DNA of 64,000 nt, from NCBI GenBank assembly GCA_021741355.1, contig JAIOXZ010000001.1:62001-126000 (forward strand). Reading direction: 5' to 3'. The notes beneath the pieces are model-generated. The model made no database searches. It saw only the letters and a program-made list of their open reading frames with translations, and had not been told where the DNA came from. Of the stretch, positions 1-64,000 are shown in pieces (position 1 is the stretch's first letter; every line of letters begins with the position of its first letter). The stretch is from Caulobacter sp. (GTDB lineage: Bacteria > Pseudomonadota > Alphaproteobacteria > Caulobacterales > Caulobacteraceae). Made by a program: the position numbers and the translations under genes.

Positions 1-43
1 CTGGTTCACCGGTCTGGTGATGCAGGCCATCGCCGGCGGCTGA
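1..43 (+). CDS. 3' end of a truncated CDS, unknown product
   Basis: Only the last 13 codons are inside the window, read from base 2 to a TGA at 41-43. The residues (WFTGLVMQAIAGG) are hydrophobic and small, which would suit the end of a membrane helix, but this is too short to assign a family. It runs towards the downstream tRNA-Arg, which lies on the other strand. Confidence 0.4.
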   Translation, partial: WFTGLVMQAIAGG

Positions 44-91
44 GGTCCGCCTTCGGATGGCCTCCCGGACCGAAGCCCGAAGGGCGAAGGC

Positions 92-168
<77 letters not shown>

Positions 169-210
169 TTCAACGGTGGTGTAGCTGCGTTCGGCCGTCG
201 GGAACAGGTT

Positions 211-328
211 GCGTGGTTCGCGACGCTCGCTCGAAGCTCGCTCCTCGCCATGACGAAGACAGAAGGCCGAGCCACCCCTGCCCGTCATCCTGAGGAGCGG
301 ACCCTCAGGTCCGCGTCTCGAAGGACGC
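211..328. repeat. Composite palindromic intergenic repeat, family 1, copy A
   Basis: The unit starts GCGTGGTTCG-GACGC, continues to a GCTCCTC...CATGACGA block, then has a short spacer and an inverted half starting CGTCATCCTGAGGAGCG and ending GCGTCTCGAAGGACGC. The same composite lies at 15017-15122 in the same orientation and at 56030-56145 in reverse. It fills the gap between tRNA-Arg and the NDUFS4-like gene. No coding capacity was seen. It resembles a REP/BIME-type non-autonomous element. Confidence 0.75.
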
Positions 329-335
329 GCCCGCC

Positions 336-641
336 CTAGTGCGTCCAGGACTGTCTGCGGTTGGTGGCGAAGTTGTCGGCGTAGGCCTTGAGGATCTTCT
401 TCGGCTCCTTCGGCTCGAACAGCTGGAAGGCGATGCCGTGCCGCTGGGCGTAGGCGACGGCCTCCTCGCGGGTTTCGAACGTCAGCCGGACCTGGCCGTT
501 CATGTCGGTGGACTGGGTCCAGCCGGTCAGCGGGTCGGTGCGACGGGCGGAGGCCGGCGCGAACTCCAGCAGCCAGTCCTTGGTCTTGGCCCGGCCAGAC
601 TGCATGGCGGTCTTGGCGGGGCGGTAGATGCGCGCGAGCAT
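336..641 (-). CDS. NADH dehydrogenase (complex I) accessory subunit, NDUFS4-like
   Basis: This 101-residue protein matches the ETC complex I subunit family (NDUFS4/18 kDa subunit), an accessory subunit on the peripheral arm of proton-pumping NADH:quinone oxidoreductase found in alphaproteobacteria and mitochondria. Family-typical features are the opening [16 protein letters not shown], the [16 protein letters not shown] segment, a YAQRHG helix and a basic tail. The frame stays open to 830, but that upstream part is the antisense of tRNA-Pro, so the ATG at 641 was chosen; it gives the usual family length. The gene stands alone between two tRNA genes, away from any nuo operon. Confidence 0.88.
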
Positions 642-668
642 GCCGGGCCTCGTGTTGGTCGTCTGTTT

Positions 669-747
<79 letters not shown>

Positions 748-933
748 CGATCACGAAGGCCTTGCTCTACAAAGCTTCGCCCCCGGGAGCAAACGTATTG
801 CGCAGAAGCACTGCGGTTCCCCAACGACACCCATCGAAAGGTGGTTTGCGGACCCGGACGGATGCTCTAGGCCGATATCAGGGATCAGCCTTCGCCAGGC
901 GTCGCCACGAGCGCCGGCGATCGGGAAGCGCAC

Positions 934-2019
934 ATGACCGAACCAGCCATCGCCGCCGGCGTCGACGCCATCGATCCGGCCTGGATAACCGCAGCGCTGC
1001 GCGCGTCCGGCGCCCTGCCGACGGGCACGGTCGTTGCGCTCGACGTGAAGCCGGTCGGCAACGGTCTGGTCGGCGACAGCTTTCGTCTGGCCATCACCTA
1101 TGATGGCGCTCCGGCCTCCGCGCCGGCCAGTGTGGTCGGCAAGTTCGCCGCCGCCGATCCGGCGAGCCGGGCGACGGGCGCCGCCTTCAACCTCTATGGC
1201 CGCGAGGTCGGCTTCTATCGGGAACTGGCCGCGAGCGTCGGGATCATCACGCCGAAGACGCATTTCGCCCGGATCGACCCGGAGACCGCCGCCTTCACCC
1301 TGATCTTCGAGGACTTCGGCCCGGCGCGCGCCGGCGACCAGCTGACCGGCTGCTCGATCGCCGACGCCCGGACCGCAATGCTCGAGGCGGCGGCCCTGCA
1401 CGCGCCGCGCTGGAACGATCCGTCGCTGAAGGACATCGCCTGGCTGACGTCCGGCGCCGACATGTACCCGGCGATCATCGCCGCCCTGCCCGGGATCATC
1501 ACCGCCTTCCGCGAGCGGTATGACGGCATCCTGGAAGACGATCACATGGCGCTGGTCACGCGGTTGCCGGAGATCATGGGCCAGTTCCAGGGCGCGTCGG
1601 AAGGTCCGTTCACGATCCAGCACGGCGATTTCCGGCTCGACAACATCCTGTTTGATATCCAGGGCGGCGCTCGCCGTATGGGCACGCTGGACTGGCAGAC
1701 CCTCGCGATCGGCCATGGCATGACCGACGTGACCTACTTCCTCAGCGCGGGCGTTTCGCCAGAGGTGCGCCGCGCCAATGAGCGTGAGCTGGTCGCCGCC
1801 TATCACGACGAGCTTCGCCGCCTGGGCGTCAGCGACTACAGCGCCAACCAGTGCTGGGCCGACTATCGCCGGATGGCGGTGCACGGGGTCTTCATGGGCG
1901 TCTTCTCGGCCATCGCCGTGGAGCGCACCGAACGCGGCGACGCGCTGTTCCTGACGATGACACGCGGCGCCTGCGCCCAGGCGCTGGACCACGACACCTT
2001 CGATCTCTGGACTGTTTGA
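934..2019 (+). CDS. APH/ecdysteroid-kinase-like phosphotransferase
   Basis: This 361-residue protein has the small-molecule kinase fold of the aminoglycoside phosphotransferase / EcKL superfamily. The catalytic loop is visible as HGDFRLDN (H230, D232, N237), followed by the metal-binding LDWQ at about 252-255. Related bacterial proteins are usually called phosphotransferase family proteins of unknown substrate and often sit beside acyl-CoA or alcohol metabolism genes. Here the stop is 11 bases before an alcohol dehydrogenase start, so the two are probably co-transcribed. An antibiotic-resistance role is not supported; a hydroxylated lipid or alcohol substrate is a guess from context. Confidence 0.8.
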
Positions 2020-2030
2020 GAGGCTTCGCC

Positions 2031-3134
2031 ATGCAGGTCACCGCCGCTGTCGCCCGCGCTCCGGGCGCTGATTTCACGCTCGAGACGGTCGAGCTCGACG
2101 AACCGCGCGCCGACGAGATCCTCGTGCGGATCGCCGCCGTCGGCGTCTGCCACACTGATCTGGTCGCGCGCGAGGGCGCGATGCCCTTCTCGATGCCCGC
2201 CGTGCTCGGCCACGAAGGCGCCGGCGTCGTCGAACGGGTCGGGTCGGCCGTGACCAAGGTCGCCGCGGGCGACCGGGTGGCCCTGACCTTTCGCTCCTGC
2301 GGCCAGTGTGACCGTTGCGCCAGCGGCGACCCGGCCTACTGCTATGCGATGCCCGCCCTGAACTACATCGGCATGCGCCCGGACGGGACCAAGGCGCTGA
2401 AGCAGGGCGAGGACGCGGTGTCTTCGAACTTCTTCGGCCAGTCCTCGTTCGCCACCTACGCCCTGGCCTATGAGCGCAACGTGATCCGTCTGCCGGACGA
2501 TATCCCGTTCGAGATCGCCGCGCCGTTCGGTTGCGGGGTCCAGACCGGCGCGGGCGGCGTGATGCTGGCCCTCGCCTGCCCGGCCGGCTCGACGCTGCTG
2601 ATCACCGGCGGCGGCGCGGTCGGCCTCTCGGCGGTCATGGGCGCGGCGATTCAGAGCTGCGGCGCGATCATCGTCGTCGAGCCCCATGCCGCGCGACGCG
2701 CCTTGGCCACGGAACTGGGCGCGACTCACGTGATCGACCCCGCCGCCAGTCCCGACCTCGCCGCCGCCGTCCGGGCGATCCTGCCGCAGGGCGTGGACTA
2801 CGCCTTCGACACCACCGGCCGCCCCGACACCCTGACCGCCATCATGGGCGCCCTGGCCCCCAAGGGCGTGCTGGGCATTGTCGGCATCCCGCCCGCGGGC
2901 ACGCCGCTGCCGGGCGATCTGGGGACGGTGCTGACCTTCGGCCAGACGGTGCGCGGGATCATCGAGGGTGACAGCGATCCGGACGTCTACCTGCCCGAAC
3001 TGATCGGCCACTGGCGCGCCGGCCGACTGCCGGTCGACAAGCTGGTCCAAACCTTCCCGTTCGACCAGATCAACGCCGCCATCGCCGCCCAACACCACGG
3101 CGACTGTGTGAAGGTCGTGCTGACGCTGCCCTAG
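2031..3134 (+). CDS. Zinc-dependent NAD(P)-alcohol dehydrogenase (aryl-alcohol type)
   Basis: This 367-residue MDR-family dehydrogenase oxidises alcohols to aldehydes in the cytoplasm. Catalytic zinc ligands appear in GVCHTDL and GHEGAGVV (residues about 38 and 63). The structural-zinc cysteines are in CGQCDRCASGDPAYC, and the nucleotide-binding turn is GGGAVGLSAV. Overall similarity is to benzyl/aryl-alcohol dehydrogenases. The ATG at 2031 was preferred over an upstream frame start because it begins the GroES-like domain at the normal place. The last 4 bases overlap the convergent thioesterase gene. Confidence 0.87.
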   Translation: MQVTAAVARAPGADFTLETVELDEPRADEILVRIAAVGVCHTDLVAREGAMPFSMPAVLGHEGAGVVERVGSAVTKVAAGDRVALTFRSCGQCDRCASGDPAYCYAMPALNYIGMRPDGTKALKQGEDAVSSNFFGQSSFATYALAYERNVIRLPDDIPFEIAAPFGCGVQTGAGGVMLALACPAGSTLLITGGGAVGLSAVMGAAIQSCGAIIVVEPHAARRALATELGATHVIDPAASPDLAAAVRAILPQGVDYAFDTTGRPDTLTAIMGALAPKGVLGIVGIPPAGTPLPGDLGTVLTFGQTVRGIIEGDSDPDVYLPELIGHWRAGRLPVDKLVQTFPFDQINAAIAAQHHGDCVKVVLTLP

Positions 3135-3583
3135 ACCTTCGGCTTCGCGCCCGGCGCCGGCTGATCGGCGCGGCGGTGGACCGGCTTGAAGATGCCGCTC
3201 GCCCGCATGACGTCGCGCGTCCCGACGCGAATGCGGCCCTCGACGAAGATCAGGTCCTTGGTCTGACGGGTGACGACCGCGTCGCCGAACACCCAGTCGC
3301 CGGCCCGCGCCATCGACAGGAAGTCGAGCGACAGGTGCACGGTTACCGACGCCGTGCCGGCCTCACGGCCCACAGCGTTGGCCAGCACGCCGTCCATGAA
3401 CGTCGACAGCATGCCGCCATGGACGATGCCCAGGCTGTTGCAGTGGCGCTTGAGCGCGAAGAAGGCGTGCTCGAGCGTTTCGGGCGTCGAACGGTGGAAG
3501 AAGGGGCCATTGTGGGTGGTGTAGGGGCCGCGGGCGCTGGGCTTGAAGCCTTCCGGCGGGGCCGGGAGCGACTCGTCGGTCAC
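3131..3583 (-). CDS. PaaI-like hotdog-fold thioesterase
   Basis: This 150-residue protein has the single hotdog domain of the 4HBT/PaaI family, which hydrolyses acyl-CoA thioesters. The signature helix is [17 protein letters not shown] at about residues 56-72, followed by [11 protein letters not shown] and a VEGRIR strand. The start is a GTG overlapping the stop of the DUF192 gene (GTGA), implying translational coupling. The substrate cannot be read from sequence; PaaI relatives act on aromatic or short-chain acyl-CoAs. Confidence 0.85.
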
Positions 3584-4080
3584 TGGCCGAACATCCGGTG
3601 ATGGACCCTGTCGCCGATCGTGATGCCCAGCTCCGCCGCCCGGCCGCCCGCGATTTCCAGCACGCCCAGTGCCGCGCCCTCTGACGGTAGCGGGGTCTCG
3701 TTGAACGGCTCGGCCATGGCGGCGATCGACAGGATCCGCCCATTGACGCCGATGTAGATGATGTCGAGCGGGATGTAGGTGTTACGCATCCAGAAGGCGC
3801 GCTGGGCGGGCGTGGTCCAGATGAACAGCATGCCGGCGTCCGGCGCGAGACTCGTGCGGTACATCAGGCCGCGCTCGCGCTCGGCGTCGTCATCGGCGAT
3901 CTCGACCTTGAAACTGACCGGGCCCCGCGCGGTGTCGACCGTCACCGTTTCAAGGGCCGTCGCGGGCGCCTTGGCCGGTAGTGCCGCGACCGGCGCCGGC
4001 GTTTCCGCGCGGCAGGCCCCGGCCGACAACGGCGCGAGCATCGCCAGGGCCAGGACGGCTGTCCGACCGGCATTCCGCAT
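3580..4080 (-). CDS. Exported DUF192 family protein
   Basis: The ATG at 4080 gives a 166-residue protein with a hydrophobic signal sequence ([16 protein letters not shown]) and a likely periplasmic mature part. The DUF192 core is clear: [32 protein letters not shown] and [18 protein letters not shown] four codons upstream is also in frame. Function is unknown for the family. The gene follows the double cold-shock gene and overlaps the thioesterase, an arrangement I recall as typical in Caulobacterales. Confidence 0.85.
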
Positions 4081-4117
4081 CAGCGATACCAACGGGTTAC
4101 TCCAGGTGCGTCGGGCG

Positions 4118-4744
4118 TCAGGACGCCGCGATTTCGGCCACGACCAGACCCTTGGGCCCTTCCGCGAAACGCACCATCACGCCTTCGCCGGGCTGCAGGT
4201 CATCAAGGCCGCTGCGACGCAGGGTCTCGATGTGGACGAAGATATCGCCCGGCTCGGCGTCACGCACCACGAAACCGTAGCCCTTGGTGCGGTTAAACCA
4301 CTTGACCGTACAATGCTCGAGCGGTCCGTCGCCCTGCAACGGGGCCGCCCGGCGCGGCGCATCGCGATGCCCGCCGCCGAAGCCTCCGCCGCGATCGAAG
4401 CGGTCGCGGTCCCGGCCGAAGCCGCCGGAGTCCCGATCCACACGCCGCGGCCGCTCGCCAACTTGGGGCGCAGCCGATTCGTCGAGATCCACGATGTCGG
4501 AAACCTGCCAGCCCTTGGTGCGCCGCACCACGTCACAGGTGATCACGGAGCCTTCCATCGCCGACTCGCGACCAGCATTACGCAGCGAAGTAATGTGCAG
4601 GAGCACATCCTTCAGACCGGTCTGTCCGGGATCGTCGGGAACGATGAACCCGTACCCCTTCCCGGCATCAAACCATTTTACGCGGCCATTGATCCGCACG
4701 GATTCTTCGTGCGGCTCCTGGGCCTCGAAATCGTAACCAGACAT
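4118..4744 (-). CDS. cspD: Double cold-shock-domain protein, CspD type
   Basis: The 208 residues contain two cold-shock domains, at about 17-88 ([15 protein letters not shown]) and 143-206 ([16 protein letters not shown]). They are joined by a linker rich in Gly, Arg and Asp (about 95-140). The second domain has the better RNP1-like KGYGFV; RNP2-like motifs are VLLHI and IFVHI. Such proteins bind single-stranded nucleic acid and in Caulobacter relatives are linked to stationary phase rather than cold. An extended -10 promoter lies about 45 bases upstream. Confidence 0.9.
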
Positions 4745-4789
4745 TCCGCCCCTCTGCCCCGCCCTAAGTCCTTTGTGGACGAGATCTCA

Positions 4790-4825
4790 AGTATAACACT
4801 GTTCTCGCGGAAGGAGAGCCGTCAA
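4790..4825 (-). promoter_or_regulatory. Putative cspD promoter (extended -10)
   Basis: On the minus strand the sequence reads TGTTATACT, a TG-extended -10 hexamer (TATACT at 4790-4795), about 45 bases before the cspD ATG. A TTGACG lies further upstream at 4820-4825, but the spacing of about 24 bases is too long for a standard -35. AT-rich hexamers are rare here, which makes the -10 stand out. Confidence 0.5.
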
Positions 4826-4907
4826 TGGTGGAATTCGCGCAGACGATGACTCGGGCCGAAGCCGCGACAATTGGTCGCATTTGTCTGGGAAAAGTCGCTC
4901 GCGGCGG

Positions 4908-4982
4908 TGGTACGCCCTAGGGGAGTCGAACCCCTCTTACCAGATTGAAAATCTGGGGTCCTAACCGATAGACGAAGGGCGC
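4908..4982 (-). tRNA. tRNA-Glu (anticodon TTC)
   Basis: A minus-strand cloverleaf has acceptor stem GCGCCCT/AGGGCGT. The anticodon stem CCAGA/TCTGG encloses TTTTCAA (anticodon TTC), and the T-arm contains GGTTCGACTCC. The 3' CCA is encoded at 4908-4910. Confidence 0.95.
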
Positions 4983-5062
4983 CCGGTCGCGAGGAAGCGG
5001 CTGTATATTCGCGACTCTGCGCAGGCGCAAGCCCCCAGCGGACCAGAAGTTCGCTGGTGGCT

Positions 5063-6865
5063 TCAGAGAACCATCCGGGGGTCGGCGGCGTCCTCGATTT
5101 CCAGCTCGACACTCTCGCGGCCCTGCCAGTCGTCCGGCTTCAGACGGCCGACAAAGTGCATCGATCCGCCGCCCGCCATGATGCGGGCGCCCATCTCCGT
5201 CTCGCCGGCGCGCCAGGCCACCGCCTTCAGCCGCCCGCCCGACGCGTCCATCAGGGTGCACCGGACATGCCCGCCCTTGAGCATCATCGGCCGCTCGATC
5301 CGCGCGTCGGCGACAGCGAAAGTCGGCTCGGGATTTCCGGGGCCGAACGGGGCCAGCCGCTGGAAGTCGCCGTACAAACCGCGCGTGGCGCCGCCCGGGC
5401 TGACCAGGGCGTCGATCTCGATGGCGTCCTGACCGGCGGCTTCGACCATCTCGTCCGCCAGCCGCTCGCACAGGAAGGCGCGCAGATCGGGGATGATTGA
5501 GGGTCGGATCGTCAGGCCGGCGGCCATGGCGTGCCCGCCCCCGGCGAGCAGCAGGCCCTCGTCGAACGCCGCCTGCACAGCGCGGCCCAGGTTCACGCCC
5601 GGATGGGACCGTCCCGAGCCCTTGCCGGTGTCCGAGGGGCGGTCGATTCCGATCACCACGACCGGCTTGCGATAGCGCTCGCGCAGTCGGGCTGCGGCGA
5701 TCCCGACCACGCCCGGGTGCCAGCCGTCGCCGGCGACGACGATGGCCGGCGCATCCGGGTCGAAGTTGCTGTCGCGCTCGATCGCCAGCACGGCCTCGTC
5801 GATCACGCCTTTTTCGACATCCTTGCGACTGGCGTTGAGCGCGTCGAGTTGCTCGGCCAGGTCGCGCGCTTCCTCCGGATCATCCGTCGACAGCAGGCGG
5901 GCGCCGAGGTCGGACCGGCCGATCCGCCCGCCGGCGTTGATCCGGGGACCGAGAATGAACCCGGCGTGGAAGGTGGTGGCCGGTCCCTGCCCCTTGGCCA
6001 CGTCCAGCAAGGCCTTCAGTCCGGGGTTGGCCCAGGCGGACATGGTCCGCAGCCCCTGGGCGGCGATGGCCCGATTGAACCCGGTCAGGCTGGTCACGTC
6101 GCAGACAGCGCCCATGGCGGCCAGATCGAGCCATTGGCGGATGTCGGGCTCCGGGCGGTCCTGGAACAGCCCCCTGCGGCGCGCCTCGCGGTTCAGGGCC
6201 GCCAGCAACACGAAGGTGACGCCGGCCGCCGCCAGATGCCCCTGCCCCGAGGTATCGTCAGGCCGGTTCGGATTGACCAGCGCCGCCGCCGGCGGCTGCT
6301 CGCCGCGCATCAGGTGATGGTCGATGACCACGATATCGAGCCCGATGTCGCGCGCGGCGATCAGCGCGTCGTGCGCCGCCGCGCCGCAGTCGACGGTGAC
6401 CACCAGGTCGGCGCCCTGCTCCTGCAGGTGGCGGAAGGCGGCGGGACTGGGGCCGTAACCCTCGATGATCCGGTCGGGAACATAGATCGCCAGCTCACGC
6501 CCCATGGCCCGGAACCAGCGCACCAGCTGGGCGGCGCTCGAGGCCCCGTCGACGTCGTAGTCGGCGAACACCGCCGTCGGCCGGCCGCTTACGACGGCGT
6601 CCACCAGGATGCTCGCCGCCAGATCCATGTCGGCGAAGGTCGAGGGGTCGGGGAACTGCGCCTTCAGCGTCGGCGTCAGGTAGTTGGCCGCGCCGTCAGC
6701 GTCGATGCCGCGCGCCGCCAGAGCGCGCGCCAGGGGCTCGCTGAGATCATGTCGCAGCTGATGGTCGCGCACCAGGGCGGCGTCGGCAGGACGCCAGCGC
6801 CAGGCCCGTCCGGACAGCGAGCGGCGCACACCGAGGAACCCTGCCTCAGGCGCGCCGTCAGCCAT
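5063..6865 (-). CDS. recJ: Single-stranded-DNA-specific exonuclease RecJ
   Basis: This 600-residue DHH/DHHA1 phosphoesterase degrades single-stranded DNA 5' to 3' in RecF-pathway recombination and mismatch repair. Metal-binding motifs are DYDVDG (102-107), VDCG (about 158-161) and DHH (182-184). GGHAMAAGL in the DHHA1 domain lies near residue 435. A C-terminal OB-like region follows. The start is 1 base after the glpX stop, so the gene is part of the leftward alaC-like/hom/glpX/recJ run. Confidence 0.95.
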   Translation of the reverse strand: MADGAPEAGFLGVRRSLSGRAWRWRPADAALVRDHQLRHDLSEPLARALAARGIDADGAANYLTPTLKAQFPDPSTFADMDLAASILVDAVVSGRPTAVFADYDVDGASSAAQLVRWFRAMGRELAIYVPDRIIEGYGPSPAAFRHLQEQGADLVVTVDCGAAAHDALIAARDIGLDIVVIDHHLMRGEQPPAAALVNPNRPDDTSGQGHLAAAGVTFVLLAALNREARRRGLFQDRPEPDIRQWLDLAAMGAVCDVTSLTGFNRAIAAQGLRTMSAWANPGLKALLDVAKGQGPATTFHAGFILGPRINAGGRIGRSDLGARLLSTDDPEEARDLAEQLDALNASRKDVEKGVIDEAVLAIERDSNFDPDAPAIVVAGDGWHPGVVGIAAARLRERYRKPVVVIGIDRPSDTGKGSGRSHPGVNLGRAVQAAFDEGLLLAGGGHAMAAGLTIRPSIIPDLRAFLCERLADEMVEAAGQDAIEIDALVSPGGATRGLYGDFQRLAPFGPGNPEPTFAVADARIERPMMLKGGHVRCTLMDASGGRLKAVAWRAGETEMGARIMAGGGSMHFVGRLKPDDWQGRESVELEIEDAADPRMVL

Positions 6866-6866
6866 A

Positions 6867-7820
6867 TCAGAGCGGCCGCTTCATCCGCACTTCACGCACG
6901 GTGCGGGTGGAGGAGTTCATCACCAGCGTGTGGGTGTGCACAAAGCCGCCTTCGAGCTTCACGCCGTCGAGCAGTGCGCCGTTGGTCACGCCGGTCATCG
7001 CGAAGATGGCGTCCGCGCGGACGATCTCGCCCAGCACGTACTTGCGGTCCAGATCGGTGATGCCCCATTTGGCGGCGCGGCTGCGCTCGTCGTTGTTGCG
7101 GAACACAAGACGCCCCTGGAACTGGCCGCCGACACACTTCAGCGCCGCGCAGGCGAGCACGCCCTCCGGCGCGCCGCCCTGGCCGATGTAGAGGTCGACG
7201 CCCGTCTCGGGATCGGCGGTGTTGATCACGCCGGCCACGTCGCCGTCGGTGATCAGATAGACCCGCGCCCCGACGGACCGCAGGCTGTTGATGATTTCGG
7301 CGTGACGCGGGCGATCCAGAACGCAGACGGTGATCTGGTTCGGCTCCACGCCCTTGGCCTTGGCCAGCGCCTTGACGTTGTCGGCGGGCGTGGCGTCCAG
7401 ATCGATCACGCCCTCGGCGTAGCCGGGGCCGCAGGCGATCTTGTCCATATAGGTGTCGGGCGCGTTCAGCAGGGTCCCGGCGGGCGCCCAGGCCATCACG
7501 GCCAGGGCGTTGGCCATGGCCTTGGCCGTCAGGGTCGTGCCTTCCAGCGGGTCCAGCGCGATGTCGACGCGCGGACCTTTGCCGGCGCCGACCTTCTCGC
7601 CGATGTAGAGCATCGGCGCCTCGTCGCGCTCGCCTTCGCCGATGACGATCTCGCCGTCGATGGCCAGTTCGTTCAGCGCGTTGCGCATGGCGTCAACGGC
7701 GGCCTGATCAGCTTCCTTTTCGTCGCCGCGGCCTACCAGGCCCCAGGCGGCGATCGCGGCGGCTTCGGTCACACGGACCGCGTCAAGAACCAGCCCCCGG
7801 TCCAGCGTCTCGGAACTCAT
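6867..7820 (-). CDS. glpX: Class II fructose-1,6-bisphosphatase
   Basis: This 317-residue GlpX-type enzyme removes the 1-phosphate of fructose 1,6-bisphosphate in gluconeogenesis. Visible family motifs are the metal-binding GEGERDEAP and DPLEGTTL, then a TDGDVAGVI segment and a C-terminal GVTNGALLDGVK. The length is normal. The adjacent hom and recJ genes form a conserved alphaproteobacterial order rather than a pathway. Confidence 0.95.
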   Translation of the reverse strand: MSSETLDRGLVLDAVRVTEAAAIAAWGLVGRGDEKEADQAAVDAMRNALNELAIDGEIVIGEGERDEAPMLYIGEKVGAGKGPRVDIALDPLEGTTLTAKAMANALAVMAWAPAGTLLNAPDTYMDKIACGPGYAEGVIDLDATPADNVKALAKAKGVEPNQITVCVLDRPRHAEIINSLRSVGARVYLITDGDVAGVINTADPETGVDLYIGQGGAPEGVLACAALKCVGGQFQGRLVFRNNDERSRAAKWGITDLDRKYVLGEIVRADAIFAMTGVTNGALLDGVKLEGGFVHTHTLVMNSSTRTVREVRMKRPL

Positions 7821-7874
7821 GAAAGTCAGTCTCCCGGCCCCGTCAGGGCGCTCTCCGGTGTTGTCGGAGGATTA

Positions 7875-9164
7875 TCAAATGCGCGCGATGCGCAACAGCC
7901 GCGGACGCTCTAGCACGGCCGGCAGCTTTTCGATGCGGTTTATCGCATCTGTCAGCACCGACTCGGCGATGGCGTGGGTGGTCAGCACGATCGGCACGCC
8001 GCCGGCATCCTCGACAGGCTTCTGCAGGAAGCTGTCGATCGACACGCCGCACTCGGCGAGGGTCTCGGACACGGCGGCGATGACGCCGGCCTGGTCCTTC
8101 ACCAACAGTCGCAAGTAGGCCTTGCCGACGCGGCGGGTCGGGGCGACGGCCACAAACGGTTTCAGATCGCCCGCCGGACGCTGGAACACCGGCCGCGTGG
8201 GCAGGGTCATGACGTCGGCGATGTCAGCGGCCACGGCGGCGGCGGTCGGACCTGCGCCAGCGCCCGGCCCCTGGATGAAGATCCGTCCGATCCGCGTGCC
8301 CTCGATGAACAGGGCGTTGAGCGCGCCGCGGGTCTCGGCCAGCGGATGGCCCTGGGCGACCAGGGAGGGGTGCACCCGCACCGCCACCCCGTCAGCCGTG
8401 CGATCGGCCGAAGCGATCAGCCGGATGCGGTAACCCAGATCCTTGGCCAGCCGGATGTCGAGCAGATCGACCTGGTCGATGCCCTCTATCTCGGCGGCGG
8501 CGAAGTTCGGCGCGCAGCCGAACGCCAGGGCGGCCAGGATGGTCACCTTATGGGCCGCGTCGAAACCGCCGACATCCATCGTCGGGTCGGCCTCGGCGTA
8601 ACCCATGCGCTGGGCCTCGGCGAGCACATCGGCGAACGAGGCGCCGCGCTGTTCCATCTCGCTGAGAATGAAGTTGCAGGTGCCGTTGAGGATGCCGGCG
8701 ACGCCGACCACGTCGTCGCCGACCATCGCCTCGCGCAGCATCTTCACCGCCGGGGTGCCGCCCATGACGGCGGCCTCGAACAGCAGGGGCACGCCGGCGG
8801 CTTCGGCCAGGGCGGCCAGTTCGGCGCCATGCTCGGCGATCAGGGCCTTGTTGGCGGTGACGACCGGCTTGCCGGCGCGCAGCGCCGCCTCGACGGCCGC
8901 CTTGGCCGGGCCGTCGGATCCGCCGACCAGCTCGACGAAGATGTCCGTGTCCGGCGAGGTGGCCAGCGCCACGGGATCATCGAACCAGGGAATCGCGGCG
9001 ATATCGATGCTGCGCGGCCGCGAGCGAGAGCGGGCCGTCACGCCGGTGATCACCGCCCTGCCCCCGGCCGGCGCGAAGTCGGGCCGTTCGGCGAGGAACT
9101 GCAGCAGCCCGCCGCCGACCGTGCCGAGGCCCGCGACCCCGATCTTCCAGGTGCGCTGGCTCAT
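7875..9164 (-). CDS. hom: Homoserine dehydrogenase
   Basis: This 429-residue enzyme reduces aspartate semialdehyde to homoserine, the branch to threonine and methionine. The Rossmann turn GLGTVGGG is at about 12-19, the catalytic-domain motif GILNGTCNFIL near 160, and a C-terminal ACT domain begins near 350 (YLRLLVKDQAGVIAAV). The ACT domain implies feedback control, usually by threonine. The ATG overlaps the stop of the upstream aminotransferase (ATGA), so the two are translationally coupled. Confidence 0.95.
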   Translation of the reverse strand: MSQRTWKIGVAGLGTVGGGLLQFLAERPDFAPAGGRAVITGVTARSRSRPRSIDIAAIPWFDDPVALATSPDTDIFVELVGGSDGPAKAAVEAALRAGKPVVTANKALIAEHGAELAALAEAAGVPLLFEAAVMGGTPAVKMLREAMVGDDVVGVAGILNGTCNFILSEMEQRGASFADVLAEAQRMGYAEADPTMDVGGFDAAHKVTILAALAFGCAPNFAAAEIEGIDQVDLLDIRLAKDLGYRIRLIASADRTADGVAVRVHPSLVAQGHPLAETRGALNALFIEGTRIGRIFIQGPGAGAGPTAAAVAADIADVMTLPTRPVFQRPAGDLKPFVAVAPTRRVGKAYLRLLVKDQAGVIAAVSETLAECGVSIDSFLQKPVEDAGGVPIVLTTHAIAESVLTDAINRIEKLPAVLERPRLLRIARI

Positions 9165-10381
9165 TGCCCGGCCATCGCGTTGTGCGCCTTGGCCAGGATG
9201 CGGTCGGAGTCGGCGAGGAACTTCTTCACGTTGCGGGCGGCCTGTTTGATGCGGTGTTCGTTCTCGACCAGCCCGATGCGGACATAGCCTTCGCCATACT
9301 CGCCAAAGCCCGAGCCCGGCGCCACGGCGACGCCGGCTTCTTCCACCAGCAGGCGGGAGAACTGCATCGAGCCGATGTCCTTGTACTGCTCAGGCACCTT
9401 GGCCCAGGCGAACATCGAGGCCGGCGGCGCGGGAATGTCCCAGCCGGCCCGCTTCATACTGCTGACCAGGGTGTCACGGCGCCCCTTGTAGATGCCGCGG
9501 ATCTCCTCGACGCAGTCCTGAGGGCCATTCAGGGCCGCGGCCGCCGCCACCTGGATCGGCAGGAAGGCGCCGTAGTCGAGATAGGACTTCACCCGCGCCA
9601 GGGCCGCGCACATGCGTTCGTTGCCGACGACCATGCCGACGCGCCAGCCGGCCATGGCGTAGGTCTTCGACAGGCTGTTGACCTCGACTGCAATGTCCCT
9701 GGCGCCCTCGACCTGAAGGATCGACGGCGGCGGGTTGTTGTCGAAGTAGATCTCCGAATAGGCGACGTCGGAGATGATCAGCAGGTCGTGCTTCTTCGCC
9801 AGCTGGACCGCATCCTTGTAGAAGTCGAGATCGACCCACTGGGCCGTCGGGTTGGACGGGTAGCTGAGGATCAGGATGCTCGGCGGAGGCGCCGAGTGCT
9901 TCACCGCCCGGCCGATGCCCGACAGGTACTCTTCCGGCGACAGGGCCGGCACATGGCGGATGACGCCGCCGGCCATGATGAAACCGAAGGCGTGGATCGG
10001 ATAGGCCGGGTTGGGGCAGATGATCACGTCGCCCGGCGCGGTCAGGGCGTTGGCCAGATTGGCGAACCCCTCCTTGGAACCCAGGGTCGCGACGACCTCG
10101 GTGTCCGGGTTCAGCTTCACGCCATAGCGGCGGTCGTAGTAGCCGGCCATGGCGCGGCGCAGCCCGATGACGCCCTTGGAGGCGGAATAGCGCCCGGCCT
10201 TGGGATCACGGGCCGTCTCGATCAGCTTGTCGACGATGTGCTTTGGCGTCGGCATGTCGGGATTGCCCATGCCGAAGTCGATGATGTCCGTCCCCTCGGC
10301 CCGCAGCTTGGCCTTGATACGGTTCACTTCCTCGAAAACGTAGGGCGGCAGACGCCGGATACGGTGGAACTCGGTGGTCAT
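9161..10381 (-). CDS. alaC: Class I/II PLP aminotransferase, AlaC-like
   Basis: This 406-residue fold-type I aminotransferase has the PLP-lysine motif SLSKTYAMAGWRVG (near 240-253), the SYPSNPTAQW loop and a C-terminal YVRIGL containing the substrate-carboxylate arginine. Database annotation of such proteins alternates between AlaC (glutamate-pyruvate transaminase) and LL-diaminopimelate aminotransferase. Coupling to hom supports an amino-acid biosynthetic role. The exact substrate remains open. A candidate promoter sits 50-80 bases upstream. Confidence 0.82.
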   Translation of the reverse strand: MTTEFHRIRRLPPYVFEEVNRIKAKLRAEGTDIIDFGMGNPDMPTPKHIVDKLIETARDPKAGRYSASKGVIGLRRAMAGYYDRRYGVKLNPDTEVVATLGSKEGFANLANALTAPGDVIICPNPAYPIHAFGFIMAGGVIRHVPALSPEEYLSGIGRAVKHSAPPPSILILSYPSNPTAQWVDLDFYKDAVQLAKKHDLLIISDVAYSEIYFDNNPPPSILQVEGARDIAVEVNSLSKTYAMAGWRVGMVVGNERMCAALARVKSYLDYGAFLPIQVAAAAALNGPQDCVEEIRGIYKGRRDTLVSSMKRAGWDIPAPPASMFAWAKVPEQYKDIGSMQFSRLLVEEAGVAVAPGSGFGEYGEGYVRIGLVENEHRIKQAARNVKKFLADSDRILAKAHNAMAGQ

Positions 10382-10432
10382 TTAAGGGCTCTCTGCGCCA
10401 TCGGCGGCGCGCTGGGAGCGGATGTCGCGCAT

Positions 10433-10461
10433 GGATAGCCCGCACGGGTGGATCGTAGCAA
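10433..10461 (-). promoter_or_regulatory. Putative promoter of the alaC-like/hom/glpX/recJ run
   Basis: On the minus strand a TTGCTA (10456-10461) is followed after 17 bases by CTATCC (10433-10438), leaving a leader of about 45 bases. GCTAT at the -10 resembles the GCTA core known for Caulobacter housekeeping promoters. This is a visual match only. Confidence 0.35.
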
Positions 10462-10582
10462 TGGACCCCAAGGTCCGTTGTGGTCCGATCTACCCCGATT
10501 TTGGTCCTTTTCGATGCATTCCATCGAAAGACGGCGGTCTCCAGGCAGGTTCAGGGAATGTCTTGCCTCCGCCGCGCCGGAC

Positions 10583-11044
10583 TTACCTCGGCGACGGAGG
10601 CGGGGTAGCTCGCTTGCGCAGGGCGCGTGCGTACGCCTCTGACTCGGCCATCTCGGCGTCCGTCGGGGCCTGCAGACCGAGCGGGTTGGCTTCGGCGCGG
10701 GCCCGGGCCTCGAAGTCCTCGGTGGCGGTCAGGCTCCAGGTGTCCGGCGCGGCGCTGCGGGCGGTGTAGAGGCCCTCGGCCTCCTGGTCCTCGATGGCGG
10801 CGCGCCAGGCGGCGGAGGTGCGCACATCCTCGGGGACTTCGGGGATGCCGGCGAAGGTCGGCCAGGGTCCCGGATTGCTGATCACGCCGGCCACCTCGGC
10901 CGCAGCCGCGGATTTGGGATCGACCGCCGCGCCTGCTCCGGGTTCGAAGGCCGGCAAGCCGGCGCAGGCCGTCAGCCCGCTCGCCGCGCTCGCCAGGAGC
11001 GCCAGCCGGACCGTTCGCCAGAAAGTTCTCGCATCGCCGTTCAT
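10583..11044 (-). CDS. Putative lipoprotein, conserved hypothetical
   Basis: The 153-residue product begins with a basic n-region and a hydrophobic stretch ending in the lipobox LTAC, so it is probably an outer- or inner-membrane lipoprotein with Cys27 lipidated. The mature part is Ala/Glu-rich with a short conserved-looking segment NPGPWPTFAGIPEVPEDVR. I do not recognise a domain. It is divergent from phaC, and the 77-base gap must hold both promoters. Confidence 0.7.
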   Translation of the reverse strand: MNGDARTFWRTVRLALLASAASGLTACAGLPAFEPGAGAAVDPKSAAAAEVAGVISNPGPWPTFAGIPEVPEDVRTSAAWRAAIEDQEAEGLYTARSAAPDTWSLTATEDFEARARAEANPLGLQAPTDAEMAESEAYARALRKRATPPPSPR

Positions 11045-11121
11045 CTTGGGTCCGGTCTTATGCCATGATCGGGATCAGCGGAAGGGCGCGAAACGCCCCC
11101 GCACCCGGGAAGGAACGCGGC

Positions 11122-13080
11122 ATGGCCGGCACGAGCGGCAAGACCCCTGCAAAAAAGTCGGCGGCGAAGAAGGCCGCGCCGAAGAAGCCGGCTGCGCCGA
11201 AAGCCGCGAAGCCCACCGAAAAGCCTGCCGCGGCCGAGGCGCCGACGGCCGCGCCCGCCCAGCCGGACTGGGCCTCGGCCCCTGATCCCGCCGCCTTCCT
11301 GTCGTCTGAGCAGCGCGTGGCGCTGGAGAAACTGTCGGCCAATCTCGCCCGGGCGGCCGTCACGGCCCAGGGCGCTATCGCCGAGGCCGCCCTGCGGCAG
11401 GCCGACAGTCCGGCCGCCCTCAGCACCGACCCCTTTCATGTCGCCCCTGCCCTGACCGACGTCATGGGCCGACTCGCCGCCCAGCCTGACCGGCTGCTGC
11501 GCGCCCAGGCCGACCTGTTCTCGCGCTACCTCGACCTCTGGCAGACCACGGCCCGCCGCATGGGCGGCGAACAGGTCGAGCCGGTCGTCACGCCGCCCAA
11601 GGGCGACAAGCGCTTCAACGATCCCGAATGGGGCGCCCATCCGGTCTACGATGTGATGAAGCAGTCCTATCTGCTGACCAGCGGCTGGCTGAACGAGCTG
11701 ATCTCCGACGTCGAAGGCGTCGATCCGCTGGAAAAGCGCCGCGTCGAGTTCTTCATCAAGATGCTGACGGACGCGATCTCGCCGTCGAACTTCCTGCTGT
11801 CCAATCCGGCGGCGCTCAAGGAGGCCATGACCAGCGGCGGCGAAAGCCTGGTGCGCGGCATGGAGAACTTCGCGGCCGACCTCGCGCGCGGCGGCGGCCA
11901 GCTGGCGATCAGCCAGACCGACATGGAGCAGTTCATCGTCGGCGAAAACGTCGCCACCGCGCCGGGCAAGGTCGTCTACCAGAACGACATCCTGCAGCTG
12001 CTGCAGTTCGCCCCGACGACCGACCAGGTGCGCGAGATCCCGCTGCTGCTGTTCACGCCCTGGATCAACAAGTTCTACATCACCGACCTGCGGCCCGATA
12101 ACAGCCTGATCCGCTGGCTGACCGGCCAGGGCTTCAGCGTGTTCGTCACCAGCTGGGTCAATCCGGACGAGACGCTCGCGGCCAAGACCTTCGAGGACTA
12201 CCTGGTCGAGGGTATCTATGACGCCACGACCCAGGTGATGAAGCAGTGCGGAACGGATCGCGTAAACACAGTCGGCTATTGCATCGGCGGCACCCTGCTC
12301 TCCTGCGCCCTCGCCCACATGGCGGCCAGGGGGGACAAGCGGATCCAGTCGGCGACCTTCTTCGCGGCCCAGCAGGACTTCGAGGAGGCGGGCGATCTGA
12401 AGCTGTTCGTCGACGACGCCTGGCTCAAGTCAATCGAGGAGACCATGGACCAGTCGGGCGGTTTCCTGCCCGGCAAGTCGATGGCCGACACCTTCAACTC
12501 CCTGCGCGGCAACGACCTGATCTGGTCGTTCTTCGTCAACAACTACCTGATGGGCAAGGAGCCCAAGCCCTTCGACCTGCTGTTCTGGAACAGCGACCAG
12601 ACGCGCATGCCCAAGGCGCTGCACCTGTTCTATCTGCGCAATTTCTACAAGGACAACGCCCTGTCGAAGGGCGAACTGACCCTCGCGGGCGAACGGCTGG
12701 ACCTCAAGAAGGTGCAGACCCCGATCTACGTCCAGTCCTCGCGCGACGACCATATCGCGCCGTTCAGGAGCATCTATCGCGGGGCGAAGCTGTTCGGCGG
12801 GCCGGTGAAGTTCACCATGGCCGGCAGCGGCCACATCGCGGGCGTGATCAACCACCCTGACGCGAAGAAGTACCAGCACTGGACCAATGACGCCCTCCCC
12901 GCCACGGTTGACGAATGGCGCGCCGGCGCGGTCGAACACCCCGGCAGCTGGTGGCCGCACTGGGCCGCCTGGCTGAACGAACGCTCCGGCGACATGGTCC
13001 CCGCGCGCGACCCGTCAAACGGCCCGCTCGGCAAGCCGCTCGAGGACGCGCCAGGGAGCTTCGTGAAGGTCAGAAGCTGA
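11122..13080 (+). CDS. phaC: Class I poly(3-hydroxyalkanoate) synthase
   Basis: This 652-residue protein polymerises (R)-3-hydroxyacyl-CoA on storage granules. The lipase-like box GYCIGG puts the nucleophile at Cys387, with a catalytic Asp in SSRDDHIAP and a His in GSGHIAGVIN. An AAGGAA Shine-Dalgarno precedes the ATG at 11122, which was therefore preferred over a start 57 bases upstream. The first ~55 residues are a Lys/Ala/Pro-rich extension (KKAAPKKPAAPKAAKP) absent from the catalytic core and similar in composition to DNA-binding tails. No phaA, phaB or phasin gene is adjacent. Confidence 0.93.
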   Translation: MAGTSGKTPAKKSAAKKAAPKKPAAPKAAKPTEKPAAAEAPTAAPAQPDWASAPDPAAFLSSEQRVALEKLSANLARAAVTAQGAIAEAALRQADSPAALSTDPFHVAPALTDVMGRLAAQPDRLLRAQADLFSRYLDLWQTTARRMGGEQVEPVVTPPKGDKRFNDPEWGAHPVYDVMKQSYLLTSGWLNELISDVEGVDPLEKRRVEFFIKMLTDAISPSNFLLSNPAALKEAMTSGGESLVRGMENFAADLARGGGQLAISQTDMEQFIVGENVATAPGKVVYQNDILQLLQFAPTTDQVREIPLLLFTPWINKFYITDLRPDNSLIRWLTGQGFSVFVTSWVNPDETLAAKTFEDYLVEGIYDATTQVMKQCGTDRVNTVGYCIGGTLLSCALAHMAARGDKRIQSATFFAAQQDFEEAGDLKLFVDDAWLKSIEETMDQSGGFLPGKSMADTFNSLRGNDLIWSFFVNNYLMGKEPKPFDLLFWNSDQTRMPKALHLFYLRNFYKDNALSKGELTLAGERLDLKKVQTPIYVQSSRDDHIAPFRSIYRGAKLFGGPVKFTMAGSGHIAGVINHPDAKKYQHWTNDALPATVDEWRAGAVEHPGSWWPHWAAWLNERSGDMVPARDPSNGPLGKPLEDAPGSFVKVRS

Positions 13081-13099
13081 GGGAGCAGCCGTTGCCCCG

Positions 13100-13423
13100 C
13101 TATTGACCGCTCGAGCCCGTCGGCAGCGGCGCCTTGGGCGCCGGACCGGGTCTGGCGGCCGCCTTCGGAGCCGTTGAAAGCGCCGGCAGGCCGACCTTGC
13201 TCGAGTCCTTGATCGCCGCTCTTTTTCTGGCCCAGTCGCTGGTCGGACTCACCGAAACCGCATGATAGCAATGAAATCCGCTGGAGTGCCCGGCCGGAAG
13301 CGTGGTGTCGCCGGCGTCGCAGACTCCGCTGAAGTTGTTGTAGTAAGTCCCGGCCCAGGCCGCCGTGGCGGCGCCTGCGGCCAGAACGCCGAGGACTGCT
13401 GAAAGAACAATAGCTTTGCGCAC
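13100..13423 (-). CDS. Small exported protein, hypothetical
   Basis: The 107-residue product starts at GTG, supported by a strong Shine-Dalgarno (AAGGAAG, 7 bases away). A classical signal peptide ends near AAWA-G. The mature part has two cysteines (GVCDAG and FHCYHA, possibly a disulfide) and a Pro/Ala-rich tail. No family was recognised. It is convergent with phaC, 19 bases apart. Confidence 0.65.
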   Translation of the reverse strand: MRKAIVLSAVLGVLAAGAATAAWAGTYYNNFSGVCDAGDTTLPAGHSSGFHCYHAVSVSPTSDWARKRAAIKDSSKVGLPALSTAPKAAARPGPAPKAPLPTGSSGQ

Positions 13424-13578
13424 GGATTGGCTTCCTTCCGAGTTGAAGTTCGCGCCGCTGAAGTCCCTGGTCGCGACGATCGCGCCCCAGGTTCAAGCTC
13501 GCGAATGACTTTACGCCTGGTCAGATTGCACTGCCCGGGACGCTAATGGTTTATTCGCCGGGAGAAAGCCCAATTCGT

Positions 13579-14049
13579 CTATCCGCCCTTCGGGCCGAGT
13601 GGCGAAGACTGGATCCTGAACTCGAACTTCGGCCGGTCCCAGCTGATCCCGGCCTCGGGCGGGGATACCCCGACCTCGACCGCGCCCATCTTGCGATAGA
13701 ACCCCGTCGCCTCCGGATTGGCGCTGATCACCACCTTCGCGGCGCCCAGCGCCCTCGCCCGCTCGGCCATATGATCGAACAGCCGGCGGCCCAGGCCCGT
13801 CCCCTGGCTGTCGTTGGCGGTGAAGAACAGGTCGAGCTCCTGATCGTCGCCATAAGGGATCAGGACATAGAAGCCCGCCACGCCATGGATCGTCTGGGCC
13901 AGCCAGATCTCGTGGTCGGCGTCCGGCACGGACCAGCCCGCGGCGAACCCGAAGATCATCGCCCGGGCCGCCGGCCGCTGGTAGCCGTTGCTGCTGGCCA
14001 TCATCGCCCGAAGGCTCGGCGTGTCATCCGGGACCGCCCGCCGGATCAT
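13579..14049 (-). CDS. GNAT family N-acetyltransferase
   Basis: This 156-residue protein has the GNAT fold. The acetyl-CoA loop appears as NDSQGTGLGRRLFDHM (a variant of Q/RxxGxG/A), with a C-terminal NPEATGFYRKMGAVEVG typical of motif B. Its start overlaps the argC stop (TGATG), so it is co-translated with argC; whether it acts in arginine synthesis or on an unrelated amine is unknown. Confidence 0.85.
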   Translation of the reverse strand: MIRRAVPDDTPSLRAMMASSNGYQRPAARAMIFGFAAGWSVPDADHEIWLAQTIHGVAGFYVLIPYGDDQELDLFFTANDSQGTGLGRRLFDHMAERARALGAAKVVISANPEATGFYRKMGAVEVGVSPPEAGISWDRPKFEFRIQSSPLGPKGG

Positions 14050-14999
14050 CACAGCCCGGCGGCCTCGGGCAGGCCGAGCATGAGGTTGAGGTTCTGCACC
14101 GCCGCGCCGGACGCGCCCTTGCCGAGATTGTCCAGCAGGGCCACCAGCCGCGCCTGGCGGCCGCTCTCGGAGCCGAACACGAACAGCTTCATCCGGTTGG
14201 TGCCGTTCAGCCCCTCCGGATCGAGGGTCTTGAGCGCCTCGCAGTCCTTCAGCGACGCCACCTCGACGAAGGCCTCGCCGCGATAATGTTCGGTCAGCAC
14301 CTCATGAAGCCGGGTCAGCGACGGGCCGGCGCCCAGCAGGCCCAGGTGCAGCGGAACTTCGACCAGCATGCCCTGGGCGTAGCGGCCGACCGACGGGCTG
14401 AACAGCGGCCGGGACAGCAGGCCCGCACGCACCTGGATCTCCGGCACATGCTTGTGCTCGAGGCCGAGCGCGTAGATCCGGTAGGGGACCGTCGTGTAGC
14501 TCGGGCTGCCTTCGTCCTCGAACTCGGCGATCATCGCCTTGCCGCCGCCGGAATAGCCGCTGATGGCGTTGATGCTGACCGGATAGTCCGCCGGCATCAG
14601 CCCGGCCTGCACCAGCGGCCGGATCAGGGCGATGGCGCCGGTCGAATAACAGCCGGGGTTCGACACCCGCGTGGCCGCCTGGATCGCCGCCCGCTGGTCC
14701 TTGTCCAGTTCAGGGAAGCCGAACGACCAGCCATCCGCCGTGCGGTGCGCCGTAGAGGCGTCGATGACCTTCACAGCGGGATTGCTGATCAGGCTGACCG
14801 CCTCGCGCGCCGCGTCGTCCGGCAGGCAGAGGATCACGGCGTCGGCGGCGTTGAGCAGCTCGGCCCGGGCGTCCGCGTCCTTGCGGCGATCCTCGGCGAT
14901 CGACAGCAGCTCAAGGTCCGTGCGACCGACCAGCCGCTCGCGGATTTGCAGGCCGGTGGTGCCGGCTTCGCCGTCGATGAAGACCTTGGGGTTGGCCAT
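14049..14999 (-). CDS. argC: N-acetyl-gamma-glutamyl-phosphate reductase, short (type 2) form
   Basis: This 316-residue enzyme carries out the third step of arginine biosynthesis, reducing N-acetylglutamyl phosphate with [18 protein letters not shown] is the N-terminal nucleotide-binding motif, and the catalytic cysteine is in [11 protein letters not shown] (near residue 115). The [10 protein letters not shown] loop is family-typical. The length fits the type 2 ArgC group of many alphaproteobacteria. No other arg gene is adjacent. Confidence 0.94.
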
Positions 15000-15016
15000 C
15001 TGCTGTTTCCCTGCGG

Positions 15017-15122
15017 GGTTCGAGACGCGCTACGCGCTCCTCACCATGACGAACAGTGTGGGGGCCCACCCCTCCTCGTCATCCTGAGGAGCGAGCACAA
15101 TGCGAGCGTCTCGAAGGACGCA
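15017..15122. repeat. Composite palindromic repeat, family 1, copy B
   Basis: This has the same structure and orientation as the copy at 211-328: GGTTCGAGACGC...GCTCCTCACCATGACGA, a spacer, then CGTCATCCTGAGGAGCG...GCGTCTCGAAGGACGC. It separates argC from the rpsI terminator. Confidence 0.75.
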
Positions 15123-15131
15123 CAAACGCAC

Positions 15132-15170
15132 AAAGAAAAAGGGCGCTCCGGTTTCCCGAAGCGCCCTTTC
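15132..15170 (-). terminator. Rho-independent terminator of rplM-rpsI
   Basis: Minus-strand hairpin AAAGGGCGCT with its complement AGCGCCCTTT and a 12-base loop, followed by a run ending TTTTTC. It lies 22 bases beyond the rpsI stop and is a textbook intrinsic terminator. Confidence 0.85.
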
Positions 15171-15191
15171 GCAAACTTGGTTCGCGAACGA

Positions 15192-15662
15192 CTAGCGCTT
15201 CGAGAACTGGAAGGAGCGGCGGGCCTTCGCCTTGCCGTACTTCTTCCGCTCGACGACGCGGCTGTCGCGGGTCAGGAAGCCGTGCGGCTTCAGGGCCGTG
15301 CGCAGCGCGGGTTCGTAGTAGGTCAGGGCCTTGGAGATGCCGTGACGCACGGCGCCGGCCTGGCCCGACAGGCCCGAACCTTCAACCGTGACGATGACGT
15401 CGAACTGGCCGACCCGGTCAGTGACCTGGAACGGCTGGGCGAGCATCATCCGCAGCACGGGGCGGGCGAAGTAAACTTCCTGGTCCCGGCCGTTGATGGT
15501 GATCGAACCCTTGCCCGGCTTGATCCAGACGCGGGCGATGGCGTTCTTGCGCTTGCCGGTCGCATAGGCGCGACCGTACTTGTCCAGCTTCTGGACCGCG
15601 GGCGCGGCTTCCGGAGCGGACGAGAGGCTCTGGAGAGCGTCGAAACCTTGAGCTTCGGCCAT
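15192..15662 (-). CDS. rpsI: 30S ribosomal protein S9
   Basis: This 156-residue S9 has the conserved core [32 protein letters not shown] and the invariant basic tail ending SFQFSKR, which reaches the ribosomal P site. A ~30-residue Ala-rich N-terminal extension precedes the core, as in other alphaproteobacteria. It lies 3 bases after rplM. Confidence 0.97.
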
Positions 15663-15665
15663 GAT

Positions 15666-16136
15666 CTATTGGCTCCGGGTGTTCTTGCTGTTGCGTTCAG
15701 CGAACGCGACGGGCTCAGGGCTCTGCGCCTGGTGGGTGTGCTCGGCGCCGTTGAAGATGCGCAGGTGGGTCAGCTGCTTGCGGGCAAGCGGGCTTTCCTT
15801 GGGCAGCATGCGCTCGACGGCCTTCTCCAGCACGCGTTCCGGGAAACGTCCGTCCAGCTGCTTGCCGGCGGTGATCTGCTTGATGCCGCCCGGGTGGCCG
15901 GTGTGGCGGTAGTAGATCTTCTGCTCGAGCTTGCGGCCGGTGAACTTCACCTTCTGCGCGTTGACGACGACGACATAGTCGCCGCAGTCGACGTTCGGGG
16001 TGTAGTCAGGACGGTGCTTGCCGCGAAGACGCATGGCGATGAACGACGCGAGGCGGCCAACGACCACATTCTCGGCGTCGATCACGATCCACTTCTTCTC
16101 GACCTCGGCGGGCTTCAAAGAAGCCGTGGTCTTCAT
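15666..16136 (-). CDS. rplM: 50S ribosomal protein L13
   Basis: This 156-residue L13 has the motifs [29 protein letters not shown] and [13 protein letters not shown]. Two consecutive ATG codons (16139, 16136) could start it; the second gives the usual MKTTASLKP start. It is the first gene of the rplM-rpsI operon with a promoter about 55 bases upstream. Confidence 0.97.
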
Positions 16137-16190
16137 CATGGGACTGATCCGTTGCAGGCGGAGACAAGCGGCCCCCGACGTGAGGGCGCG

Positions 16191-16219
16191 CTGTTACCCG
16201 CGACGATTCAATCTGTCAA
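16191..16219 (-). promoter_or_regulatory. Promoter of rplM-rpsI
   Basis: On the minus strand a perfect -35 TTGACA (16214-16219) and a -10 TAACAG (16191-16196) are separated by 17 bases and lie about 55 bases before the rplM ATG. Confidence 0.7.
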
Positions 16220-16274
16220 CACAGGCGCGGTTCATTTTCTCCGCAAACCGTTACGGTGTAAGGGAAAACTTTCA

Positions 16275-16326
16275 TTCGGTAACATAATACCGAAAACTAT
16301 CACGGCAACTGTAGTGACAACGTCAC
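16275..16326. promoter_or_regulatory. Two dyads upstream of the PhoX-like gene
   Basis: Two inverted repeats lie 40-92 bases before the PhoX-like start: TTCGGT-8-ACCGAA at 16275-16294, and GTGAC-AAC-GTCAC at 16314-16326. Their spacing is compatible with operator sites. No standard Pho box (two CTGTCA-type direct repeats) was found, so the regulator is unknown. Confidence 0.4.
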
Positions 16327-16366
16327 GGACCGGTCCTAGCGAGTGTTGCAGGTCTGGAGCCCTCAT

Positions 16367-17767
16367 ATGATCCTCAATCGTCGCACGGTCCTTGGCGCCG
16401 CCGCCGCCTCGTTCGCCTTCGCCGGACTGGCGCGCACGCAGGACGCAGCCGAGACCTACAACAACGAGATCGACGGCTACGGGCCGTTGAAGGTCGACCC
16501 CAACGGCATCCTGGAGCTCCCCGAGGGCTTTTCCTACAAGGTGGTCTCCTTCGCCGGCCAGACGATGGATGACGGCTATGTCGTGCCCGGCCGCGCCGAT
16601 GGCATGGCCTGCTTCGCCGGTCGCGGCTCGCGCGTGATCCTGATGCGCAATCACGAGAACACCTACAAGACGCCGAACCTGGGTCCGCTCGGCATCGGCC
16701 GCAGCGTCACCAAACGTCCCAAACCCGAGAAGGTGTTCGGCCTGGATCCGGCGGGCCATCCGATGCCCGGCGGCGTGTCGCGGCTGGTGTGGGACACTGA
16801 AAAGGGCAAGCTGCTCAAGTCCGAGATGGCGCTGTTCGGCACCTCGACCAACTGCGCGGGCGGACCGACGCCCTGGGGCAGCTGGCTGACCTGCGAGGAA
16901 ACCACCGTTGGGCCGAAGGAAGGCCTGCAACAGTCCCACGGCTGGGTGTTCGAGGTTCCCGCGCGCGGTCGCGGCCTCGTCGACCCCGTTCCGATCAAGG
17001 GCATGGGCCGGTTCCTGCATGAAGCCGCCGCCGTCGATCCGGCGACCGGCATCGTCTACCTGACCGAGGACGCCCCCTCCCCGGACAGGGCGGGCCTGTT
17101 CTATCGCTACATCCCCGTGAAGCCGGGCGAACTGGCCCTGGGCGGAAAGCTGCAGGCCCTGGCCTTCAGGGATGCGCCCGGCTCCGACGCGCGCAACTGG
17201 GACGGCAAGATCACCTGGAAGCAGGGCGACGTGCGTCAGGTCCGCTGGATTGATCTGGCCGATGTCGAATCCCCGAACGACGACCTGCGGCTGCGCGGCC
17301 ATGCCGACGGCGCCGTCATCGTCGGTCGCGGCGAAGGCATCTTCTGGGGCAAGGGCGAGGCCTGGTTCACCTGCACCAGCAGCGGCGCGGCCAAGCACGG
17401 CCAGATCCTCCGCTATCGGCCCAGCCCGAATGAGGGCCAGCCCGGCGAGGCGGACGCTCCCGGAACGATCGAACTGTTCCTCGAGCCCACCGACGGCAAG
17501 GTCATGGACTATCCCGACAACCTGACGGTCGCGCCGAACGGGCATCTGATGGTCTGCGAGGACCGCTACTCGGACACCCTGCGCAACCACCTTCGCGGGA
17601 TCACGCCGGAGGGCAAGGTCTATACGGTCGCCCGTAACGTCTACCGCGACAACGCCGAGCTCGCGGGCGTCTGCTTCTCGCCGGACGGCCAGACGATGTT
17701 CATCAACATCTACCACCCGGGGATCACCCTGGCGGTGACCGGGCCGTGGAACAGCCTGAAGGGCTAG
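16367..17767 (+). CDS. Tat-exported PhoX-like phosphatase (DUF839)
   Basis: The ATG at 16367 gives a 466-residue protein with a twin-arginine signal ([19 protein letters not shown]), so it is exported folded. Family motifs are [43 protein letters not shown] and a C-terminal [13 protein letters not shown]. PhoX enzymes are calcium/iron alkaline phosphatases, but the DUF839 family is broader and this could be a secreted beta-propeller of unknown activity. Its stop shares CTAG with the convergent ctaA stop. Confidence 0.82.
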
Positions 17768-18795
17768 AGCCGCCGGACACGCCAGGCCAGGCCCGTCGCG
17801 ACCGCCAGCAGGGCCACCGCGCCGAGCTGGTGCAGGATGCCCAGCCACAGCGGCACGCCGGTCATCAGCGTCGCAACGCCCAGCGCCGCCTGGAACAGGG
17901 TCACGCCGCCGGCCGCGAACGCCAGCGCCCTCGCCTGCGGCGCCATGAACCGGTCCCGCCAGGCGAGGACCGCCACGCTGATCGCCGCGGCCAGCAGCAG
18001 ATAGGCGCCGATCCGGTGATTGAACTGAACCGAGGCCTGGTTATGCGCCAGCGTCGCCCAGAGCGAGTCGCCGGCGTAGTTGTGAGGAACCAGCGCCCCA
18101 CCTATCAGCGGCCAGTCGTTGTAGATCAGGCCGGCGTCCGCGCCGGCGACCAGCGCCCCCAGCAGACACTGCAGGAAGACCGCGGCCAGGAAGGCCAGCG
18201 ATCCGGCGCGCCAGCGTGTCGGGTTGCCCTGCCGCGGCTGGCCGGTCTCGGCGTCCAGCGCCGTCCAGATCAGCAGCACGAACAGCGCCAGCGCCAGGCC
18301 CAGATGGGTCGCCAGCCGCTCCGGCGCGACCGAGACGCGGGTCGACAGGCCGCTGGCGACCATCCACCAGCCGACCGCGCCCTGCAGCCCACCCAGCGCG
18401 AACAGGCCGCCGCATCGCCAGATCAGCCGGCGCGGCAGATCCTTGCGGATCAGGAAGATGACAAACGGTATGGCGAACGCCGCGCCGACCAGGCGGCCCA
18501 GCAGCCGGTGCGCCCATTCCCACCAGTAGATCGCCTTGAACCGCTCAAGGCTCATGCCCTTGTTGATCTGCTCGTACTGCGGGATCTGCTTGTATTTGGC
18601 GAACTCGCTCTGCCAGCCCTCGTCGCCCATCGGCGGGAGCGCGCCGGTGACCGGCCGCCACTCGGTGATCGACAGGCCCGATCCGGTCAGGCGCGTCGCG
18701 CCACCGACGATGACCATGGCCAGCACAAGCGCCGCAACGGCGAACAGCCAGACGGCGACCGGTCGCGACCGGTCCGAACGCAGAAACGAAGTCAT
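17764..18795 (-). CDS. ctaA: Heme A synthase
   Basis: This 343-residue polytopic membrane protein of the CtaA/COX15 family converts heme O to heme A for aa3-type cytochrome oxidase. About eight hydrophobic segments are visible. Diagnostic pieces are [19 protein letters not shown] near the N-terminus, [11 protein letters not shown] with a heme-ligand histidine, and [10 protein letters not shown] with another. It is typical of the alphaproteobacterial type 2 form without the cysteine pair. Confidence 0.94.
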
Positions 18796-18908
18796 GGCGG
18801 GCTATCTAGGAGGGTTTTGCAGCCAGATAAGGGCGGCGATCCCTACGCCCCTCGCGCGATACCGTCCATAGTCGTGACGGCGCATCCGGGGCCTGCCATG
18901 ATCACGAT

Positions 18909-19157
18909 ATGGGGACGCCCGGGCTGTTCATCGTCGCGGTTATCGGACTGCTGGCCGGCGCGCTCGGTCGTCTGCTGCTGCGAGGGCGGCCGTCCCGGTT
19001 CGCGAGCCTGATTGCGGGCGTTGTCGGGGCCCTGCTCGGCCCACCGCTGGCGGCCGTTGCGGGCTATCCTGCCGAAGGACCCGGCGGGCTCGCTCTGGGC
19101 GCGCTGGCCGGCGCGGTCATCCTGCTTGTCCCGGTGGCGCTGCTGACCCGACGCTGA
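18909..19157 (+). CDS. Small membrane protein, GlsB/YeaQ/YmgE-like
   Basis: This 82-residue, three-helix glycine-rich protein has the pattern GLLAGALGRLL...GVVGALLG...LALGALAGAVILL typical of transglycosylase-associated (GlsB/YeaQ/YmgE) small proteins. Function is unknown; relatives are stress induced. A second, more canonical member follows 69 bases downstream, suggesting an old duplication. The first copy is more diverged. Confidence 0.65.
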   Translation: MGTPGLFIVAVIGLLAGALGRLLLRGRPSRFASLIAGVVGALLGPPLAAVAGYPAEGPGGLALGALAGAVILLVPVALLTRR

Positions 19158-19226
19158 TCGATGGAACCTTGCGCCGCGGACCGCATTTCCTCCGCCAACA
19201 GGGACTTCAGGAAGGGACTATCGGGC

Positions 19227-19475
19227 ATGGAAGGCGTCAACTGGATCGTGGCGATCGTCGTCGGCATTTTCGCCGGCTGGATCGCCGAGCGGATCATGAA
19301 CCGCAATCACGGCATTCTCGTCAATCTGATCGTCGGCCTCGTCGGCGCGGTGATCGGCAACTGGCTGGCCGGTCTTCTCGGCATCGGCTACTCGGGCCTG
19401 CTGGCCAGCATTGTCGCAGCCGTTGCCGGCGCGGTGGTGCTGCTGTTCATCCTCGGCCTCTTCAAACGTCGCTAG
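19227..19475 (+). CDS. GlsB/YeaQ/YmgE family stress-response membrane protein
   Basis: This 82-residue protein has three predicted helices: IVAIVVGIFAGWIAE, then NLIVGLVGAVIGNWLAG and a C-terminal AAVAGAVVLLFILGL. The family pattern G(I/L)xAG(W/L)xA is clear. The ATG at 19227, behind GAAGGGA, was chosen over an upstream frame start at 19161. It has the same length as its neighbour at 18909. Confidence 0.8.
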   Translation: MEGVNWIVAIVVGIFAGWIAERIMNRNHGILVNLIVGLVGAVIGNWLAGLLGIGYSGLLASIVAAVAGAVVLLFILGLFKRR

Positions 19476-19524
19476 GCGTAGCGTATGGCTCCGGCGGCGG
19501 GATCAACCGTCGCCGGAGTTCGCC

Positions 19525-19734
19525 ATGCCGTCTCGGATCCGAAAGCTCGTCGGCATGGTGGCGATGCTCGCCTTCCTGTTCGGCTGGGTCGTGGCCGCGA
19601 TCGCCATCGCTGACCACCTGCCCAAGCACCCGGCCATCGACCTGATCTATTTCCTGGTCGTCGGCACGGCCTGGGGCCTGCCGCTGTTTCCGCTGATGAA
19701 GTGGATGAACCAGCAGCCGAAGCCGAAGGGCTGA
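19525..19734 (+). CDS. DUF2842 family small membrane protein
   Basis: This 69-residue protein has two hydrophobic segments (GMVAMLAFLFGWVVAAIAIA and IDLIYFLVVGTAWGLPLFPLM) and a short polar end. The layout and the GTAWGLPLFPLMKWM motif match DUF2842, a small alphaproteobacterial family without known function. The ATG at 19525 follows CGGAG. Confidence 0.75.
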   Translation: MPSRIRKLVGMVAMLAFLFGWVVAAIAIADHLPKHPAIDLIYFLVVGTAWGLPLFPLMKWMNQQPKPKG

Positions 19735-19753
19735 GGCCTCGGCGAGGAGAAGA

Positions 19754-19830
<77 letters not shown>

Positions 19831-19909
19831 ACATCTTCTCCGACAGTCGCGAACGACCGCCGTGGGGAGCGCCCTTATAGGGACCGGGCCCCGGCGCGGC
19901 AACTCGAAT

Positions 19910-20341
19910 TCAGCGGCCTTTCAGAAGGCCGTCGAGACGAGCTTTCACCGCCTCCAGATCGGCCAGGGCGAAGGTCAGCCGGTCACGCGCTTCCCCGCCG
20001 ATATCGGAGGCTTCTCCGATGCTGAAATCAGCATCCGCCAGGGGAGTCGGGGCGGCCCCGCCCTCGCCCTCGCCAGCGCCGGCGCCGGCCAGGCGACGGA
20101 CGCCCTGCTCCTTGTGCAGCTTCTGCACGCCCTTGATGGTGTAGCCCTCGTCATGCAGCAGGGCGCGCACGCCGCGCAGCACAGCGATGTCCTGGGGCCG
20201 GTAGAAGCGCCGACCGCCGGCCCGCTTCATCGGGCGGATAAACGAGAACTTGGTCTCCCAGAAGCGCAGCACATGCTGGGGCACGCCCAGCTCCTCGGCT
20301 GCTTCCGAGATCGTGCGGAAGGCGTGCGGGCCCTTCGCCAC
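19910..20341 (-). CDS. MerR family transcriptional regulator
   Basis: This 143-residue protein has an N-terminal winged-helix MerR domain: [21 protein letters not shown], then [17 protein letters not shown]. No metal-binding cysteines are present, so it is not a metal sensor of the MerR/CueR kind. Such MerR proteins follow ihfA in many alphaproteobacteria; the start is 8 bases after the ihfA stop. The C-terminal half is Gly/Ala-rich plus a short helix. Target unknown. Confidence 0.88.
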
Positions 20342-20349
20342 GGGGGCCG

Positions 20350-20652
20350 TCAGTCGCTCAGCGCGCGGTCGATCCGCGCCTTCATGACCTGCGAGGCGCG
20401 GAAGCCGATCACCCGTCGCGGCTCGATCTCGGCCGGTTCGCCGGTCTTGGGATTGCGGCCCATCCGGGCGCGCTTGGCGCGAACCTGGAACACGCCGAAG
20501 CCGGACAGTTTCACGGTTTCGCCGTTCTCGAGCGCCTCGGCGACCAGATCGAGCGTGCGCTCAACGAGCCCGCCACAATCCTGACGGGTCAGCCCCACTT
20601 CTTCGTGGACCGCCTCCGTCAATTCCGCCCGCGTGAGGGTTTCGCCCTTCAT
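20350..20652 (-). CDS. ihfA: Integration host factor subunit alpha
   Basis: This 100-residue DNA-bending protein has the HU/IHF signature [23 protein letters not shown], of which the RNPKTGE beta-arm intercalates into the minor groove. An N-terminal [10 protein letters not shown] helix is present. It partners with IhfB, encoded elsewhere. It is placed between fabH and the MerR gene as is common in the class. Confidence 0.95.
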
Positions 20653-20741
20653 GCCCCGCTCCCGATGCCCTTAACCTATCGGTGCATGGGCCGATTGGTC
20701 CGTCAAGTCAAAGGGTTCCCGGCAGGAGCGGATTTGCCGGA

Positions 20742-21719
20742 CTAAAGCCGGATGACGCAGGCGCCCCAGGTCAGACCGCCGCCCATCGCCTCGATCAGCA
20801 GCAGATCGCCCTGCTTGATCCGTCCATCGGCCATCCCGGTCGCCCAGGCCAGCGGAATGGAGGCGGCCGAAGTGTTGGCGTGATCCCCCACCGTCTGGAT
20901 GACCTTGTCCTCGTCGATGCCCAGGCGGTTGGCCACCCCCTTGAGGATCCGCTCGTTGGCCTGATGGGGAATGAACCAGTCGACGTCCGAGACCTCGACC
21001 CCCGCCTGAGCGGCCGCGGCGACCACCGCCTCGGAAATGTTGACCACGGCGTGCTTGAACACCTGGTTGCCCAGCATCCGCAGCTTGCCGACGGTCCCGG
21101 TGGTCGACGGGCCGCCGTCGACGAAGAGCAGGTCCTGCTTGGTCCCGTCGCAGCGCAGGGCGAATCCCAGCAGGCCGCGATCGGCCGTGGTCCCCTCGCC
21201 CGCCTGCGGCTCGAGCACGATGGCTCCGGCGCCGTCGCCGAACAGCACGCAGGTGCCGCGATCCGTCCAGTCCATCAGGCGCGTCATGGTCTCGGCGCCG
21301 ATCACCAGCGCGCACTTCGAATGGCCGCGGCCGACGAAGCCGTCGGCGACGGTCAGGGCGTAGACGAAGCCCGAGCAGACGGCCTGCACATCAAACGCGA
21401 TGCCGACCGGACATCCGAGCTTGCGCTGGACGATGGCGGCTGTGGCCGGGAAGGTCAGGTCGGCGGTTGTTGTCGCCACGATGATCAGATCGACATCAGC
21501 AGCGGTCTTGCCGGCCGCGGCGAGCGCCTTCTTCGCGGCCTCGACCGCAAGGTCGGACACGGCCTGGTCTTCGGAGGCGCGGTGGCGCTGGCGGATACCG
21601 GTGCGCTCGCGGACCCAGTCGTCGGTGGTGTCGACGATCTTCGACAGGTCGTCGTTGGTCACAACCGTCTCGGGCAGATACCCGCCGACGCCGGTCACAA
21701 CGCTACGCATAACGCTCAC
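20742..21719 (-). CDS. fabH: Beta-ketoacyl-ACP synthase III
   Basis: This 325-residue thiolase-fold enzyme starts fatty-acid synthesis by condensing acetyl-CoA with malonyl-ACP. The catalytic triad is visible as Cys in QAVCSGFVYAL, His in PHQANERI and Asn in DHANTSAAS. Two starts are possible: the GTG at 21719 overlaps the plsX stop and has GGAGGG 9 bases upstream, while the ATG at 21710 (MRSVVTG) lacks a well-placed Shine-Dalgarno. The GTG was kept for that reason. Confidence 0.95.
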   Translation of the reverse strand: MSVMRSVVTGVGGYLPETVVTNDDLSKIVDTTDDWVRERTGIRQRHRASEDQAVSDLAVEAAKKALAAAGKTAADVDLIIVATTTADLTFPATAAIVQRKLGCPVGIAFDVQAVCSGFVYALTVADGFVGRGHSKCALVIGAETMTRLMDWTDRGTCVLFGDGAGAIVLEPQAGEGTTADRGLLGFALRCDGTKQDLLFVDGGPSTTGTVGKLRMLGNQVFKHAVVNISEAVVAAAAQAGVEVSDVDWFIPHQANERILKGVANRLGIDEDKVIQTVGDHANTSAASIPLAWATGMADGRIKQGDLLLIEAMGGGLTWGACVIRL

Positions 21720-22780
21720 TGGGCTACTCCCTCCGCCGGCTCCGCGGCGGTCACTTCGGACAGGGTCGCCGTCAGGCGCTGCATGTTGCGGTCGATCTCG
21801 GCCGCGAAATCACTGCGCGCCAGGTCCGCGGCGACGCGGATGGCGCTGGCGAAACTCTTCGCGTCCGCGCTGCCATGGCTTTTCACCACGATGCCGTTGA
21901 GACCGAGCAAGGGACCGCCGTTGACCGCGCCCGGATCCATCCGCTTGCGCATCCGCCCCAGCCCGCCCGAGGCGAGCAGCGCGCCGAGCATTTCCAGCGG
22001 GCCAGAGGTGAAGGTCGCACGCAGTTCGGTGGCGAAGAACCGTGCCAGACCTTCGGCTGTCTTCAGGGCGATATTGCCGGTGAAGCCGTCGGTGACGATG
22101 ACGTCGACGGTGCCCTTGGCGATGTCGTTGCCCTCGACAAACCCGCGGTAATCGAGGTCAAAGGCCGTGGCGCGCAGCAGGGCGTGGGCCCCGCGAACCT
22201 CGTCGTGGCCCTTTTCCTCTTCCGAGCCGACATTGAGCACGCCGACGGTCGGCCGGACCGAGCCGTGCACCGCGTGGTGGAAGGCCGCGCCCATGATGGC
22301 GAACTCAACCAGCTGCTCGGCGTCGCATTCGACGTTCGCGCCGACATCCAGCACCGCCGTGACGCCGTTCAGCGTCGGCCAGCTGGCGACGATGGCCGGA
22401 CGGGACACGCCGGCCGCCATCCGCAGCACCAGCTTGGAGATCGCCATCAGCGCGCCGGTGTTGCCGGCGGAGACGGCGGCCGTCGCCGCGCCCTCCTTGA
22501 TCGCCTCGACCGCGTTCCAGACGCTCGAGCCCTTGCCGCGACGCATGGCCTGGGCCGGCTTCTCGTCCATCGAGATGGCCTTGTCGGTGTGATGGACGGT
22601 GCTGGCCGCCTTCGCCGCCGGCAGCCTGGCCAGTTCGGCGTTGATCAGGGATTCGTCGCCGTGGAGCAGGAACCGCAGGTCCGGCATGGCGCGCGCAGCG
22701 ATATCGACCGCCGGAACGACGACGGATGGACCGTGATCGCCGCCCATGGCGTCAATGGAAATGACGATGTTCTGAGGCAA
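21716..22780 (-). CDS. plsX: Phosphate acyltransferase PlsX
   Basis: This 354-residue enzyme makes acyl-phosphate from acyl-ACP for phospholipid synthesis. The N-terminal ISIDAMGGDHGPSVVV and a central SAGNTGALMA are diagnostic. The start codon is TTG (22780), the only one that precedes the family's first strand. It is coupled to fabH by a 4-base overlap. Confidence 0.95.
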   Translation of the reverse strand: MPQNIVISIDAMGGDHGPSVVVPAVDIAARAMPDLRFLLHGDESLINAELARLPAAKAASTVHHTDKAISMDEKPAQAMRRGKGSSVWNAVEAIKEGAATAAVSAGNTGALMAISKLVLRMAAGVSRPAIVASWPTLNGVTAVLDVGANVECDAEQLVEFAIMGAAFHHAVHGSVRPTVGVLNVGSEEEKGHDEVRGAHALLRATAFDLDYRGFVEGNDIAKGTVDVIVTDGFTGNIALKTAEGLARFFATELRATFTSGPLEMLGALLASGGLGRMRKRMDPGAVNGGPLLGLNGIVVKSHGSADAKSFASAIRVAADLARSDFAAEIDRNMQRLTATLSEVTAAEPAEGVAQ

Positions 22781-22865
22781 TGGCCGGTCGCGATTCCGTT
22801 GCAGCCCCGCTCGGGGCGAAGCCGCCGGAACTTACCCCCGCACGGCGACGATGCAAGCCCGGGCT

Positions 22866-23399
22866 CTATTCCGGCGCATCGTCCTTCTTGAGCAGCCGCA
22901 ACACCGCGAACGGCGACAGGTCTGTGTCGTCCTTCGGTGCGAGGAATTCGGCGCCCGGCGCGCGGGGGAACGGGTCCAGCTCGAGCGACAGGTGCTCGAC
23001 GACATAACCGCCCAGATCGATGTCCTCGCCCTCGAGCAGGTCAGGTGGATCGTCCGCGTCCGGATCGAGCTCGAGCTCTTCCGCCAGCTCCTGCGGGGCG
23101 TTGGGGCTGCCCGGCGGCAGGGCCCGCAAGGTGAACTCGCCTTCGGCGGTTTCCTCGAAGTCCTCGGCGGTCACGCCGCAGGTCTGGGTGATGTCGGCGG
23201 AGAAGGTCCCCTCGATCTCGACGCCGTCCATCCAGGGCCGGACTTTCAGGTCCGCCGTCAGCGAGCCGATCGAGACCAGATCGAGGTGACGGGCGATCTT
23301 CGCACGCGCGGCCTCATCGGCCTCGAGACGCTTTGTGACCGGTCCGCGGCTGACCTCGCTGAACCGCATCACCTGACGCCAGGGTGATTCGCCGATCAT
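22866..23399 (-). CDS. YceD/DUF177 family protein
   Basis: This 177-residue acidic protein belongs to the YceD family, which is linked to large-subunit rRNA processing and L32. Its usual C-terminal motif appears as DLGGYVVEHLSLELDPFPRAPG followed by SPFAVLRLLKK. The central TCGVTAEDFEETAEGEF contains one cysteine of the usual pair. rpmF, often next to this gene, is absent here. The ATG at 23399 overlaps the preceding stop (ATGA). Confidence 0.87.
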   Translation of the reverse strand: MIGESPWRQVMRFSEVSRGPVTKRLEADEAARAKIARHLDLVSIGSLTADLKVRPWMDGVEIEGTFSADITQTCGVTAEDFEETAEGEFTLRALPPGSPNAPQELAEELELDPDADDPPDLLEGEDIDLGGYVVEHLSLELDPFPRAPGAEFLAPKDDTDLSPFAVLRLLKKDDAPE

Positions 23400-23923
23400 T
23401 GAGCCCGCTCCCACACAATTTCACCGGTCAGCAGACGATCAACCGTCTGGCCCGACAGGGCCTCCCGCGCCGAAAGCAGGTAGTCGACCATCGCGTCCGC
23501 CGTCTCGCCGCGGCCTTCGAGCACCGTGCGCGTCACAAGGTCGGTCAGGGCGGCGCGATCAGGCAGCGCGGCCAGCGACTCCTCAAACGCCTTCAGCCGG
23601 CCGTAGAAGGCCTCGCCCAGCTTCTTGACCCGCTTGGCCACCGCGGTGTCGCCGACACCCAGTTCGCGAAAGGCGTCGTCGAGGCCGCGAACGTAACAAT
23701 CAAAGAGGTTCTGCCTGGCCTCGGCGGCCATGCCGGTCTCGCCCTTCAGGCGCTCGACCAGCAGGATCACGTGCACCGTATAGAGCTCAAACCGCCCTTC
23801 CCGCGTGTCGGCGACGCCACCGATCCGGTAAAAGTCAGGCTGCCGGGCCTGGCCCGCAGCCGCGGCATAAAGCGCCTCGCCCGCCAGTTTCGCCGGGTTT
23901 GGCCGGAACAGCCGCTGCAACAT
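23396..23923 (-). CDS. Ubiquinol-cytochrome c chaperone (UQCC1/CBP3-like)
   Basis: This 175-residue protein resembles the CBP3 family that aids assembly of cytochrome b in complex III. Family segments are REGRFELYTVHVILLVERLKG and FDCYVRGLDDAFRELGVGD followed by VAKRVKKLGEAFYGRL. The start at 23923 (MLQRLFRP) was preferred over a start 34 codons upstream that lacks similarity. It is coupled to the YceD gene. Confidence 0.88.
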   Translation of the reverse strand: MLQRLFRPNPAKLAGEALYAAAAGQARQPDFYRIGGVADTREGRFELYTVHVILLVERLKGETGMAAEARQNLFDCYVRGLDDAFRELGVGDTAVAKRVKKLGEAFYGRLKAFEESLAALPDRAALTDLVTRTVLEGRGETADAMVDYLLSAREALSGQTVDRLLTGEIVWERAQ

Positions 23924-24036
23924 CGTCGGTATCGCCTCGATTTCGCCGCCAGGGGAGCCTAAAGCGGGCATTGAACTAAGCCCGCGCGGGCGATAGGTCA
24001 AAGACCTGCGCTCAAGAGCGCGCACCGGGAGCCGAC

Positions 24037-24531
24037 ATGTATCGTAAAGCCGCCCTCGCCGCAGCCGCCGCCATCGTCATGACGACGACGGGCGGATGTA
24101 TGCCGATGACCAACTATTCCGGCTTTCAGGCGATCGAGGTCAATCCGGCCGACATCAAGTCCGGCGAGGACACCAAGTCGACCGTGATGGGCAAGCTCGG
24201 CTCGCCCTCGGCCAAGTCGACCTTCGATCCGAACATCTGGTTCTACATGAGCCAGGTGACCGACCGGGTGGCCTTCTACCAGCCCCGCGTCGCCCAGCGG
24301 AACATCTTCGCCATCACCTTCGACCCGGCCACCGAGCAGGTCATGACGGTCAAGGCCTACACCCTGCGGGACGGCAAGGTGTTCGCCTACAACAGCCGCG
24401 AGACGCCGACGCGCGGTCGTGAGCTGAGCGTGCTTGAACAGCTTCTCGGCAACGTCGGCCGCGGCGGCATGCTGCCCCGCGACGAGGCCGAAGGCCTCCC
24501 GGGCAGCCGGCCGGGCGACCGCCGGGAATAG
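24037..24531 (+). CDS. bamE: Outer-membrane assembly lipoprotein BamE (SmpA/OmlA)
   Basis: This 164-residue lipoprotein has the lipobox TTGGC (Cys21 lipidated). The BamE core follows: KSTVMGKLGSPSAKSTFDPNIWFYM, then FDPATEQVMTVKAYTL. BamE stabilises the BamA complex that inserts outer-membrane beta-barrels. The C-terminal ~40 residues are variable and Gly/Arg-rich. It is divergent from the UQCC1-like gene and is followed by its own terminator. Confidence 0.92.
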   Translation: MYRKAALAAAAAIVMTTTGGCMPMTNYSGFQAIEVNPADIKSGEDTKSTVMGKLGSPSAKSTFDPNIWFYMSQVTDRVAFYQPRVAQRNIFAITFDPATEQVMTVKAYTLRDGKVFAYNSRETPTRGRELSVLEQLLGNVGRGGMLPRDEAEGLPGSRPGDRRE

Positions 24532-24572
24532 ACCGCGCTCGCCGGGCCAGCCCGTCGATCCTGAAAACAAGA

Positions 24573-24605
24573 ACGCCCCGGAGATCGCTCTCCGGGGCGT
24601 CTTTC
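24573..24605 (+). terminator. Terminator after bamE
   Basis: A perfect 12-bp stem ACGCCCCGGAGA/TCTCCGGGGCGT with a TCGC tetraloop is followed by CTTTC. The stem is very strong but the T-tract is short. It lies between bamE and the 3' end of hppA and may stop transcription from both sides. Confidence 0.8.
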
Positions 24606-24647
24606 GCTGTGGTGGACGGGAGCCGGCGGAACCGGCTCTCTCAGATC

Positions 24648-26801
24648 CTAGCCGTGGGCCAGGACCGCCAGCAGCAGCAGGGCCACGATGTTCGCGATCT
24701 TGATCATCGGGTTCACCGCAGGACCAGACGTGTCCTTGTAGGGGTCGCCGACGGTGTCGCCGGTCACGGCGGCCTTGTGGGCTTCAGAGCCCTTGCCGTG
24801 CGTGACGCCGTCGCTGTCGGTGAAGCCTTCTTCGATCACCTTCTTGGCGTTGTCCCAGGCGCCGCCGCCCGAGGTCATCGAGATGGCGACGAACAGGCCG
24901 GTGACGATCACGCCCATCAGCATGGCGCCGAGGCTGGCGAAGGCGTTCACCTTGCCGGCGATGGCGTTGATGATGAAGAACAGGACCACCGGGGAGGCGA
25001 CCGGCAGCAGCGACGGGACAATCATTTCCCGGATCGCGGCCTTGGTCAGGATGTCCACGGCCTTGCCGTACTCGGGCTTGACCTCGCCGGTCATGATGCC
25101 GGGGTTTTCGCGGAACTGGCGACGAACCTCGACCACCACGGCCTGGGCCGCGCGACCGACGGCGGTCATCGACATGCCGCCGAACAGGAACGGCAGCAGG
25201 CCGCCGAACAGCAGACCAACCACGACGTAGGGGTTGGAGAGGTCGAAGGTCACCGCGCCCAGTCCGTCGAAGAACGAACCCGGCAGGGCTTCGGCCGTGA
25301 AGAACTTCAGGTCTTCGGTATAGGCGGCGAACAGCACCAGGGCGCCGAGGCCGGCCGAACCGATGGCGTAGCCCTTGGTGACGGCCTTGGTGGTGTTGCC
25401 GACCGCGTCCAGGGCGTCGGTGGTGACGCGGACTTCCGAAGGCAGACCCGCCATCTCGGCGATGCCGCCGGCGTTGTCGGTGACCGGACCGAAGGCGTCG
25501 AGGGCGACGATGAAGCCGGCCAGCGAGAGCATCGAGGTCACCGCGATGGCGATGCCGAACAGGCCGGCGAGGCCGTAGGTGACGATGATGCCGGCGATGA
25601 TCACGATCGCCGGGGCCGCGCAGGCCTCCAGCGACATGGCCAGGCCCTGGATCACGTTGGTGCCGTGGCCGGAGACCGAAGCCTGGGCCACCGACTTCAC
25701 CGGTCGGAAGCCCGTGCCGGTGTAGTATTCGGTGATGACGACGATCAGGGCGGTGATCACCAGGCCGGTGATGCCGCACCAGAACAGCTCCATCGCGCCG
25801 TAGGTCTTCTCTTCACCGCCGAAGGGGGTGAAGGCGATCGGGGCGGTCACGAACATCGGGAACAGGAAGTAGAGGGCGATCGCCGACAGAACGCCGGTGA
25901 CGATCAGGCCCTTGTACAGGGCGCCCATGATGTTCTGGCTCTTGCCGAGGCGGACGAAGAAGGCCCCGATGATCGAGGTGACGATGCCGACGGCGCAGAT
26001 GGCCAGCGGCAGCAGCATCATCGCCGAGAGCAGTTCCGGCGTTTCGCGGAAGAAGATCGCCGCCAGGACCATGGTGGCGACCGTGGTCACCGCATAGGTC
26101 TCGAACAGGTCGGCGGCCATGCCGGCGCAGTCGCCGACGTTGTCACCGACGTTGTCGGCGATGGTCGCGGCGTTGCGGGGGTCGTCCTCGGGAATGCCGG
26201 CTTCAACCTTGCCGACCATGTCGCCGCCGACGTCAGCGCCCTTGGTGAAGATGCCGCCGCCCAGACGGGCGAAGATGGAGATCAGCGAGGCGCCAAAGCC
26301 CAGCGAGACCAGCGAGTCGATCACCGTGCGGTCGGTCGGGGCCAGGCCCACGTGCTTGGTCAGGATGGCGTAGTAACCCGCGACGCCGATCAGGGCGAGG
26401 CCGGCCACCAGCATGCCGGTGATGGCGCCGGAGGTGAAGGCGACGTTCAGGCCCTTGGCGAGGCTCTCGGAGGAGGCCTGGGCGGTGCGGACGTTGGCGC
26501 GGACCGAGATCAGCATGCCGACGAAACCGGCGGCGCCCGACAGGATGGCGCCGATAGCGAAGCCGACCGGCTGTTCCCAGCTCTTGAAGAACCAGGCCAG
26601 GACCAGGATCACGACGACGCCGACGGCGCCGATCGTGGCGTACTGGCGGTTCAGGTAGGCTTGCGCGCCTTCCTGAATGGCCGCCGCGATTTCCTGCATC
26701 CGCGCGTTGCCGGGAGACTTGCGCAACAGCGCCATGGTCTGGAGCACGCCGTATACGACGGCGGCCAGACCGGCGAGGTTCGCCAGAAGGAGAAAGTCCA
26801 T
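24648..26801 (-). CDS. hppA: Membrane-bound proton-pumping pyrophosphatase
   Basis: This 717-residue enzyme with ~16 helices couples hydrolysis of pyrophosphate to proton export. The substrate site is seen in [40 protein letters not shown] and C-terminal [20 protein letters not shown]. In [10 protein letters not shown] the positions that are Ala and Gly in potassium-dependent enzymes are Lys and Thr, which marks the potassium-independent class. A very long open frame on the opposite strand is a GC-rich shadow. Confidence 0.96.
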
Positions 26802-26911
26802 GGTTCCAAGAGCCCCTTGTTGTAGCCCGAGGGTTCCCGCGCGGCCGTTGGCCGACGTTCGGTTCCCCCGCTTTGCTTTGAATAGACGCCGTCAGACGAC
26901 GCCCCCGTGCG

Positions 26912-26928
26912 AAAAGACGCCCGTCTTT
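26912..26928 (-). terminator. Possible weak terminator upstream of hppA
   Basis: Minus-strand hairpin AAAGAC-GGGC-GTCTTT followed by TTTC, about 47 bases beyond the stop of the exported-protein gene at 26975. The stem is short and AT-rich for this genome, so efficiency is doubtful. Confidence 0.4.
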
Positions 26929-26974
26929 GCCAAAAGCGCGCGGCCTAAGCAACCGCCCGTTCCGTTTGGGGAAA

Positions 26975-27418
26975 TCAGTGGGCCGCGGCGGGAGGACGCG
27001 GCAGGCCGTTGCGCTGCTTCGGGGTCTGGGAAACCACGATCACCGAGAGCAGATTCCGCGCCGGCGTGATGGTGGCCGCCTCGCGCATCAACGCCGCCTT
27101 CAGCCGGGCCTCGTCGATCATCGTGTAGTCGGTCGCCTTGGTGAACGGAGTCCGGTGACCGGCCCGAACGAGCGCATCACGGAACCAGGGTTCCTTCTCG
27201 CGAATCTTCGGCGCGTCGGCCGACTTGCTGAGATTCAGGCGCACCTGAACAAAGACGTAGTTGATCAGCCGGTTGTTCAGCACGACCGGCAGCGCGATCG
27301 GCGACAGATCGACGTACTGACCCTCCGCGGCCTTCTTGGGCGGCGCGCTGGCGGATGCCGAACCCGCAGCGAGCGCGAACGGAAGAACGGCGAGAAGCTG
27401 ACGACGGCGCATGGGCAT
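26975..27418 (-). CDS. Exported protein of unknown function
   Basis: The 147-residue product has a twin-arginine-like signal (MRRRQLLAVLPFALAAGSASA) and a mature part of about 120 residues with LPVVLNNRLINYVFVQVRLNLS and IDEARLKAALMREA. The first pattern recalls the FliL-like or periplasmic basal-body-associated fold, but this is only an impression. It lies 28 bases after thiL on the same strand. The frame extends further upstream but only into thiL. Confidence 0.6.
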   Translation of the reverse strand: MPMRRRQLLAVLPFALAAGSASASAPPKKAAEGQYVDLSPIALPVVLNNRLINYVFVQVRLNLSKSADAPKIREKEPWFRDALVRAGHRTPFTKATDYTMIDEARLKAALMREAATITPARNLLSVIVVSQTPKQRNGLPRPPAAAH

Positions 27419-27446
27419 ACAGTGCGCCGGCGTGGTGAAAACGGCG

Positions 27447-28385
27447 TTAACCGTGGGTCCAGCCGAGACGATCGAGCACGAGCGGCGCACCGCCGGACAA
27501 GGCCGTGACGCCGGCGCCTTCGGCGAAGGCTCCGACAACGGTCAGCGCTTCGGGGACCGGTTGGTCCGCCACCAGCGCACAGACGAGCTCGTAGTCGTCG
27601 CCGCCCGTGGCCAGTGCGAGCAGCGCGTCGGTCCGCGACGGCTGCGCGGCCAGCCAGGCCATTCCCTCTGCCGAGAGGGGTATGCGGTCCAGATCGATGG
27701 CGACCGCGCAACCGCTCGCCTTGGCCAGATGGCCGGCGTCCGCCAGCAGTCCGTCAGAGATGTCGGCCGCCGCCCTCGCGATGCCCCTCGTCAGGTCTGT
27801 GAGATCGGTGCGAGGGCGCGGCAGGCGGTAGCGCTCGGCGAGCCGGGCTGAATCGATCTCGCCGCGCGCCGCCTTCAGCCCGAGCCAGCCGTCGCCGATG
27901 GGCCCGCTGACCGCCAGCAGGTCGCCCGGACGGGCGCCGCGACGCAACACCGCCCTGCCCTGCGGAACCCAGCCCAACAGCGTCGCGGTCAGCGTCAGGG
28001 GCCCGGGCGTCGATACGGTGTCGCCCCCGAGCAGGGTCAGGCCGTAGGCCGCGCCGTCCGCCGCGAGCCCCCGTGCGAACAGTTCGCGCTCGGCCCAGTT
28101 CGTGCCGATCGGCCAGGCCGTGGTCAGGAAATAGCCGTACGGCTCGGCGCCCTTGGCGGCGAGGTCCGACAGGTTCACCCGCAGCAGCTTGCGGGCCACC
28201 AGGTCGAGCGGATCATCGGCCAGGAAATGCACACCGGCGACCATGGCGTCCTTGGTGACGACAAGGTCAAAGCCCGGCCGCGACGCAATCACCGCTGCGT
28301 CATCGAGCAGATCGATCGCTTCCGGCGCGCCCCGGGTCAGGGGCCTCAGAAGCCGCGCGATCCAGTCGAACTCACCCCCGGGCAT
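27447..28385 (-). CDS. thiL: Thiamine-monophosphate kinase
   Basis: This 312-residue ATP-grasp-like PurM-fold enzyme phosphorylates thiamine monophosphate to the cofactor TPP. Motifs: [46 protein letters not shown] and [15 protein letters not shown]. The ATG at 28385 lies 14 bases inside the end of nusB, which fits the family start (GEFDWI); a longer frame overlapping nusB was rejected. Confidence 0.93.
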
Positions 28386-28902
28386 CGCGGGCGATGCCGT
28401 CGAGGGCGCCGTTGACGAAGCCGGGCTCGGGGCCCTCGAAGAAGGACTTGGCGATCTCGACATACTCGTCGATGGCCACCTCGACCGGGACGTCCGGTCG
28501 GTGCATCAATTCCCAGCCGCCGGCCCGCAGGATCGCCCGCAGCGTCGCGTCGACCCGCTCCAGCCGCCAGTTGACCGCCAGCCGGTGCGCGATGGCGCTG
28601 TCGATGGCCGCCTGCTCTCCGACCACGCCGTGGACCAGTTCGGAGAAGAAGACCTCGTCCGCCTCGGCCAGGGTCTCGCCCTCGAGGTCGCCGTCGAAGC
28701 GGTGATCGGTGAATTCGCGGACCACGGCATCCACGCCGGTTCCGGCCAGTTCCATCTGGTAGAGCGCCTGCACGGCGGCCAGGCGGGCCACGGTGCGGGC
28801 GCGCCGCGCCTTGGCGCTCAGCGGCGCGACCTTGCTGTCTGTCGCTGCGAGGAGCTTCTCATAGGCGTCGCGCAGCGACGCAGGCTTGCTTTCGCCGGTC
28901 AC
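28372..28902 (-). CDS. nusB: Transcription antitermination factor NusB
   Basis: This 176-residue helical protein binds boxA RNA with S10 for rRNA antitermination. The N-terminal [20 protein letters not shown] and C-terminal [19 protein letters not shown] followed by [13 protein letters not shown] are characteristic. It overlaps ribH by 4 bases and thiL by 14, making one translational unit. Confidence 0.94.
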
Positions 28903-29345
28903 TTGTCGGCCCCGAGCAGACGGCTGCGGATGCTGAGCACCTCGAGGCAGGCGCGCGCGGCGCCGCCGCCCTTGTCACCTTCCGCAACGCGGGCGCGGGC
29001 CCAGGCCTGCTCCTCGTCCTCGACGGTCAGGATGCCGTTGCCGATCGCCAGCCGCTTGCGCGTGGCCAGATCCATCAGCCCGCGCGAGGACTCATTGGAC
29101 ACGATCTCGAAATGATAGGTCTCGCCGCGGATCACGCAGCCCAGCGCCACATAGCCGTCGAAGCCGCCGGCCTTCTCGGCGATGGCGATGACCGCCGGGA
29201 TCTCCAGCGCGCCCGGCACCGTGATTACCTCGTACTCGGCTCCGACCGCCGTGATGGCGTCGGCCGCGCCCCGCAGGAGCTCGTCGGACAGCTCGGAATA
29301 GAACCGGCCTTCCACGATGAGAATGCGGACCTTGGCAGCGGACAT
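28899..29345 (-). CDS. ribH: 6,7-dimethyl-8-ribityllumazine synthase
   Basis: This 148-residue enzyme condenses the pyrimidine and the dihydroxybutanone phosphate in riboflavin synthesis. Substrate-site motifs are [17 protein letters not shown], the GALEIPAVI loop and [20 protein letters not shown]. All appear intact. It lies 3 bases after ribB. Confidence 0.95.
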
Positions 29346-29348
29346 GCG

Positions 29349-30470
29349 TTACTCCTTGGGCGTCGCGATGGGCTGGCGCCCGACGATCCTGAGCCCGTAA
29401 CCCTCGAGGGCGGCGGGTTTGAACGGACTGGAGGTAAGCAGGACCATTTCCCGCACCCCCAGGTCCAGCAGGATCTGCGCCCCCACTCCGTAGTCGCGGA
29501 TGGCGTTGTTCCGGTACTGGCTCCCCGCCGCATACTCCCCGCCGTAGCGTTCGGAAAGCCAGGCCGGGTTCGGATCGCGGATGAAAACAGCGACACCGGG
29601 GCCGTCATGCGCTCCGATCGCCCGCAGGGCGGCCGGCACATAGTCATGCCGCGCCCCGACGAAACCCAGCATGTCGGCGGCCAGATCGACCTGGTGCATC
29701 CGCACGAGGGTCGGCTTGTCGGCCTCGATCCGCCCCTTCACCAGCGCCACATGCTCGCAGCGGTCGATGGTGTTGCGGTAGACGATCATCCGGAAATCGC
29801 CGCCGTGGATGCTGGTGAACGGCGTCTCCAGCGCCCGCTCGACCTGGCGCTCCGTGCGACGGCGATAGGCGATCAGGTCGGCGATGGTGCCGATCTTCAG
29901 ACCATGCAACTGGGCGAAGGCGACCAGGTCCGGCAGACGGGCCATGGTCCCGTCGTCCTTCATGATCTCGCAGATCACTCCGGCGGGGTTCAGGCCCGCC
30001 AGGCGGGAGATGTCGATCGCCGCCTCGGTGTGGCCGGCGCGGACGAGCACGCCGCCGTCCCGCGCGACCAGCGGGAAGACGTGACCGGGCGAGACGATGT
30101 CGTCCGGGCCCTTGGTCGGGTCGATGGCGACGGCGACCGTGTGGGAGCGGTCATGGGCCGAGATGCCGGTGGTGACCCCTTCCTTCGCCTCGATCGAGAC
30201 GGTGAAGGCGGTGGTCATGCTCTCGCGGTTCTCGGCGGCCATCGGCGGCAGCCGCAGCTGGCGGGCGCGTTCATTGGTGATGCTCAGGCAGATCAGGCCC
30301 CGGGCGTGCCGGGCCATGAAGTTGATCTGGTCGGGGGTCGCGAACTGCGCGGGGATGATCACATCCCCCTCGTTCTCGCGGTCCTCGGCGTCCACGAGGA
30401 TGTAGGGCCGCCCGTTGCGGGCGTCCTCGATGATGTCCTCGATGGGAGAGATGGGGCTGTCTTCGGTCAT
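29349..30470 (-). CDS. ribB: 3,4-dihydroxy-2-butanone-4-phosphate synthase with degenerate GTP cyclohydrolase II domain (RibBX type)
   Basis: Residues ~15-205 are an intact DHBP synthase: DAEDRENEGDVIIP, then DRSHTVAVAIDP and VLVRAGHTEAAIDISRLAG. Residues ~212-373 follow the RibA fold (VRMHQVDLAADMLG, AQILLDLGVREMVLLTSSP) but lack the zinc cysteines of GTP cyclohydrolase II: where active enzymes have the pattern C-x2-G-x7-C-x-C, this one has no cysteine. The protein therefore probably supplies only the four-carbon unit. Such fused variants are known in Proteobacteria (called RibBX). Its length of 373 is normal for the fusion. Confidence 0.9.
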   Translation of the reverse strand: MTEDSPISPIEDIIEDARNGRPYILVDAEDRENEGDVIIPAQFATPDQINFMARHARGLICLSITNERARQLRLPPMAAENRESMTTAFTVSIEAKEGVTTGISAHDRSHTVAVAIDPTKGPDDIVSPGHVFPLVARDGGVLVRAGHTEAAIDISRLAGLNPAGVICEIMKDDGTMARLPDLVAFAQLHGLKIGTIADLIAYRRRTERQVERALETPFTSIHGGDFRMIVYRNTIDRCEHVALVKGRIEADKPTLVRMHQVDLAADMLGFVGARHDYVPAALRAIGAHDGPGVAVFIRDPNPAWLSERYGGEYAAGSQYRNNAIRDYGVGAQILLDLGVREMVLLTSSPFKPAALEGYGLRIVGRQPIATPKE

Positions 30471-30482
30471 TCAGATACCGCT

Positions 30483-30572
30483 CATCCCGGCGCAGGCCGG
30501 GACCCAGGTGTTTTTGTCGTCAGGCTTCGAGGCTCTCGGAAAAAAGCCTGGGTCCCGGCCTGCGCCGGGATG
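30483..30572. repeat. Palindromic repeat, family 2, inside the riboflavin operon
   Basis: Two 26-base arms (30483-30508 and 30547-30572; beginning CATCCCGGCGCAGG and ending CCTGCGCCGGGATG) are perfect inverted complements around a 38-base centre, and the pairing continues weakly into a T-run/A-run. It fills the 119-base gap between ribE and ribB. A shorter relative is at 59817-59902. Confidence 0.85.
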
Positions 30573-30589
30573 CTCGGAGGAGGGATACA

Positions 30590-31180
30590 TCACGCGGTCT
30601 CCTGCCACCGGGCGAGGTAGCGCGCCAGCATGTCGATCTCGAGATTGACCTTTGAGCCGACGGTCAGCCGGCCGAGCGTGGTCACATCCCAGGTGTGGGG
30701 AATGATGTTCAGGCCGAAGACATCGTCCTCGACCGCGTTGACCGTCAGGCTGACGCCCTCGACGGCGATCGAGCCCTTCGGCGCGATCAGACGATGGAGC
30801 GGGCGCGGCGCGCGAATCCGAAGGCGGTGCGAGCCGCCTTCGGCGTCCACCGACAGCACCTCGCCCAGGCCGTCGACGTGGCCTGACACGATATGGCCGC
30901 CCATTTCGTCACCCAGTTTCGCGGCGCGCTCCAGGTTGACCGGCGCGCCCTCGGACCACTGGTCGAGCGTCGTCAGGGACAGGGTCTCGGCCGAGACCTC
31001 GACCGCGAACCAGCCCTCGCCCTTCTCAACCACCGTGAGGCAGCAACCGGAATGGGAGATCGACGCGCCGAGGTCGACGCTCTCCAGGTCATAGGCGGTC
31101 TCGATCTCGTAGCGGCGGTCGCGGTTCGTCTCGCGCACGCTGCGCACCCGGCCGACATCGGTGACTATTCCGGTGAACAT
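30590..31180 (-). CDS. ribE: Riboflavin synthase alpha subunit
   Basis: This 196-residue enzyme has two lumazine-binding barrels: MFTGIVTDVG with SHSGCCLTVV in the first, GHIVSGHVDGLGEV with GVSLTVNAVED in the second. It dismutates two lumazines to riboflavin. The ATG at 31180 overlaps the RibD-like stop by one base (TGATG), and the start of the first barrel coincides with it. Confidence 0.95.
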   Translation of the reverse strand: MFTGIVTDVGRVRSVRETNRDRRYEIETAYDLESVDLGASISHSGCCLTVVEKGEGWFAVEVSAETLSLTTLDQWSEGAPVNLERAAKLGDEMGGHIVSGHVDGLGEVLSVDAEGGSHRLRIRAPRPLHRLIAPKGSIAVEGVSLTVNAVEDDVFGLNIIPHTWDVTTLGRLTVGSKVNLEIDMLARYLARWQETA

Positions 31181-31869
31181 CAGGCCTTCCCGTAGCGCTC
31201 CCACAGATCGTCGCCGACCGTCTCTACGGCCAGCCGCCTGAAACGTGGGGCGGAGGCCAGATCTTTCAACACAAACGCGCCGATCGCCGGACGGCCCTCG
31301 TCACCGAGGATCATCGGCGCGCGGAACCATTCGATCTGATCGACCAGTCCGGCCGACAGAAAGCTCGCCGCCACCTGGCCACCGCCTTCGATCATCAGGT
31401 TCAGTCCCATGGCCCCGGCTGCCGGCTTGCCGAACCGCTCGACAAGTCGCCGGTCGAAGTCCGTCTGGAGCGCCTCGATAACCGCTTTAGGATCCGGACG
31501 GCCCTCATTCTGGGCCACTTGAATCACGGTGACCCCAGCGTCAGTCAAACGGTTGTTTGGATTGTCGACCGTGATGACCACCGTCGGCAACCGTTCGGCC
31601 TCCCTGACCAGCTTCGACGTCAGCGGCAGCCGCTGCCGGCTGTCGAGCACCACGCGGACCGGCTGGATGCCGACGAAGCCCGGCAGGCGGACCGTGAGCT
31701 CGGGATCATCGGCGATCGCCGTATCGACCCCGACCAGGATCGCCTGATGCAGGGCGCGCAGGCGGTGGACCTCCTCACGCGCCTTCGGCCCGGTGATCCA
31801 TCGGCTCTCCCCCGATGCGGTGGCGATGCGACCGTCGAGCGAGGTGGCGAGCTTGAGCGTGACGCCCAG
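31180..31869 (-). CDS. Stand-alone pyrimidine reductase domain of RibD (deaminase domain missing)
   Basis: The frame encodes the RibD C-terminal reductase: VTLKLATSLDGRIAT, SRWITGPKAREEVHRLRA, AILVGVDTAIADDPELTVRLPG, NLMIEGGGQVAASFL. No deaminase domain (HAE/PCxxC motifs) precedes it, because the nrdR stop lies only 5 bases before the reductase begins. No ATG, GTG or TTG occurs in frame before residue 73. A CTG at 31867-31869 has GGAGGA six bases upstream and gives a 229-residue protein. If translation began at the GTG at 31653 the NADPH-site start would be lost. Other possibilities are a recent deletion or an assembly error. Confidence 0.75.
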   Translation of the reverse strand: MGVTLKLATSLDGRIATASGESRWITGPKAREEVHRLRALHQAILVGVDTAIADDPELTVRLPGFVGIQPVRVVLDSRQRLPLTSKLVREAERLPTVVITVDNPNNRLTDAGVTVIQVAQNEGRPDPKAVIEALQTDFDRRLVERFGKPAAGAMGLNLMIEGGGQVAASFLSAGLVDQIEWFRAPMILGDEGRPAIGAFVLKDLASAPRFRRLAVETVGDDLWERYGKA

Positions 31870-31871
31870 CG

Positions 31872-32339
31872 TCAGTCCTCCACGTCTTCGGCCAGGCCCT
31901 CGGCGCTGAGGAACTGGGCGAAGTCGTCCGTGTGGCGGAAGTCGCGATAGACCGAGGCGTAGCGGACGTAGGCCACGTCATCGAGCGCCTTGAGCGCCTT
32001 CATGACCATCTCGCCGACCACGTTCGAGGCCAGTTCGGTCTCGCCCATGCTTTCGAGCTGCCGGACGATGCCGTTGACCAGCCGGTCGAGCCGCTCGGCG
32101 TCGATCGGCCGCTTGCGGGTGGCGATGGAGATCGAGCGGACCAGCTTCTCGCGGTCGAACGGCGCGCGGCGGCCTGAGCGCTTGACGATCGTCAGCTCAC
32201 GCAGTTGCACCCGCTCAAAGGTGGTGAACCGGCCGCCGCACTCGGGGCAGAGACGGCGACGCCGGATGGCCGCGCCGTCTTCCGACGGGCGGCTATCCTT
32301 CACCTGGCTTTCCATGTGACCACAGAACGGGCAGCGCAT
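31872..32339 (-). CDS. nrdR: Transcriptional repressor NrdR
   Basis: This 155-residue ATP/dATP-sensing repressor of ribonucleotide reductase genes has an N-terminal zinc ribbon ([17 protein letters not shown]...LCPECGGRF, four cysteines) and an ATP-cone ([18 protein letters not shown]). The length is normal and it ends EDVED, so the deletion in the next gene does not affect it. NrdR boxes were not identified here. Confidence 0.95.
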
Positions 32340-32367
32340 GTTGGGCCCCTCCCGGCGGCCGTCCCTA

Positions 32368-33660
32368 TTAGTTGTAGATAGGGAAGCGCGCCGTCAACGC
32401 CATGACCTGCTCGCGAACCTTCGCCTCGACCGCCGCATTGCCTTCGGCGCCGTTGGCGGCCAGGCCGTCGACGACCTCGCCGATCCAGCGACCGACCTGG
32501 CGGAACTCCGCTTCGCCAAAGCCGCGGGTGGTGCCCGCGGGCGTGCCCAGGCGGACGCCCGAGGTCACGGTGAACGAGGCAGTGTCGAACGGGATGCCGT
32601 TCTTGTTGCAGGTCATGTGCGCCCGCTCGAGCGCCGCCTCGGTGTCCTTGCCCGTCACGCCCTTGGGCCGCAGATCGACCAGCATGACGTGGCTGTCGGT
32701 GCCGCCGGAAACGATGTTGACGCCCGACGCCATCAGGGTCTCGGCCAGGGCGCGGGCGTTGACCACGACCTGGGCGGCGTAGGCCTTGAAGTCCGGCTGC
32801 AGCGCCTCGCCGAAGGCCACGGCCTTGGCGGCGATGACATGCTCCAGCGGACCGCCCTGCAGGCCGGGGAACACCGCCGAGTTGATCTTTTTGGCAATCG
32901 CCTCGTCGTTGGTCAGGATCAGGCCGCCACGCGGACCGCGCAGGGTCTTGTGGGTGGTCGTGGTCACCACATGGGCGTGCGGCACGGGGTTGGGGTAGGC
33001 GCCGCCCGCGACCAGGCCGGCGTAATGGGCCATGTCGACCATCAGCAGGGCGCCGATGCTGTCGGCGATCTCGCGGAACCGCTTGAAGTCGATGGCCCGG
33101 CTGTAGGCGGAGCCGCCGGCGATGATCAGCTTGGGCCGCTCGCGCGCGGCGACCTCGGCGACGTTGTCATAGTCGATGAACTGGGTGTCGGTGCGCACGG
33201 TGTAGGCCACCGGCTTGAACCACTTGCCGGACTGGTTGGCCGGGCTGCCGTGGGTCAGGTGGCCGCCAGCGGCCAGGTCCATGCCCATGAAGGTGTCGCC
33301 CGGCGTCAGCAACGCCATGAACACCGCCTGGTTGGCCTGGGCGCCCGAGTGCGGCTGGACGTTGGCGAAGCCGGCGCCGAACAGGGTCTTGGCCCGCTCG
33401 ATGGCGAGGGTTTCGAGCACGTCGACGTATTCGCAGCCGCCGTAGTAGCGCTTGCCGGGGTAACCCTCGGCGTACTTGTTGGTCAGGATCGAGCCCTGGG
33501 CCTCAAGCACCGCGCGGGAGACGATGTTCTCCGAGGCGATCAGCTCGATCTGGTTCTGCTGCCGCATCAGCTCATGGGCGATGGCCTCGGCAATCGCCGG
33601 GTCGGCTGTCGCAAGGTCTGCGCCGAAGAAGGCGGGACGGATCGGTGTGGAGGCGTTCAT
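32368..33660 (-). CDS. glyA: Serine hydroxymethyltransferase
   Basis: This 430-residue PLP enzyme interconverts serine and glycine and loads tetrahydrofolate with one-carbon units. [18 protein letters not shown], the [11 protein letters not shown] region and the PLP-lysine motif [14 protein letters not shown] are intact. An AGGGG Shine-Dalgarno 7 bases away favours the ATG at 33660 over another at 33666. nrdR follows after 28 bases. Confidence 0.96.
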
Positions 33661-33699
33661 GGGCATACCCCTGGCTGCGACGCGCTGGCTGGCGCGCCC

Positions 33700-33727
33700 T
33701 CTTTAGCGATCATGTCGGCATGATCAA
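33700..33727 (-). promoter_or_regulatory. Putative glyA promoter with internal operator-like dyad
   Basis: On the minus strand TTGATC (33722-33727) and TAAAGA (33700-33705) are 16 bases apart, 40 bases before the glyA ATG. The spacer is occupied by a perfect dyad GATCATG-TCGG-CATGATC (33708-33725), which also touches the -35. This is the expected place for a repressor site; the regulator is unknown. Confidence 0.45.
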
Positions 33728-33826
33728 TCGGAACCCGGCCCTGTCGGGCGCGTTGGTCGAATAACCCGCCGGCGCTCGCCCGCCGGCAGGGAGTGGTGAC
33801 GCATCTTTGATTGAGGAAATCGCGCA

Positions 33827-34258
33827 ATGGCCGACGCCCCCCGCGAAACGGAACCGTCGAACGCCGACATTCTGGCCTGCTCGGCCGAGATCGTGGCGGC
33901 GTTTGTCGGCCGTAATCCCGTGGGGGCCGCCGCCCTGCCCGATCTGATTCGCACCATTCACGGCGCGCTGAGCGGTCTGTCCGATGCGCCGGCGCCTGTC
34001 GCACGTGAGCGGCAGAAACCCGCCGTCCCGATTTCGCGGTCGATTCAGCGGGACTACATCGTCTGTCTGGAAGACGGCGCGCAGTTGAAGATGCTGAAGC
34101 GCTACCTGCGGTCGCGGTTCGACCTGAGCCCTGAAGACTATCGCCGCAAGTGGGGCCTGCCGCCGGACTACCCGATGGTCGCGCCGGCCTACGCCGAGCG
34201 ACGGTCTGATTTCGCGAAACGGATCGGTCTTGGAAAGGGCGTTCGGCGGCGGTCTTAG
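33827..34258 (+). CDS. MucR/Ros family transcriptional regulator
   Basis: This 143-residue protein has the MucR core YIVCLEDGAQLKMLKRYL, then SPEDYRRKWGLPPDYPMVAP and RIGLGKG. Of the four zinc ligands in classical Ros, only the first cysteine remains (CLED instead of CLEC; histidines replaced by Tyr and Arg/Ser), as in the zinc-less members of the family. MucR proteins act as H-NS-like silencers and cell-cycle regulators in alphaproteobacteria. GAGGAAA precedes the ATG. A GCCGGCG-6-CGCCGGC hairpin lies in its leader (33768-33787). Confidence 0.92.
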   Translation: MADAPRETEPSNADILACSAEIVAAFVGRNPVGAAALPDLIRTIHGALSGLSDAPAPVARERQKPAVPISRSIQRDYIVCLEDGAQLKMLKRYLRSRFDLSPEDYRRKWGLPPDYPMVAPAYAERRSDFAKRIGLGKGVRRRS

Positions 34259-34264
34259 ATCCTT

Positions 34265-35494
34265 CTAGGCGGCGTAGCCGCCGACCCGGGCGATATTGCA
34301 GTGCGCCCACAGGTTCTCAAGCGACTTTACCAGATCGCGCATCATCGCGTCGGTGTGGAACGGCGTGGGCGTGAACCGCAGCCGCTCGGTGCCGCGCGGC
34401 ACGGTCGGGAAGTTGATCGGCTGGACGTAGATGCCGTGGTCCTCCAGCAGCATGTCCGAGACCATCTTGCAGTGGACGGCGTCGCCGACCATCACCGGCA
34501 CGATGTGGCTGACCGAGCTTTCCATCACAGGCAGGCCGGCCGCCTTCATCATGGCCTTGAGCGTCGCGGCGCGTTCCTGATGCTTCTCGCGGACCTCGTT
34601 GTGTTCCTTGAGCCAGCGCACCGACGCCAGGGCGCCGGCGGTCAGGGCCGGCGGCAGCGAGGTCGTGAAGATGAAGCCCGAAGCGTAGGAGCGGATCGCG
34701 TCGCAGATCACCGCGTCGGCGGCAATGTAGCCGCCCATCACGCCGATGGCCTTGCCCAGCGTCGCTTCGATGATGTCGATCTCCGAGGCGATCTGGTCAC
34801 GCTCCGAAACCCCGCCGCCGTGCTCGCCGTAAAGGCCGACGGCGTGGACTTCGTCGATGTAGGTCATGGCGCCGTACTTCTTCGCCAGCGCGACCGTGCC
34901 GCGGATGTCGGAGATGTCGCCGTCCATCGAATAGACGCTCTCGAAGGCCACCAGCTTGGGCGCCTCGGGATCGGCCTCCGCCAGCAGTTGCTCGAGATGG
35001 GCGAGGTCGTTGTGCCGGAAGATCTTGCGGGCGCCGCCGCCGTTGCGGATGCCGCTGATCATCGAGGCGTGGTTCAGCTCGTCGGAGAAGATGATCAGCC
35101 CCGGCAGGATCTTGTAGAGCGTCGCGAGCGTCGCCTCGTTGGAGACGTAGCCGGAGGTGAACAGCAGCGCCGATTCCTTGCCGTGCAGGCCGGCCAGCTC
35201 GCGCTCGAGTTCGACATGATAGTGGGTGGTGCCGGAGATGTTGCGGGTGCCGCCCGAGCCGGTGCCGTTGGCGTCGATGGCGGCGTGCATGGCGTCGGCG
35301 ACGACCGGGTTCTGACCCTGACCGAGATAGTCGTTGGAACACCAGACGATGACCTCGGATTCCGAGCCGTCGTCCCGGGTCCAGGTGGCGCGCGGGAAAT
35401 TGCCGGCATGGCGCTTGAGGTCTGCGAAGACACGGTAGCGGCCTTCGTCGCGAACCTGCGCGACAGCGGTCTCGAATACGGCCTTGTAGTCCAT
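34265..35494 (-). CDS. hemA: 5-aminolevulinate synthase
   Basis: This 409-residue PLP enzyme condenses glycine and succinyl-CoA, the first step of the C4 heme pathway that marks alphaproteobacteria. Motifs: [48 protein letters not shown] and the PLP lysine in [12 protein letters not shown]. The ATG at 35494 (MDYKAVF) is the family start. It is convergent with mucR, 6 bases apart. hemB lies 5.5 kb away. Confidence 0.95.
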
Positions 35495-35593
35495 CGACGA
35501 CGCCCCGGTCCTCAATGGCGGATTGCCCCGCCCGACCGGCCCCTTGTTCCTGTTCGGCGGCTTATTCGCACCGCCCTACGCCCGTGTCCACTT

Positions 35594-35633
35594 ACGGGAG
35601 TTTCATCTGGCAACCTATTACGTGAAACCCCGT
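35594..35633. promoter_or_regulatory. Inverted repeat upstream of hemA
   Basis: ACGGGAGTTTCA and TGAAACCCCGT (11 of 12 positions pair with one bulge) enclose 17 bases, 100-140 bases before the hemA ATG. It could be an operator or a transcribed hairpin. No FixK/FNR-type TTGAT-N4-ATCAA site was found in this 222-base gap. Confidence 0.4.
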
Positions 35634-35693
35634 AGGTCTTGCGCGAACGGCTCTCAGGTAATGGCAGGCAACATGAGCCGCCACGGGCTGCGG

Positions 35694-35715
35694 CGAATTG
35701 ATCCAGCGCAATTCG
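35694..35715. repeat. Small inverted repeat after the 3-hydroxyisobutyrate dehydrogenase stop
   Basis: CGAATTG-8-CAATTCG forms a perfect 7-bp stem 2 bases beyond the TAA of the gene at 35717. There is no T-run, so it is at best a Rho-dependent end or mRNA-stabilising hairpin. Confidence 0.4.
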
Positions 35716-35716
35716 A

Positions 35717-36610
35717 TTACAGGCTGTCGAGCTTGCCCCGGAACAGCTGCAGCATGGCCGAGAAGTCCTTCTGGCCATGCCCCAGCCCGTCGAACAGGGC
35801 GTAGAGGGCCTCGGCCTGGGCGCCCATGGGTGTGGAGGCCCCGGCGCGGGCCGCCGCCTCCTGAGCCAGCTTCAGGTCCTTCAGCATCAGCGCGCTGAGG
35901 AAGCCACCCTCGTAGTTACGGTTCGACGGCGCGGTCTCGACCGGGCCGGGCCACGGGCAATAGGTGGTCAGGGACCAGCACTGACCGGACGACTTCGACC
36001 CGATCTCATAGAATCGCTCCGGGTCGAGCCCGAGCTTCTCGGCCAGGGCGAAGGCCTCGCAGACACCGATCATCGAGACGCCCAGCAGCATGTTGTTGCA
36101 GATCTTGGCCGCCTGCCCCGACCCGGCCCCGCCGGCGTGAAACACCACGCGGGCCATGGGCTGAAGGATGGCCTCGAAGGCGGCGTAGTCCCCGGTCTCG
36201 CAGCCGACCATGAAGGCCAGGGTGCCGGCCTCGGCGGCCATGATGCCGCCGCTGACGGGAGCGTCGGCGAAGCGGAATCCCTGCCCCTTCGCCTGCTCTC
36301 CGACCGCGCGGGCGCTGTCGATGTCGATGGTCGAGCAGTCGATCAGCAACGCCGTCGTTGGCGCATGGGCCAGCACCTGCTCGCCATAGACACTGCGAAC
36401 GTGAGGTCCGGCCGGCAGCATGGTGATCACCGCGTCGGCGTCCTTCACCGCCTCGGCGACGCTGGCGGCCGGCCGACAACCGGCGGCGACCGCCCTGTCG
36501 ACGGCGGCCTGCGACAGATCAAAGGCCGTTACCTCGTGGCCAGCCTTCGCCTGATTGGCCGCCATGCCGGCGCCCATGTTTCCCAGGCCGATGAAGGCGA
36601 TACGGGTCAT
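35717..36610 (-). CDS. mmsB: 3-hydroxyisobutyrate dehydrogenase
   Basis: This 297-residue beta-hydroxyacid dehydrogenase of valine catabolism oxidises 3-hydroxyisobutyrate to methylmalonate semialdehyde. The dinucleotide site is FIGLGNMGAGMA, the substrate loop DAPVSGGIMAAEAGTL, and the catalytic lysine is in GQAAKICNNMLLG. The C-terminal NRNYEGGFLSALMLKDL is typical. It lies 3 bases after the second methyltransferase-like gene, in line with the acyl-CoA dehydrogenase and hydrolase genes of the same pathway. Confidence 0.93.
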   Translation of the reverse strand: MTRIAFIGLGNMGAGMAANQAKAGHEVTAFDLSQAAVDRAVAAGCRPAASVAEAVKDADAVITMLPAGPHVRSVYGEQVLAHAPTTALLIDCSTIDIDSARAVGEQAKGQGFRFADAPVSGGIMAAEAGTLAFMVGCETGDYAAFEAILQPMARVVFHAGGAGSGQAAKICNNMLLGVSMIGVCEAFALAEKLGLDPERFYEIGSKSSGQCWSLTTYCPWPGPVETAPSNRNYEGGFLSALMLKDLKLAQEAAARAGASTPMGAQAEALYALFDGLGHGQKDFSAMLQLFRGKLDSL

Positions 36611-36613
36611 GGG

Positions 36614-37369
36614 TCAGGCCGGCTTGCGGAATTTCAGGACAAACTGGTCGGTCTTGCCGCGCAGGGCGGGGTCAAAGACGCTGGCCGTCCGCGGGTCCGA
36701 CGGATTGCGCAGGATGTCGCTTTCGGCCTCCAGCACGAAGCCGGCGGCGGTCAGCTCGGCCTTGACCATGGCGATGTCGATGCGGTGCAGCTTGTTCGAG
36801 TCCCGATCGCCCGATCCATCTGCGGCGTAGTGGTCGATGACCAGCAGCACGCCGCCCGGCTTGAGCGCGGCGAACAGTTGGCCGTTGATCGCAGCGACCT
36901 GTTCGGGCGTGGCCTGCCCCAGATGCAGGTCGTGGTAGTTCTGGGCAGTGAAGATCAGGTCCAGCGGCTCAACGAAGCTGAAGGCGGCCAGTGAGCTGCG
37001 GACCGGAACGATGTTCGGCGCGAAGGCGACCGTATCGTCCTGCCATTTGGCGTAGTCGGCCTGGAAGGCGATGAACTCGGCGGCCTGGTAGCCATAGACC
37101 TTGCCGGTCGGGCCGACGGCGCCGGAGAAGATCCGGGTGAAATAGCCGCCGCCCATCAGGAAGTCGGCGACCTTGTCGCCGGGCTTCACCCCGGCGAAAG
37201 CCAGCAGCTCACCGGGATGGCGGCCGGCGTCACGCTCGCGCTGGGCCTCGGGCCGCGCCGGGTTTGCGATCGCCGCGGCGATGTTGGTCGGAAGGTCCGC
37301 GGCCATGGCCGTTGCGGACAGGACGACAGCGATGATCCCCGCCAGCGGGGCGGTGAGACGGAACAACAT
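36614..37369 (-). CDS. Exported class I SAM-methyltransferase-like protein, copy 2
   Basis: The 251-residue product starts with a clear signal peptide (LTAPLAGIIAVVLSATAMAA). A methyltransferase fold follows: motif I KVADFLMGGGYFTRIFS, motif IV LDLIFTAQNYHDLHLG, then ALKPGGVLLVIDHYA. It matches predicted methyltransferases of the COG4798 kind. It is about half identical by eye to the upstream copy and overlaps it by one base. A periplasmic SAM enzyme is puzzling since SAM is cytoplasmic; a non-catalytic or different ligand role is possible. Confidence 0.8.
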   Translation of the reverse strand: MLFRLTAPLAGIIAVVLSATAMAADLPTNIAAAIANPARPEAQRERDAGRHPGELLAFAGVKPGDKVADFLMGGGYFTRIFSGAVGPTGKVYGYQAAEFIAFQADYAKWQDDTVAFAPNIVPVRSSLAAFSFVEPLDLIFTAQNYHDLHLGQATPEQVAAINGQLFAALKPGGVLLVIDHYAADGSGDRDSNKLHRIDIAMVKAELTAAGFVLEAESDILRNPSDPRTASVFDPALRGKTDQFVLKFRKPA

Positions 37370-38172
37370 CAGCGGGCGCTCCTGGGTTTGCGGAAGCGGT
37401 AGACGAACTGGTCCGTCTGGCCGCGGATCGAAGGCTCAAACACGTTGATGGTCATGGCGTCGGCCGGATTGCGCAGGACGCGGCTCTCACCCTCGTAGAT
37501 GAAGCCGGCGGCCTCGATCTCGCGGCGCACGAAGGCCGCGTCGATGCGATGCAGCGTCCCGGCGTCGCGCAGGCCCGACCCGGCCTTCGCCGAATGGTCG
37601 ATGACGATGTAGACGCCGCCGGGCTTGAGGGCCGCGAAGACCTTGCGATTGACCACCGACAGGTCGGCCGGGCCCATGAAGTCCAGGTGCATGTCGTGGT
37701 AGTTCTGGGCCGTGAAGACCATGTCGACCTTCTCGGGGGTCGAGAACAGCGGCAGCGTCCGCAGGATCATCCGGCTGTTGCCGTACGGCGGCTTGCCGAC
37801 GAAGGCCGCGACCGACGGCGGGCGGCCCTTGGCCAGCACAGTCAGTTCGTCCGGAACGTAGGCATAGACGCGCCCGTTCGGGCCGACCGCCCTCGAGAAG
37901 ATACGGGTGAAGTAGCCGGTCCCCGGCACCAGATCGACGACCTTCATACCGGGCTTCAGTCCGGCGAACAGCAGCAGTTCCCCGGGGCGACGCGCGGCGT
38001 CGCGGGCGCGGTCGGCTTCCGGTCGGGCGGGATCGGCGAGGGCGGCGCTGAGGAAGGCCGGCAGCCTGACCGGCGCATCGGCCGGCGGCGGCGGAGGCGG
38101 CGGCGGAACGGTTTCGCAGGCGGCGAGGGCCAGCACGGCCGCAAGGGCCATCCAGCGGGCAAGGATCTTCAT
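37369..38172 (-). CDS. Lipoprotein with SAM-methyltransferase-like fold, copy 1
   Basis: The 267-residue product has a signal ending in the lipobox LAAC (Cys19), an 8-proline stretch and then the same fold as its downstream paralogue: motif I VVDLVPGTGYFTRIFS, DMVFTAQNYHDMHLD, LKPGGVYIVIDHSA, and the shared C-terminal TDQFVYRFRKP. Membrane anchoring by lipid plus a rigid Pro linker suggests a function at the envelope surface. The tandem pair probably arose by duplication followed by a change of export signal. Confidence 0.8.
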   Translation of the reverse strand: MKILARWMALAAVLALAACETVPPPPPPPPADAPVRLPAFLSAALADPARPEADRARDAARRPGELLLFAGLKPGMKVVDLVPGTGYFTRIFSRAVGPNGRVYAYVPDELTVLAKGRPPSVAAFVGKPPYGNSRMILRTLPLFSTPEKVDMVFTAQNYHDMHLDFMGPADLSVVNRKVFAALKPGGVYIVIDHSAKAGSGLRDAGTLHRIDAAFVRREIEAAGFIYEGESRVLRNPADAMTINVFEPSIRGQTDQFVYRFRKPRSAR

Positions 38173-38235
38173 GGCGTGTTTCTCCCCGGCATAGCGTTTC
38201 CCCGACCCGGCTGCTGTCCTACGCCGGTTCCGGTC

Positions 38236-39288
38236 TCAAGTCAGCGGCGTCCATTCTTCAGCGGCCGAAAGTGGCGCGAAAATGTCATCCAGTACCGCCT
38301 CGGAAACCGCCTCGACGGTCGCCGGATTCCATTGGGGCGCGTTGTCCTTGTCGATGATCACAGCCCGGACGCCTTCAAGGAAGTCATGCCGCCGCACGAC
38401 CCGCGAGCCGATCCGGTACTCCATCGCCATATTGGCCGCGAAGTCATCAAGCGCCGCCCCGGTGTGAAGCTGGCGGAAAGCGACCTTCAAGGTCTGGGGC
38501 GACTTTGTCGCCAGCACGTCGCGTTGCGCGGCCGCCCAGTCGCCGGGTTCCAGCGCGAGATTGGCCAGGATCGCCTCCACGCTGTGGCCGCCGAACAACC
38601 GGTCGATGTCCGCCTGATGGGCCGCCAGAGGCGCGTGGCCGGGGTCTTCCACAAAGGCGGCCAAGGCGCCGGCGACACTGCCTGGATGGGCGAGCAACGC
38701 CGCCTTGAAACGCTCCACCTTCTCGGACGGCATGTAGTGGGTGGCGATCCCCAGGGCGCAGCAGTCGGGCGCCTTGATCCGCGCGCCGGTCAGGGCCAGC
38801 CAGAGTCCAGCCCTGCCCGGCAGCCTCGGCAGGAACCAGCCGCCGCCGACGTCCGGAAACAGGCCGATGCCGGTCTCCGGCATGGCGAAGGTGGTCCGCT
38901 CGGTGGCGATCCGCACGGCGGCCGGCAGCGACAGACCGACGCCGCCCCCCATGGTCACGCCGTCCATCACCGCAATGACCGGCTTGGGATACGTGAACAG
39001 CAGGTGGTTCAGACGGTACTCGGTGTGGAAGAACTTCCGCGCCGCCACCGCGTCCCCCGCACCGCTCTCGGCCAGCATGCGGATGTCGCCGCCGGCGCAG
39101 AAGCCGCGCTCGCCGCTGTGGTCGATGAGGATGCACTGGACGCTCTCGTCGTAGCGCCAGATCGACAGCGCATCGATCATGTCCTCGCACATGGTCAGCG
39201 TCAGGGCATGGAGCGCCTTCGGCCGGTTCAGGGTGATCCGCCCGACGCCGGATTCGACGCGGCAGAGGACTTCGGGTTCGTCGCTCAC
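38236..39288 (-). CDS. 3-hydroxyisobutyryl-CoA hydrolase (enoyl-CoA hydratase superfamily)
   Basis: This 350-residue crotonase-fold enzyme frees 3-hydroxyisobutyrate from CoA in valine degradation. The oxyanion-hole segments are [11 protein letters not shown] and [14 protein letters not shown], and the catalytic Glu/Asp region is [20 protein letters not shown], the hydrolase-specific form. It overlaps the acyl-CoA dehydrogenase stop by 4 bases. 63 bases separate it from the methyltransferase-like pair. Confidence 0.92.
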
Positions 39289-40424
39289 TGGCGGAACATC
39301 TCCCGGCTGATGATCACCCGCATGATCTCGTTGGTGCCTTCGAGGATCTGGTGCACCCGCAGATCGCGAACCACCCGCTCCAGCGGATAGTCGGCCAGAT
39401 AGCCGTAGCCGCCGTGCAGCTGCAGCGCCTCGTTGGCCACGGCGAAGCCGGCGTCGGTGGCGAAACGCTTGGCCATGGCGCAGAGTTTCGTCGCATTCGG
39501 ATCGCGCCGGTCCAGGGCGTCCGCGGCGTTGCGCACCATCAGCCGGGCGGCCTCCAGCTCGGTGGCCATGTCGGCGATCTTGAACTGCAGGGCCTGGAAG
39601 TCCTTCAGCGGCCGGCCGAACTGATTGCGGGTCTCCAGGTAAGCCTTGGCCGTATCGAGCGCGAAGGCCGCGCCGCCCAGCGAGCAGCTGGCGATGTTCA
39701 GCCGCCCGCCGTCCAGGCCCATCATGGCGAAACGGAACCCCTCGCCCTCCCCGCCGATGCGGTTGAATTCGTGGACCCGCACCCCGTCGAAGTTGACCTG
39801 GGCCGTCGGCTGCGACTTCCAGCCCATCTTGCGCTCATTGGCGCCGAAGCTGAGGCCGGGCGTCCCCTTCTCCACGACAAAGGCCGAGACGCCCTTGGCG
39901 CCCGGCTCGCCCGTGCGCGCCATGACCACATAGACATCGGACACGCCGCCGCCGCTGATGAAAGCCTTCGAGCCGTTCAGAACGTAGTGGTCGCCGTCCT
40001 TCGCCGCCGTCGTGCGCATCGCGGCGGCGTCCGAGCCTGAGCCGGGTTCGGTCAGGCAGTAGCTGGCGATCAGCTCCATGGTCGTCAGCCGCGGCAGATA
40101 CCGTCCGCGCAGGTCCTCGGATCCGAACCGGTCGATCATCCACGAGGCCATGTTGTGGATCGTCAGGTAAGCTGCGGTGGACACGTCGCCATAGCTGAGC
40201 GCCTCGAAGATGACCGAGGCGTCGAGGCGTTTCAGGCCGGAACCGCCGACGTTCTCCTGCACATAGATGCCGGCGAAGCCGAGGGCCGCCGCGGCGCGCA
40301 TGACGTCGACCGGGAAGTGGCTCTCTTCGTCCCATTTGGCGGAATGCGGGGCGAGTTCGTCCCGTGCGAAGGCCTGGGCCATCTCCTGTATCGCGCGTTG
40401 GTCGTCCGACAGGGAGAAATCCAT
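39285..40424 (-). CDS. Acyl-CoA dehydrogenase (probably isobutyryl-CoA dehydrogenase)
   Basis: This 379-residue FAD enzyme has the ACAD signatures [17 protein letters not shown] and [20 protein letters not shown], with a C-terminal [13 protein letters not shown]. The genomic partners (3-hydroxyisobutyryl-CoA hydrolase and dehydrogenase) point to isobutyryl-CoA as substrate. The frame is open for 194 codons further upstream, but those lack similarity and oppose another gene; MDFSLSDDQ at 40424 is the family start. Confidence 0.92.
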
Positions 40425-40532
40425 GCGCGTCCGGTCTCCTTTGGAGCATGTTGCGCCCCGGTTGTAGCGGCTTGATGACCTGACGCCACCGGCGCACCCT
40501 GTCAACGCGCGAGACTGTGCAGGAGACCGCCC

Positions 40533-41012
40533 TTGACCAAGCCCGCAGGATCCCTCCGGACCGAGGCCGAACGGAACCTGGCCCTGCTGGGCTATGGCCT
40601 GCTGGGGATCTCGATCTTCTTCGCGGGCGTCACCGCCGTCGTCGCCGTCGGGATCGCCTACGCCCTTCACGATGCAGCGACCGACGAGCTTTCGCGGCAC
40701 TTCCGGTTCCAGGTGCGGATATTCTGGGTCGGCATGCTGCTCATCGCGGCCTTTGCCATCATGGGAATCGCTGGCGGATTGCTGTTCTTGCGCGAAATCA
40801 TCGCCGACCACGGCCACTGGCAGGGTGTGGACCTGCGCCGCGAGTTCGTCGAGCAGATCAATGAGTTTCGCTACAGCGGCCTGGCCTTCAGCCTGCTGGC
40901 GGCGTCCGGGCTTTCGGCCGTTCTCGGCATCTTGTGGATGTTCATCGCGCCGACGATCGGCTTCATCCGGCTTGCCACCTCGCGGCGCATGGGTGAAACC
41001 GCCCATCCATGA
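40533..41012 (+). CDS. Small integral membrane protein, unknown
   Basis: The 159-residue protein has three or four hydrophobic segments ([60 protein letters not shown]) and a polar loop of about 30 residues. The pattern resembles DUF4870/Tic20-like membrane proteins, but I do not claim a family. It overlaps hemB by 4 bases (ATGA) and is probably co-translated with it. Confidence 0.7.
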
Positions 41013-42025
41013 GCCTGCCTCCTCTCGCCGCCTATCCCGCCCTGCGTCTCCGCCGCCTGCGTCAGGCTGACTGGAGCCGACGTCTCGTCCGCGAAAGCGT
41101 GCTGACCCCCGCCGATCTGATCTGGTCGATGGTGGTGCACGAGGGTGAGGGCCGGATTCCCGTCGCCTCCATGCCCGGCATCGAGCGCCTGTCGGTGAAG
41201 GAAGCTGCGAAAGCCGCTGTTCAGGCTCGGGAACTCGGCATTCCGGCTATCGCGATCTTCCCGCTCATCGACGGCGCCAACAAGGACGCGGATGGCTCCC
41301 TCGCCGCCGATCCCGACGGGGTCATCAGCCGGGCCGTGAAGGCGATGAAGGACGCCGCCCCCGAAGTCGGGATCATGTGCGACGTGGCGCTGGACCCTTT
41401 CACCACCCACGGCCACGACGGGGTGCTGGAGTGCGGCCGGATCGTCAACGACGCGACCATCGAGCGGCTGGTGGAGCAGGCCCTGGTCCAGGCCCGCGCC
41501 GGCTGCGACATTCTCGCCCCCTCGGACATGATGGACGGCCGGGTCAGCGCCATTCGCGCGGCGCTGGAAAGCGAGGGTTTTCAGGACACTATGATCATGT
41601 CCTACGCCGCCAAATACGCCTCGGCCTTCTATGGTCCCTATCGCGACGCGATCGGCTCGGGAAAGCTGGGCTCCGGCGATATCGAGAACCCGGCCGACAA
41701 GAAGACCTACCAGCAGGACCCCGCCAACAGCGACGAGGCGCTGCGCGAGGTGGCGCTCGACATCGCCGAGGGCGCGGACATGGTCATGGTCAAGCCGGGC
41801 ATGCCTTATCTTGATATCATTCAAAGGGTTGTGGAGACTTTCTCCATGCCGACGTTCGCCTTCCAGGTCAGCGGCGAGTACGCGATGATCATGGCGGCGG
41901 CCCAGAACGGCTGGATCGACGAGGAGCGCGCCATCCTCGAGAGCCTCGGCGCCTTCAAGCGGGCGGGCTGCGCCGGCGTGATCAGCTACTTCGCGCCGCG
42001 GGCCGCCGAGATGCTCTCCCGGTAG
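41009..42025 (+). CDS. hemB: Porphobilinogen synthase (delta-aminolevulinic acid dehydratase)
   Basis: This 338-residue enzyme joins two aminolevulinates in heme synthesis. The metal-site segment reads [15 protein letters not shown], with Ala/Asp where zinc enzymes have cysteines, so it belongs to the zinc-independent, magnesium-type group. Schiff-base lysines are in [16 protein letters not shown] and [11 protein letters not shown]. It completes, with hemA at 34265, the two committed steps. Confidence 0.95.
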
Positions 42026-42101
42026 CCCGGGCGACGACGGTCGTTAACGCTAAATTCGCCGCCATACGCGAACCTGCGCCGAACTGTTGTGCATGGGGCC
42101 A

Positions 42102-44591
42102 ATGCGGCTGCGTCTTCTCCTTTCACTTTGCGTCGTCCTGACGGCAGGTCAGGCGATCGCCGCCGAAACCCGCTCCCCCATTTCGAGCCAGCAGACGCAG
42201 GACCAGCGCGCCGCGCGGCTGGCGATCACGCTCGAAGAGCGGCGCCTGATGACGACGCCCGGCCAGATCGCGGCCTGGGAGGCCCGCGCCGCCGCAACCA
42301 CCGGAGAGGGCCGGCTCGAGCAGCTGCGCCGGATCTCGGTCGAGGCCCTGACGGCGTCTGACGTTCAGCGGGCCGAACGCTGGATGAAGCTCTACGCCGA
42401 CGAGATACGCCTGCGTAAGGACAGCCGGCACGCCCGCGCCCTGCTTCAGCTGGAAGCCTATTCGCGTGGCATCGAGGGAGACTTCGCAGACGCGGCGGCC
42501 GACCTGACCCGTCTGCTGGCGGGCGAACGCGACCCCTACCTGAGGGCCGCCGGCGCCCGCCTGCTGGCCTACGCCCTGACCGACGCCGGCCTCCCGGTTC
42601 AGGCCTTGCAGGTCATCCGCTCCGGACTGCGCGACGCCGGCCAGGCAAAGGGGTCGGGCTCCCTCAAAATGGGCCTTGCGGACGCCGGCGCCTATGCCTC
42701 GCGCGAGCTTGGAGACCTGCCCGCCTTTATCGACAACGTCGAGCTCCAGGTCGCCGTTTCACAAAGCACCGATCAGCCGCTTGATGGCCGCACCGCGCTC
42801 TACAACCTGGCCATCATCACCTCCAACCTCGGCCGCAACGATCTGGCCAGTGACCTGATGCGTCAGTTCCGGCGCCTGTCGATCGCGACGGGAAACGCCA
42901 TCGAGATCGGCTGGGCCAACGAACTCTGCGCCACCGTTCGCATCGCCGCAGACGCCTACGCCGAGGCGCTGACCTGCGCCCAGACCGCGCTGGCCAACCC
43001 CGAGATGGCGCCGGACCATCGGCCGAAGGTTATGCTGATTGAGGTCATCGCCCTCGCCCGGCTTGGCCGGCCCGGGGACGCCCGTCTCCGGTTCGAGGCC
43101 CTGCGGGCGCTGTCGGACCGGCGCGGCGATCCGCTGCTGATGCACGACATCCTGCAGAGCGAGGCGGAAGTCCTGCGGAGCGAAGGCCGGTTGTCCGAGG
43201 CCTACGAGGTGCTGGTCGAGTTTCAGGACCAACAGCGTCGCGACAGCGCCGCAGCCGCCGTCGAGGGGCTGCATAACATGCGCGCCAGCCTTGAAGACGA
43301 GATCGACGACACCCAGGCCCTGCTGAAGGCGCAGCGCCGCCAGACCCTGCAGATCACCGCCCTCGTCGGCATCGTCGCCCTGGCCCTGATCGCAGCGGTG
43401 GCGTCGATCCTGATGCAACGCAGACTGCAAAAGCGGCTTCAGGCGGCCGCGGACCGGGCGGAACGCGCCGATCGGGTCAAGTCCGAATTCCTCGCAAACA
43501 TGAGCCACGAGATCCGCACGCCGCTGACCAGCATCGTCGGCTTTTCGAGACTGCTCAATGAGCAGCCGGAACTGTCGGCCGTCTCCAATGGCTTCGCCAC
43601 CCGGATCGTCACCGCGACCCAATCCCTGCTCGCGATCGTCAATGACGTCCTCGACTTCTCCAAGATCGAGGCCGGGCAGGCGAGAATCGAGCCGCGGCCC
43701 ACTGCGGTGATGGCGCTGATTCAGGACGTCGCCGGACTGTTTGAGGCCCAGGCCGCCGAAAAGGGCCTGACGCTCTCGCTGGACCTGTCCAACGGGCTGC
43801 CGGACTGGGTGGTGGTCGATCCGGACAGGCTGAGACAGGTCCTGCTCAACCTGATCGGCAACGCCGTGAAATTCACGCCGGCCGGGCTCGTCGCGATCAG
43901 CGCCGCCTGGTCCGACGAGTACGGTCTGGAAATCAGTATCCAGGACACGGGGCCCGGCATTTCGGCCGAGGGGCAGGCGCGGCTGTTCCGGCGCTTCTCC
44001 CAGGTCGACCAGGCCTCGAACCGGATCGAGGGCGGCACCGGCCTCGGCCTGGCGATCTGCAGCGGCCTGGTCGAGGCCATGGGCGGCGAGATCGGCGTCG
44101 AGAGCACCGAGGGCCAGGGCAGCCGGTTCTGGATCAGGACGCCCGCGCCGCGCGCCGACACACCGGCTGATCCCGCCGCTCTGCCCGTCGCCCGTACGGC
44201 GGCGTCGCCATCCGACCGCGCGCGCATCCTCGTGGTCGATGACAACGAGGCCAATCGGGAGCTGGTGAAACATCTGCTGGGATCGCTCGACCTCGACATG
44301 ACCTTCGCCTGCAGCGGCGAGGAAGCGGTGACCGTTTCCGGCGGCAGCCCCTTTGATCTGATCCTCATGGACATTCGCATGCCCGGCATGGGCGGCGAGG
44401 CGGCGATGGGGCTGATCCGCGCCGGCGCCGGCCCGAACGCCGAAGCGCCGATCCTGGCCTTCACCGCCGACGTCGATGGCCAGGCCACCGAGCGGCTGCT
44501 GGGCGTCGGCTTCGACGGACACGTCCCCAAGCCGATCGACGCGCGCGCGCTGATCACGACCATCGTCCAGTGGACCTCCGGCGGCGACTGA
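42102..44591 (+). CDS. Hybrid sensor histidine kinase/response regulator with TPR-like sensor
   Basis: The 829-residue protein has a signal peptide and a long helical, TPR-like periplasmic region (~30-400). A transmembrane helix lies near 418-438, with a short coiled segment after it. The HisKA domain has H469 in FLANMSHEIRTPLTSIVGFS; the ATPase boxes are NLIGNAVKFTP, DTGPGIS and GGTGLGLAIC. A receiver domain (~708-822) has its phospho-acceptor at D757 (ILMDIRMPG). No output regulator is adjacent. Starts at 42093 and a TTG at 42087 are also possible. Confidence 0.9.
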   Translation: MRLRLLLSLCVVLTAGQAIAAETRSPISSQQTQDQRAARLAITLEERRLMTTPGQIAAWEARAAATTGEGRLEQLRRISVEALTASDVQRAERWMKLYADEIRLRKDSRHARALLQLEAYSRGIEGDFADAAADLTRLLAGERDPYLRAAGARLLAYALTDAGLPVQALQVIRSGLRDAGQAKGSGSLKMGLADAGAYASRELGDLPAFIDNVELQVAVSQSTDQPLDGRTALYNLAIITSNLGRNDLASDLMRQFRRLSIATGNAIEIGWANELCATVRIAADAYAEALTCAQTALANPEMAPDHRPKVMLIEVIALARLGRPGDARLRFEALRALSDRRGDPLLMHDILQSEAEVLRSEGRLSEAYEVLVEFQDQQRRDSAAAAVEGLHNMRASLEDEIDDTQALLKAQRRQTLQITALVGIVALALIAAVASILMQRRLQKRLQAAADRAERADRVKSEFLANMSHEIRTPLTSIVGFSRLLNEQPELSAVSNGFATRIVTATQSLLAIVNDVLDFSKIEAGQARIEPRPTAVMALIQDVAGLFEAQAAEKGLTLSLDLSNGLPDWVVVDPDRLRQVLLNLIGNAVKFTPAGLVAISAAWSDEYGLEISIQDTGPGISAEGQARLFRRFSQVDQASNRIEGGTGLGLAICSGLVEAMGGEIGVESTEGQGSRFWIRTPAPRADTPADPAALPVARTAASPSDRARILVVDDNEANRELVKHLLGSLDLDMTFACSGEEAVTVSGGSPFDLILMDIRMPGMGGEAAMGLIRAGAGPNAEAPILAFTADVDGQATERLLGVGFDGHVPKPIDARALITTIVQWTSGGD

Positions 44592-44672
44592 ACTCCAGAC
44601 GGACCGGCGACTGGCGCCGCGAGGTCCGCCGCGCGATAGATGGCTGCGATGGTTGAGCATCCGGACCAGTCC

Positions 44673-46292
44673 ATGATCCCTCGCCGACGGTTCATCGCCG
44701 GGGCCGCGTCGACGGCGGGCGTCCTGGCGTCGCCGGCGATCGCCGCCGGAGCGCCGGGCCGCGCCGAGGTACTGGCGGCGATGCGACAGGCCACGGCCTT
44801 CATGACGGACAAGGTCGCGGTCAACGGCGGCTATGTCTGGTCCTGCCTGCCGGACTTCTCGCGGCGCTGGGGCGAGATGGAGGCCTTTCCCCGCATGATC
44901 TGGGTGCAGCCGCCGGGCACGGCGACCATGGGCCACCTGTTCCTCGACGCCTTCCACGCCACCGGCGAGGAAATCTACTACGCCGCCGCGGACAAGGCCG
45001 CCGGCGCCCTGATCGCCGGCCAGCTGCCGAGCGGCGGCTGGAACTACATGATCGACTTCGCCGGCGAAGAGTCTCTCAGGCGCTGGTACGCCACCATCGG
45101 CAGGAACGCCTGGCGGCTGGAGGAATTCCAGCACTATTGGGGCAACGCCACCTTCGACGACGCGGGCACGTCGGAGGCGATGCAGTTTCTGTTGCGGATG
45201 TATGTCGAGCGCCGGGATCCGAAGATCCGCGCGCCGCTGGGCAAGGCCGTGGCGCTGGTGCTGGGCAGCCAGCAGCCCAGCGGCGGCTGGCCGCAGCGCT
45301 ATCCGCGCACCGACGCCTTAGCCAAGGATGGGCGGCCCGACTACACAGGCTATGTCACCTTCAACGACGACGTGGCCGGCGAGAACATCAAGTTCCTGCT
45401 GATGGTCCGCCAGAGCCTGGGCGACCAGAGCCTGGCCCAGCCGATCCGGCGGGCCATGCAGGTGTTCCTGGCGACCCAACAGCCCGCCCCGCAGGCAGGC
45501 TGGGCGTTGCAGTACACGCCGGATCTCAAGCCGGCCGGGGCGCGGTCCTACGAGCCACTGGCGCTGGCGACCCACACGACCGCGACCAACATCGACCAGC
45601 TGATGGTCTTCCACCGTCTGACCGGCGACGCGGCCTTCCTCGACCGCATCCCCGAGGCGCTGGACTGGCTGGAGTCGGTGAAGCTGGCGGAGCCGACGAA
45701 AGAAGGCCGCACCCATCCGACGTTCATCGAGATCGGCAGCAACCGCCCGCTCTACGTCCATCGGCGCGGCTCGAACGTCGTCAACGGCGCCTACTTCGTG
45801 AACCACGACCCGGTGAAGACCATCGGTCACTACAGCGCGACGCGGAAGATCGACCTGACCGGTCTGCGGACGCGCTATGCCGCGGCGCGGGCCTTGTCGC
45901 CGGCGGAGGCGTCCAGAGGCTCGCCCCTGCTGGCCGAGGGACTGACGCCCCTGCCCCGCTACTTCGCCCTGGGCGACATCCAGGTGTCTGACCTCAACAG
46001 CAGCGCCACCCGGTCGGCGGCGCCCGGCCCGGCCGCGGTGCGCGCCATTCTCGCCGAACTGACGCCGGACGGCTGGTGGCCCACGCCGCTACGCTCAACC
46101 AGCAATCCCTATGCCGGCGACGGCTCGCCAGAGATCGCGCCGGGAGACTTCGCCACCACCAACGTCGGCGACCGCACCGATACCTCGCCATATCTGGCGG
46201 ACCAGCCTGTCATCGGCATCTCGACCGGGACCTTCATCCAGAAGATGGCCACCCTGATCCGCTACCTCGACGGCGCCAGCCCCAGCGCATAG
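44673..46292 (+). CDS. Tat-exported pectate lyase-like protein (PL10-like alpha/alpha toroid)
   Basis: The 539-residue product has a twin-arginine signal (IPRRRFIAGAASTAGVLASPA). The mature part contains repeated helical-hairpin turns with GGW motifs (LPSGGWNYMIDF and QPSGGWPQRYPRTDA) and YTGYVTFNDDVAGENIKFL, matching pectate lyases of family PL10, which cleave polygalacturonate. The mature chain is longer than typical single-domain PL10 enzymes. A frame start lies 33 bases upstream. The 3' end overlaps a broken gene on the other strand. Confidence 0.8.
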   Translation: MIPRRRFIAGAASTAGVLASPAIAAGAPGRAEVLAAMRQATAFMTDKVAVNGGYVWSCLPDFSRRWGEMEAFPRMIWVQPPGTATMGHLFLDAFHATGEEIYYAAADKAAGALIAGQLPSGGWNYMIDFAGEESLRRWYATIGRNAWRLEEFQHYWGNATFDDAGTSEAMQFLLRMYVERRDPKIRAPLGKAVALVLGSQQPSGGWPQRYPRTDALAKDGRPDYTGYVTFNDDVAGENIKFLLMVRQSLGDQSLAQPIRRAMQVFLATQQPAPQAGWALQYTPDLKPAGARSYEPLALATHTTATNIDQLMVFHRLTGDAAFLDRIPEALDWLESVKLAEPTKEGRTHPTFIEIGSNRPLYVHRRGSNVVNGAYFVNHDPVKTIGHYSATRKIDLTGLRTRYAAARALSPAEASRGSPLLAEGLTPLPRYFALGDIQVSDLNSSATRSAAPGPAAVRAILAELTPDGWWPTPLRSTSNPYAGDGSPEIAPGDFATTNVGDRTDTSPYLADQPVIGISTGTFIQKMATLIRYLDGASPSA

Positions 46293-46390
46293 CGCCCGCC
46301 GGCCTTGACCTTCGGCGTCTGCCAGATGCGCACCGACCAGGTCACCTCGCCGCGCATGACAGGTTCGCGCAGGCGGCGGGTGAACATCAT
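46262..46390 (-). pseudogene. Truncated ASCH-domain protein remnant
   Basis: A 42-codon frame starting at the ATG that overlaps the hydrolase stop (TGATG) encodes FTRRLREPVMRGEVT, RIWQTPKVKAGGRYALG, which matches my recollection of the N-terminal third of small ASCH-domain proteins (usually ~100 residues). After GRYALG the similarity stops and five unrelated residues lead to TAG inside the 3' end of the pectate lyase gene. It is best read as a gene cut by rearrangement at about 46282. Confidence 0.6.
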
Positions 46391-47466
46391 CAGCGGGCTT
46401 CCGAGTCTTCCAGCAGCGCCGCCAACCGGTCCTGCCAGAACACAGCCCAGGTATGGGTCCCGTGTCCCTTGCCCTCAGGGATGTTGGGCAACAGCAGATA
46501 GGTCCCGCGCCGGATCCGCGGCGCGAAGGTCTGGGCCAGGCCCAGTTCCGGCGGGTTGATGAAGTCGTCCGCCGAGTTGATCCACATGACCGGGACGGTG
46601 ATCCGCTCCAGCCCGGCAGAGGGGTCGTAGGTCCGCGAGGCGTTGATCTGGAACCAGAGGTCATTGGCGTCCAGCTGCGGCAGCGCGGCGGCCATACCCC
46701 TGTTCACATAGCCGTCCGCGGCTTCGCGGCTGGCCAGATCGCGCTGCAGCGGCATCGGCGCGCCACCGGCCAGCATCAGCAGGCTCTGGGCCGTGCGGAG
46801 ACCCTGCATCGGCTGTTGCGTGTAGTCGCCGTCCATCCAGGCGGGATCAGAGCGGATGCCATCCATCGCCAGCTTGCGCCAGACCCGGTTTCGGCCCGCG
46901 ATCTCGGTCGGCAGGCAGGCGAGCGGCATCAGGGCGTCGGCGAAGTCCGGATGGGTCTCACCCCAGACGAAGGCGTGCATGCAGCCCATCGAGGTGCCCA
47001 GGATCAGCCGCAACCGGTCGACCTTCAGCCCGTCGACCAGCAGCCGTCGCTGGGCCTCGACCATGTCGTCGTAGTCGTAGGCCGGGAACCGCGCCCGCAA
47101 GCCGTCACTGGGTTTGGAAGATCCGCCATGGCCGATGCCGTCCGGCAGGATGATGTAGTATTTCGCGGGATCCAGCAGGCCGCCCGGCCTGAACAGCACA
47201 TCGGCGAACTGCGGCCGCAGGAACTGGGCGCCCGACCCGCCCGTGCCGTGCAGGATCATCACCGCGTTGACCACCCGGCCCGAGGCGTCGCGCCGCGGCT
47301 CGCCGAGGGTGCGGTAGTGCAGGCGAAGCTCCGGCAGGTTTTCGCCGGACTGGAACCTGAAGTCGCGGATGACGACGTCGCCTTCCTTCACCGCCGGCGC
47401 GGCCAGGGCGGGCGTGGCAAGGATCAGGAGCAGGCCGCCCAGCAGGGTCGCGAAGAGACGGGTCAT
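46390..47466 (-). CDS. Exported alpha/beta hydrolase, homoserine acetyltransferase-like
   Basis: The 358-residue product starts with a signal peptide (LFATLLGGLLLILATPALA). The fold is that of MetX: oxyanion MILHGTGGSGAQF, nucleophile Ser in ILGTSMGCMHAF, Asp in NSADDFINPPE and His in KGHGTHTW. Export makes a methionine role unlikely; it is more likely a periplasmic esterase. It overlaps the upstream dehydrogenase by 4 bases. Confidence 0.83.
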   Translation of the reverse strand: MTRLFATLLGGLLLILATPALAAPAVKEGDVVIRDFRFQSGENLPELRLHYRTLGEPRRDASGRVVNAVMILHGTGGSGAQFLRPQFADVLFRPGGLLDPAKYYIILPDGIGHGGSSKPSDGLRARFPAYDYDDMVEAQRRLLVDGLKVDRLRLILGTSMGCMHAFVWGETHPDFADALMPLACLPTEIAGRNRVWRKLAMDGIRSDPAWMDGDYTQQPMQGLRTAQSLLMLAGGAPMPLQRDLASREAADGYVNRGMAAALPQLDANDLWFQINASRTYDPSAGLERITVPVMWINSADDFINPPELGLAQTFAPRIRRGTYLLLPNIPEGKGHGTHTWAVFWQDRLAALLEDSEAR

Positions 47467-48323
47467 TGCGGCTTCTCCAGTCGCGCGGCCAGGCTCGACG
47501 TATCCCAGCGATGCCCGCCCATGGCCTGGACCTCGGCGTAGTAGCCATCCACCAGCGCCGTCATCTCCAGCCGCGCGCCGTTGGTCGCCGCCTCATCCAG
47601 CACCAGGCCCAGGTCCTTGCGCATCCAGTCCACCGCAAAGCCGAAGTCGAACCGGCCCTCGACCATCGTCGCCCAGCGGTTGTCCATCTGCCAGGACTGG
47701 GCGGCGCCCTTGCTGATGGCGTCGTAGACCAGCGCCGGATCGATCCCTGCCCGCTTGCTGAAATGCACCGCCTCGGCCAGACCCTGAACCACCCCGGCGA
47801 TGCAAATCTGGTTGACCATCTTGGCCAGCTGGCCTGACCCCGCCTCGCCGATCCGCTTTACGGCCTTGGAGTAGGCAGCGATGACCGGCTCGATCCGCGC
47901 CACGGCTTCGGCGTCGCCGCCCGCCATAACGGTCAGCTGCCCGTTCTCGGCGCCCGCCTGCCCGCCACTGACCGGCGCATCGACAAACCAGCGGCCGGAG
48001 GCCCTGGCGAGTTCGGCCATCTCGCGCGCCACCACTGCCGAAGTCGTGGTGTGATCGACAATGATCCCGCCGGGCGCCATCACCGCCAGCGCGTCCGGAA
48101 CCACGCCGCGCACGTCAGCGTCATTGCCCACGCAGAGCGCCACGATCTCGCAGCCCGACGCCGCCTGCGCCACCGTCGCCCCGGCCGAACCCCCGTGAGT
48201 CTCGACCCAGCGAGCCGCCTTTTCAGGACTTCGGTTGAAGACACTGACCGCATGCCCCGCCCTGGCCAGATGACCCGCCATCGGGAAACCCATGACCCCA
48301 AGGCCAACAAAGGCGATTTTCAT
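47463..48323 (-). CDS. NAD(P)-dependent beta-hydroxyacid dehydrogenase (GarR/MmsB family)
   Basis: This 286-residue protein has the dinucleotide motif FVGLGVMGFPMAGHL, substrate loop DAPVSGGQAGAENGQL and a catalytic lysine in GQLAKMVNQICIAG. It is a paralogue of the mmsB gene at 35717, with tartronate semialdehyde or succinic semialdehyde reductase as alternative activities. It heads a leftward unit with the exported hydrolase. Confidence 0.87.
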   Translation of the reverse strand: MKIAFVGLGVMGFPMAGHLARAGHAVSVFNRSPEKAARWVETHGGSAGATVAQAASGCEIVALCVGNDADVRGVVPDALAVMAPGGIIVDHTTTSAVVAREMAELARASGRWFVDAPVSGGQAGAENGQLTVMAGGDAEAVARIEPVIAAYSKAVKRIGEAGSGQLAKMVNQICIAGVVQGLAEAVHFSKRAGIDPALVYDAISKGAAQSWQMDNRWATMVEGRFDFGFAVDWMRKDLGLVLDEAATNGARLEMTALVDGYYAEVQAMGGHRWDTSSLAARLEKPQ

Positions 48324-48409
48324 GTCGCAACCCCGATTCCGGCCCCGCGCCGCAACACCATCTTAACGACCACAGGCGACCTTCGCTTGGGATTAAGAGG
48401 GGATTCACC

Positions 48410-49318
48410 ATGGCGCTGAACAGTGACGCGCCCATCATGATCAAGAAGGTCAAGAAGGTCGTCGGTGGCGGACACCACGGCGGCGCCTGGAAGGTCGCCT
48501 ACGCCGACTTCGTGACCGCCATGATGGCCTTCTTCCTGCTGATGTGGCTGATCAACACGACCAGCCCCGAGCAGAAGCGCGGCATCGCCGATTATTTCGC
48601 GCCGGCCAGTGTGTCGGAGACGACCAGCGGATCGGGCGGCATCCTCGGCGGAACCTCGCTCGGCGAGGACGGCGCCAAGTCGTCCGGCTCCGCGGCGATC
48701 ATCGAACAGACCTCGCCCGAGTCGCCCACCGATCCCCAGGACCCTGGCAAGACGGCGGACACGACCGGCGCCGGCGCGCTGCAATCCGCGTCCGAAGCCG
48801 ATCTGCGGCAGGAGATCCAGGCCCGCGAAGACGCCGCCTTCACCTCCGCCGCCCAGTCGCTCAAACAGGCGTTGCAGGACATGCCCGAGCTCGCGGAGCT
48901 CTCGAAGCAGATCCTCATCGACCAGACTCCGGAAGGCCTGCGCATCCAGCTCGTCGACCAGGAAGGCCGGTCGATGTTCAAGGACGGTGCGGCCATGCCC
49001 AATGATCGCGCCCGCACTCTGCTCCGGGCGATCTCGCGGATCATCAACCAGCTGCCGAACCGCATCGCCATCAGCGGCCACACCAGCATCAGCCCCAGCG
49101 GCCGCACCCTGTCCAGCGACTGGGCCCTGTCCTCGGCCCGCGCCGACGTCGCCCGCCAGCTGCTGCAGGGCTTCGGGGTCGTCCCGGACAGGGTCTATCA
49201 GGTGTCTGGCAAGGCCAATTCCGATCCGCTGTTTCCGGACGATCCGATGCTGGCCGGCAACCGCCGCATCTCCATCGTCCTGCTGCGCGAAGCCCCCGTG
49301 CTTCCGCCGGATCGATGA
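48410..49318 (+). CDS. motB: Flagellar motor stator protein MotB
   Basis: This 302-residue protein has one N-terminal transmembrane helix with the proton-carrying aspartate in AYADFVTAMMAFFLLMWLI. A Ser/Thr/Asp-rich periplasmic plug-linker follows, then an OmpA-like peptidoglycan-binding domain (ISGHTSISPSGR, LSSARADVARQLL, NRRISIVLL). The start has AGAGGGGA upstream. motA is not in the window, so stator genes are split here, as is known in Caulobacter. Confidence 0.94.
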   Translation: MALNSDAPIMIKKVKKVVGGGHHGGAWKVAYADFVTAMMAFFLLMWLINTTSPEQKRGIADYFAPASVSETTSGSGGILGGTSLGEDGAKSSGSAAIIEQTSPESPTDPQDPGKTADTTGAGALQSASEADLRQEIQAREDAAFTSAAQSLKQALQDMPELAELSKQILIDQTPEGLRIQLVDQEGRSMFKDGAAMPNDRARTLLRAISRIINQLPNRIAISGHTSISPSGRTLSSDWALSSARADVARQLLQGFGVVPDRVYQVSGKANSDPLFPDDPMLAGNRRISIVLLREAPVLPPDR

Positions 49319-49408
49319 ACATGGATCCGTCAAACCCTGCTTGCACGGGAGCGCGCCATGCGCCCTAATCGCTGTGGGGAAGAGGAGAGCCGCAAGGCGT
49401 AGGGGCAG

Positions 49409-50233
49409 GTGACGCATCACTTCACATCGAGACGGATGCGTTTCTTCCTGACCGCGCCCTCCCCCTGTCCCTATCTGCCGGGACGGGAAGAGCGGAAGGT
49501 CTTCGCCCATCTGCCGGCCTCGGACGGCGCTTCGGTCAACGACGGACTGACCCAGGCGGGCTTCCGCCGCTCGCAGCACATCGCCTATCGGCCGGCTTGC
49601 GAGGCCTGTTCGGCCTGCACCTCTGCGCGCCTGCCGGTGATGGACTACGTCTTTTCCCGTTCCGAGCGGAAGGCCCTCGGCCGCAACCGTGATCTGCGCC
49701 GGCACCTGGTGGAGTCGGAAGCGACGATGGAGCAGTTCGACCTGCTGCGCCGCTACCTGACCGCCCGTCACGCCGACGGCGGCATGGCCGAGATGACCTG
49801 GCCCGACTTCGTCGCCATGGTCGAGGACACGGCCGTCCGGACCCACATTATCGAGTATCGCCTGCCCTCGACCGATGACGGTCCCGGAGACCTCATCGCC
49901 TGTGTGCTGATAGACGTGATGAGCGACGGCCTGTCGATGGTCTACAGCTTCTACGATCCGCGGGCGGTGAAGCGCAGCCTGGGCACCTTCATCATCCTCG
50001 ACCACGTGGTCCAGGCCGGTCTCAACGGGCTGGCGTACGTCTATCTGGGCTACTGGGTCCCGGGCAGCGAGAAGATGGCCTACAAGGCGCGCTTCTCGCC
50101 GCTGGAGGTGCTGCGGCCGCAGGGCTGGATGCTGATGTCGTCCCGCGACCGCGCCGAGGCCGAGGAAAGTCTGGCCCGTGAGCGCCGCATGCGCGGGCCG
50201 ATCGTGCCGAAGCTGGGCAGCAAGGCGCCTTAG
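49409..50233 (+). CDS. bpt: Aspartate/glutamate leucyltransferase (Bpt)
   Basis: This 274-residue protein of the Ate1/Bpt family adds leucine to N-terminal Asp/Glu of proteins for ClpAP degradation (N-degron pathway). FLTAPSPCPYLPGREERKVF, the cysteine cluster RPACEACSACTSARLPV and YLGYWVPGSEKMAYKARFSP are diagnostic. The start is GTG at 49409; the next ATG (49436) would remove conserved residues. Confidence 0.95.
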   Translation: MTHHFTSRRMRFFLTAPSPCPYLPGREERKVFAHLPASDGASVNDGLTQAGFRRSQHIAYRPACEACSACTSARLPVMDYVFSRSERKALGRNRDLRRHLVESEATMEQFDLLRRYLTARHADGGMAEMTWPDFVAMVEDTAVRTHIIEYRLPSTDDGPGDLIACVLIDVMSDGLSMVYSFYDPRAVKRSLGTFIILDHVVQAGLNGLAYVYLGYWVPGSEKMAYKARFSPLEVLRPQGWMLMSSRDRAEAEESLARERRMRGPIVPKLGSKAP

Positions 50234-50235
50234 CC

Positions 50236-50694
50236 GTGTTGTCGATCCGTCCGGCCGATCTCGACGCTGCCGATGTCCGTCAGCTGCTGGCGATCCATCT
50301 GGCGGGGATGGCCGAAAACACTCCGGCAGGCCACGTGTTCGCGCTCGACCTGTCCGGCCTGCAAACACCCGACATCACCGTCTGGACCGTGCGGGAAAAC
50401 GGCGCGCTGGCGGGCATCGGCGCGCTGAAGGCGCTCGACGGCGACAGTGGCGAGCTGAAGTCGATGCGGACGCATCCGGACCATCTTCGCAAGGGCATCG
50501 CCGCAGCGCTGCTGGCGCATATCCTCGACGAGGCCGCGACGCGCGGCTACCGGCGGGTCAGCCTGGAAACGGGCGTCGGCGCGAGCTTCAATGCGGCCCT
50601 CGCCCTCTATCGCAAGCGCGGCTTCACCAACGGCGAGGCGTTCGGCGACTACGACGCCAGCCCCTACAACCAGTTCCTGCATCTGGCGCTATAG
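50236..50694 (+). CDS. GNAT family N-acetyltransferase
   Basis: This 152-residue GNAT protein has the acetyl-CoA binding segment MRTHPDHLRKGIAAALLAHI and motif B-like ALALYRKRGFTNGEAFGDY. The start is GTG 2 bases after the bpt stop. Its core is close to PhnO/ElaA-type amine acetyltransferases; substrate unknown. Confidence 0.88.
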   Translation: MLSIRPADLDAADVRQLLAIHLAGMAENTPAGHVFALDLSGLQTPDITVWTVRENGALAGIGALKALDGDSGELKSMRTHPDHLRKGIAAALLAHILDEAATRGYRRVSLETGVGASFNAALALYRKRGFTNGEAFGDYDASPYNQFLHLAL

Positions 50695-50700
50695 CAGGAC

Positions 50701-51726
50701 CTATCCCCAGGGCGCTGGGGGCGACGTATCGGCGACCTCGGCAGCCATCCCGACAACCGCTGGCGCCACATCACGGCCGCCGGCGAACGCCACCAGCGCC
50801 TGGACCCGTTCACTGATCGGCGGGTGGGTGGCGAACAGGCTGCTGAAACCCTTCTCGTGGTTCTCGATAAACATGCCCTGGACCGACTCCGGGGCCGGCA
50901 GAGCGCTGCGCCCCTCGATCTTGCGCAGGGCGCTGATCATGGCGTCGGGGTTCTTCGTCAGCTCGACCGCGCCGGCATCGGCGACGAACTCGCGGCTGCG
51001 CGACAGGGCCATCCGGATAACGATCGCCAGAAGCCAGCCGATCGCGGCGGCGACGAAGGCGATCAGGATGAAGACCCCCGCCCCCTTGTTGTTCCCGTTC
51101 CGCCGCCCGCCGAGCGCCCCGAAACGCACCGAGCGAAACAGGATCTCGGCGATCAGGGTGATGATCCCGGCGAACACCGAGGCGATGACCATGGTCCGCA
51201 CATCGCGGTTGATCACATGGGTCAGTTCGTGGCCCAGCACGGCCTCGAGCTCGGCCGTGTCGAGCGTGGTCATCAGGCCGCGGGTGACGGTGATGCTGTA
51301 CTGCTTCTCGTTCAGGCCGGTCGCGAAGGCGTTCAGCGCCTCGCTCTCGATGATCCGCAGGCTGGGTGCGGTCAGGCCTCGCGAGATGCAGAGGTTTTCC
51401 AGCAGGTTGTAGAGGTCCGGCTCGGCGGTGCGCGTCACCGGCCGCGCGCCGGTCGCCAGATCGATGATCAGCTGGTTGCCGAAATACGCGACAATGAACC
51501 AGACCGCCGTGACGATCAGCGCCAGCGGCGCGCCGGCCAGCATGAACCATCCGGCCTGGCCGAGATCGCCGCCGACCGAGCCCGTCGACGGCAGCATGCC
51601 CGCCCCGATCATGCCCAGCGTCAGGGCGTAGACGATACCCAGCAACAGCACCGGAAACCCCGCCAGCAGCAGGGCCGAGCGCAGATTGTTGCTCTGGATG
51701 TGGGTGTAGAGGCCGACGGCCCCCAT
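50701..51726 (-). CDS. M48 family metalloprotease, HtpX-like
   Basis: This 341-residue inner-membrane peptidase has two N-terminal helices, the zinc motif HELTH near residue 166 with the third ligand in SREFVADAGAVELT, and another hydrophobic hairpin between. It is probably in membrane protein quality control. The start ATG at 51726 lies 10 bases after lemA, and the lemA/htpX-like pairing is conserved. Confidence 0.9.
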   Translation of the reverse strand: MGAVGLYTHIQSNNLRSALLLAGFPVLLLGIVYALTLGMIGAGMLPSTGSVGGDLGQAGWFMLAGAPLALIVTAVWFIVAYFGNQLIIDLATGARPVTRTAEPDLYNLLENLCISRGLTAPSLRIIESEALNAFATGLNEKQYSITVTRGLMTTLDTAELEAVLGHELTHVINRDVRTMVIASVFAGIITLIAEILFRSVRFGALGGRRNGNNKGAGVFILIAFVAAAIGWLLAIVIRMALSRSREFVADAGAVELTKNPDAMISALRKIEGRSALPAPESVQGMFIENHEKGFSSLFATHPPISERVQALVAFAGGRDVAPAVVGMAAEVADTSPPAPWG

Positions 51727-51736
51727 GATGCGGATC

Positions 51737-52294
51737 CTAGAACTTGACCTCGGGCGCGACATCCAGCGCCGCCCGCTTCTCGCCGAGGTCGAAAAGGGTG
51801 CGGGCGTTGAAGCCGAACATGCCGGCGAACACCACGGCCGGGAACGACAGCCGCGCGGCGTTGAACTCGGCCACGGCGTTGTTGAAGAACCGGCGGGCGG
51901 CGGCGAGCTTGTTCTCGATGTCCGACAGCTCGCTCTGTAGGCCGAGGAAGTTGCTGTTGGCCTTGAGGTCCGGATAGGCCTCGGCGACGGCGAACATCTG
52001 GCGCAGCGCGCCGGTCAGCATGTTCTCGGCCTGCACCTTGTCGGCGACCGATCCGGCGCTCGTGGCGGCGTTGCGGGCGGCGATCACCGCCTCCAGCGTG
52101 CCCTTCTCGTGCGTCGCGTAGCCCTTCACCGTCTCGACCAGATTGGGGATCAGGTCGTGCCGCTGCTTGAGCTGCACATCGATGTCGGCGAACGCCTGGT
52201 CGGCGCGCGTGTTGAGGGCGACCAGCCGGTTGTAGATGCCGACCAGAAGCAGGCCGAGCACCACGATGACGACGAGAATGATGATCAGGGTCAC
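51737..52294 (-). CDS. lemA: LemA family protein
   Basis: This 185-residue protein has one N-terminal transmembrane helix (LIIILVVIVVLGLLLVGI) followed by a four-helix periplasmic domain. Motifs: NRLVALNTRADQAFADIDVQ, QRHDLIPNLVETVKGYA, YPDLKANSNFLGLQSEL. GTG start. The function of LemA is unknown, but it accompanies membrane proteases. Confidence 0.93.
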   Translation of the reverse strand: MTLIIILVVIVVLGLLLVGIYNRLVALNTRADQAFADIDVQLKQRHDLIPNLVETVKGYATHEKGTLEAVIAARNAATSAGSVADKVQAENMLTGALRQMFAVAEAYPDLKANSNFLGLQSELSDIENKLAAARRFFNNAVAEFNAARLSFPAVVFAGMFGFNARTLFDLGEKRAALDVAPEVKF

Positions 52295-52330
52295 AGGGTC
52301 TCTCCGGAGCGAGTCCCGCTGACGCTATCC

Positions 52331-53650
52331 CTACTTCGAAGGATCGACCAGCGCCTGATAGACCAGCGCCTGGGACAGCTCGTCGAGCCGCGCCGCGCCG
52401 GCGCCGAGCACCTGGATCATGCCGAGGAAGACGACGTCGTTCTCGGGATCAATCCAGAACCAGGTGCCGGCCGCGCCGCCCCAACTGTAGGTGCCCTTGC
52501 CCGCCAGCGTGCCGGCCTTCGCCGGGTCCATCACCACCGCGACATCCAGGCCGAAGCCCACACCTTCGCCCAGCGGCGTCTTCGCCAGCTGCAGATCGGT
52601 CAGGTGGTTGCTGGCCATCAGCTTCACCGTGCCCGGCGCCAGAATGCGCACACCGTCCAGCTCGCCGCCGTTCAACAGCATCTGGGCGAAACGGGTGTAG
52701 TCGCGCAGGGTCGAGACCAGGCCGCCGCCGCCATTGGCCGCATCAGGCAGCTTGTCGATCGGCAGGACCATGAAGCCCTCCGCCGGCACGATCGTCCGGT
52801 CGCGGGGACTGACCATGTAGATCGAGGCCATCCGGCCGCGTTTGGCTTCGGGCGTCCAGAAGTCAGTGTCGTTCATCTGCAGCGGCGCGAAAATCCGGCT
52901 GCGCATGAAGTCCGGCAGGGTCTGGCCCGACAGCTTCTCGACGATATAGCCCTGGATATCGACCGCGACGCTGTACTTCCACTGCTCGCCCGGCTGGCTG
53001 GCCATGGGCAGGGTCGTCAGGATGCTCATCCCCTCCTTCAGCGAAGGCTGCCGGAACAGGGCGGACTCCTGGTAGGCCTTGTCGACGTAGTTGTCGGCCA
53101 TCAGGCCGTAGGCGAAGCCCGCCGTATGGGTCATCAGCTCGCGCATGGTGGCCGCGCGGGCGATCGGTTCGAGGATCGACTTGCCGTCCGCGTCCAACCC
53201 CTTGAACACCTTCAGGCCGGCGAACTCGGGGATGTATTTCGTGACGGGATCATCCAGCCGCCAGCGGCCTTCCTCGTACAGGATCATCATCGCCACGCCG
53301 GTGACCGGCTTGGTCTGGCTATACATGCGGAAGATGGTGTCTTCGGTGATCGGCGCGCCGCTCGCCACGTCCTTCACGCCGTGGGCGTTGACCGCGATGA
53401 TCTTGCCGTGCCGCGCCAGAAGGGTCAGCACGCCGGGCAGGCGGCCGGCGTCGACGATGCCGTTGAGCGTCGCGTCGAGTTTCGCCAGCCGCTCAGACGA
53501 GAAGCCGACCGACTCGGGCGTGGCGCGTGGCAGGCCGAGCGAGGATACCGCCGCCGGTTTGGGCTTGCCCGGCCATGCCTGCGCCGCCGGCCCGGAAAAC
53601 GCCAGGACCGCGACGGCAGCCGCCATCACCGATTTGCGCCAGATCGCCAT
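52331..53650 (-). CDS. Exported beta-lactamase-like serine hydrolase
   Basis: The 439-residue product has a signal peptide (VMAAAVAVLAFSGPAAQA). The class C beta-lactamase/esterase fold shows SxxK as SQTK (S111, K114), YxN-equivalent YSV (Y226) and a C-terminal SWGGAAG in place of KTG. Such proteins (EstB or LACTB-like) are generally esterases or peptidases, and a resistance role is not indicated. Confidence 0.87.
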   Translation of the reverse strand: MAIWRKSVMAAAVAVLAFSGPAAQAWPGKPKPAAVSSLGLPRATPESVGFSSERLAKLDATLNGIVDAGRLPGVLTLLARHGKIIAVNAHGVKDVASGAPITEDTIFRMYSQTKPVTGVAMMILYEEGRWRLDDPVTKYIPEFAGLKVFKGLDADGKSILEPIARAATMRELMTHTAGFAYGLMADNYVDKAYQESALFRQPSLKEGMSILTTLPMASQPGEQWKYSVAVDIQGYIVEKLSGQTLPDFMRSRIFAPLQMNDTDFWTPEAKRGRMASIYMVSPRDRTIVPAEGFMVLPIDKLPDAANGGGGLVSTLRDYTRFAQMLLNGGELDGVRILAPGTVKLMASNHLTDLQLAKTPLGEGVGFGLDVAVVMDPAKAGTLAGKGTYSWGGAAGTWFWIDPENDVVFLGMIQVLGAGAARLDELSQALVYQALVDPSK

Positions 53651-53735
53651 GTGATTCCCCCGCACCGGTTCGACCGGTCATTTCGCAGAGACTAGCGCGG
53701 GTTGCCCGGGCGGCAAGCAAGAGCGCCGTCGCGCC

Positions 53736-55970
53736 CTACTTCGGACGGAACCGTTTGCTGGTCGGGAAGCCCTTGGGCGCCAGTTTGCCCGCGGCGCTGC
53801 GGCGGCCTTCCCAGTCCTTCCACTCGGGCCAGTCGCGCGTGCGGCCGGCGGCGTCGGTCCAGGCGGCCCCGGCCCCGGCGGTGAACACCAGGGCGTCCCG
53901 CAGGCCGCCTTCGCGATAGGTCTGCAGCTTTACGCCCTTGCCCCGCGGCATTTCCGGCAGTTCGTCGAGGTTGAAGATCAGGATCTTGCCGTTGTCTCCC
54001 ACGACGGCCACCCGGTCGCCGGTGGCTTCCAGCGAGATCAGCGCCTCGCCGTTCAGCACCTGCTTGCCGGCCTTGCGGAAGGCCAGCGCCTCCTCCTCTG
54101 GCAGGATGAAGCCGTAGCCGGCCTTCGACGCCAGCAGCCGTTTGCGGCCTGGCTTGTGCGGGAAGACGTCGAGGATCTTCACACGGTCATCGATATCGAC
54201 CATCAGCCGCAGCGGCTCGCCATGGCCCCGCGCGCCGGGAAGCTTGCTACAGTCGAGCGTGAAGAAGCGCCCATCCGACGCGAAGATAAGCAGCTTGTCC
54301 GTTGTTTCTGCTGGAACAATGAAGCCGAGCTTGTCGCCTTCCTTAAACTTCAGTTCAGAAGGATCCTCGACCCGGCCCTTGGCCGCGCGGATCCAGCCCT
54401 TCTCCGACAGGATGACCGTGATCGGCTCACGCACGACAAAGGCCTCTACCGACGCCTCGATCGAGACGGTCGGCGCCTCGGCGAAAGCGGACCTGCGCTT
54501 TCCGACCGCGGTGTCAGGCCCGAGGATCTTGCGGACGTCCTTGAGCCCCTCCCCGACCAGCTTCCACTGCAGCTTCTCGTCGCCGAGCATGGCGATGATG
54601 CCGTCGCGTTCCTCGGCCAGCTCCGCGTGCTCGCGGCGCAGCTCCATCTCTTCCAGCTTCGCCAGCTGACGCAGGCGGGTGTTGAGGATGGCGTCGGCCT
54701 GGATGTCGGTCAGCGCGAAGGCCGCGATCAGCTTCTGCTTCGGCTCGTCCTCGTAGCGGACGATGCGGATCACCTCGTCGAGGTTCAGGAAGGCGATCAG
54801 CAGGCCGTCGAGGATGTGCAGCCGGGCCTCGATCTTGCCCAGCCGGAACCGCGCCCGGCGCACCAGCACCTCGCGGCGGTGGGCCAGGAAAGCCAGCAGC
54901 GCCTGCCTGAGCCCCATCACCCCCGGCGTGCCGCGGGCGTCCAGCACGTTCATGTTGACCGGAAAGCGCGTTTCCAGATCGGACAGCCGGAACAGGCTCT
55001 CCATCAGGACCTCGGGCTCGACGTTGCGGCTCTTGGGCTCCAGCACCAGCCGGACGTCCTCGGCGCTCTCGTCGCGCACGTCGCCGAGCAGCGGGGCCTT
55101 CTTGCTCTCGATCAGATCGGCCAGCTGCTCGACCAGCTCGGCCTTCTTCACCTGGTAGGGGATCTCGGTGATGACGATCTGCCAGCCACCGCGGGCCTGC
55201 TCTTCCTTGGTCCAGAGCGCGCGCACGCGCACACCGCCGCGACCGCTCTCGTACATGTCGAGCATCGAGCCGGTCGGTTCGACGATCACGCCGCCGGTCG
55301 GGAAGTCCGGCCCGCGCACATGCTCCATCAGGTCCGCCGTGGTCGCCTCGGGCCGCTTGAGCAGCATCAGGCAGGCGTCGATCAGTTCGGCGGCGTTGTG
55401 CGGCGGGATCGAGGTGGCCATGCCGACCGCGATGCCGGAGCTGCCGTTGGCCAGCAGATTGGGAAAGCCCGAGGGCAGGACGACCGGCTCTTCATCCTGG
55501 CCGTCGTAGGTCGGGCGGAAGTCGACCGCGTCCTCGTCGATGCCGTCCAGCAGCAGCATCGCCGCCGGGGTCATCTTGCACTCGGTGTAGCGCATGGCCG
55601 CGGCGTTATCGCCGTCGATGTTGCCGAAGTTGCCCTGCCCGTCGATCAGCCGATAGCGCTGGGCGAAATCCTGCGCCAGGCGCACCAGGGCGTCATAGAT
55701 CGACTGGTCGCCGTGCGGGTGGAAATTACCCATCACCTCCCCGACCACCTTGGCGCATTTGCGCGCCGCGGCTTCGGGGCTGAGCCGCATGTTGCTCATG
55801 GCGTACATGAGCCGGCGGTGCACAGGCTTGAGCCCGTCCCGCACATCGGGCAGCGCCCGCGAACTGATCGTCGACAGGGCGTAGGCCAGGTAGCGCCGCG
55901 ACAGCGCCTCGGTCAGCGGCTCTTCAAGAATGCGGTCGCCGTCGCCCGGCGGGGGAGTGTGGAGGGTCAT
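53736..55970 (-). CDS. parC: DNA topoisomerase IV subunit A
   Basis: This 744-residue enzyme decatenates chromosomes with ParE. The active-site tyrosine is Y128 in AAAMRYTECKM, the GyrA-box-free C-terminus is shorter than GyrA's, and GNFHPHGDQSIYDALVRLAQ marks the helix near the gate. At the position of E. coli ParC Ser80 it has Gln89. The gene order parC-recO-era region is common in the group. Confidence 0.95.
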   Translation of the reverse strand: MTLHTPPPGDGDRILEEPLTEALSRRYLAYALSTISSRALPDVRDGLKPVHRRLMYAMSNMRLSPEAAARKCAKVVGEVMGNFHPHGDQSIYDALVRLAQDFAQRYRLIDGQGNFGNIDGDNAAAMRYTECKMTPAAMLLLDGIDEDAVDFRPTYDGQDEEPVVLPSGFPNLLANGSSGIAVGMATSIPPHNAAELIDACLMLLKRPEATTADLMEHVRGPDFPTGGVIVEPTGSMLDMYESGRGGVRVRALWTKEEQARGGWQIVITEIPYQVKKAELVEQLADLIESKKAPLLGDVRDESAEDVRLVLEPKSRNVEPEVLMESLFRLSDLETRFPVNMNVLDARGTPGVMGLRQALLAFLAHRREVLVRRARFRLGKIEARLHILDGLLIAFLNLDEVIRIVRYEDEPKQKLIAAFALTDIQADAILNTRLRQLAKLEEMELRREHAELAEERDGIIAMLGDEKLQWKLVGEGLKDVRKILGPDTAVGKRRSAFAEAPTVSIEASVEAFVVREPITVILSEKGWIRAAKGRVEDPSELKFKEGDKLGFIVPAETTDKLLIFASDGRFFTLDCSKLPGARGHGEPLRLMVDIDDRVKILDVFPHKPGRKRLLASKAGYGFILPEEEALAFRKAGKQVLNGEALISLEATGDRVAVVGDNGKILIFNLDELPEMPRGKGVKLQTYREGGLRDALVFTAGAGAAWTDAAGRTRDWPEWKDWEGRRSAAGKLAPKGFPTSKRFRPK

Positions 55971-56029
55971 GCTCGAATCGGGAACTTGAGGGACGTCTGT
56001 GTTTAGCGCGGGCGCGAGGGGGTTGTCCC

Positions 56030-56145
56030 TGCGTCCTTCGAGACGCTCGCTTGAGGCTCGCTCCTCAGGATGACGTGCAGGTTGGGTTCAAAGGTGTTCG
56101 TCATGGTGAGGAGCGATCCCCCAGGATCGCGTCTCGAACCACGCA
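56030..56145. repeat. Composite palindromic repeat, family 1, copy C (inverted)
   Basis: GCGTCCTTCGAGACGC...GCTCCTCAGGATGACG, a spacer, then CGTCATGGTGAGGAGCG...GCGTCTCGAACCACGC. It is the reverse complement arrangement of copies A and B. It fills the gap between parC and the dioxygenase gene. Confidence 0.75.
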
Positions 56146-56146
56146 C

Positions 56147-57130
56147 CTAGATCAAGCTCGCCTTCAGCCCCGGAAACACCTTCCCGACCTTGCCGAGCAG
56201 GTAGTCGCCGTAGGGTCCGCTGATCGCGCCGAGGTCCGCCTCATCCCAGCGGGCTTCGCGCCTCACCTCGGCGGCCAGGGGCAACGGCTCGACCACCGCG
56301 TCGAAGGCCGGGTCGAAGAACAGCGGCCAGCTGAGGCGGTCGCGGCCGCTGGTGTTGGTCACCCGGTGCGGGGCGGACCGGTAGAGGCCCTGCGTGAGCC
56401 GATCGAGCATGTCGCCGATGTTGACCACCAGGGCGCCGGGGATCGGCGGGGCGTCGAACCAGACTCGGTCCCGCCCCTTGATCTGCAGCCCGCCGTTGGC
56501 GTCCTGGGCCAGCAGGGTGAGCAGGCCGTAGTCGGTGTGCTCCCCGACCCCGAAGGCATAGTCATTGCCGTCCTGCGGCGGCGTCGCCGGGTAGTGGAAG
56601 ATACGGAACAGGATTGTCGGGTCGGCGGTGTAGCGGTCGTGGAAGTATCGATCCGGCAACCCAAGGCTCAGCGCGACGCCTTCCATCAGCGCGTGTCCCG
56701 CGCGGGTCATGGCGTCCGTCCAGGCCGTCACCACCGGGCGAAGCGTGGGCAGGGCCGCCGGCCACTGGTTGGCGCCGTGCATCGGCCAGCCGGAGGCGAC
56801 CCGCCGATCGCTCTCATCCAGCTCCTCGCCGAGATAGAGCCCCTGCTTCAGATCCGGCCTGCCGGAGGTCAACTCGCCGCCGACCGGGAAGAACCCACGC
56901 CACGCCGGGCCGCCGTTGGCCATCCCGATCGCCATGCGCTCTTCGAGCGGAAGCCCGAAGAACCGTTCGCTTTCTGCCCGCAGGTCCGGAAACAGCGCCT
57001 CGCCGCCATGGCCGGTGACATAGAAAAAGCCATCCGCGCGACAGGCTGCGCCGATCTGCGCCGCGACGGCGGCCCGATCTTTAGCGTTATCACCAAATAG
57101 CGGACCCAGATCGACGACAGGCAGGCTCAC
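56147..57130 (-). CDS. 2-oxoglutarate/Fe(II)-dependent dioxygenase, isopenicillin N synthase-like
   Basis: This 327-residue protein has the DIOX N-terminal domain ([23 protein letters not shown]) and the jelly-roll with iron ligands HTD ([12 protein letters not shown]) and a distal His in [18 protein letters not shown], which also carries the RxS co-substrate motif. A true antibiotic synthase is unlikely. It overlaps the M24 peptidase by 4 bases. Confidence 0.9.
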
Positions 57131-58284
57131 GGCTCGAACGCGCCCAGGTCGCCGAACGGATCATCGAGGCTGAACTGCGGGTTGGTGAACCACTTCGGCC
57201 CCGCCGCCGTCATGTGGAAGTGGTCCTCCAGACGCACGCCGAACACGCCGGGCACCACGATCATCGGCTCATTGGAGAAACACATGCCGACCTCGAGCGG
57301 GGTCGCGTCGCCCCGAACCAGATTGGGCGACTCATGGACGTCCAGGCCGATGCCGTGGCCGGTGCGGTGCGGCGTGCCGGGCAACTGGTAGTCAGGCCCC
57401 AGGCCATGCCGCACCAGCACCGCCCGGGCGGCGTCATCGACGCGCTCGCAGGGCTTGCCGAGCGCGGCGGCGGCGAAGGCGGCGGCCTGGGCCTCCTTCT
57501 CGATGTCCCAGATACGGCGCACGCGCGGCGTCGCCTCGCCGAAGACGTAGGACCTTGTGATGTCGCTGTTGTAGCCGTCGAGGGTCGTGCCGGTGTCGAT
57601 CAGCACCATGTCGCCCTCGGCCAGGGCGCGATCGGTCTCGCCGCCGTGGGGCAGCGCGGTGTCCTCGGCGAACGAGACGATGCAGAAGCTCGACCCGGTC
57701 CCGCCGTTGAGCAGCCGGTGCTGCGCGTCGATGAAGCGCGTGACCTCCGAGGTCAGGACGCCCGGCGCGAGACTCTGCCAGGCGCGGCGATGCACCTCGA
57801 TGGTGATCGCCTTGGCGCGGGTCATCAGCGCGATCTCCGCGGGAGACTTGGCTCGCCGCAGGCGATTGATCAGCGGCCCCGCATCGGCCAGCCGCTCGTC
57901 ACCGAGCGCCCGGCGCAGACCCAGGAACATGAACAGCGCGATCTGGTCGTCGACCGCCAGCCGTCCAGCCGGGCCCATCCGGTCGGCGACCAGGGCGTAG
58001 GGGTTCTCGTGCTCCTCCCAGGTGGCGATCTCGCCAGGCACGCCGACGATCCCGGCGACCTTGTCCAGCTCGAACCGCGGGCAGACGTACTCAAGACGCC
58101 CGTCAGTGTGGACGATGGCGCCGCACAGGCGCTCTGATGGATGCCAGACCAGTCCGGTGAAGTAGCGCAGGCTCGAGGTCGCCCCCAGCAGCACCGCCTG
58201 GACCCCTGCCGCTTCCATCTGCGTACACAGGGCGGCGAGACGCGCCTGGCGCTCAACGAGGGTGATGGGTGGCGGGTTGGTCAT
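57127..58284 (-). CDS. M24 family Xaa-Pro peptidase
   Basis: This 385-residue protein has a creatinase-like N-domain and the pita-bread metallopeptidase fold. Metal ligands: two Asp in [15 protein letters not shown], His in [11 protein letters not shown], Glu in [10 protein letters not shown] and Glu in [10 protein letters not shown]. It hydrolyses X-Pro peptides or a related substrate. It is translationally coupled to the dioxygenase, an association of unknown purpose. Confidence 0.9.
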
Positions 58285-58313
58285 GGCGCGACTCCTTGGC
58301 GGCGCACTCTAGC

Positions 58314-59045
58314 CTAAAGCCGTCCCGCATCCGCCAGCCGCTCAAGCAACCAGACCCTCGCTGGCGGCAAGGGACGGTTCAGCGGGCCAAACACGAACTG
58401 CTCCAGGAAGTGCCCGGTCAGGTCGAAGCCCTTGCGGATGTCGCCCTCCGACAACCCGCCCTGGGAGCCGAGCAGGAAGCCCGGCAATGCGAGCAGTCGG
58501 TCGGCGAACGGCGCGCCCGCCGAGCGGCTGACCGCCCGGCCCGTGCGGGGACTGACCCAGACCAGATCGTCGGTGGTTCCCGTCGAAGCGCACTTGCTCA
58601 AGTCCAGCCCGAAGCCGAGCTCCTGCAGCAGGCCGGCCTCGAACCGCACGAAGATCGCCGGCCAGATGTCGGTCAGGCTGAAGGCGTTGCTGAGCGAGTC
58701 GAAGGCGTAGTAGGCGCCCGGATGCGGTTCCCGCTCCGGCAGCGCACCCGCAGCGACGGCCGCGGCGGCGGCGAGGCCGGCCAGCGCCAGCGGATCATCG
58801 AACAGCGCCGAGGGCCCCTCCCCGACCGGCTCCAGCTGCGCCGATCCCAACTGGTCGGACATTCGCGCCCGGTAGCCGGCGCGCACCCGCGCCCCGGCCT
58901 GGAGGTAGGGCTTCATCTTCCGTGAGCCGCCGCCGGCGACATGGGCGGCGAACCGGCCGTGTTCCTCTGTCAGCAGATCAACGATCGCCCCCGACTCGCC
59001 ATGCGACCGGGCGGAGAGCACGAAGGCGTCGTCTTCCCATTCCAT
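58314..59045 (-). CDS. recO: DNA repair protein RecO
   Basis: This 243-residue protein has an N-terminal OB fold (DDAFVLSARSHGESGAIVDLLTEEHGRF) and a helical C-domain (LLQELGFGLDLSKCA, RLLALPGFLLG). It loads RecA together with RecR. The zinc cysteine cluster of some RecO proteins is not present. The ATG at 59045 fits; the longer frame reads into a repeat. Confidence 0.93.
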   Translation of the reverse strand: MEWEDDAFVLSARSHGESGAIVDLLTEEHGRFAAHVAGGGSRKMKPYLQAGARVRAGYRARMSDQLGSAQLEPVGEGPSALFDDPLALAGLAAAAAVAAGALPEREPHPGAYYAFDSLSNAFSLTDIWPAIFVRFEAGLLQELGFGLDLSKCASTGTTDDLVWVSPRTGRAVSRSAGAPFADRLLALPGFLLGSQGGLSEGDIRKGFDLTGHFLEQFVFGPLNRPLPPARVWLLERLADAGRL

Positions 59046-59091
59046 GGGTGAGGGATAGCGGGTTGCGGGACGGGGAGCGAGAGGCACGACC

Positions 59092-59249
59092 GTCCCCCTT
59101 CCCCCTCGATGGGGGAAGGGTCGGGGATGGGGGGGCGCGCACTCTGGCGCCGACAACGCAGTGAAGGCGCCGAGCCCAACAACGTCTTCGAAATGAAATC
59201 GAGCGGCTTCACCCCCATCCCTGCCCTTCCCCCATTGAGGGGGAAGGGT
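59092..59249. repeat. Palindromic repeat, family 3 (inverted pair around a unique core)
   Basis: Left arm (59092-59131) reads CCCCCTTCCCCCTCGATGGG then GGAAGGGTCGGGGATGGGGG; the right arm (59211-59249) is its near-complement, CACCCCCATCCCTGCCCTTC then CCCATTGAGGGGGAAGGG. Each arm is itself palindromic in its middle. They bracket ~80 bases of unique sequence between recO and the SnoaL-like gene. Confidence 0.75.
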
Positions 59250-59259
59250 TCAAAGCGGG

Positions 59260-59751
59260 CTACTTTGGCTTCGCCTCGAAGGCCTTGATCGTCGCCGTCA
59301 TATCCTTGGCCAGATCGTTCGGGATCGGGAAGGTCAGGGCGTACTGCGAGACCTTCCAGCCCTCCGGCGTCAGCACCAGCGTTCCGGTTCCCCGGCTGGT
59401 CCCGTAGCTCTGGCTGTCGAGCAGCTCGTCGAACCAGGCCACGCAGCCGCAGGCCACGGGGGCGATGGTGATGTGCCGCTCGCGGGGAACGTAGGTCCAG
59501 CCCTGGCCTTTCGAGAAGTAAGGCATGGCGTAGCCCTTGAACTCGGTCAGACTCCAGTGCTCAGCGGCGTCGGTGCCGAGGTAGGTGGCGTCGGGCGTGT
59601 AGAGGGCGAAATAGCCTGGGCCGTCCGCCTTGGCCGCCGCAGTGTGCAGGGCGTCGAGGACTTCGGCGATGTCCTGTTCAGGGGTGGTGGCGTGGGCGGG
59701 GGTGGCTGCGACGGCGGTCAGCAGGGCCAAAGCCAGAACGAACGGGCGCAT
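59260..59751 (-). CDS. Exported SnoaL/NTF2-like protein
   Basis: This 163-residue product has a signal peptide (FVLALALLTAVAATPAHA) and a single NTF2/SnoaL-like cone domain: AKADGPGYFALYTPDATYLGTDA, a central CGCVAWFDELL, and a C-terminal VLTPEGWKVSQYALTFPIPN typical of DUF4440-like family members. These fold as small ligand-binding or isomerase domains, and no catalytic set is apparent. The ATG at 59751 was chosen because the signal peptide begins there. Confidence 0.8.
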   Translation of the reverse strand: MRPFVLALALLTAVAATPAHATTPEQDIAEVLDALHTAAAKADGPGYFALYTPDATYLGTDAAEHWSLTEFKGYAMPYFSKGQGWTYVPRERHITIAPVACGCVAWFDELLDSQSYGTSRGTGTLVLTPEGWKVSQYALTFPIPNDLAKDMTATIKAFEAKPK

Positions 59752-59816
59752 ATCAGCTTCCTCGGTTGGACCGACAAGCTGCCCGACGCGGAGCCAAGCT
59801 GAAAGCCCCTTCAATT

Positions 59817-59902
59817 GTCATCCCGGACGACCCGAAGGGTCGATCCGGGACCCAGATCAAACCCCGGCTCTTCGCGCTTCGCGCTGCGGCCGGGATGACA
59901 AC
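59817..59902. repeat. Palindromic repeat, family 2, second copy
   Basis: GTCATCCCGGACGACCCGAAGG, then CGATCCGGGACCCAGATC, a core with TCTTCGCGC, and CCGGGATGACA. It shares the TCATCCCGG...GGGACCCAG...CCGGGATGA frame with the repeat at 30483. The arms are less perfect. It lies between era and the SnoaL-like gene. Confidence 0.65.
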
Positions 59903-59919
59903 GAGGGGATGGAGGCGCC

Positions 59920-60870
59920 CTAAACGTCGAAGTCCAGGCCCATGCCCTGGTAGATGTCCCGCTCGTCGGCCCAGTTCTCGCGGACCTTCACGTGCAGGAA
60001 CAGGTGGACCTTGCGGTCGAGCAGTTCCCCAAGTTCCTCGCGGGAAGCCGAGCCGATCCACTTCAGGGTCTGGCCGTTCTCGCCGATGATGATCGCCCGC
60101 TGGCCGTCGCGTTCGACGAAGATGGTCTGTTCGATGCGCACCGAGCCGTCGCGGCGCTCCTCGAAGGCGGTGGTCTCGACCGTCGCCGCGTAGGGCAGTT
60201 CCTCATGGACCCGCAGATAGAGTTTCTCGCGAGTCAGTTCGGCGGCCAGCAGGCGCACCGGCAGGTCGGCCGTCTGGTCTTCGGGGTAGAGCCAGGGTCC
60301 TTCCGGCATCAGGCCGGCCAGGCGATCACGGAGGTCGTCGACCCCGGCGCCGGTGGCGGCCGAGATCATGAACACCTCCGAATAGACGCCGGTTTCGAAC
60401 AGCGCCTGGGCCACGGCCAGCATCCGCTCGCGCTTGACCCCGTCGATCTTGTTCAACGCCAGGATCGCCTGGCGCTTGGCGCCCTTCAGCCCCTCGATGA
60501 TTGTCTGGACGTCCTGGACAGCCTTCTTGTCGGCCCCTTCCGCCTTGCCCTCGCCGCTGACGGCGAGCTGGGCCTGGACGTCGACGAGATGCACGACGGC
60601 GTCAGCGTCCTCGGCCCCCGACCAGGCCGAGCGGACCATGGCCCGGTCCAGCCGGCGGCGCGGGGTGAAGATGCCTGGGGTGTCGACCAGCACGATCTGG
60701 GACTGACCGGCCATGGCCACGCCACGCACGGGGAAGCGAGTCGTCTGCACCTTGCGGGTGACGATGGAAACCTTGGCGCCGACGAGGCGGTTGGTCAGGG
60801 TCGACTTGCCGGCGTTGGGGGCGCCGATGATCGCGGCGAAACCCGCGCGGGTGGGGGATGAAGAGGTCAT
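59920..60870 (-). CDS. era: GTPase Era
   Basis: This 316-residue protein has the G-domain motifs GAPNAGKST, TRKVQTTRF (G2), DTPG and NKID with SAATG, and a C-terminal KH domain binding the 3' end of 16S rRNA (AIIIGENGQTLKWIGSASREEL). It acts in small-subunit maturation. The ATG at 60870 was preferred over a TTG 6 codons upstream. It is separated from rnc by a 127-base repeat-filled gap. Confidence 0.95.
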   Translation of the reverse strand: MTSSSPTRAGFAAIIGAPNAGKSTLTNRLVGAKVSIVTRKVQTTRFPVRGVAMAGQSQIVLVDTPGIFTPRRRLDRAMVRSAWSGAEDADAVVHLVDVQAQLAVSGEGKAEGADKKAVQDVQTIIEGLKGAKRQAILALNKIDGVKRERMLAVAQALFETGVYSEVFMISAATGAGVDDLRDRLAGLMPEGPWLYPEDQTADLPVRLLAAELTREKLYLRVHEELPYAATVETTAFEERRDGSVRIEQTIFVERDGQRAIIIGENGQTLKWIGSASREELGELLDRKVHLFLHVKVRENWADERDIYQGMGLDFDV

Positions 60871-60899
60871 TGCGGCGGCCTGTAGCACAGTTGGCCGTC

Positions 60900-60998
60900 G
60901 GGGACATGTGCCGCGGGGACATGTACCGTCAGGTACGTGTCCCCCAAACCCGTGGCCGCTCGATTAGGGGACACGTACCGAAGACGGTACATGTCTCC
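60900..60998. repeat. Palindromic repeat, family 4 (GGGGACA-YGTACC)
   Basis: The 13-base unit GGGGACAYGTACC occurs as two hairpins: 60915-60944 (arms GGGGACATGTACC and GGTACGTGTCCCC) and 60967-60998 (GGGGACACGTACC and GGTACATGTCTCC), preceded by a partial copy at 60900-60910. The second hairpin touches the rnc stop codon. Such units are typical of REP sequences mobilised by IS200-like REP-associated transposases; no transposase is in the window. Confidence 0.8.
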
Positions 60999-61696
60999 TA
61001 GGCCCGCCCCTCGCGGCTCAGCAGCATGGCCAGGGCGGCGGACTTTTCGGCGTCCTGACGGGAGCGGCCCTCGCCCTGTTCCGGGTCGTATCCCTGGATC
61101 ATCACCTCGACGGTGAACACAGGAGCATGGTCCGGCCCCTTGCGGGCGATGACGGCGTAGGCCGGCAGCGGCAGGCCGAGACTCTGGGCCCATTCCTGCA
61201 GCCGGGTCTTGGGGTCATGGCCGCGGGTGTCCGACGGCGTGTCGAACTCCTCGCGCCAGGCCTCGTTGAAGAAGCTGCGCGCGACGTCCAGGCCGCCGTC
61301 GATGTAGAGGGCCGCCATCAGGGCCTCGCAGGCGTCGCCGAGCACGCCGTCGGACTCCCGGGCGCCGATCTTGGTCGCGGAGCCTGACAGCCGCAGGGCG
61401 GGCGCCAGGCCGATGTGACGCGCCACACGGGCGCAGGCCTTGCCGTTGACCAGCGCCGCGAGCCGGGGTGACAGCACCCCTTCCTTGGCGTCCGTGTCCA
61501 GCGCCAGCAGCCGCTCGGCCGCCAGCAGGTTCAGCACCCGGTCGCCGAGGAATTCCAGCCGTTCGTTGTGACGGACCTTGCGCGCGCCGTCGCCGACGCT
61601 GGAGTGGGTCAGGGCCCGCTCGAGCAGCTCACGGTCGGCAAAAACGTGGCCGATGCGCCGTTCGAGGGCCGTTACCGCCTCGAGCCGGGCGTTCAT
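60998..61696 (-). CDS. rnc: Ribonuclease III
   Basis: This 232-residue enzyme cleaves double-stranded RNA in rRNA and mRNA processing. The catalytic signature [15 protein letters not shown] and distal acidic residues in [16 protein letters not shown] are intact. The C-terminal dsRNA-binding domain begins near 150 ([20 protein letters not shown]). The ATG overlaps the lepB stop (ATGA). Confidence 0.95.
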
Positions 61697-62529
61697 TTCA
61701 GGACGTTGAAGAACCGGCTCGGACGCGCGTCGAGGAACCAGGTCCAGGGCTTGAACAGCGACGCCTTGCCGTTCCACGACAGCAGGATGATCCGGGCATG
61801 ACCCACCAGGTTTTCCTGCGGCACGAAGCCCACGCCGCTGGCTTCCGGCGCGACCCGGCTGTCCAGCGAGTTGTCGCGGTTGTCGCCCATGAAGAAATAG
61901 TGGCCTTCGGGCACGATATAGACGCCGGTGTCGTCCACATCACCGCGCGGACCGCAGTCGTAGGTCTCGTAGGCGCGGCTATCCATGTTGGTTTCGCGGA
62001 AGCGCTGCACGGTCGAGCCGTTCCAGCAGGTGCCGGGATCGCCCGGGCCGTCATAGACGCGGGCGTTGGCCTTGCCGTTCACAAAGACCACGCCGGCCTT
62101 CACCTGGACCCGGTCGCCCGGCAGGCCCATCAGGCGCTTGATGTAGTCGGTCTGATTGTCCGACGGCAGCTTGAAGACGATGATGTCGCCGCGCTCGGGT
62201 GCGCTGGCGAAGATCCGGCCCTTGAACAGCGGCGGGCTGAACGGGATCGAGTGCTTGCTGTAGCCGTAGCTGAACTTCGAGACGATGATGTAGTCGCCCT
62301 TCAGCAGGTTCGGCTCCATCGACGCCGAGGGAATTGTGAACGGCTGGAACAGGAAGATCCGCAGCACCAGCGCGATCAGCAGGGCGTAGACGACGGTCTT
62401 GACGATCTCGATCGTCTCGCTGACCGCGTCGACGCCGGCTTGCGGCGGTGTCTCGTCATGAGGCGTGTCGAGCGCCAGCGGCCTGGCATCAGCGATGGTC
62501 TCGGCCTGCGGTTCGGCGGCGTCAGTCAT
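61693..62529 (-). CDS. lepB: Signal peptidase I, second tandem copy
   Basis: This 278-residue membrane protease has a TM helix near 45-61. The Ser/Lys dyad is S70 in [11 protein letters not shown] and K131 in [22 protein letters not shown] is the conserved late motif. The N-terminal ~40 residues are acidic and differ from the first copy. It removes signal peptides of exported proteins. Confidence 0.94.
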
Positions 62530-62653
62530 AGTGCGCGCGCGGCTCTCTTCTCAATGATGCGGGAAACACGCCCGCGAGTCTGGTTAGTCCGCCTATACGA
62601 CAGCGGCAAGCCTGACGCCCGCTACTTCGCGTTCATGGCGTATTGGCGGCGGC

Positions 62654-63484
62654 TCAGGCGGGCGCCTGCGCCTTCATCGAGTGGAAGAACCGGTTCCAGC
62701 GCAGGTTCAGCACCCAGGTCCATGGCTTGAACAGCGACGCGCCCTCTTTCCAGGAGGCCAGCACCGTCTCGGCCTTGCCGACGAGATTCTCCGCCGGGAC
62801 ATAGCCGACGCCGCCCGATTCCGGCGCGACGCGGCTGTCCAGCGAGTTGTCGCGATTGTCGCCCATGAAGAAATACTGCCCCTCGGGGACCAGGTACTCC
62901 GGCGTGTTGTCGAGGCGGCTGAGACCGCAGTCGTAGGTGATGTAGCGGCGGCCGATGGCGTTGGTTTCCCAGTAGCGCATGGGCGTCGCGTCATTGGGAC
63001 AGGCGCCGGCGTCGCCTTCGGCCAGCCCGTCGGCCTCACGCGGCAGAGCCTTGCCGTTCACTGTGAGCACGCCGTTGGTCATCTGGATGGTGTCGCCCGG
63101 CAGACCGATCAGGCGCTTGATCAGGTCCTTGTGGCCTTCGGCCGGCGTCTTGAAGACCACCACGTCGCCGCGTTTGGGCGTCGCGGCGAACACGCGGCCC
63201 TTGAACAGCGGCGGGCTGAACGGGATCGAGTTGCGGCTGAAGCCGTAGCTGAACTTCGAGACGACGACATAGTCGCCGATCAGCAGGTTCGGCCGCATCG
63301 ACGACGACGGGATGGTGAAGGGCTGGAACAGGAATATCCGCAGGACCAGCGCAATCAGCAGCGCGTAAACGATGGTCTTCGCCATATCGACCAATTCAGC
63401 CTTCGGGTCGGTGACGGGTCCCGCCGGCGTGGCGATGTCCTCGTCGACGGCGTCATCGGCTGGCGTATCAGCGGCGTCGTTCAT
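62654..63484 (-). CDS. lepB: Signal peptidase I, first tandem copy
   Basis: This 276-residue protein has the same architecture as its downstream paralogue: TM near 37-53, dyad S62 in FTIPSSSMRPN and K123 in LIKRLIGLPGD, and [11 protein letters not shown]. The insert between the catalytic boxes differs (CPNDATP instead of a short loop). The ATG at 63484 follows a GTG at 63490. The order acpS-lepB-lepB-rnc-era agrees with a duplicated lepB in Caulobacterales. Confidence 0.93.
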   Translation of the reverse strand: MNDAADTPADDAVDEDIATPAGPVTDPKAELVDMAKTIVYALLIALVLRIFLFQPFTIPSSSMRPNLLIGDYVVVSKFSYGFSRNSIPFSPPLFKGRVFAATPKRGDVVVFKTPAEGHKDLIKRLIGLPGDTIQMTNGVLTVNGKALPREADGLAEGDAGACPNDATPMRYWETNAIGRRYITYDCGLSRLDNTPEYLVPEGQYFFMGDNRDNSLDSRVAPESGGVGYVPAENLVGKAETVLASWKEGASLFKPWTWVLNLRWNRFFHSMKAQAPA

Positions 63485-63566
63485 GGCCACAGTCTCTGTC
63501 GGCTGGGCGCCCCCGCCCGGTTCGGCTTGTAGGCTAGTCCGTTTCGGGGCGCCCGTTAACTCGTCG

Positions 63567-63986
63567 TCATGCCGGTCCCGGCACGGCCTCGATGATCACG
63601 AAGGCCTGGGCGTAGGGATGGTCGTCGGTCAGGGACAGGTGAATCACCCCCACCATGCCTTCCGGAAGGAGCTCGGCCAGGCGTTCGGCCGCGCCGCCGG
63701 TCAGCGCCATGGTCGGCTTGCCGCTGCGCAGATTGACCACGCCCATGTCTTTCCAGTGGACGCCGCGTCTGGGCACGCCGGTGCCAAGCGCCTTGGCGCA
63801 GGCCTCCTTGGCGGCGAAACGCTTGGAATAGCTGGCCGCGCGACCGCCCTGGGCGTTGACCTTGCGCTCGGAGCGGTCGCGTTCGACGTCGGTGAAGGTG
63901 CGATTGATGAACCGGTCGCCGAACCGCTCCAGCGTCTTTTCAACGCGACGGATGTCGCTGAGGTCGGAGCCGATGCCGATGATCAT
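63567..63986 (-). CDS. acpS: Holo-[acyl-carrier-protein] synthase
   Basis: This 139-residue enzyme transfers 4'-phosphopantetheine from CoA to ACP. Magnesium-site motifs are [13 protein letters not shown] and the helix [18 protein letters not shown] with its conserved Glu. Family-typical [16 protein letters not shown] closes the protein. It starts inside the stop codon of the gene upstream (ATGA). Confidence 0.95.
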
Positions 63987-64000
63987 GCGGCCAGCTCGGC
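63983..64000 (-). CDS. 3' end of a truncated upstream CDS (pdxJ expected)
   Basis: Only the last five codons (AELAA) and a TGA overlapping the acpS ATG are in the window. In many alphaproteobacteria pdxJ (pyridoxine 5'-phosphate synthase) precedes acpS, so that is the likely identity, but the sequence itself is too short to confirm. Confidence 0.4.

Follow-up and report, generated by a model that had tools for sequence, protein, structure and literature searches.

A split RibD in Caulobacter and the probable CTG start of its reductase half next to nrdR

The riboflavin gene row and its reductase frame

The window, by which we mean the whole 64,000-nucleotide stretch of Caulobacter sp. DNA analysed here (positions 62,001 to 126,000 of contig JAIOXZ010000001.1, assembly GCA_021741355.1), carries on its minus strand the gene row glyA-nrdR-reductase-ribE-ribBA-ribH-nusB, with the following features:

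glyA, minus strand: first gene of the row
31872..32339, minus strand: nrdR, the upstream gene (PF03477 and PF22811 matches)
31876..31881, minus strand: GGAGGA, a possible Shine-Dalgarno site within the end of nrdR, its GGAGG core 7 nt before the CTG at 31869-31867
31873..31875, minus strand: second in-frame CTG, overlapping the nrdR stop (CTGA); a rival start, judged unlikely
31872..31874, minus strand: nrdR stop codon TGA, 2 nt before the CTG at 31869-31867
31867..31869, minus strand: proposed reductase start codon CTG, aligned with ATG, GTG, TTG or CTG in 24 of 24 same-genus genomes
31180..31869, minus strand: RibD reductase gene (TIGR00227, PF01872, 3zpc alignment, dN/dS of codons 3-72)
30590..31180, minus strand: ribE, riboflavin synthase (PF00677, two stretches)
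29349..30470, minus strand: ribBA (open reading frame; homologues at the same place in other alphaproteobacterial rib loci)
28899..29345, minus strand: ribH, lumazine synthase (PF00885 match at G000:C9:90929-91330, 4.9e-43)
28372..28902, minus strand: nusB, end of the conserved gene row (open reading frame; homologues after ribH in relatives)

The gene between nrdR and ribE, whose stop codon overlaps the ribE ATG as TGATG, is a predicted riboflavin reductase on the basis of profile and structure-chain matches. It matches the RibD reductase domain over its full length and above the curated cut-offs, both with PF01872 (148.1 bits against a cut-off of 24.1, positions 3-194 of 197) and with TIGR00227 (159.4 bits against 150.15, from residue 3 of the protein), and its best solved match is RibD 3zpc, residues 174-370 of which align with the reductase, again from its residue 3. 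By contrast, it covers only positions 143-340 of the bifunctional RibD profile (TIGR00326), with a score of 140.1 bits that lies below the cut-off of 156.35.

On the minus strand the open reductase frame extends from 31977 down to 31180, and the first ATG, GTG or TTG within it is the GTG at 31653, which is codon 73 when the CTG at 31869-31867 is counted as codon 1. A preliminary description of this DNA had reported a frame without ATG, GTG or TTG before residue 73, preceded by a GGAGGA six bases before the CTG, and its coordinates and statements proved correct on recheck; it had also placed the beginning of the reductase domain five bases after the nrdR stop, and this is indeed where the GGC codon that follows the CTG starts. 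The second CTG at 31875-31873, overlapping the nrdR stop, is absent from that description. Codons 3-72, which lie ahead of any canonical start, are coding and under strong purifying selection, with dN/dS values of 0.02-0.12 in 15 of 15 pairs drawn from six clade members (four with CTG and two with TTG); together with the profile match from residue 3, these values bear out the earlier claim that the protein is conserved from its first codons. Moreover, a VTLKLATSLDGRIA block is invariant in 12 aligned same-genus proteins, and a protein begun at GTG 31653 would be without it. Judged by conserved coding sequence that precedes any canonical in-frame start, the reductase would belong among CTG-initiated genes.

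Start codons at the nrdR-reductase junction

A search of 75 Caulobacter genomes yielded 24 with a full-length stand-alone reductase. Two codons ahead of the conserved VTLKLATSLDGRIA, at what we call the -2 codon, each of these 24 has an NTG: ATG in 10, TTG in nine, CTG in four and GTG in one. Since a purely internal codon is not expected to vary over just the four NTGs, we take this position to be the probable start site. The CTG genomes are that of the window (G000), G011, G028 and G079, four separate assemblies, and the reductase of G011 can start only at the two CTGs or at an ACG, as its frame has a TGA nine codons ahead of the conserved V. Among the best 80 of 552 named loci, examined from 15 codons before to one codon after this V, 76 have an ATG, GTG or TTG near it, one (L170) is a fused RibD and three (L092-L094) have no such codon; these three are the same genomes as G011, G028 and G079 and add no further CTG cases. 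Beyond the genus the site of the start is less constant, with NTG at the -2 codon in 35 of these best 80 loci, and three of them whose records are titled Caulobacter (L105, L106, L109) have an ATG at -5 or -8. We infer initiation at CTG 31869-31867, with the end of nrdR as its leader; the preliminary description had proposed such a start, and the proposal is supported by the NTG kept in all 24 genomes and by the CTG of four separate assemblies.

A start at the upstream CTG (31875-31873), which would lengthen the protein by two residues, is in our estimate unlikely. The CTGA is found in four of four CTG genomes, whose own sequences are compatible with initiation there; it resembles the common ATGA overlap, and coupled genes very often overlap by 4 nt (PMC10666635). 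However, this triplet is part of the Asp-stop of nrdR itself, and in TTG relatives it reads TGA (G034), CTA (G036) or, out of register, ACT (G092), while the -2 codon stays NTG. It also lies only 1 nt after the GGAGG, whereas the usual Shine-Dalgarno spacing is wider.

Very improbable, too, is a reductase without a start of its own, made as an extension of NrdR by ribosomes that shift to the -1 frame at the nrdR stop. Although the reductase frame of the window is -1 relative to nrdR and open upstream to 31977, close relatives have 7, 8 or 9 nt between the nrdR stop and the conserved V, and among them the reductase follows the nrdR stop in frame 0 (G034) or +1 (G092) with the NTG kept. As the NTG persists through these changes of frame relative to nrdR, a frameshift out of nrdR is not a conserved feature. 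The in-frame stop at -9 in G011 likewise opposes such a fusion, inspection of GACGTGGAGGACTGA by eye reveals no slippery heptamer, and on the aligned sequences a conserved NrdR-reductase frameshift fusion is excluded. We hold it equally improbable that the gene has lost its start and is decaying in an organism that imports riboflavin or uses another reductase. Loss does occur in the genus, where 28 of the 75 genomes, some of them incomplete, have no RibE match and 27 of these 28 no RibD match (E 1e-13), but the strong purifying selection seen in each of the 15 clade pairs opposes decay, and the window genome has RibE and RibH, has kept a deaminase and has no other RibD_C. Finally, an assembly or base-calling error that hides an ATG, GTG or TTG, or the collapsed deaminase segment that the preliminary description had envisaged, is hardly credible: the window comes from a 75-contig draft genome and the three other CTG genomes are metagenome-assembled, but the same tight junction and the same CTG recur in these separate assemblies and the deaminase is a full gene elsewhere.

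Initiation at CTG 31869-31867 has to be weighed against what is known of CTG starts and of Shine-Dalgarno sites. Pairing of the 20 nt upstream of this CTG with the anti-Shine-Dalgarno has a duplex energy of -9.3 kcal/mol, compared to a 1% quantile of -10.3 and a 5% quantile of -8.1 for 3000 random 20-mers of the window. As 75.4% of C. crescentus starts are without a Shine-Dalgarno site and the chance rate of having one is 19.2% (PMC4117421), the GGAGG counts for little and lends weak support. CUG accounts for 0.024% of bacterial initiation codons and in E. coli reporters yields 0.86% of AUG (PMC11497404), an output that would be low for a biosynthetic enzyme unless coupling helps and that to this extent would count against a CTG start; likewise, one of 2,468 ancestral UUG starts in 36 genome triplets had switched to CUG (PMC5622118). 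On the other side, ribosome profiling and mass spectrometry in C. crescentus put CTG at 0.7% of identified start codons (PMC4117421). The C. crescentus genes of that study share genus and codon with the reductase, but here one gene is compared across species and its start is predicted from sequence, and in contrast to the mapped set the reductase CTG sits where relatives have TTG, GTG or ATG, beside a tightly linked upstream gene.

A clade-specific, CTG-tolerant initiator tRNA provides no explanation, the nine tRNAs read being alike in CTG and TTG species. The pattern search for this tRNA gave a match in 9 of 12 genomes, one tRNA per genome being read, and no match in G011, G079 and G092 of these 12; G064 has a second copy and G086 a second, non-identical match, and the tRNA of the window genome lies at L220 1463-1539 (minus strand, G000:C53). 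All nine, including those of the CTG species G000 and G028, have the anticodon stem TCAGG/CCTGA with A-U as third pair, as opposed to the third G-C pair of the E. coli initiator tRNA. They keep the G30-C40 pair, a change of which relaxes CUG discrimination (PMC11497404).

The separate deaminase gene and the history of the split

The window genome has a single RibD_C match in the genome search, and on another contig (C4:10377-10754) it has a separate RibD-type deaminase of ~149 aa that matches positions 1-127 of TIGR00326 with 124.6 bits. Its assignment to the RibD type stands on the HAEEQAL and LEPCGARSSGTAPC motifs and on RibD as nearest relatives, HAE and PC..PC being the zinc-site motifs of this type of deaminase. 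Seven of its nine solved matches are RibD-like (for example 2o7p, 2e-29), and the top one, 8dq9, carries the depositors' name 3-dehydroquinate dehydratase I. A PF18785 match, considered as a second system, was rejected as it is the same deaminase gene. The deaminase was found in 23 of the 24 reductase genomes, the exception being G092 (73% complete), and also in G024 (83% complete), where the reductase was not found. Deaminase loci were fetched from four families, 18 in all: 13 from among the remaining 22 split genomes of the genus, that of G024, and four of families f2-f4. In each of the 18 the gene adjoins gpmA on the same strand, at most about 210 nt from the end of the gpmA match, and it likewise adjoins gpmA in the window genome. 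The preliminary description was thus right in that the deaminase is absent from the nrdR-ribE locus, but the domain is not lost and persists as a separate gene.

The two halves are also separate in relatives of the same order, namely in six of six sampled genomes of family f2, six of six of f3 and three of six of f4, the remaining f4 genomes being fused-like (G039), with a weak match only (G047) or unclear (G055). By contrast, RibD is fused in six of six sampled genomes of family f5. A sample of the class comprised 57 genomes, including two (G000 and G144) from the family of the window; 46 gave a match, and the 30 best-scoring loci were read. In 30 of 30 of these best-scoring loci of other Alphaproteobacteria, a fused RibD follows nrdR. 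A deaminase tree, which also took in 10 of 21 fused Caulobacter copies and six f5 copies, placed the 18 split copies in one group beside the 30 fused alphaproteobacterial ones (support 95/72). The simplest history would be one old fission, after which the deaminase half moved beside gpmA and the reductase half stayed; such a history would rest on the deaminase tree, in which support for the key branch is not strong and the bootstrap had yet to settle. The fused RibD genes of f5 lie away from any nrdR and, in the tree, separate from the 30 fused copies of other Alphaproteobacteria; they may have been replaced by transfer.

The two Caulobacter proteins are homologues of the two halves of the bifunctional RibD/RibG (TIGR00326). 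Compared to this enzyme, the reductase gene has the same position behind nrdR, but there are two genes at two places and not one fused gene. Separate deaminase and reductase proteins are also represented by archaeal 2azn and yeast RIB7 (reductases) and by fungal Rib2 (deaminase), and the archaeal and fungal splits are probably independent. Bacterial RibD chains give the Caulobacter reductase a higher score than 2azn does, and the RibD matches of the deaminase are bacterial. In E. coli, turnover could still be detected when separate enzymes replaced bifunctional RibD (PMC3668577), so the split does not stand in the way of function. Among the papers listed, titles and abstract openings yielded no published split RibD in Caulobacter, most subscription journals being outside their coverage.

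The state of the riboflavin genes varies within the genus (L246-L251): 24 of the 75 genomes have the native reductase and RibE, and 21 have a distant fused RibD and RibE. The two distant fused RibD clusters that were read (G062 and G005) also contain ribBA and ribH, with no nrdR nearby. Among the 60 genomes that are at least 90% complete, 17 are without RibE and 60 of 60 have RibH, and the four native loci that were read (G002, G003, G026 and G062) run glyA-nrdR-ribH-nusB with no match to the reductase, ribE or ribBA. This variation suggests that the riboflavin pathway was lost in the genus and later regained in some species; Caulobacter sp. K31 has been grown with added riboflavin (PMC5590869).

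Age of the CTG and its probable coupling to nrdR

In trees built from nrdR, the reductase (its start codon left out) and ribE of the 24 genomes, a clade of ten (support 71; 89/98) unites the four CTG genomes and six with TTG, and within it G011 (CTG) and G092 (TTG) are sisters (support 92; 94/99). The best tree has three changes between CTG and other starts, while the AU test does not reject a tree with all CTG genomes in one clade of their own (p-AU 0.15). We infer that CTG replaced TTG, by a T to C change of the first base, within one clade. The CTG is also younger than the RibD split, as it is confined to one Caulobacter clade and relatives start with TTG, GTG or ATG. The preliminary description had supposed that domain loss exposed the CTG, a supposition that we abandon: the split, present in three further families, predates it. 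An old split did not expose a CTG that occurs in one clade, side by side with TTG in the six remaining members.

The reading that we prefer, and regard as highly probable, is that RibD is split, that the reductase is translated from CTG 31869-31867 with the aid of nrdR, and that this CTG is not due to the split. The deaminase half of the window Caulobacter resides beside gpmA on another contig, and under this reading the reductase half has kept its ancestral place in the row from glyA to nusB. The CTG would be a poor start on its own, and ribosomes that end nrdR 2 nt upstream, together with the GGAGG at the end of nrdR, would deliver initiation to it. In one clade it would have taken over from a TTG start, with no part played by the split.

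Translation of nrdR probably feeds the reductase start, so that the CTG is aided by coupling. In tested gene pairs a distance of ~20 nt almost abolishes termination-reinitiation coupling (PMC10666635); the 2 nt from the nrdR stop to the CTG place nrdR and the reductase within the distance of a translationally coupled pair and make such coupling plausible. With the coupled pairs of that study the junction has in common a start 2 nt after the stop and a possible ribosome-binding site in the upstream gene, but it differs in that the start is CTG and in that coupling is here predicted from the sequence. Across the 24 same-genus genomes, the start is TTG or CTG in 12 of 12 with a gap of 1-3 nt, ATG, GTG and TTG in the three with a gap of 4 nt, and ATG in nine of nine with a gap of at least 6 nt. 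This relation fits a coupling that relaxes the need for a strong start, as a suggestion and not as a test. It is weakened because it represents few events, the 12 tight genomes being one 11-genome clade and G036, and because close or overlapping junctions beyond the genus often have ATG or GTG (L102, L104, L107, L144 and L161 among the best 80 of 552 loci).

In five of the ATG genomes with a gap of at least 6 nt (G014, G019, G074, G078 and G081), the spacer between nrdR and the reductase is 150-181 nt long and holds related, paired palindromes. Paired palindromes also fill the ribE-ribBA spacer of the window (30483-30590), and the spacer elements of the five relatives are related to them. A broader reading, by which tight coupling to nrdR frees the identity of the start codon from selection (TTG to CTG and back within the clade) and lineages separated by palindromes have ATG, is possible, but we consider it doubtful.

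CTG starts in Caulobacter and monofunctional RibD halves are of known kinds, and what is new, and modestly interesting, is a comparative and testable instance. A start caller restricted to ATG, GTG and TTG would begin the reductase gene at GTG 31653, 72 codons late, or drop it, and the riboflavin pathway would then look broken though it is intact. The junctions of the genus offer ATG, GTG, TTG and CTG at the same position and at varied distances from nrdR, a series in which one could measure how much coupling adds to a weak start. Were the broader reading true, the locus would be a natural experiment on how far translational coupling replaces start-codon strength, and the CTG may then set a useful low dose of the reductase. 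For the Caulobacterales, the case shows that RibD was split with both halves kept.
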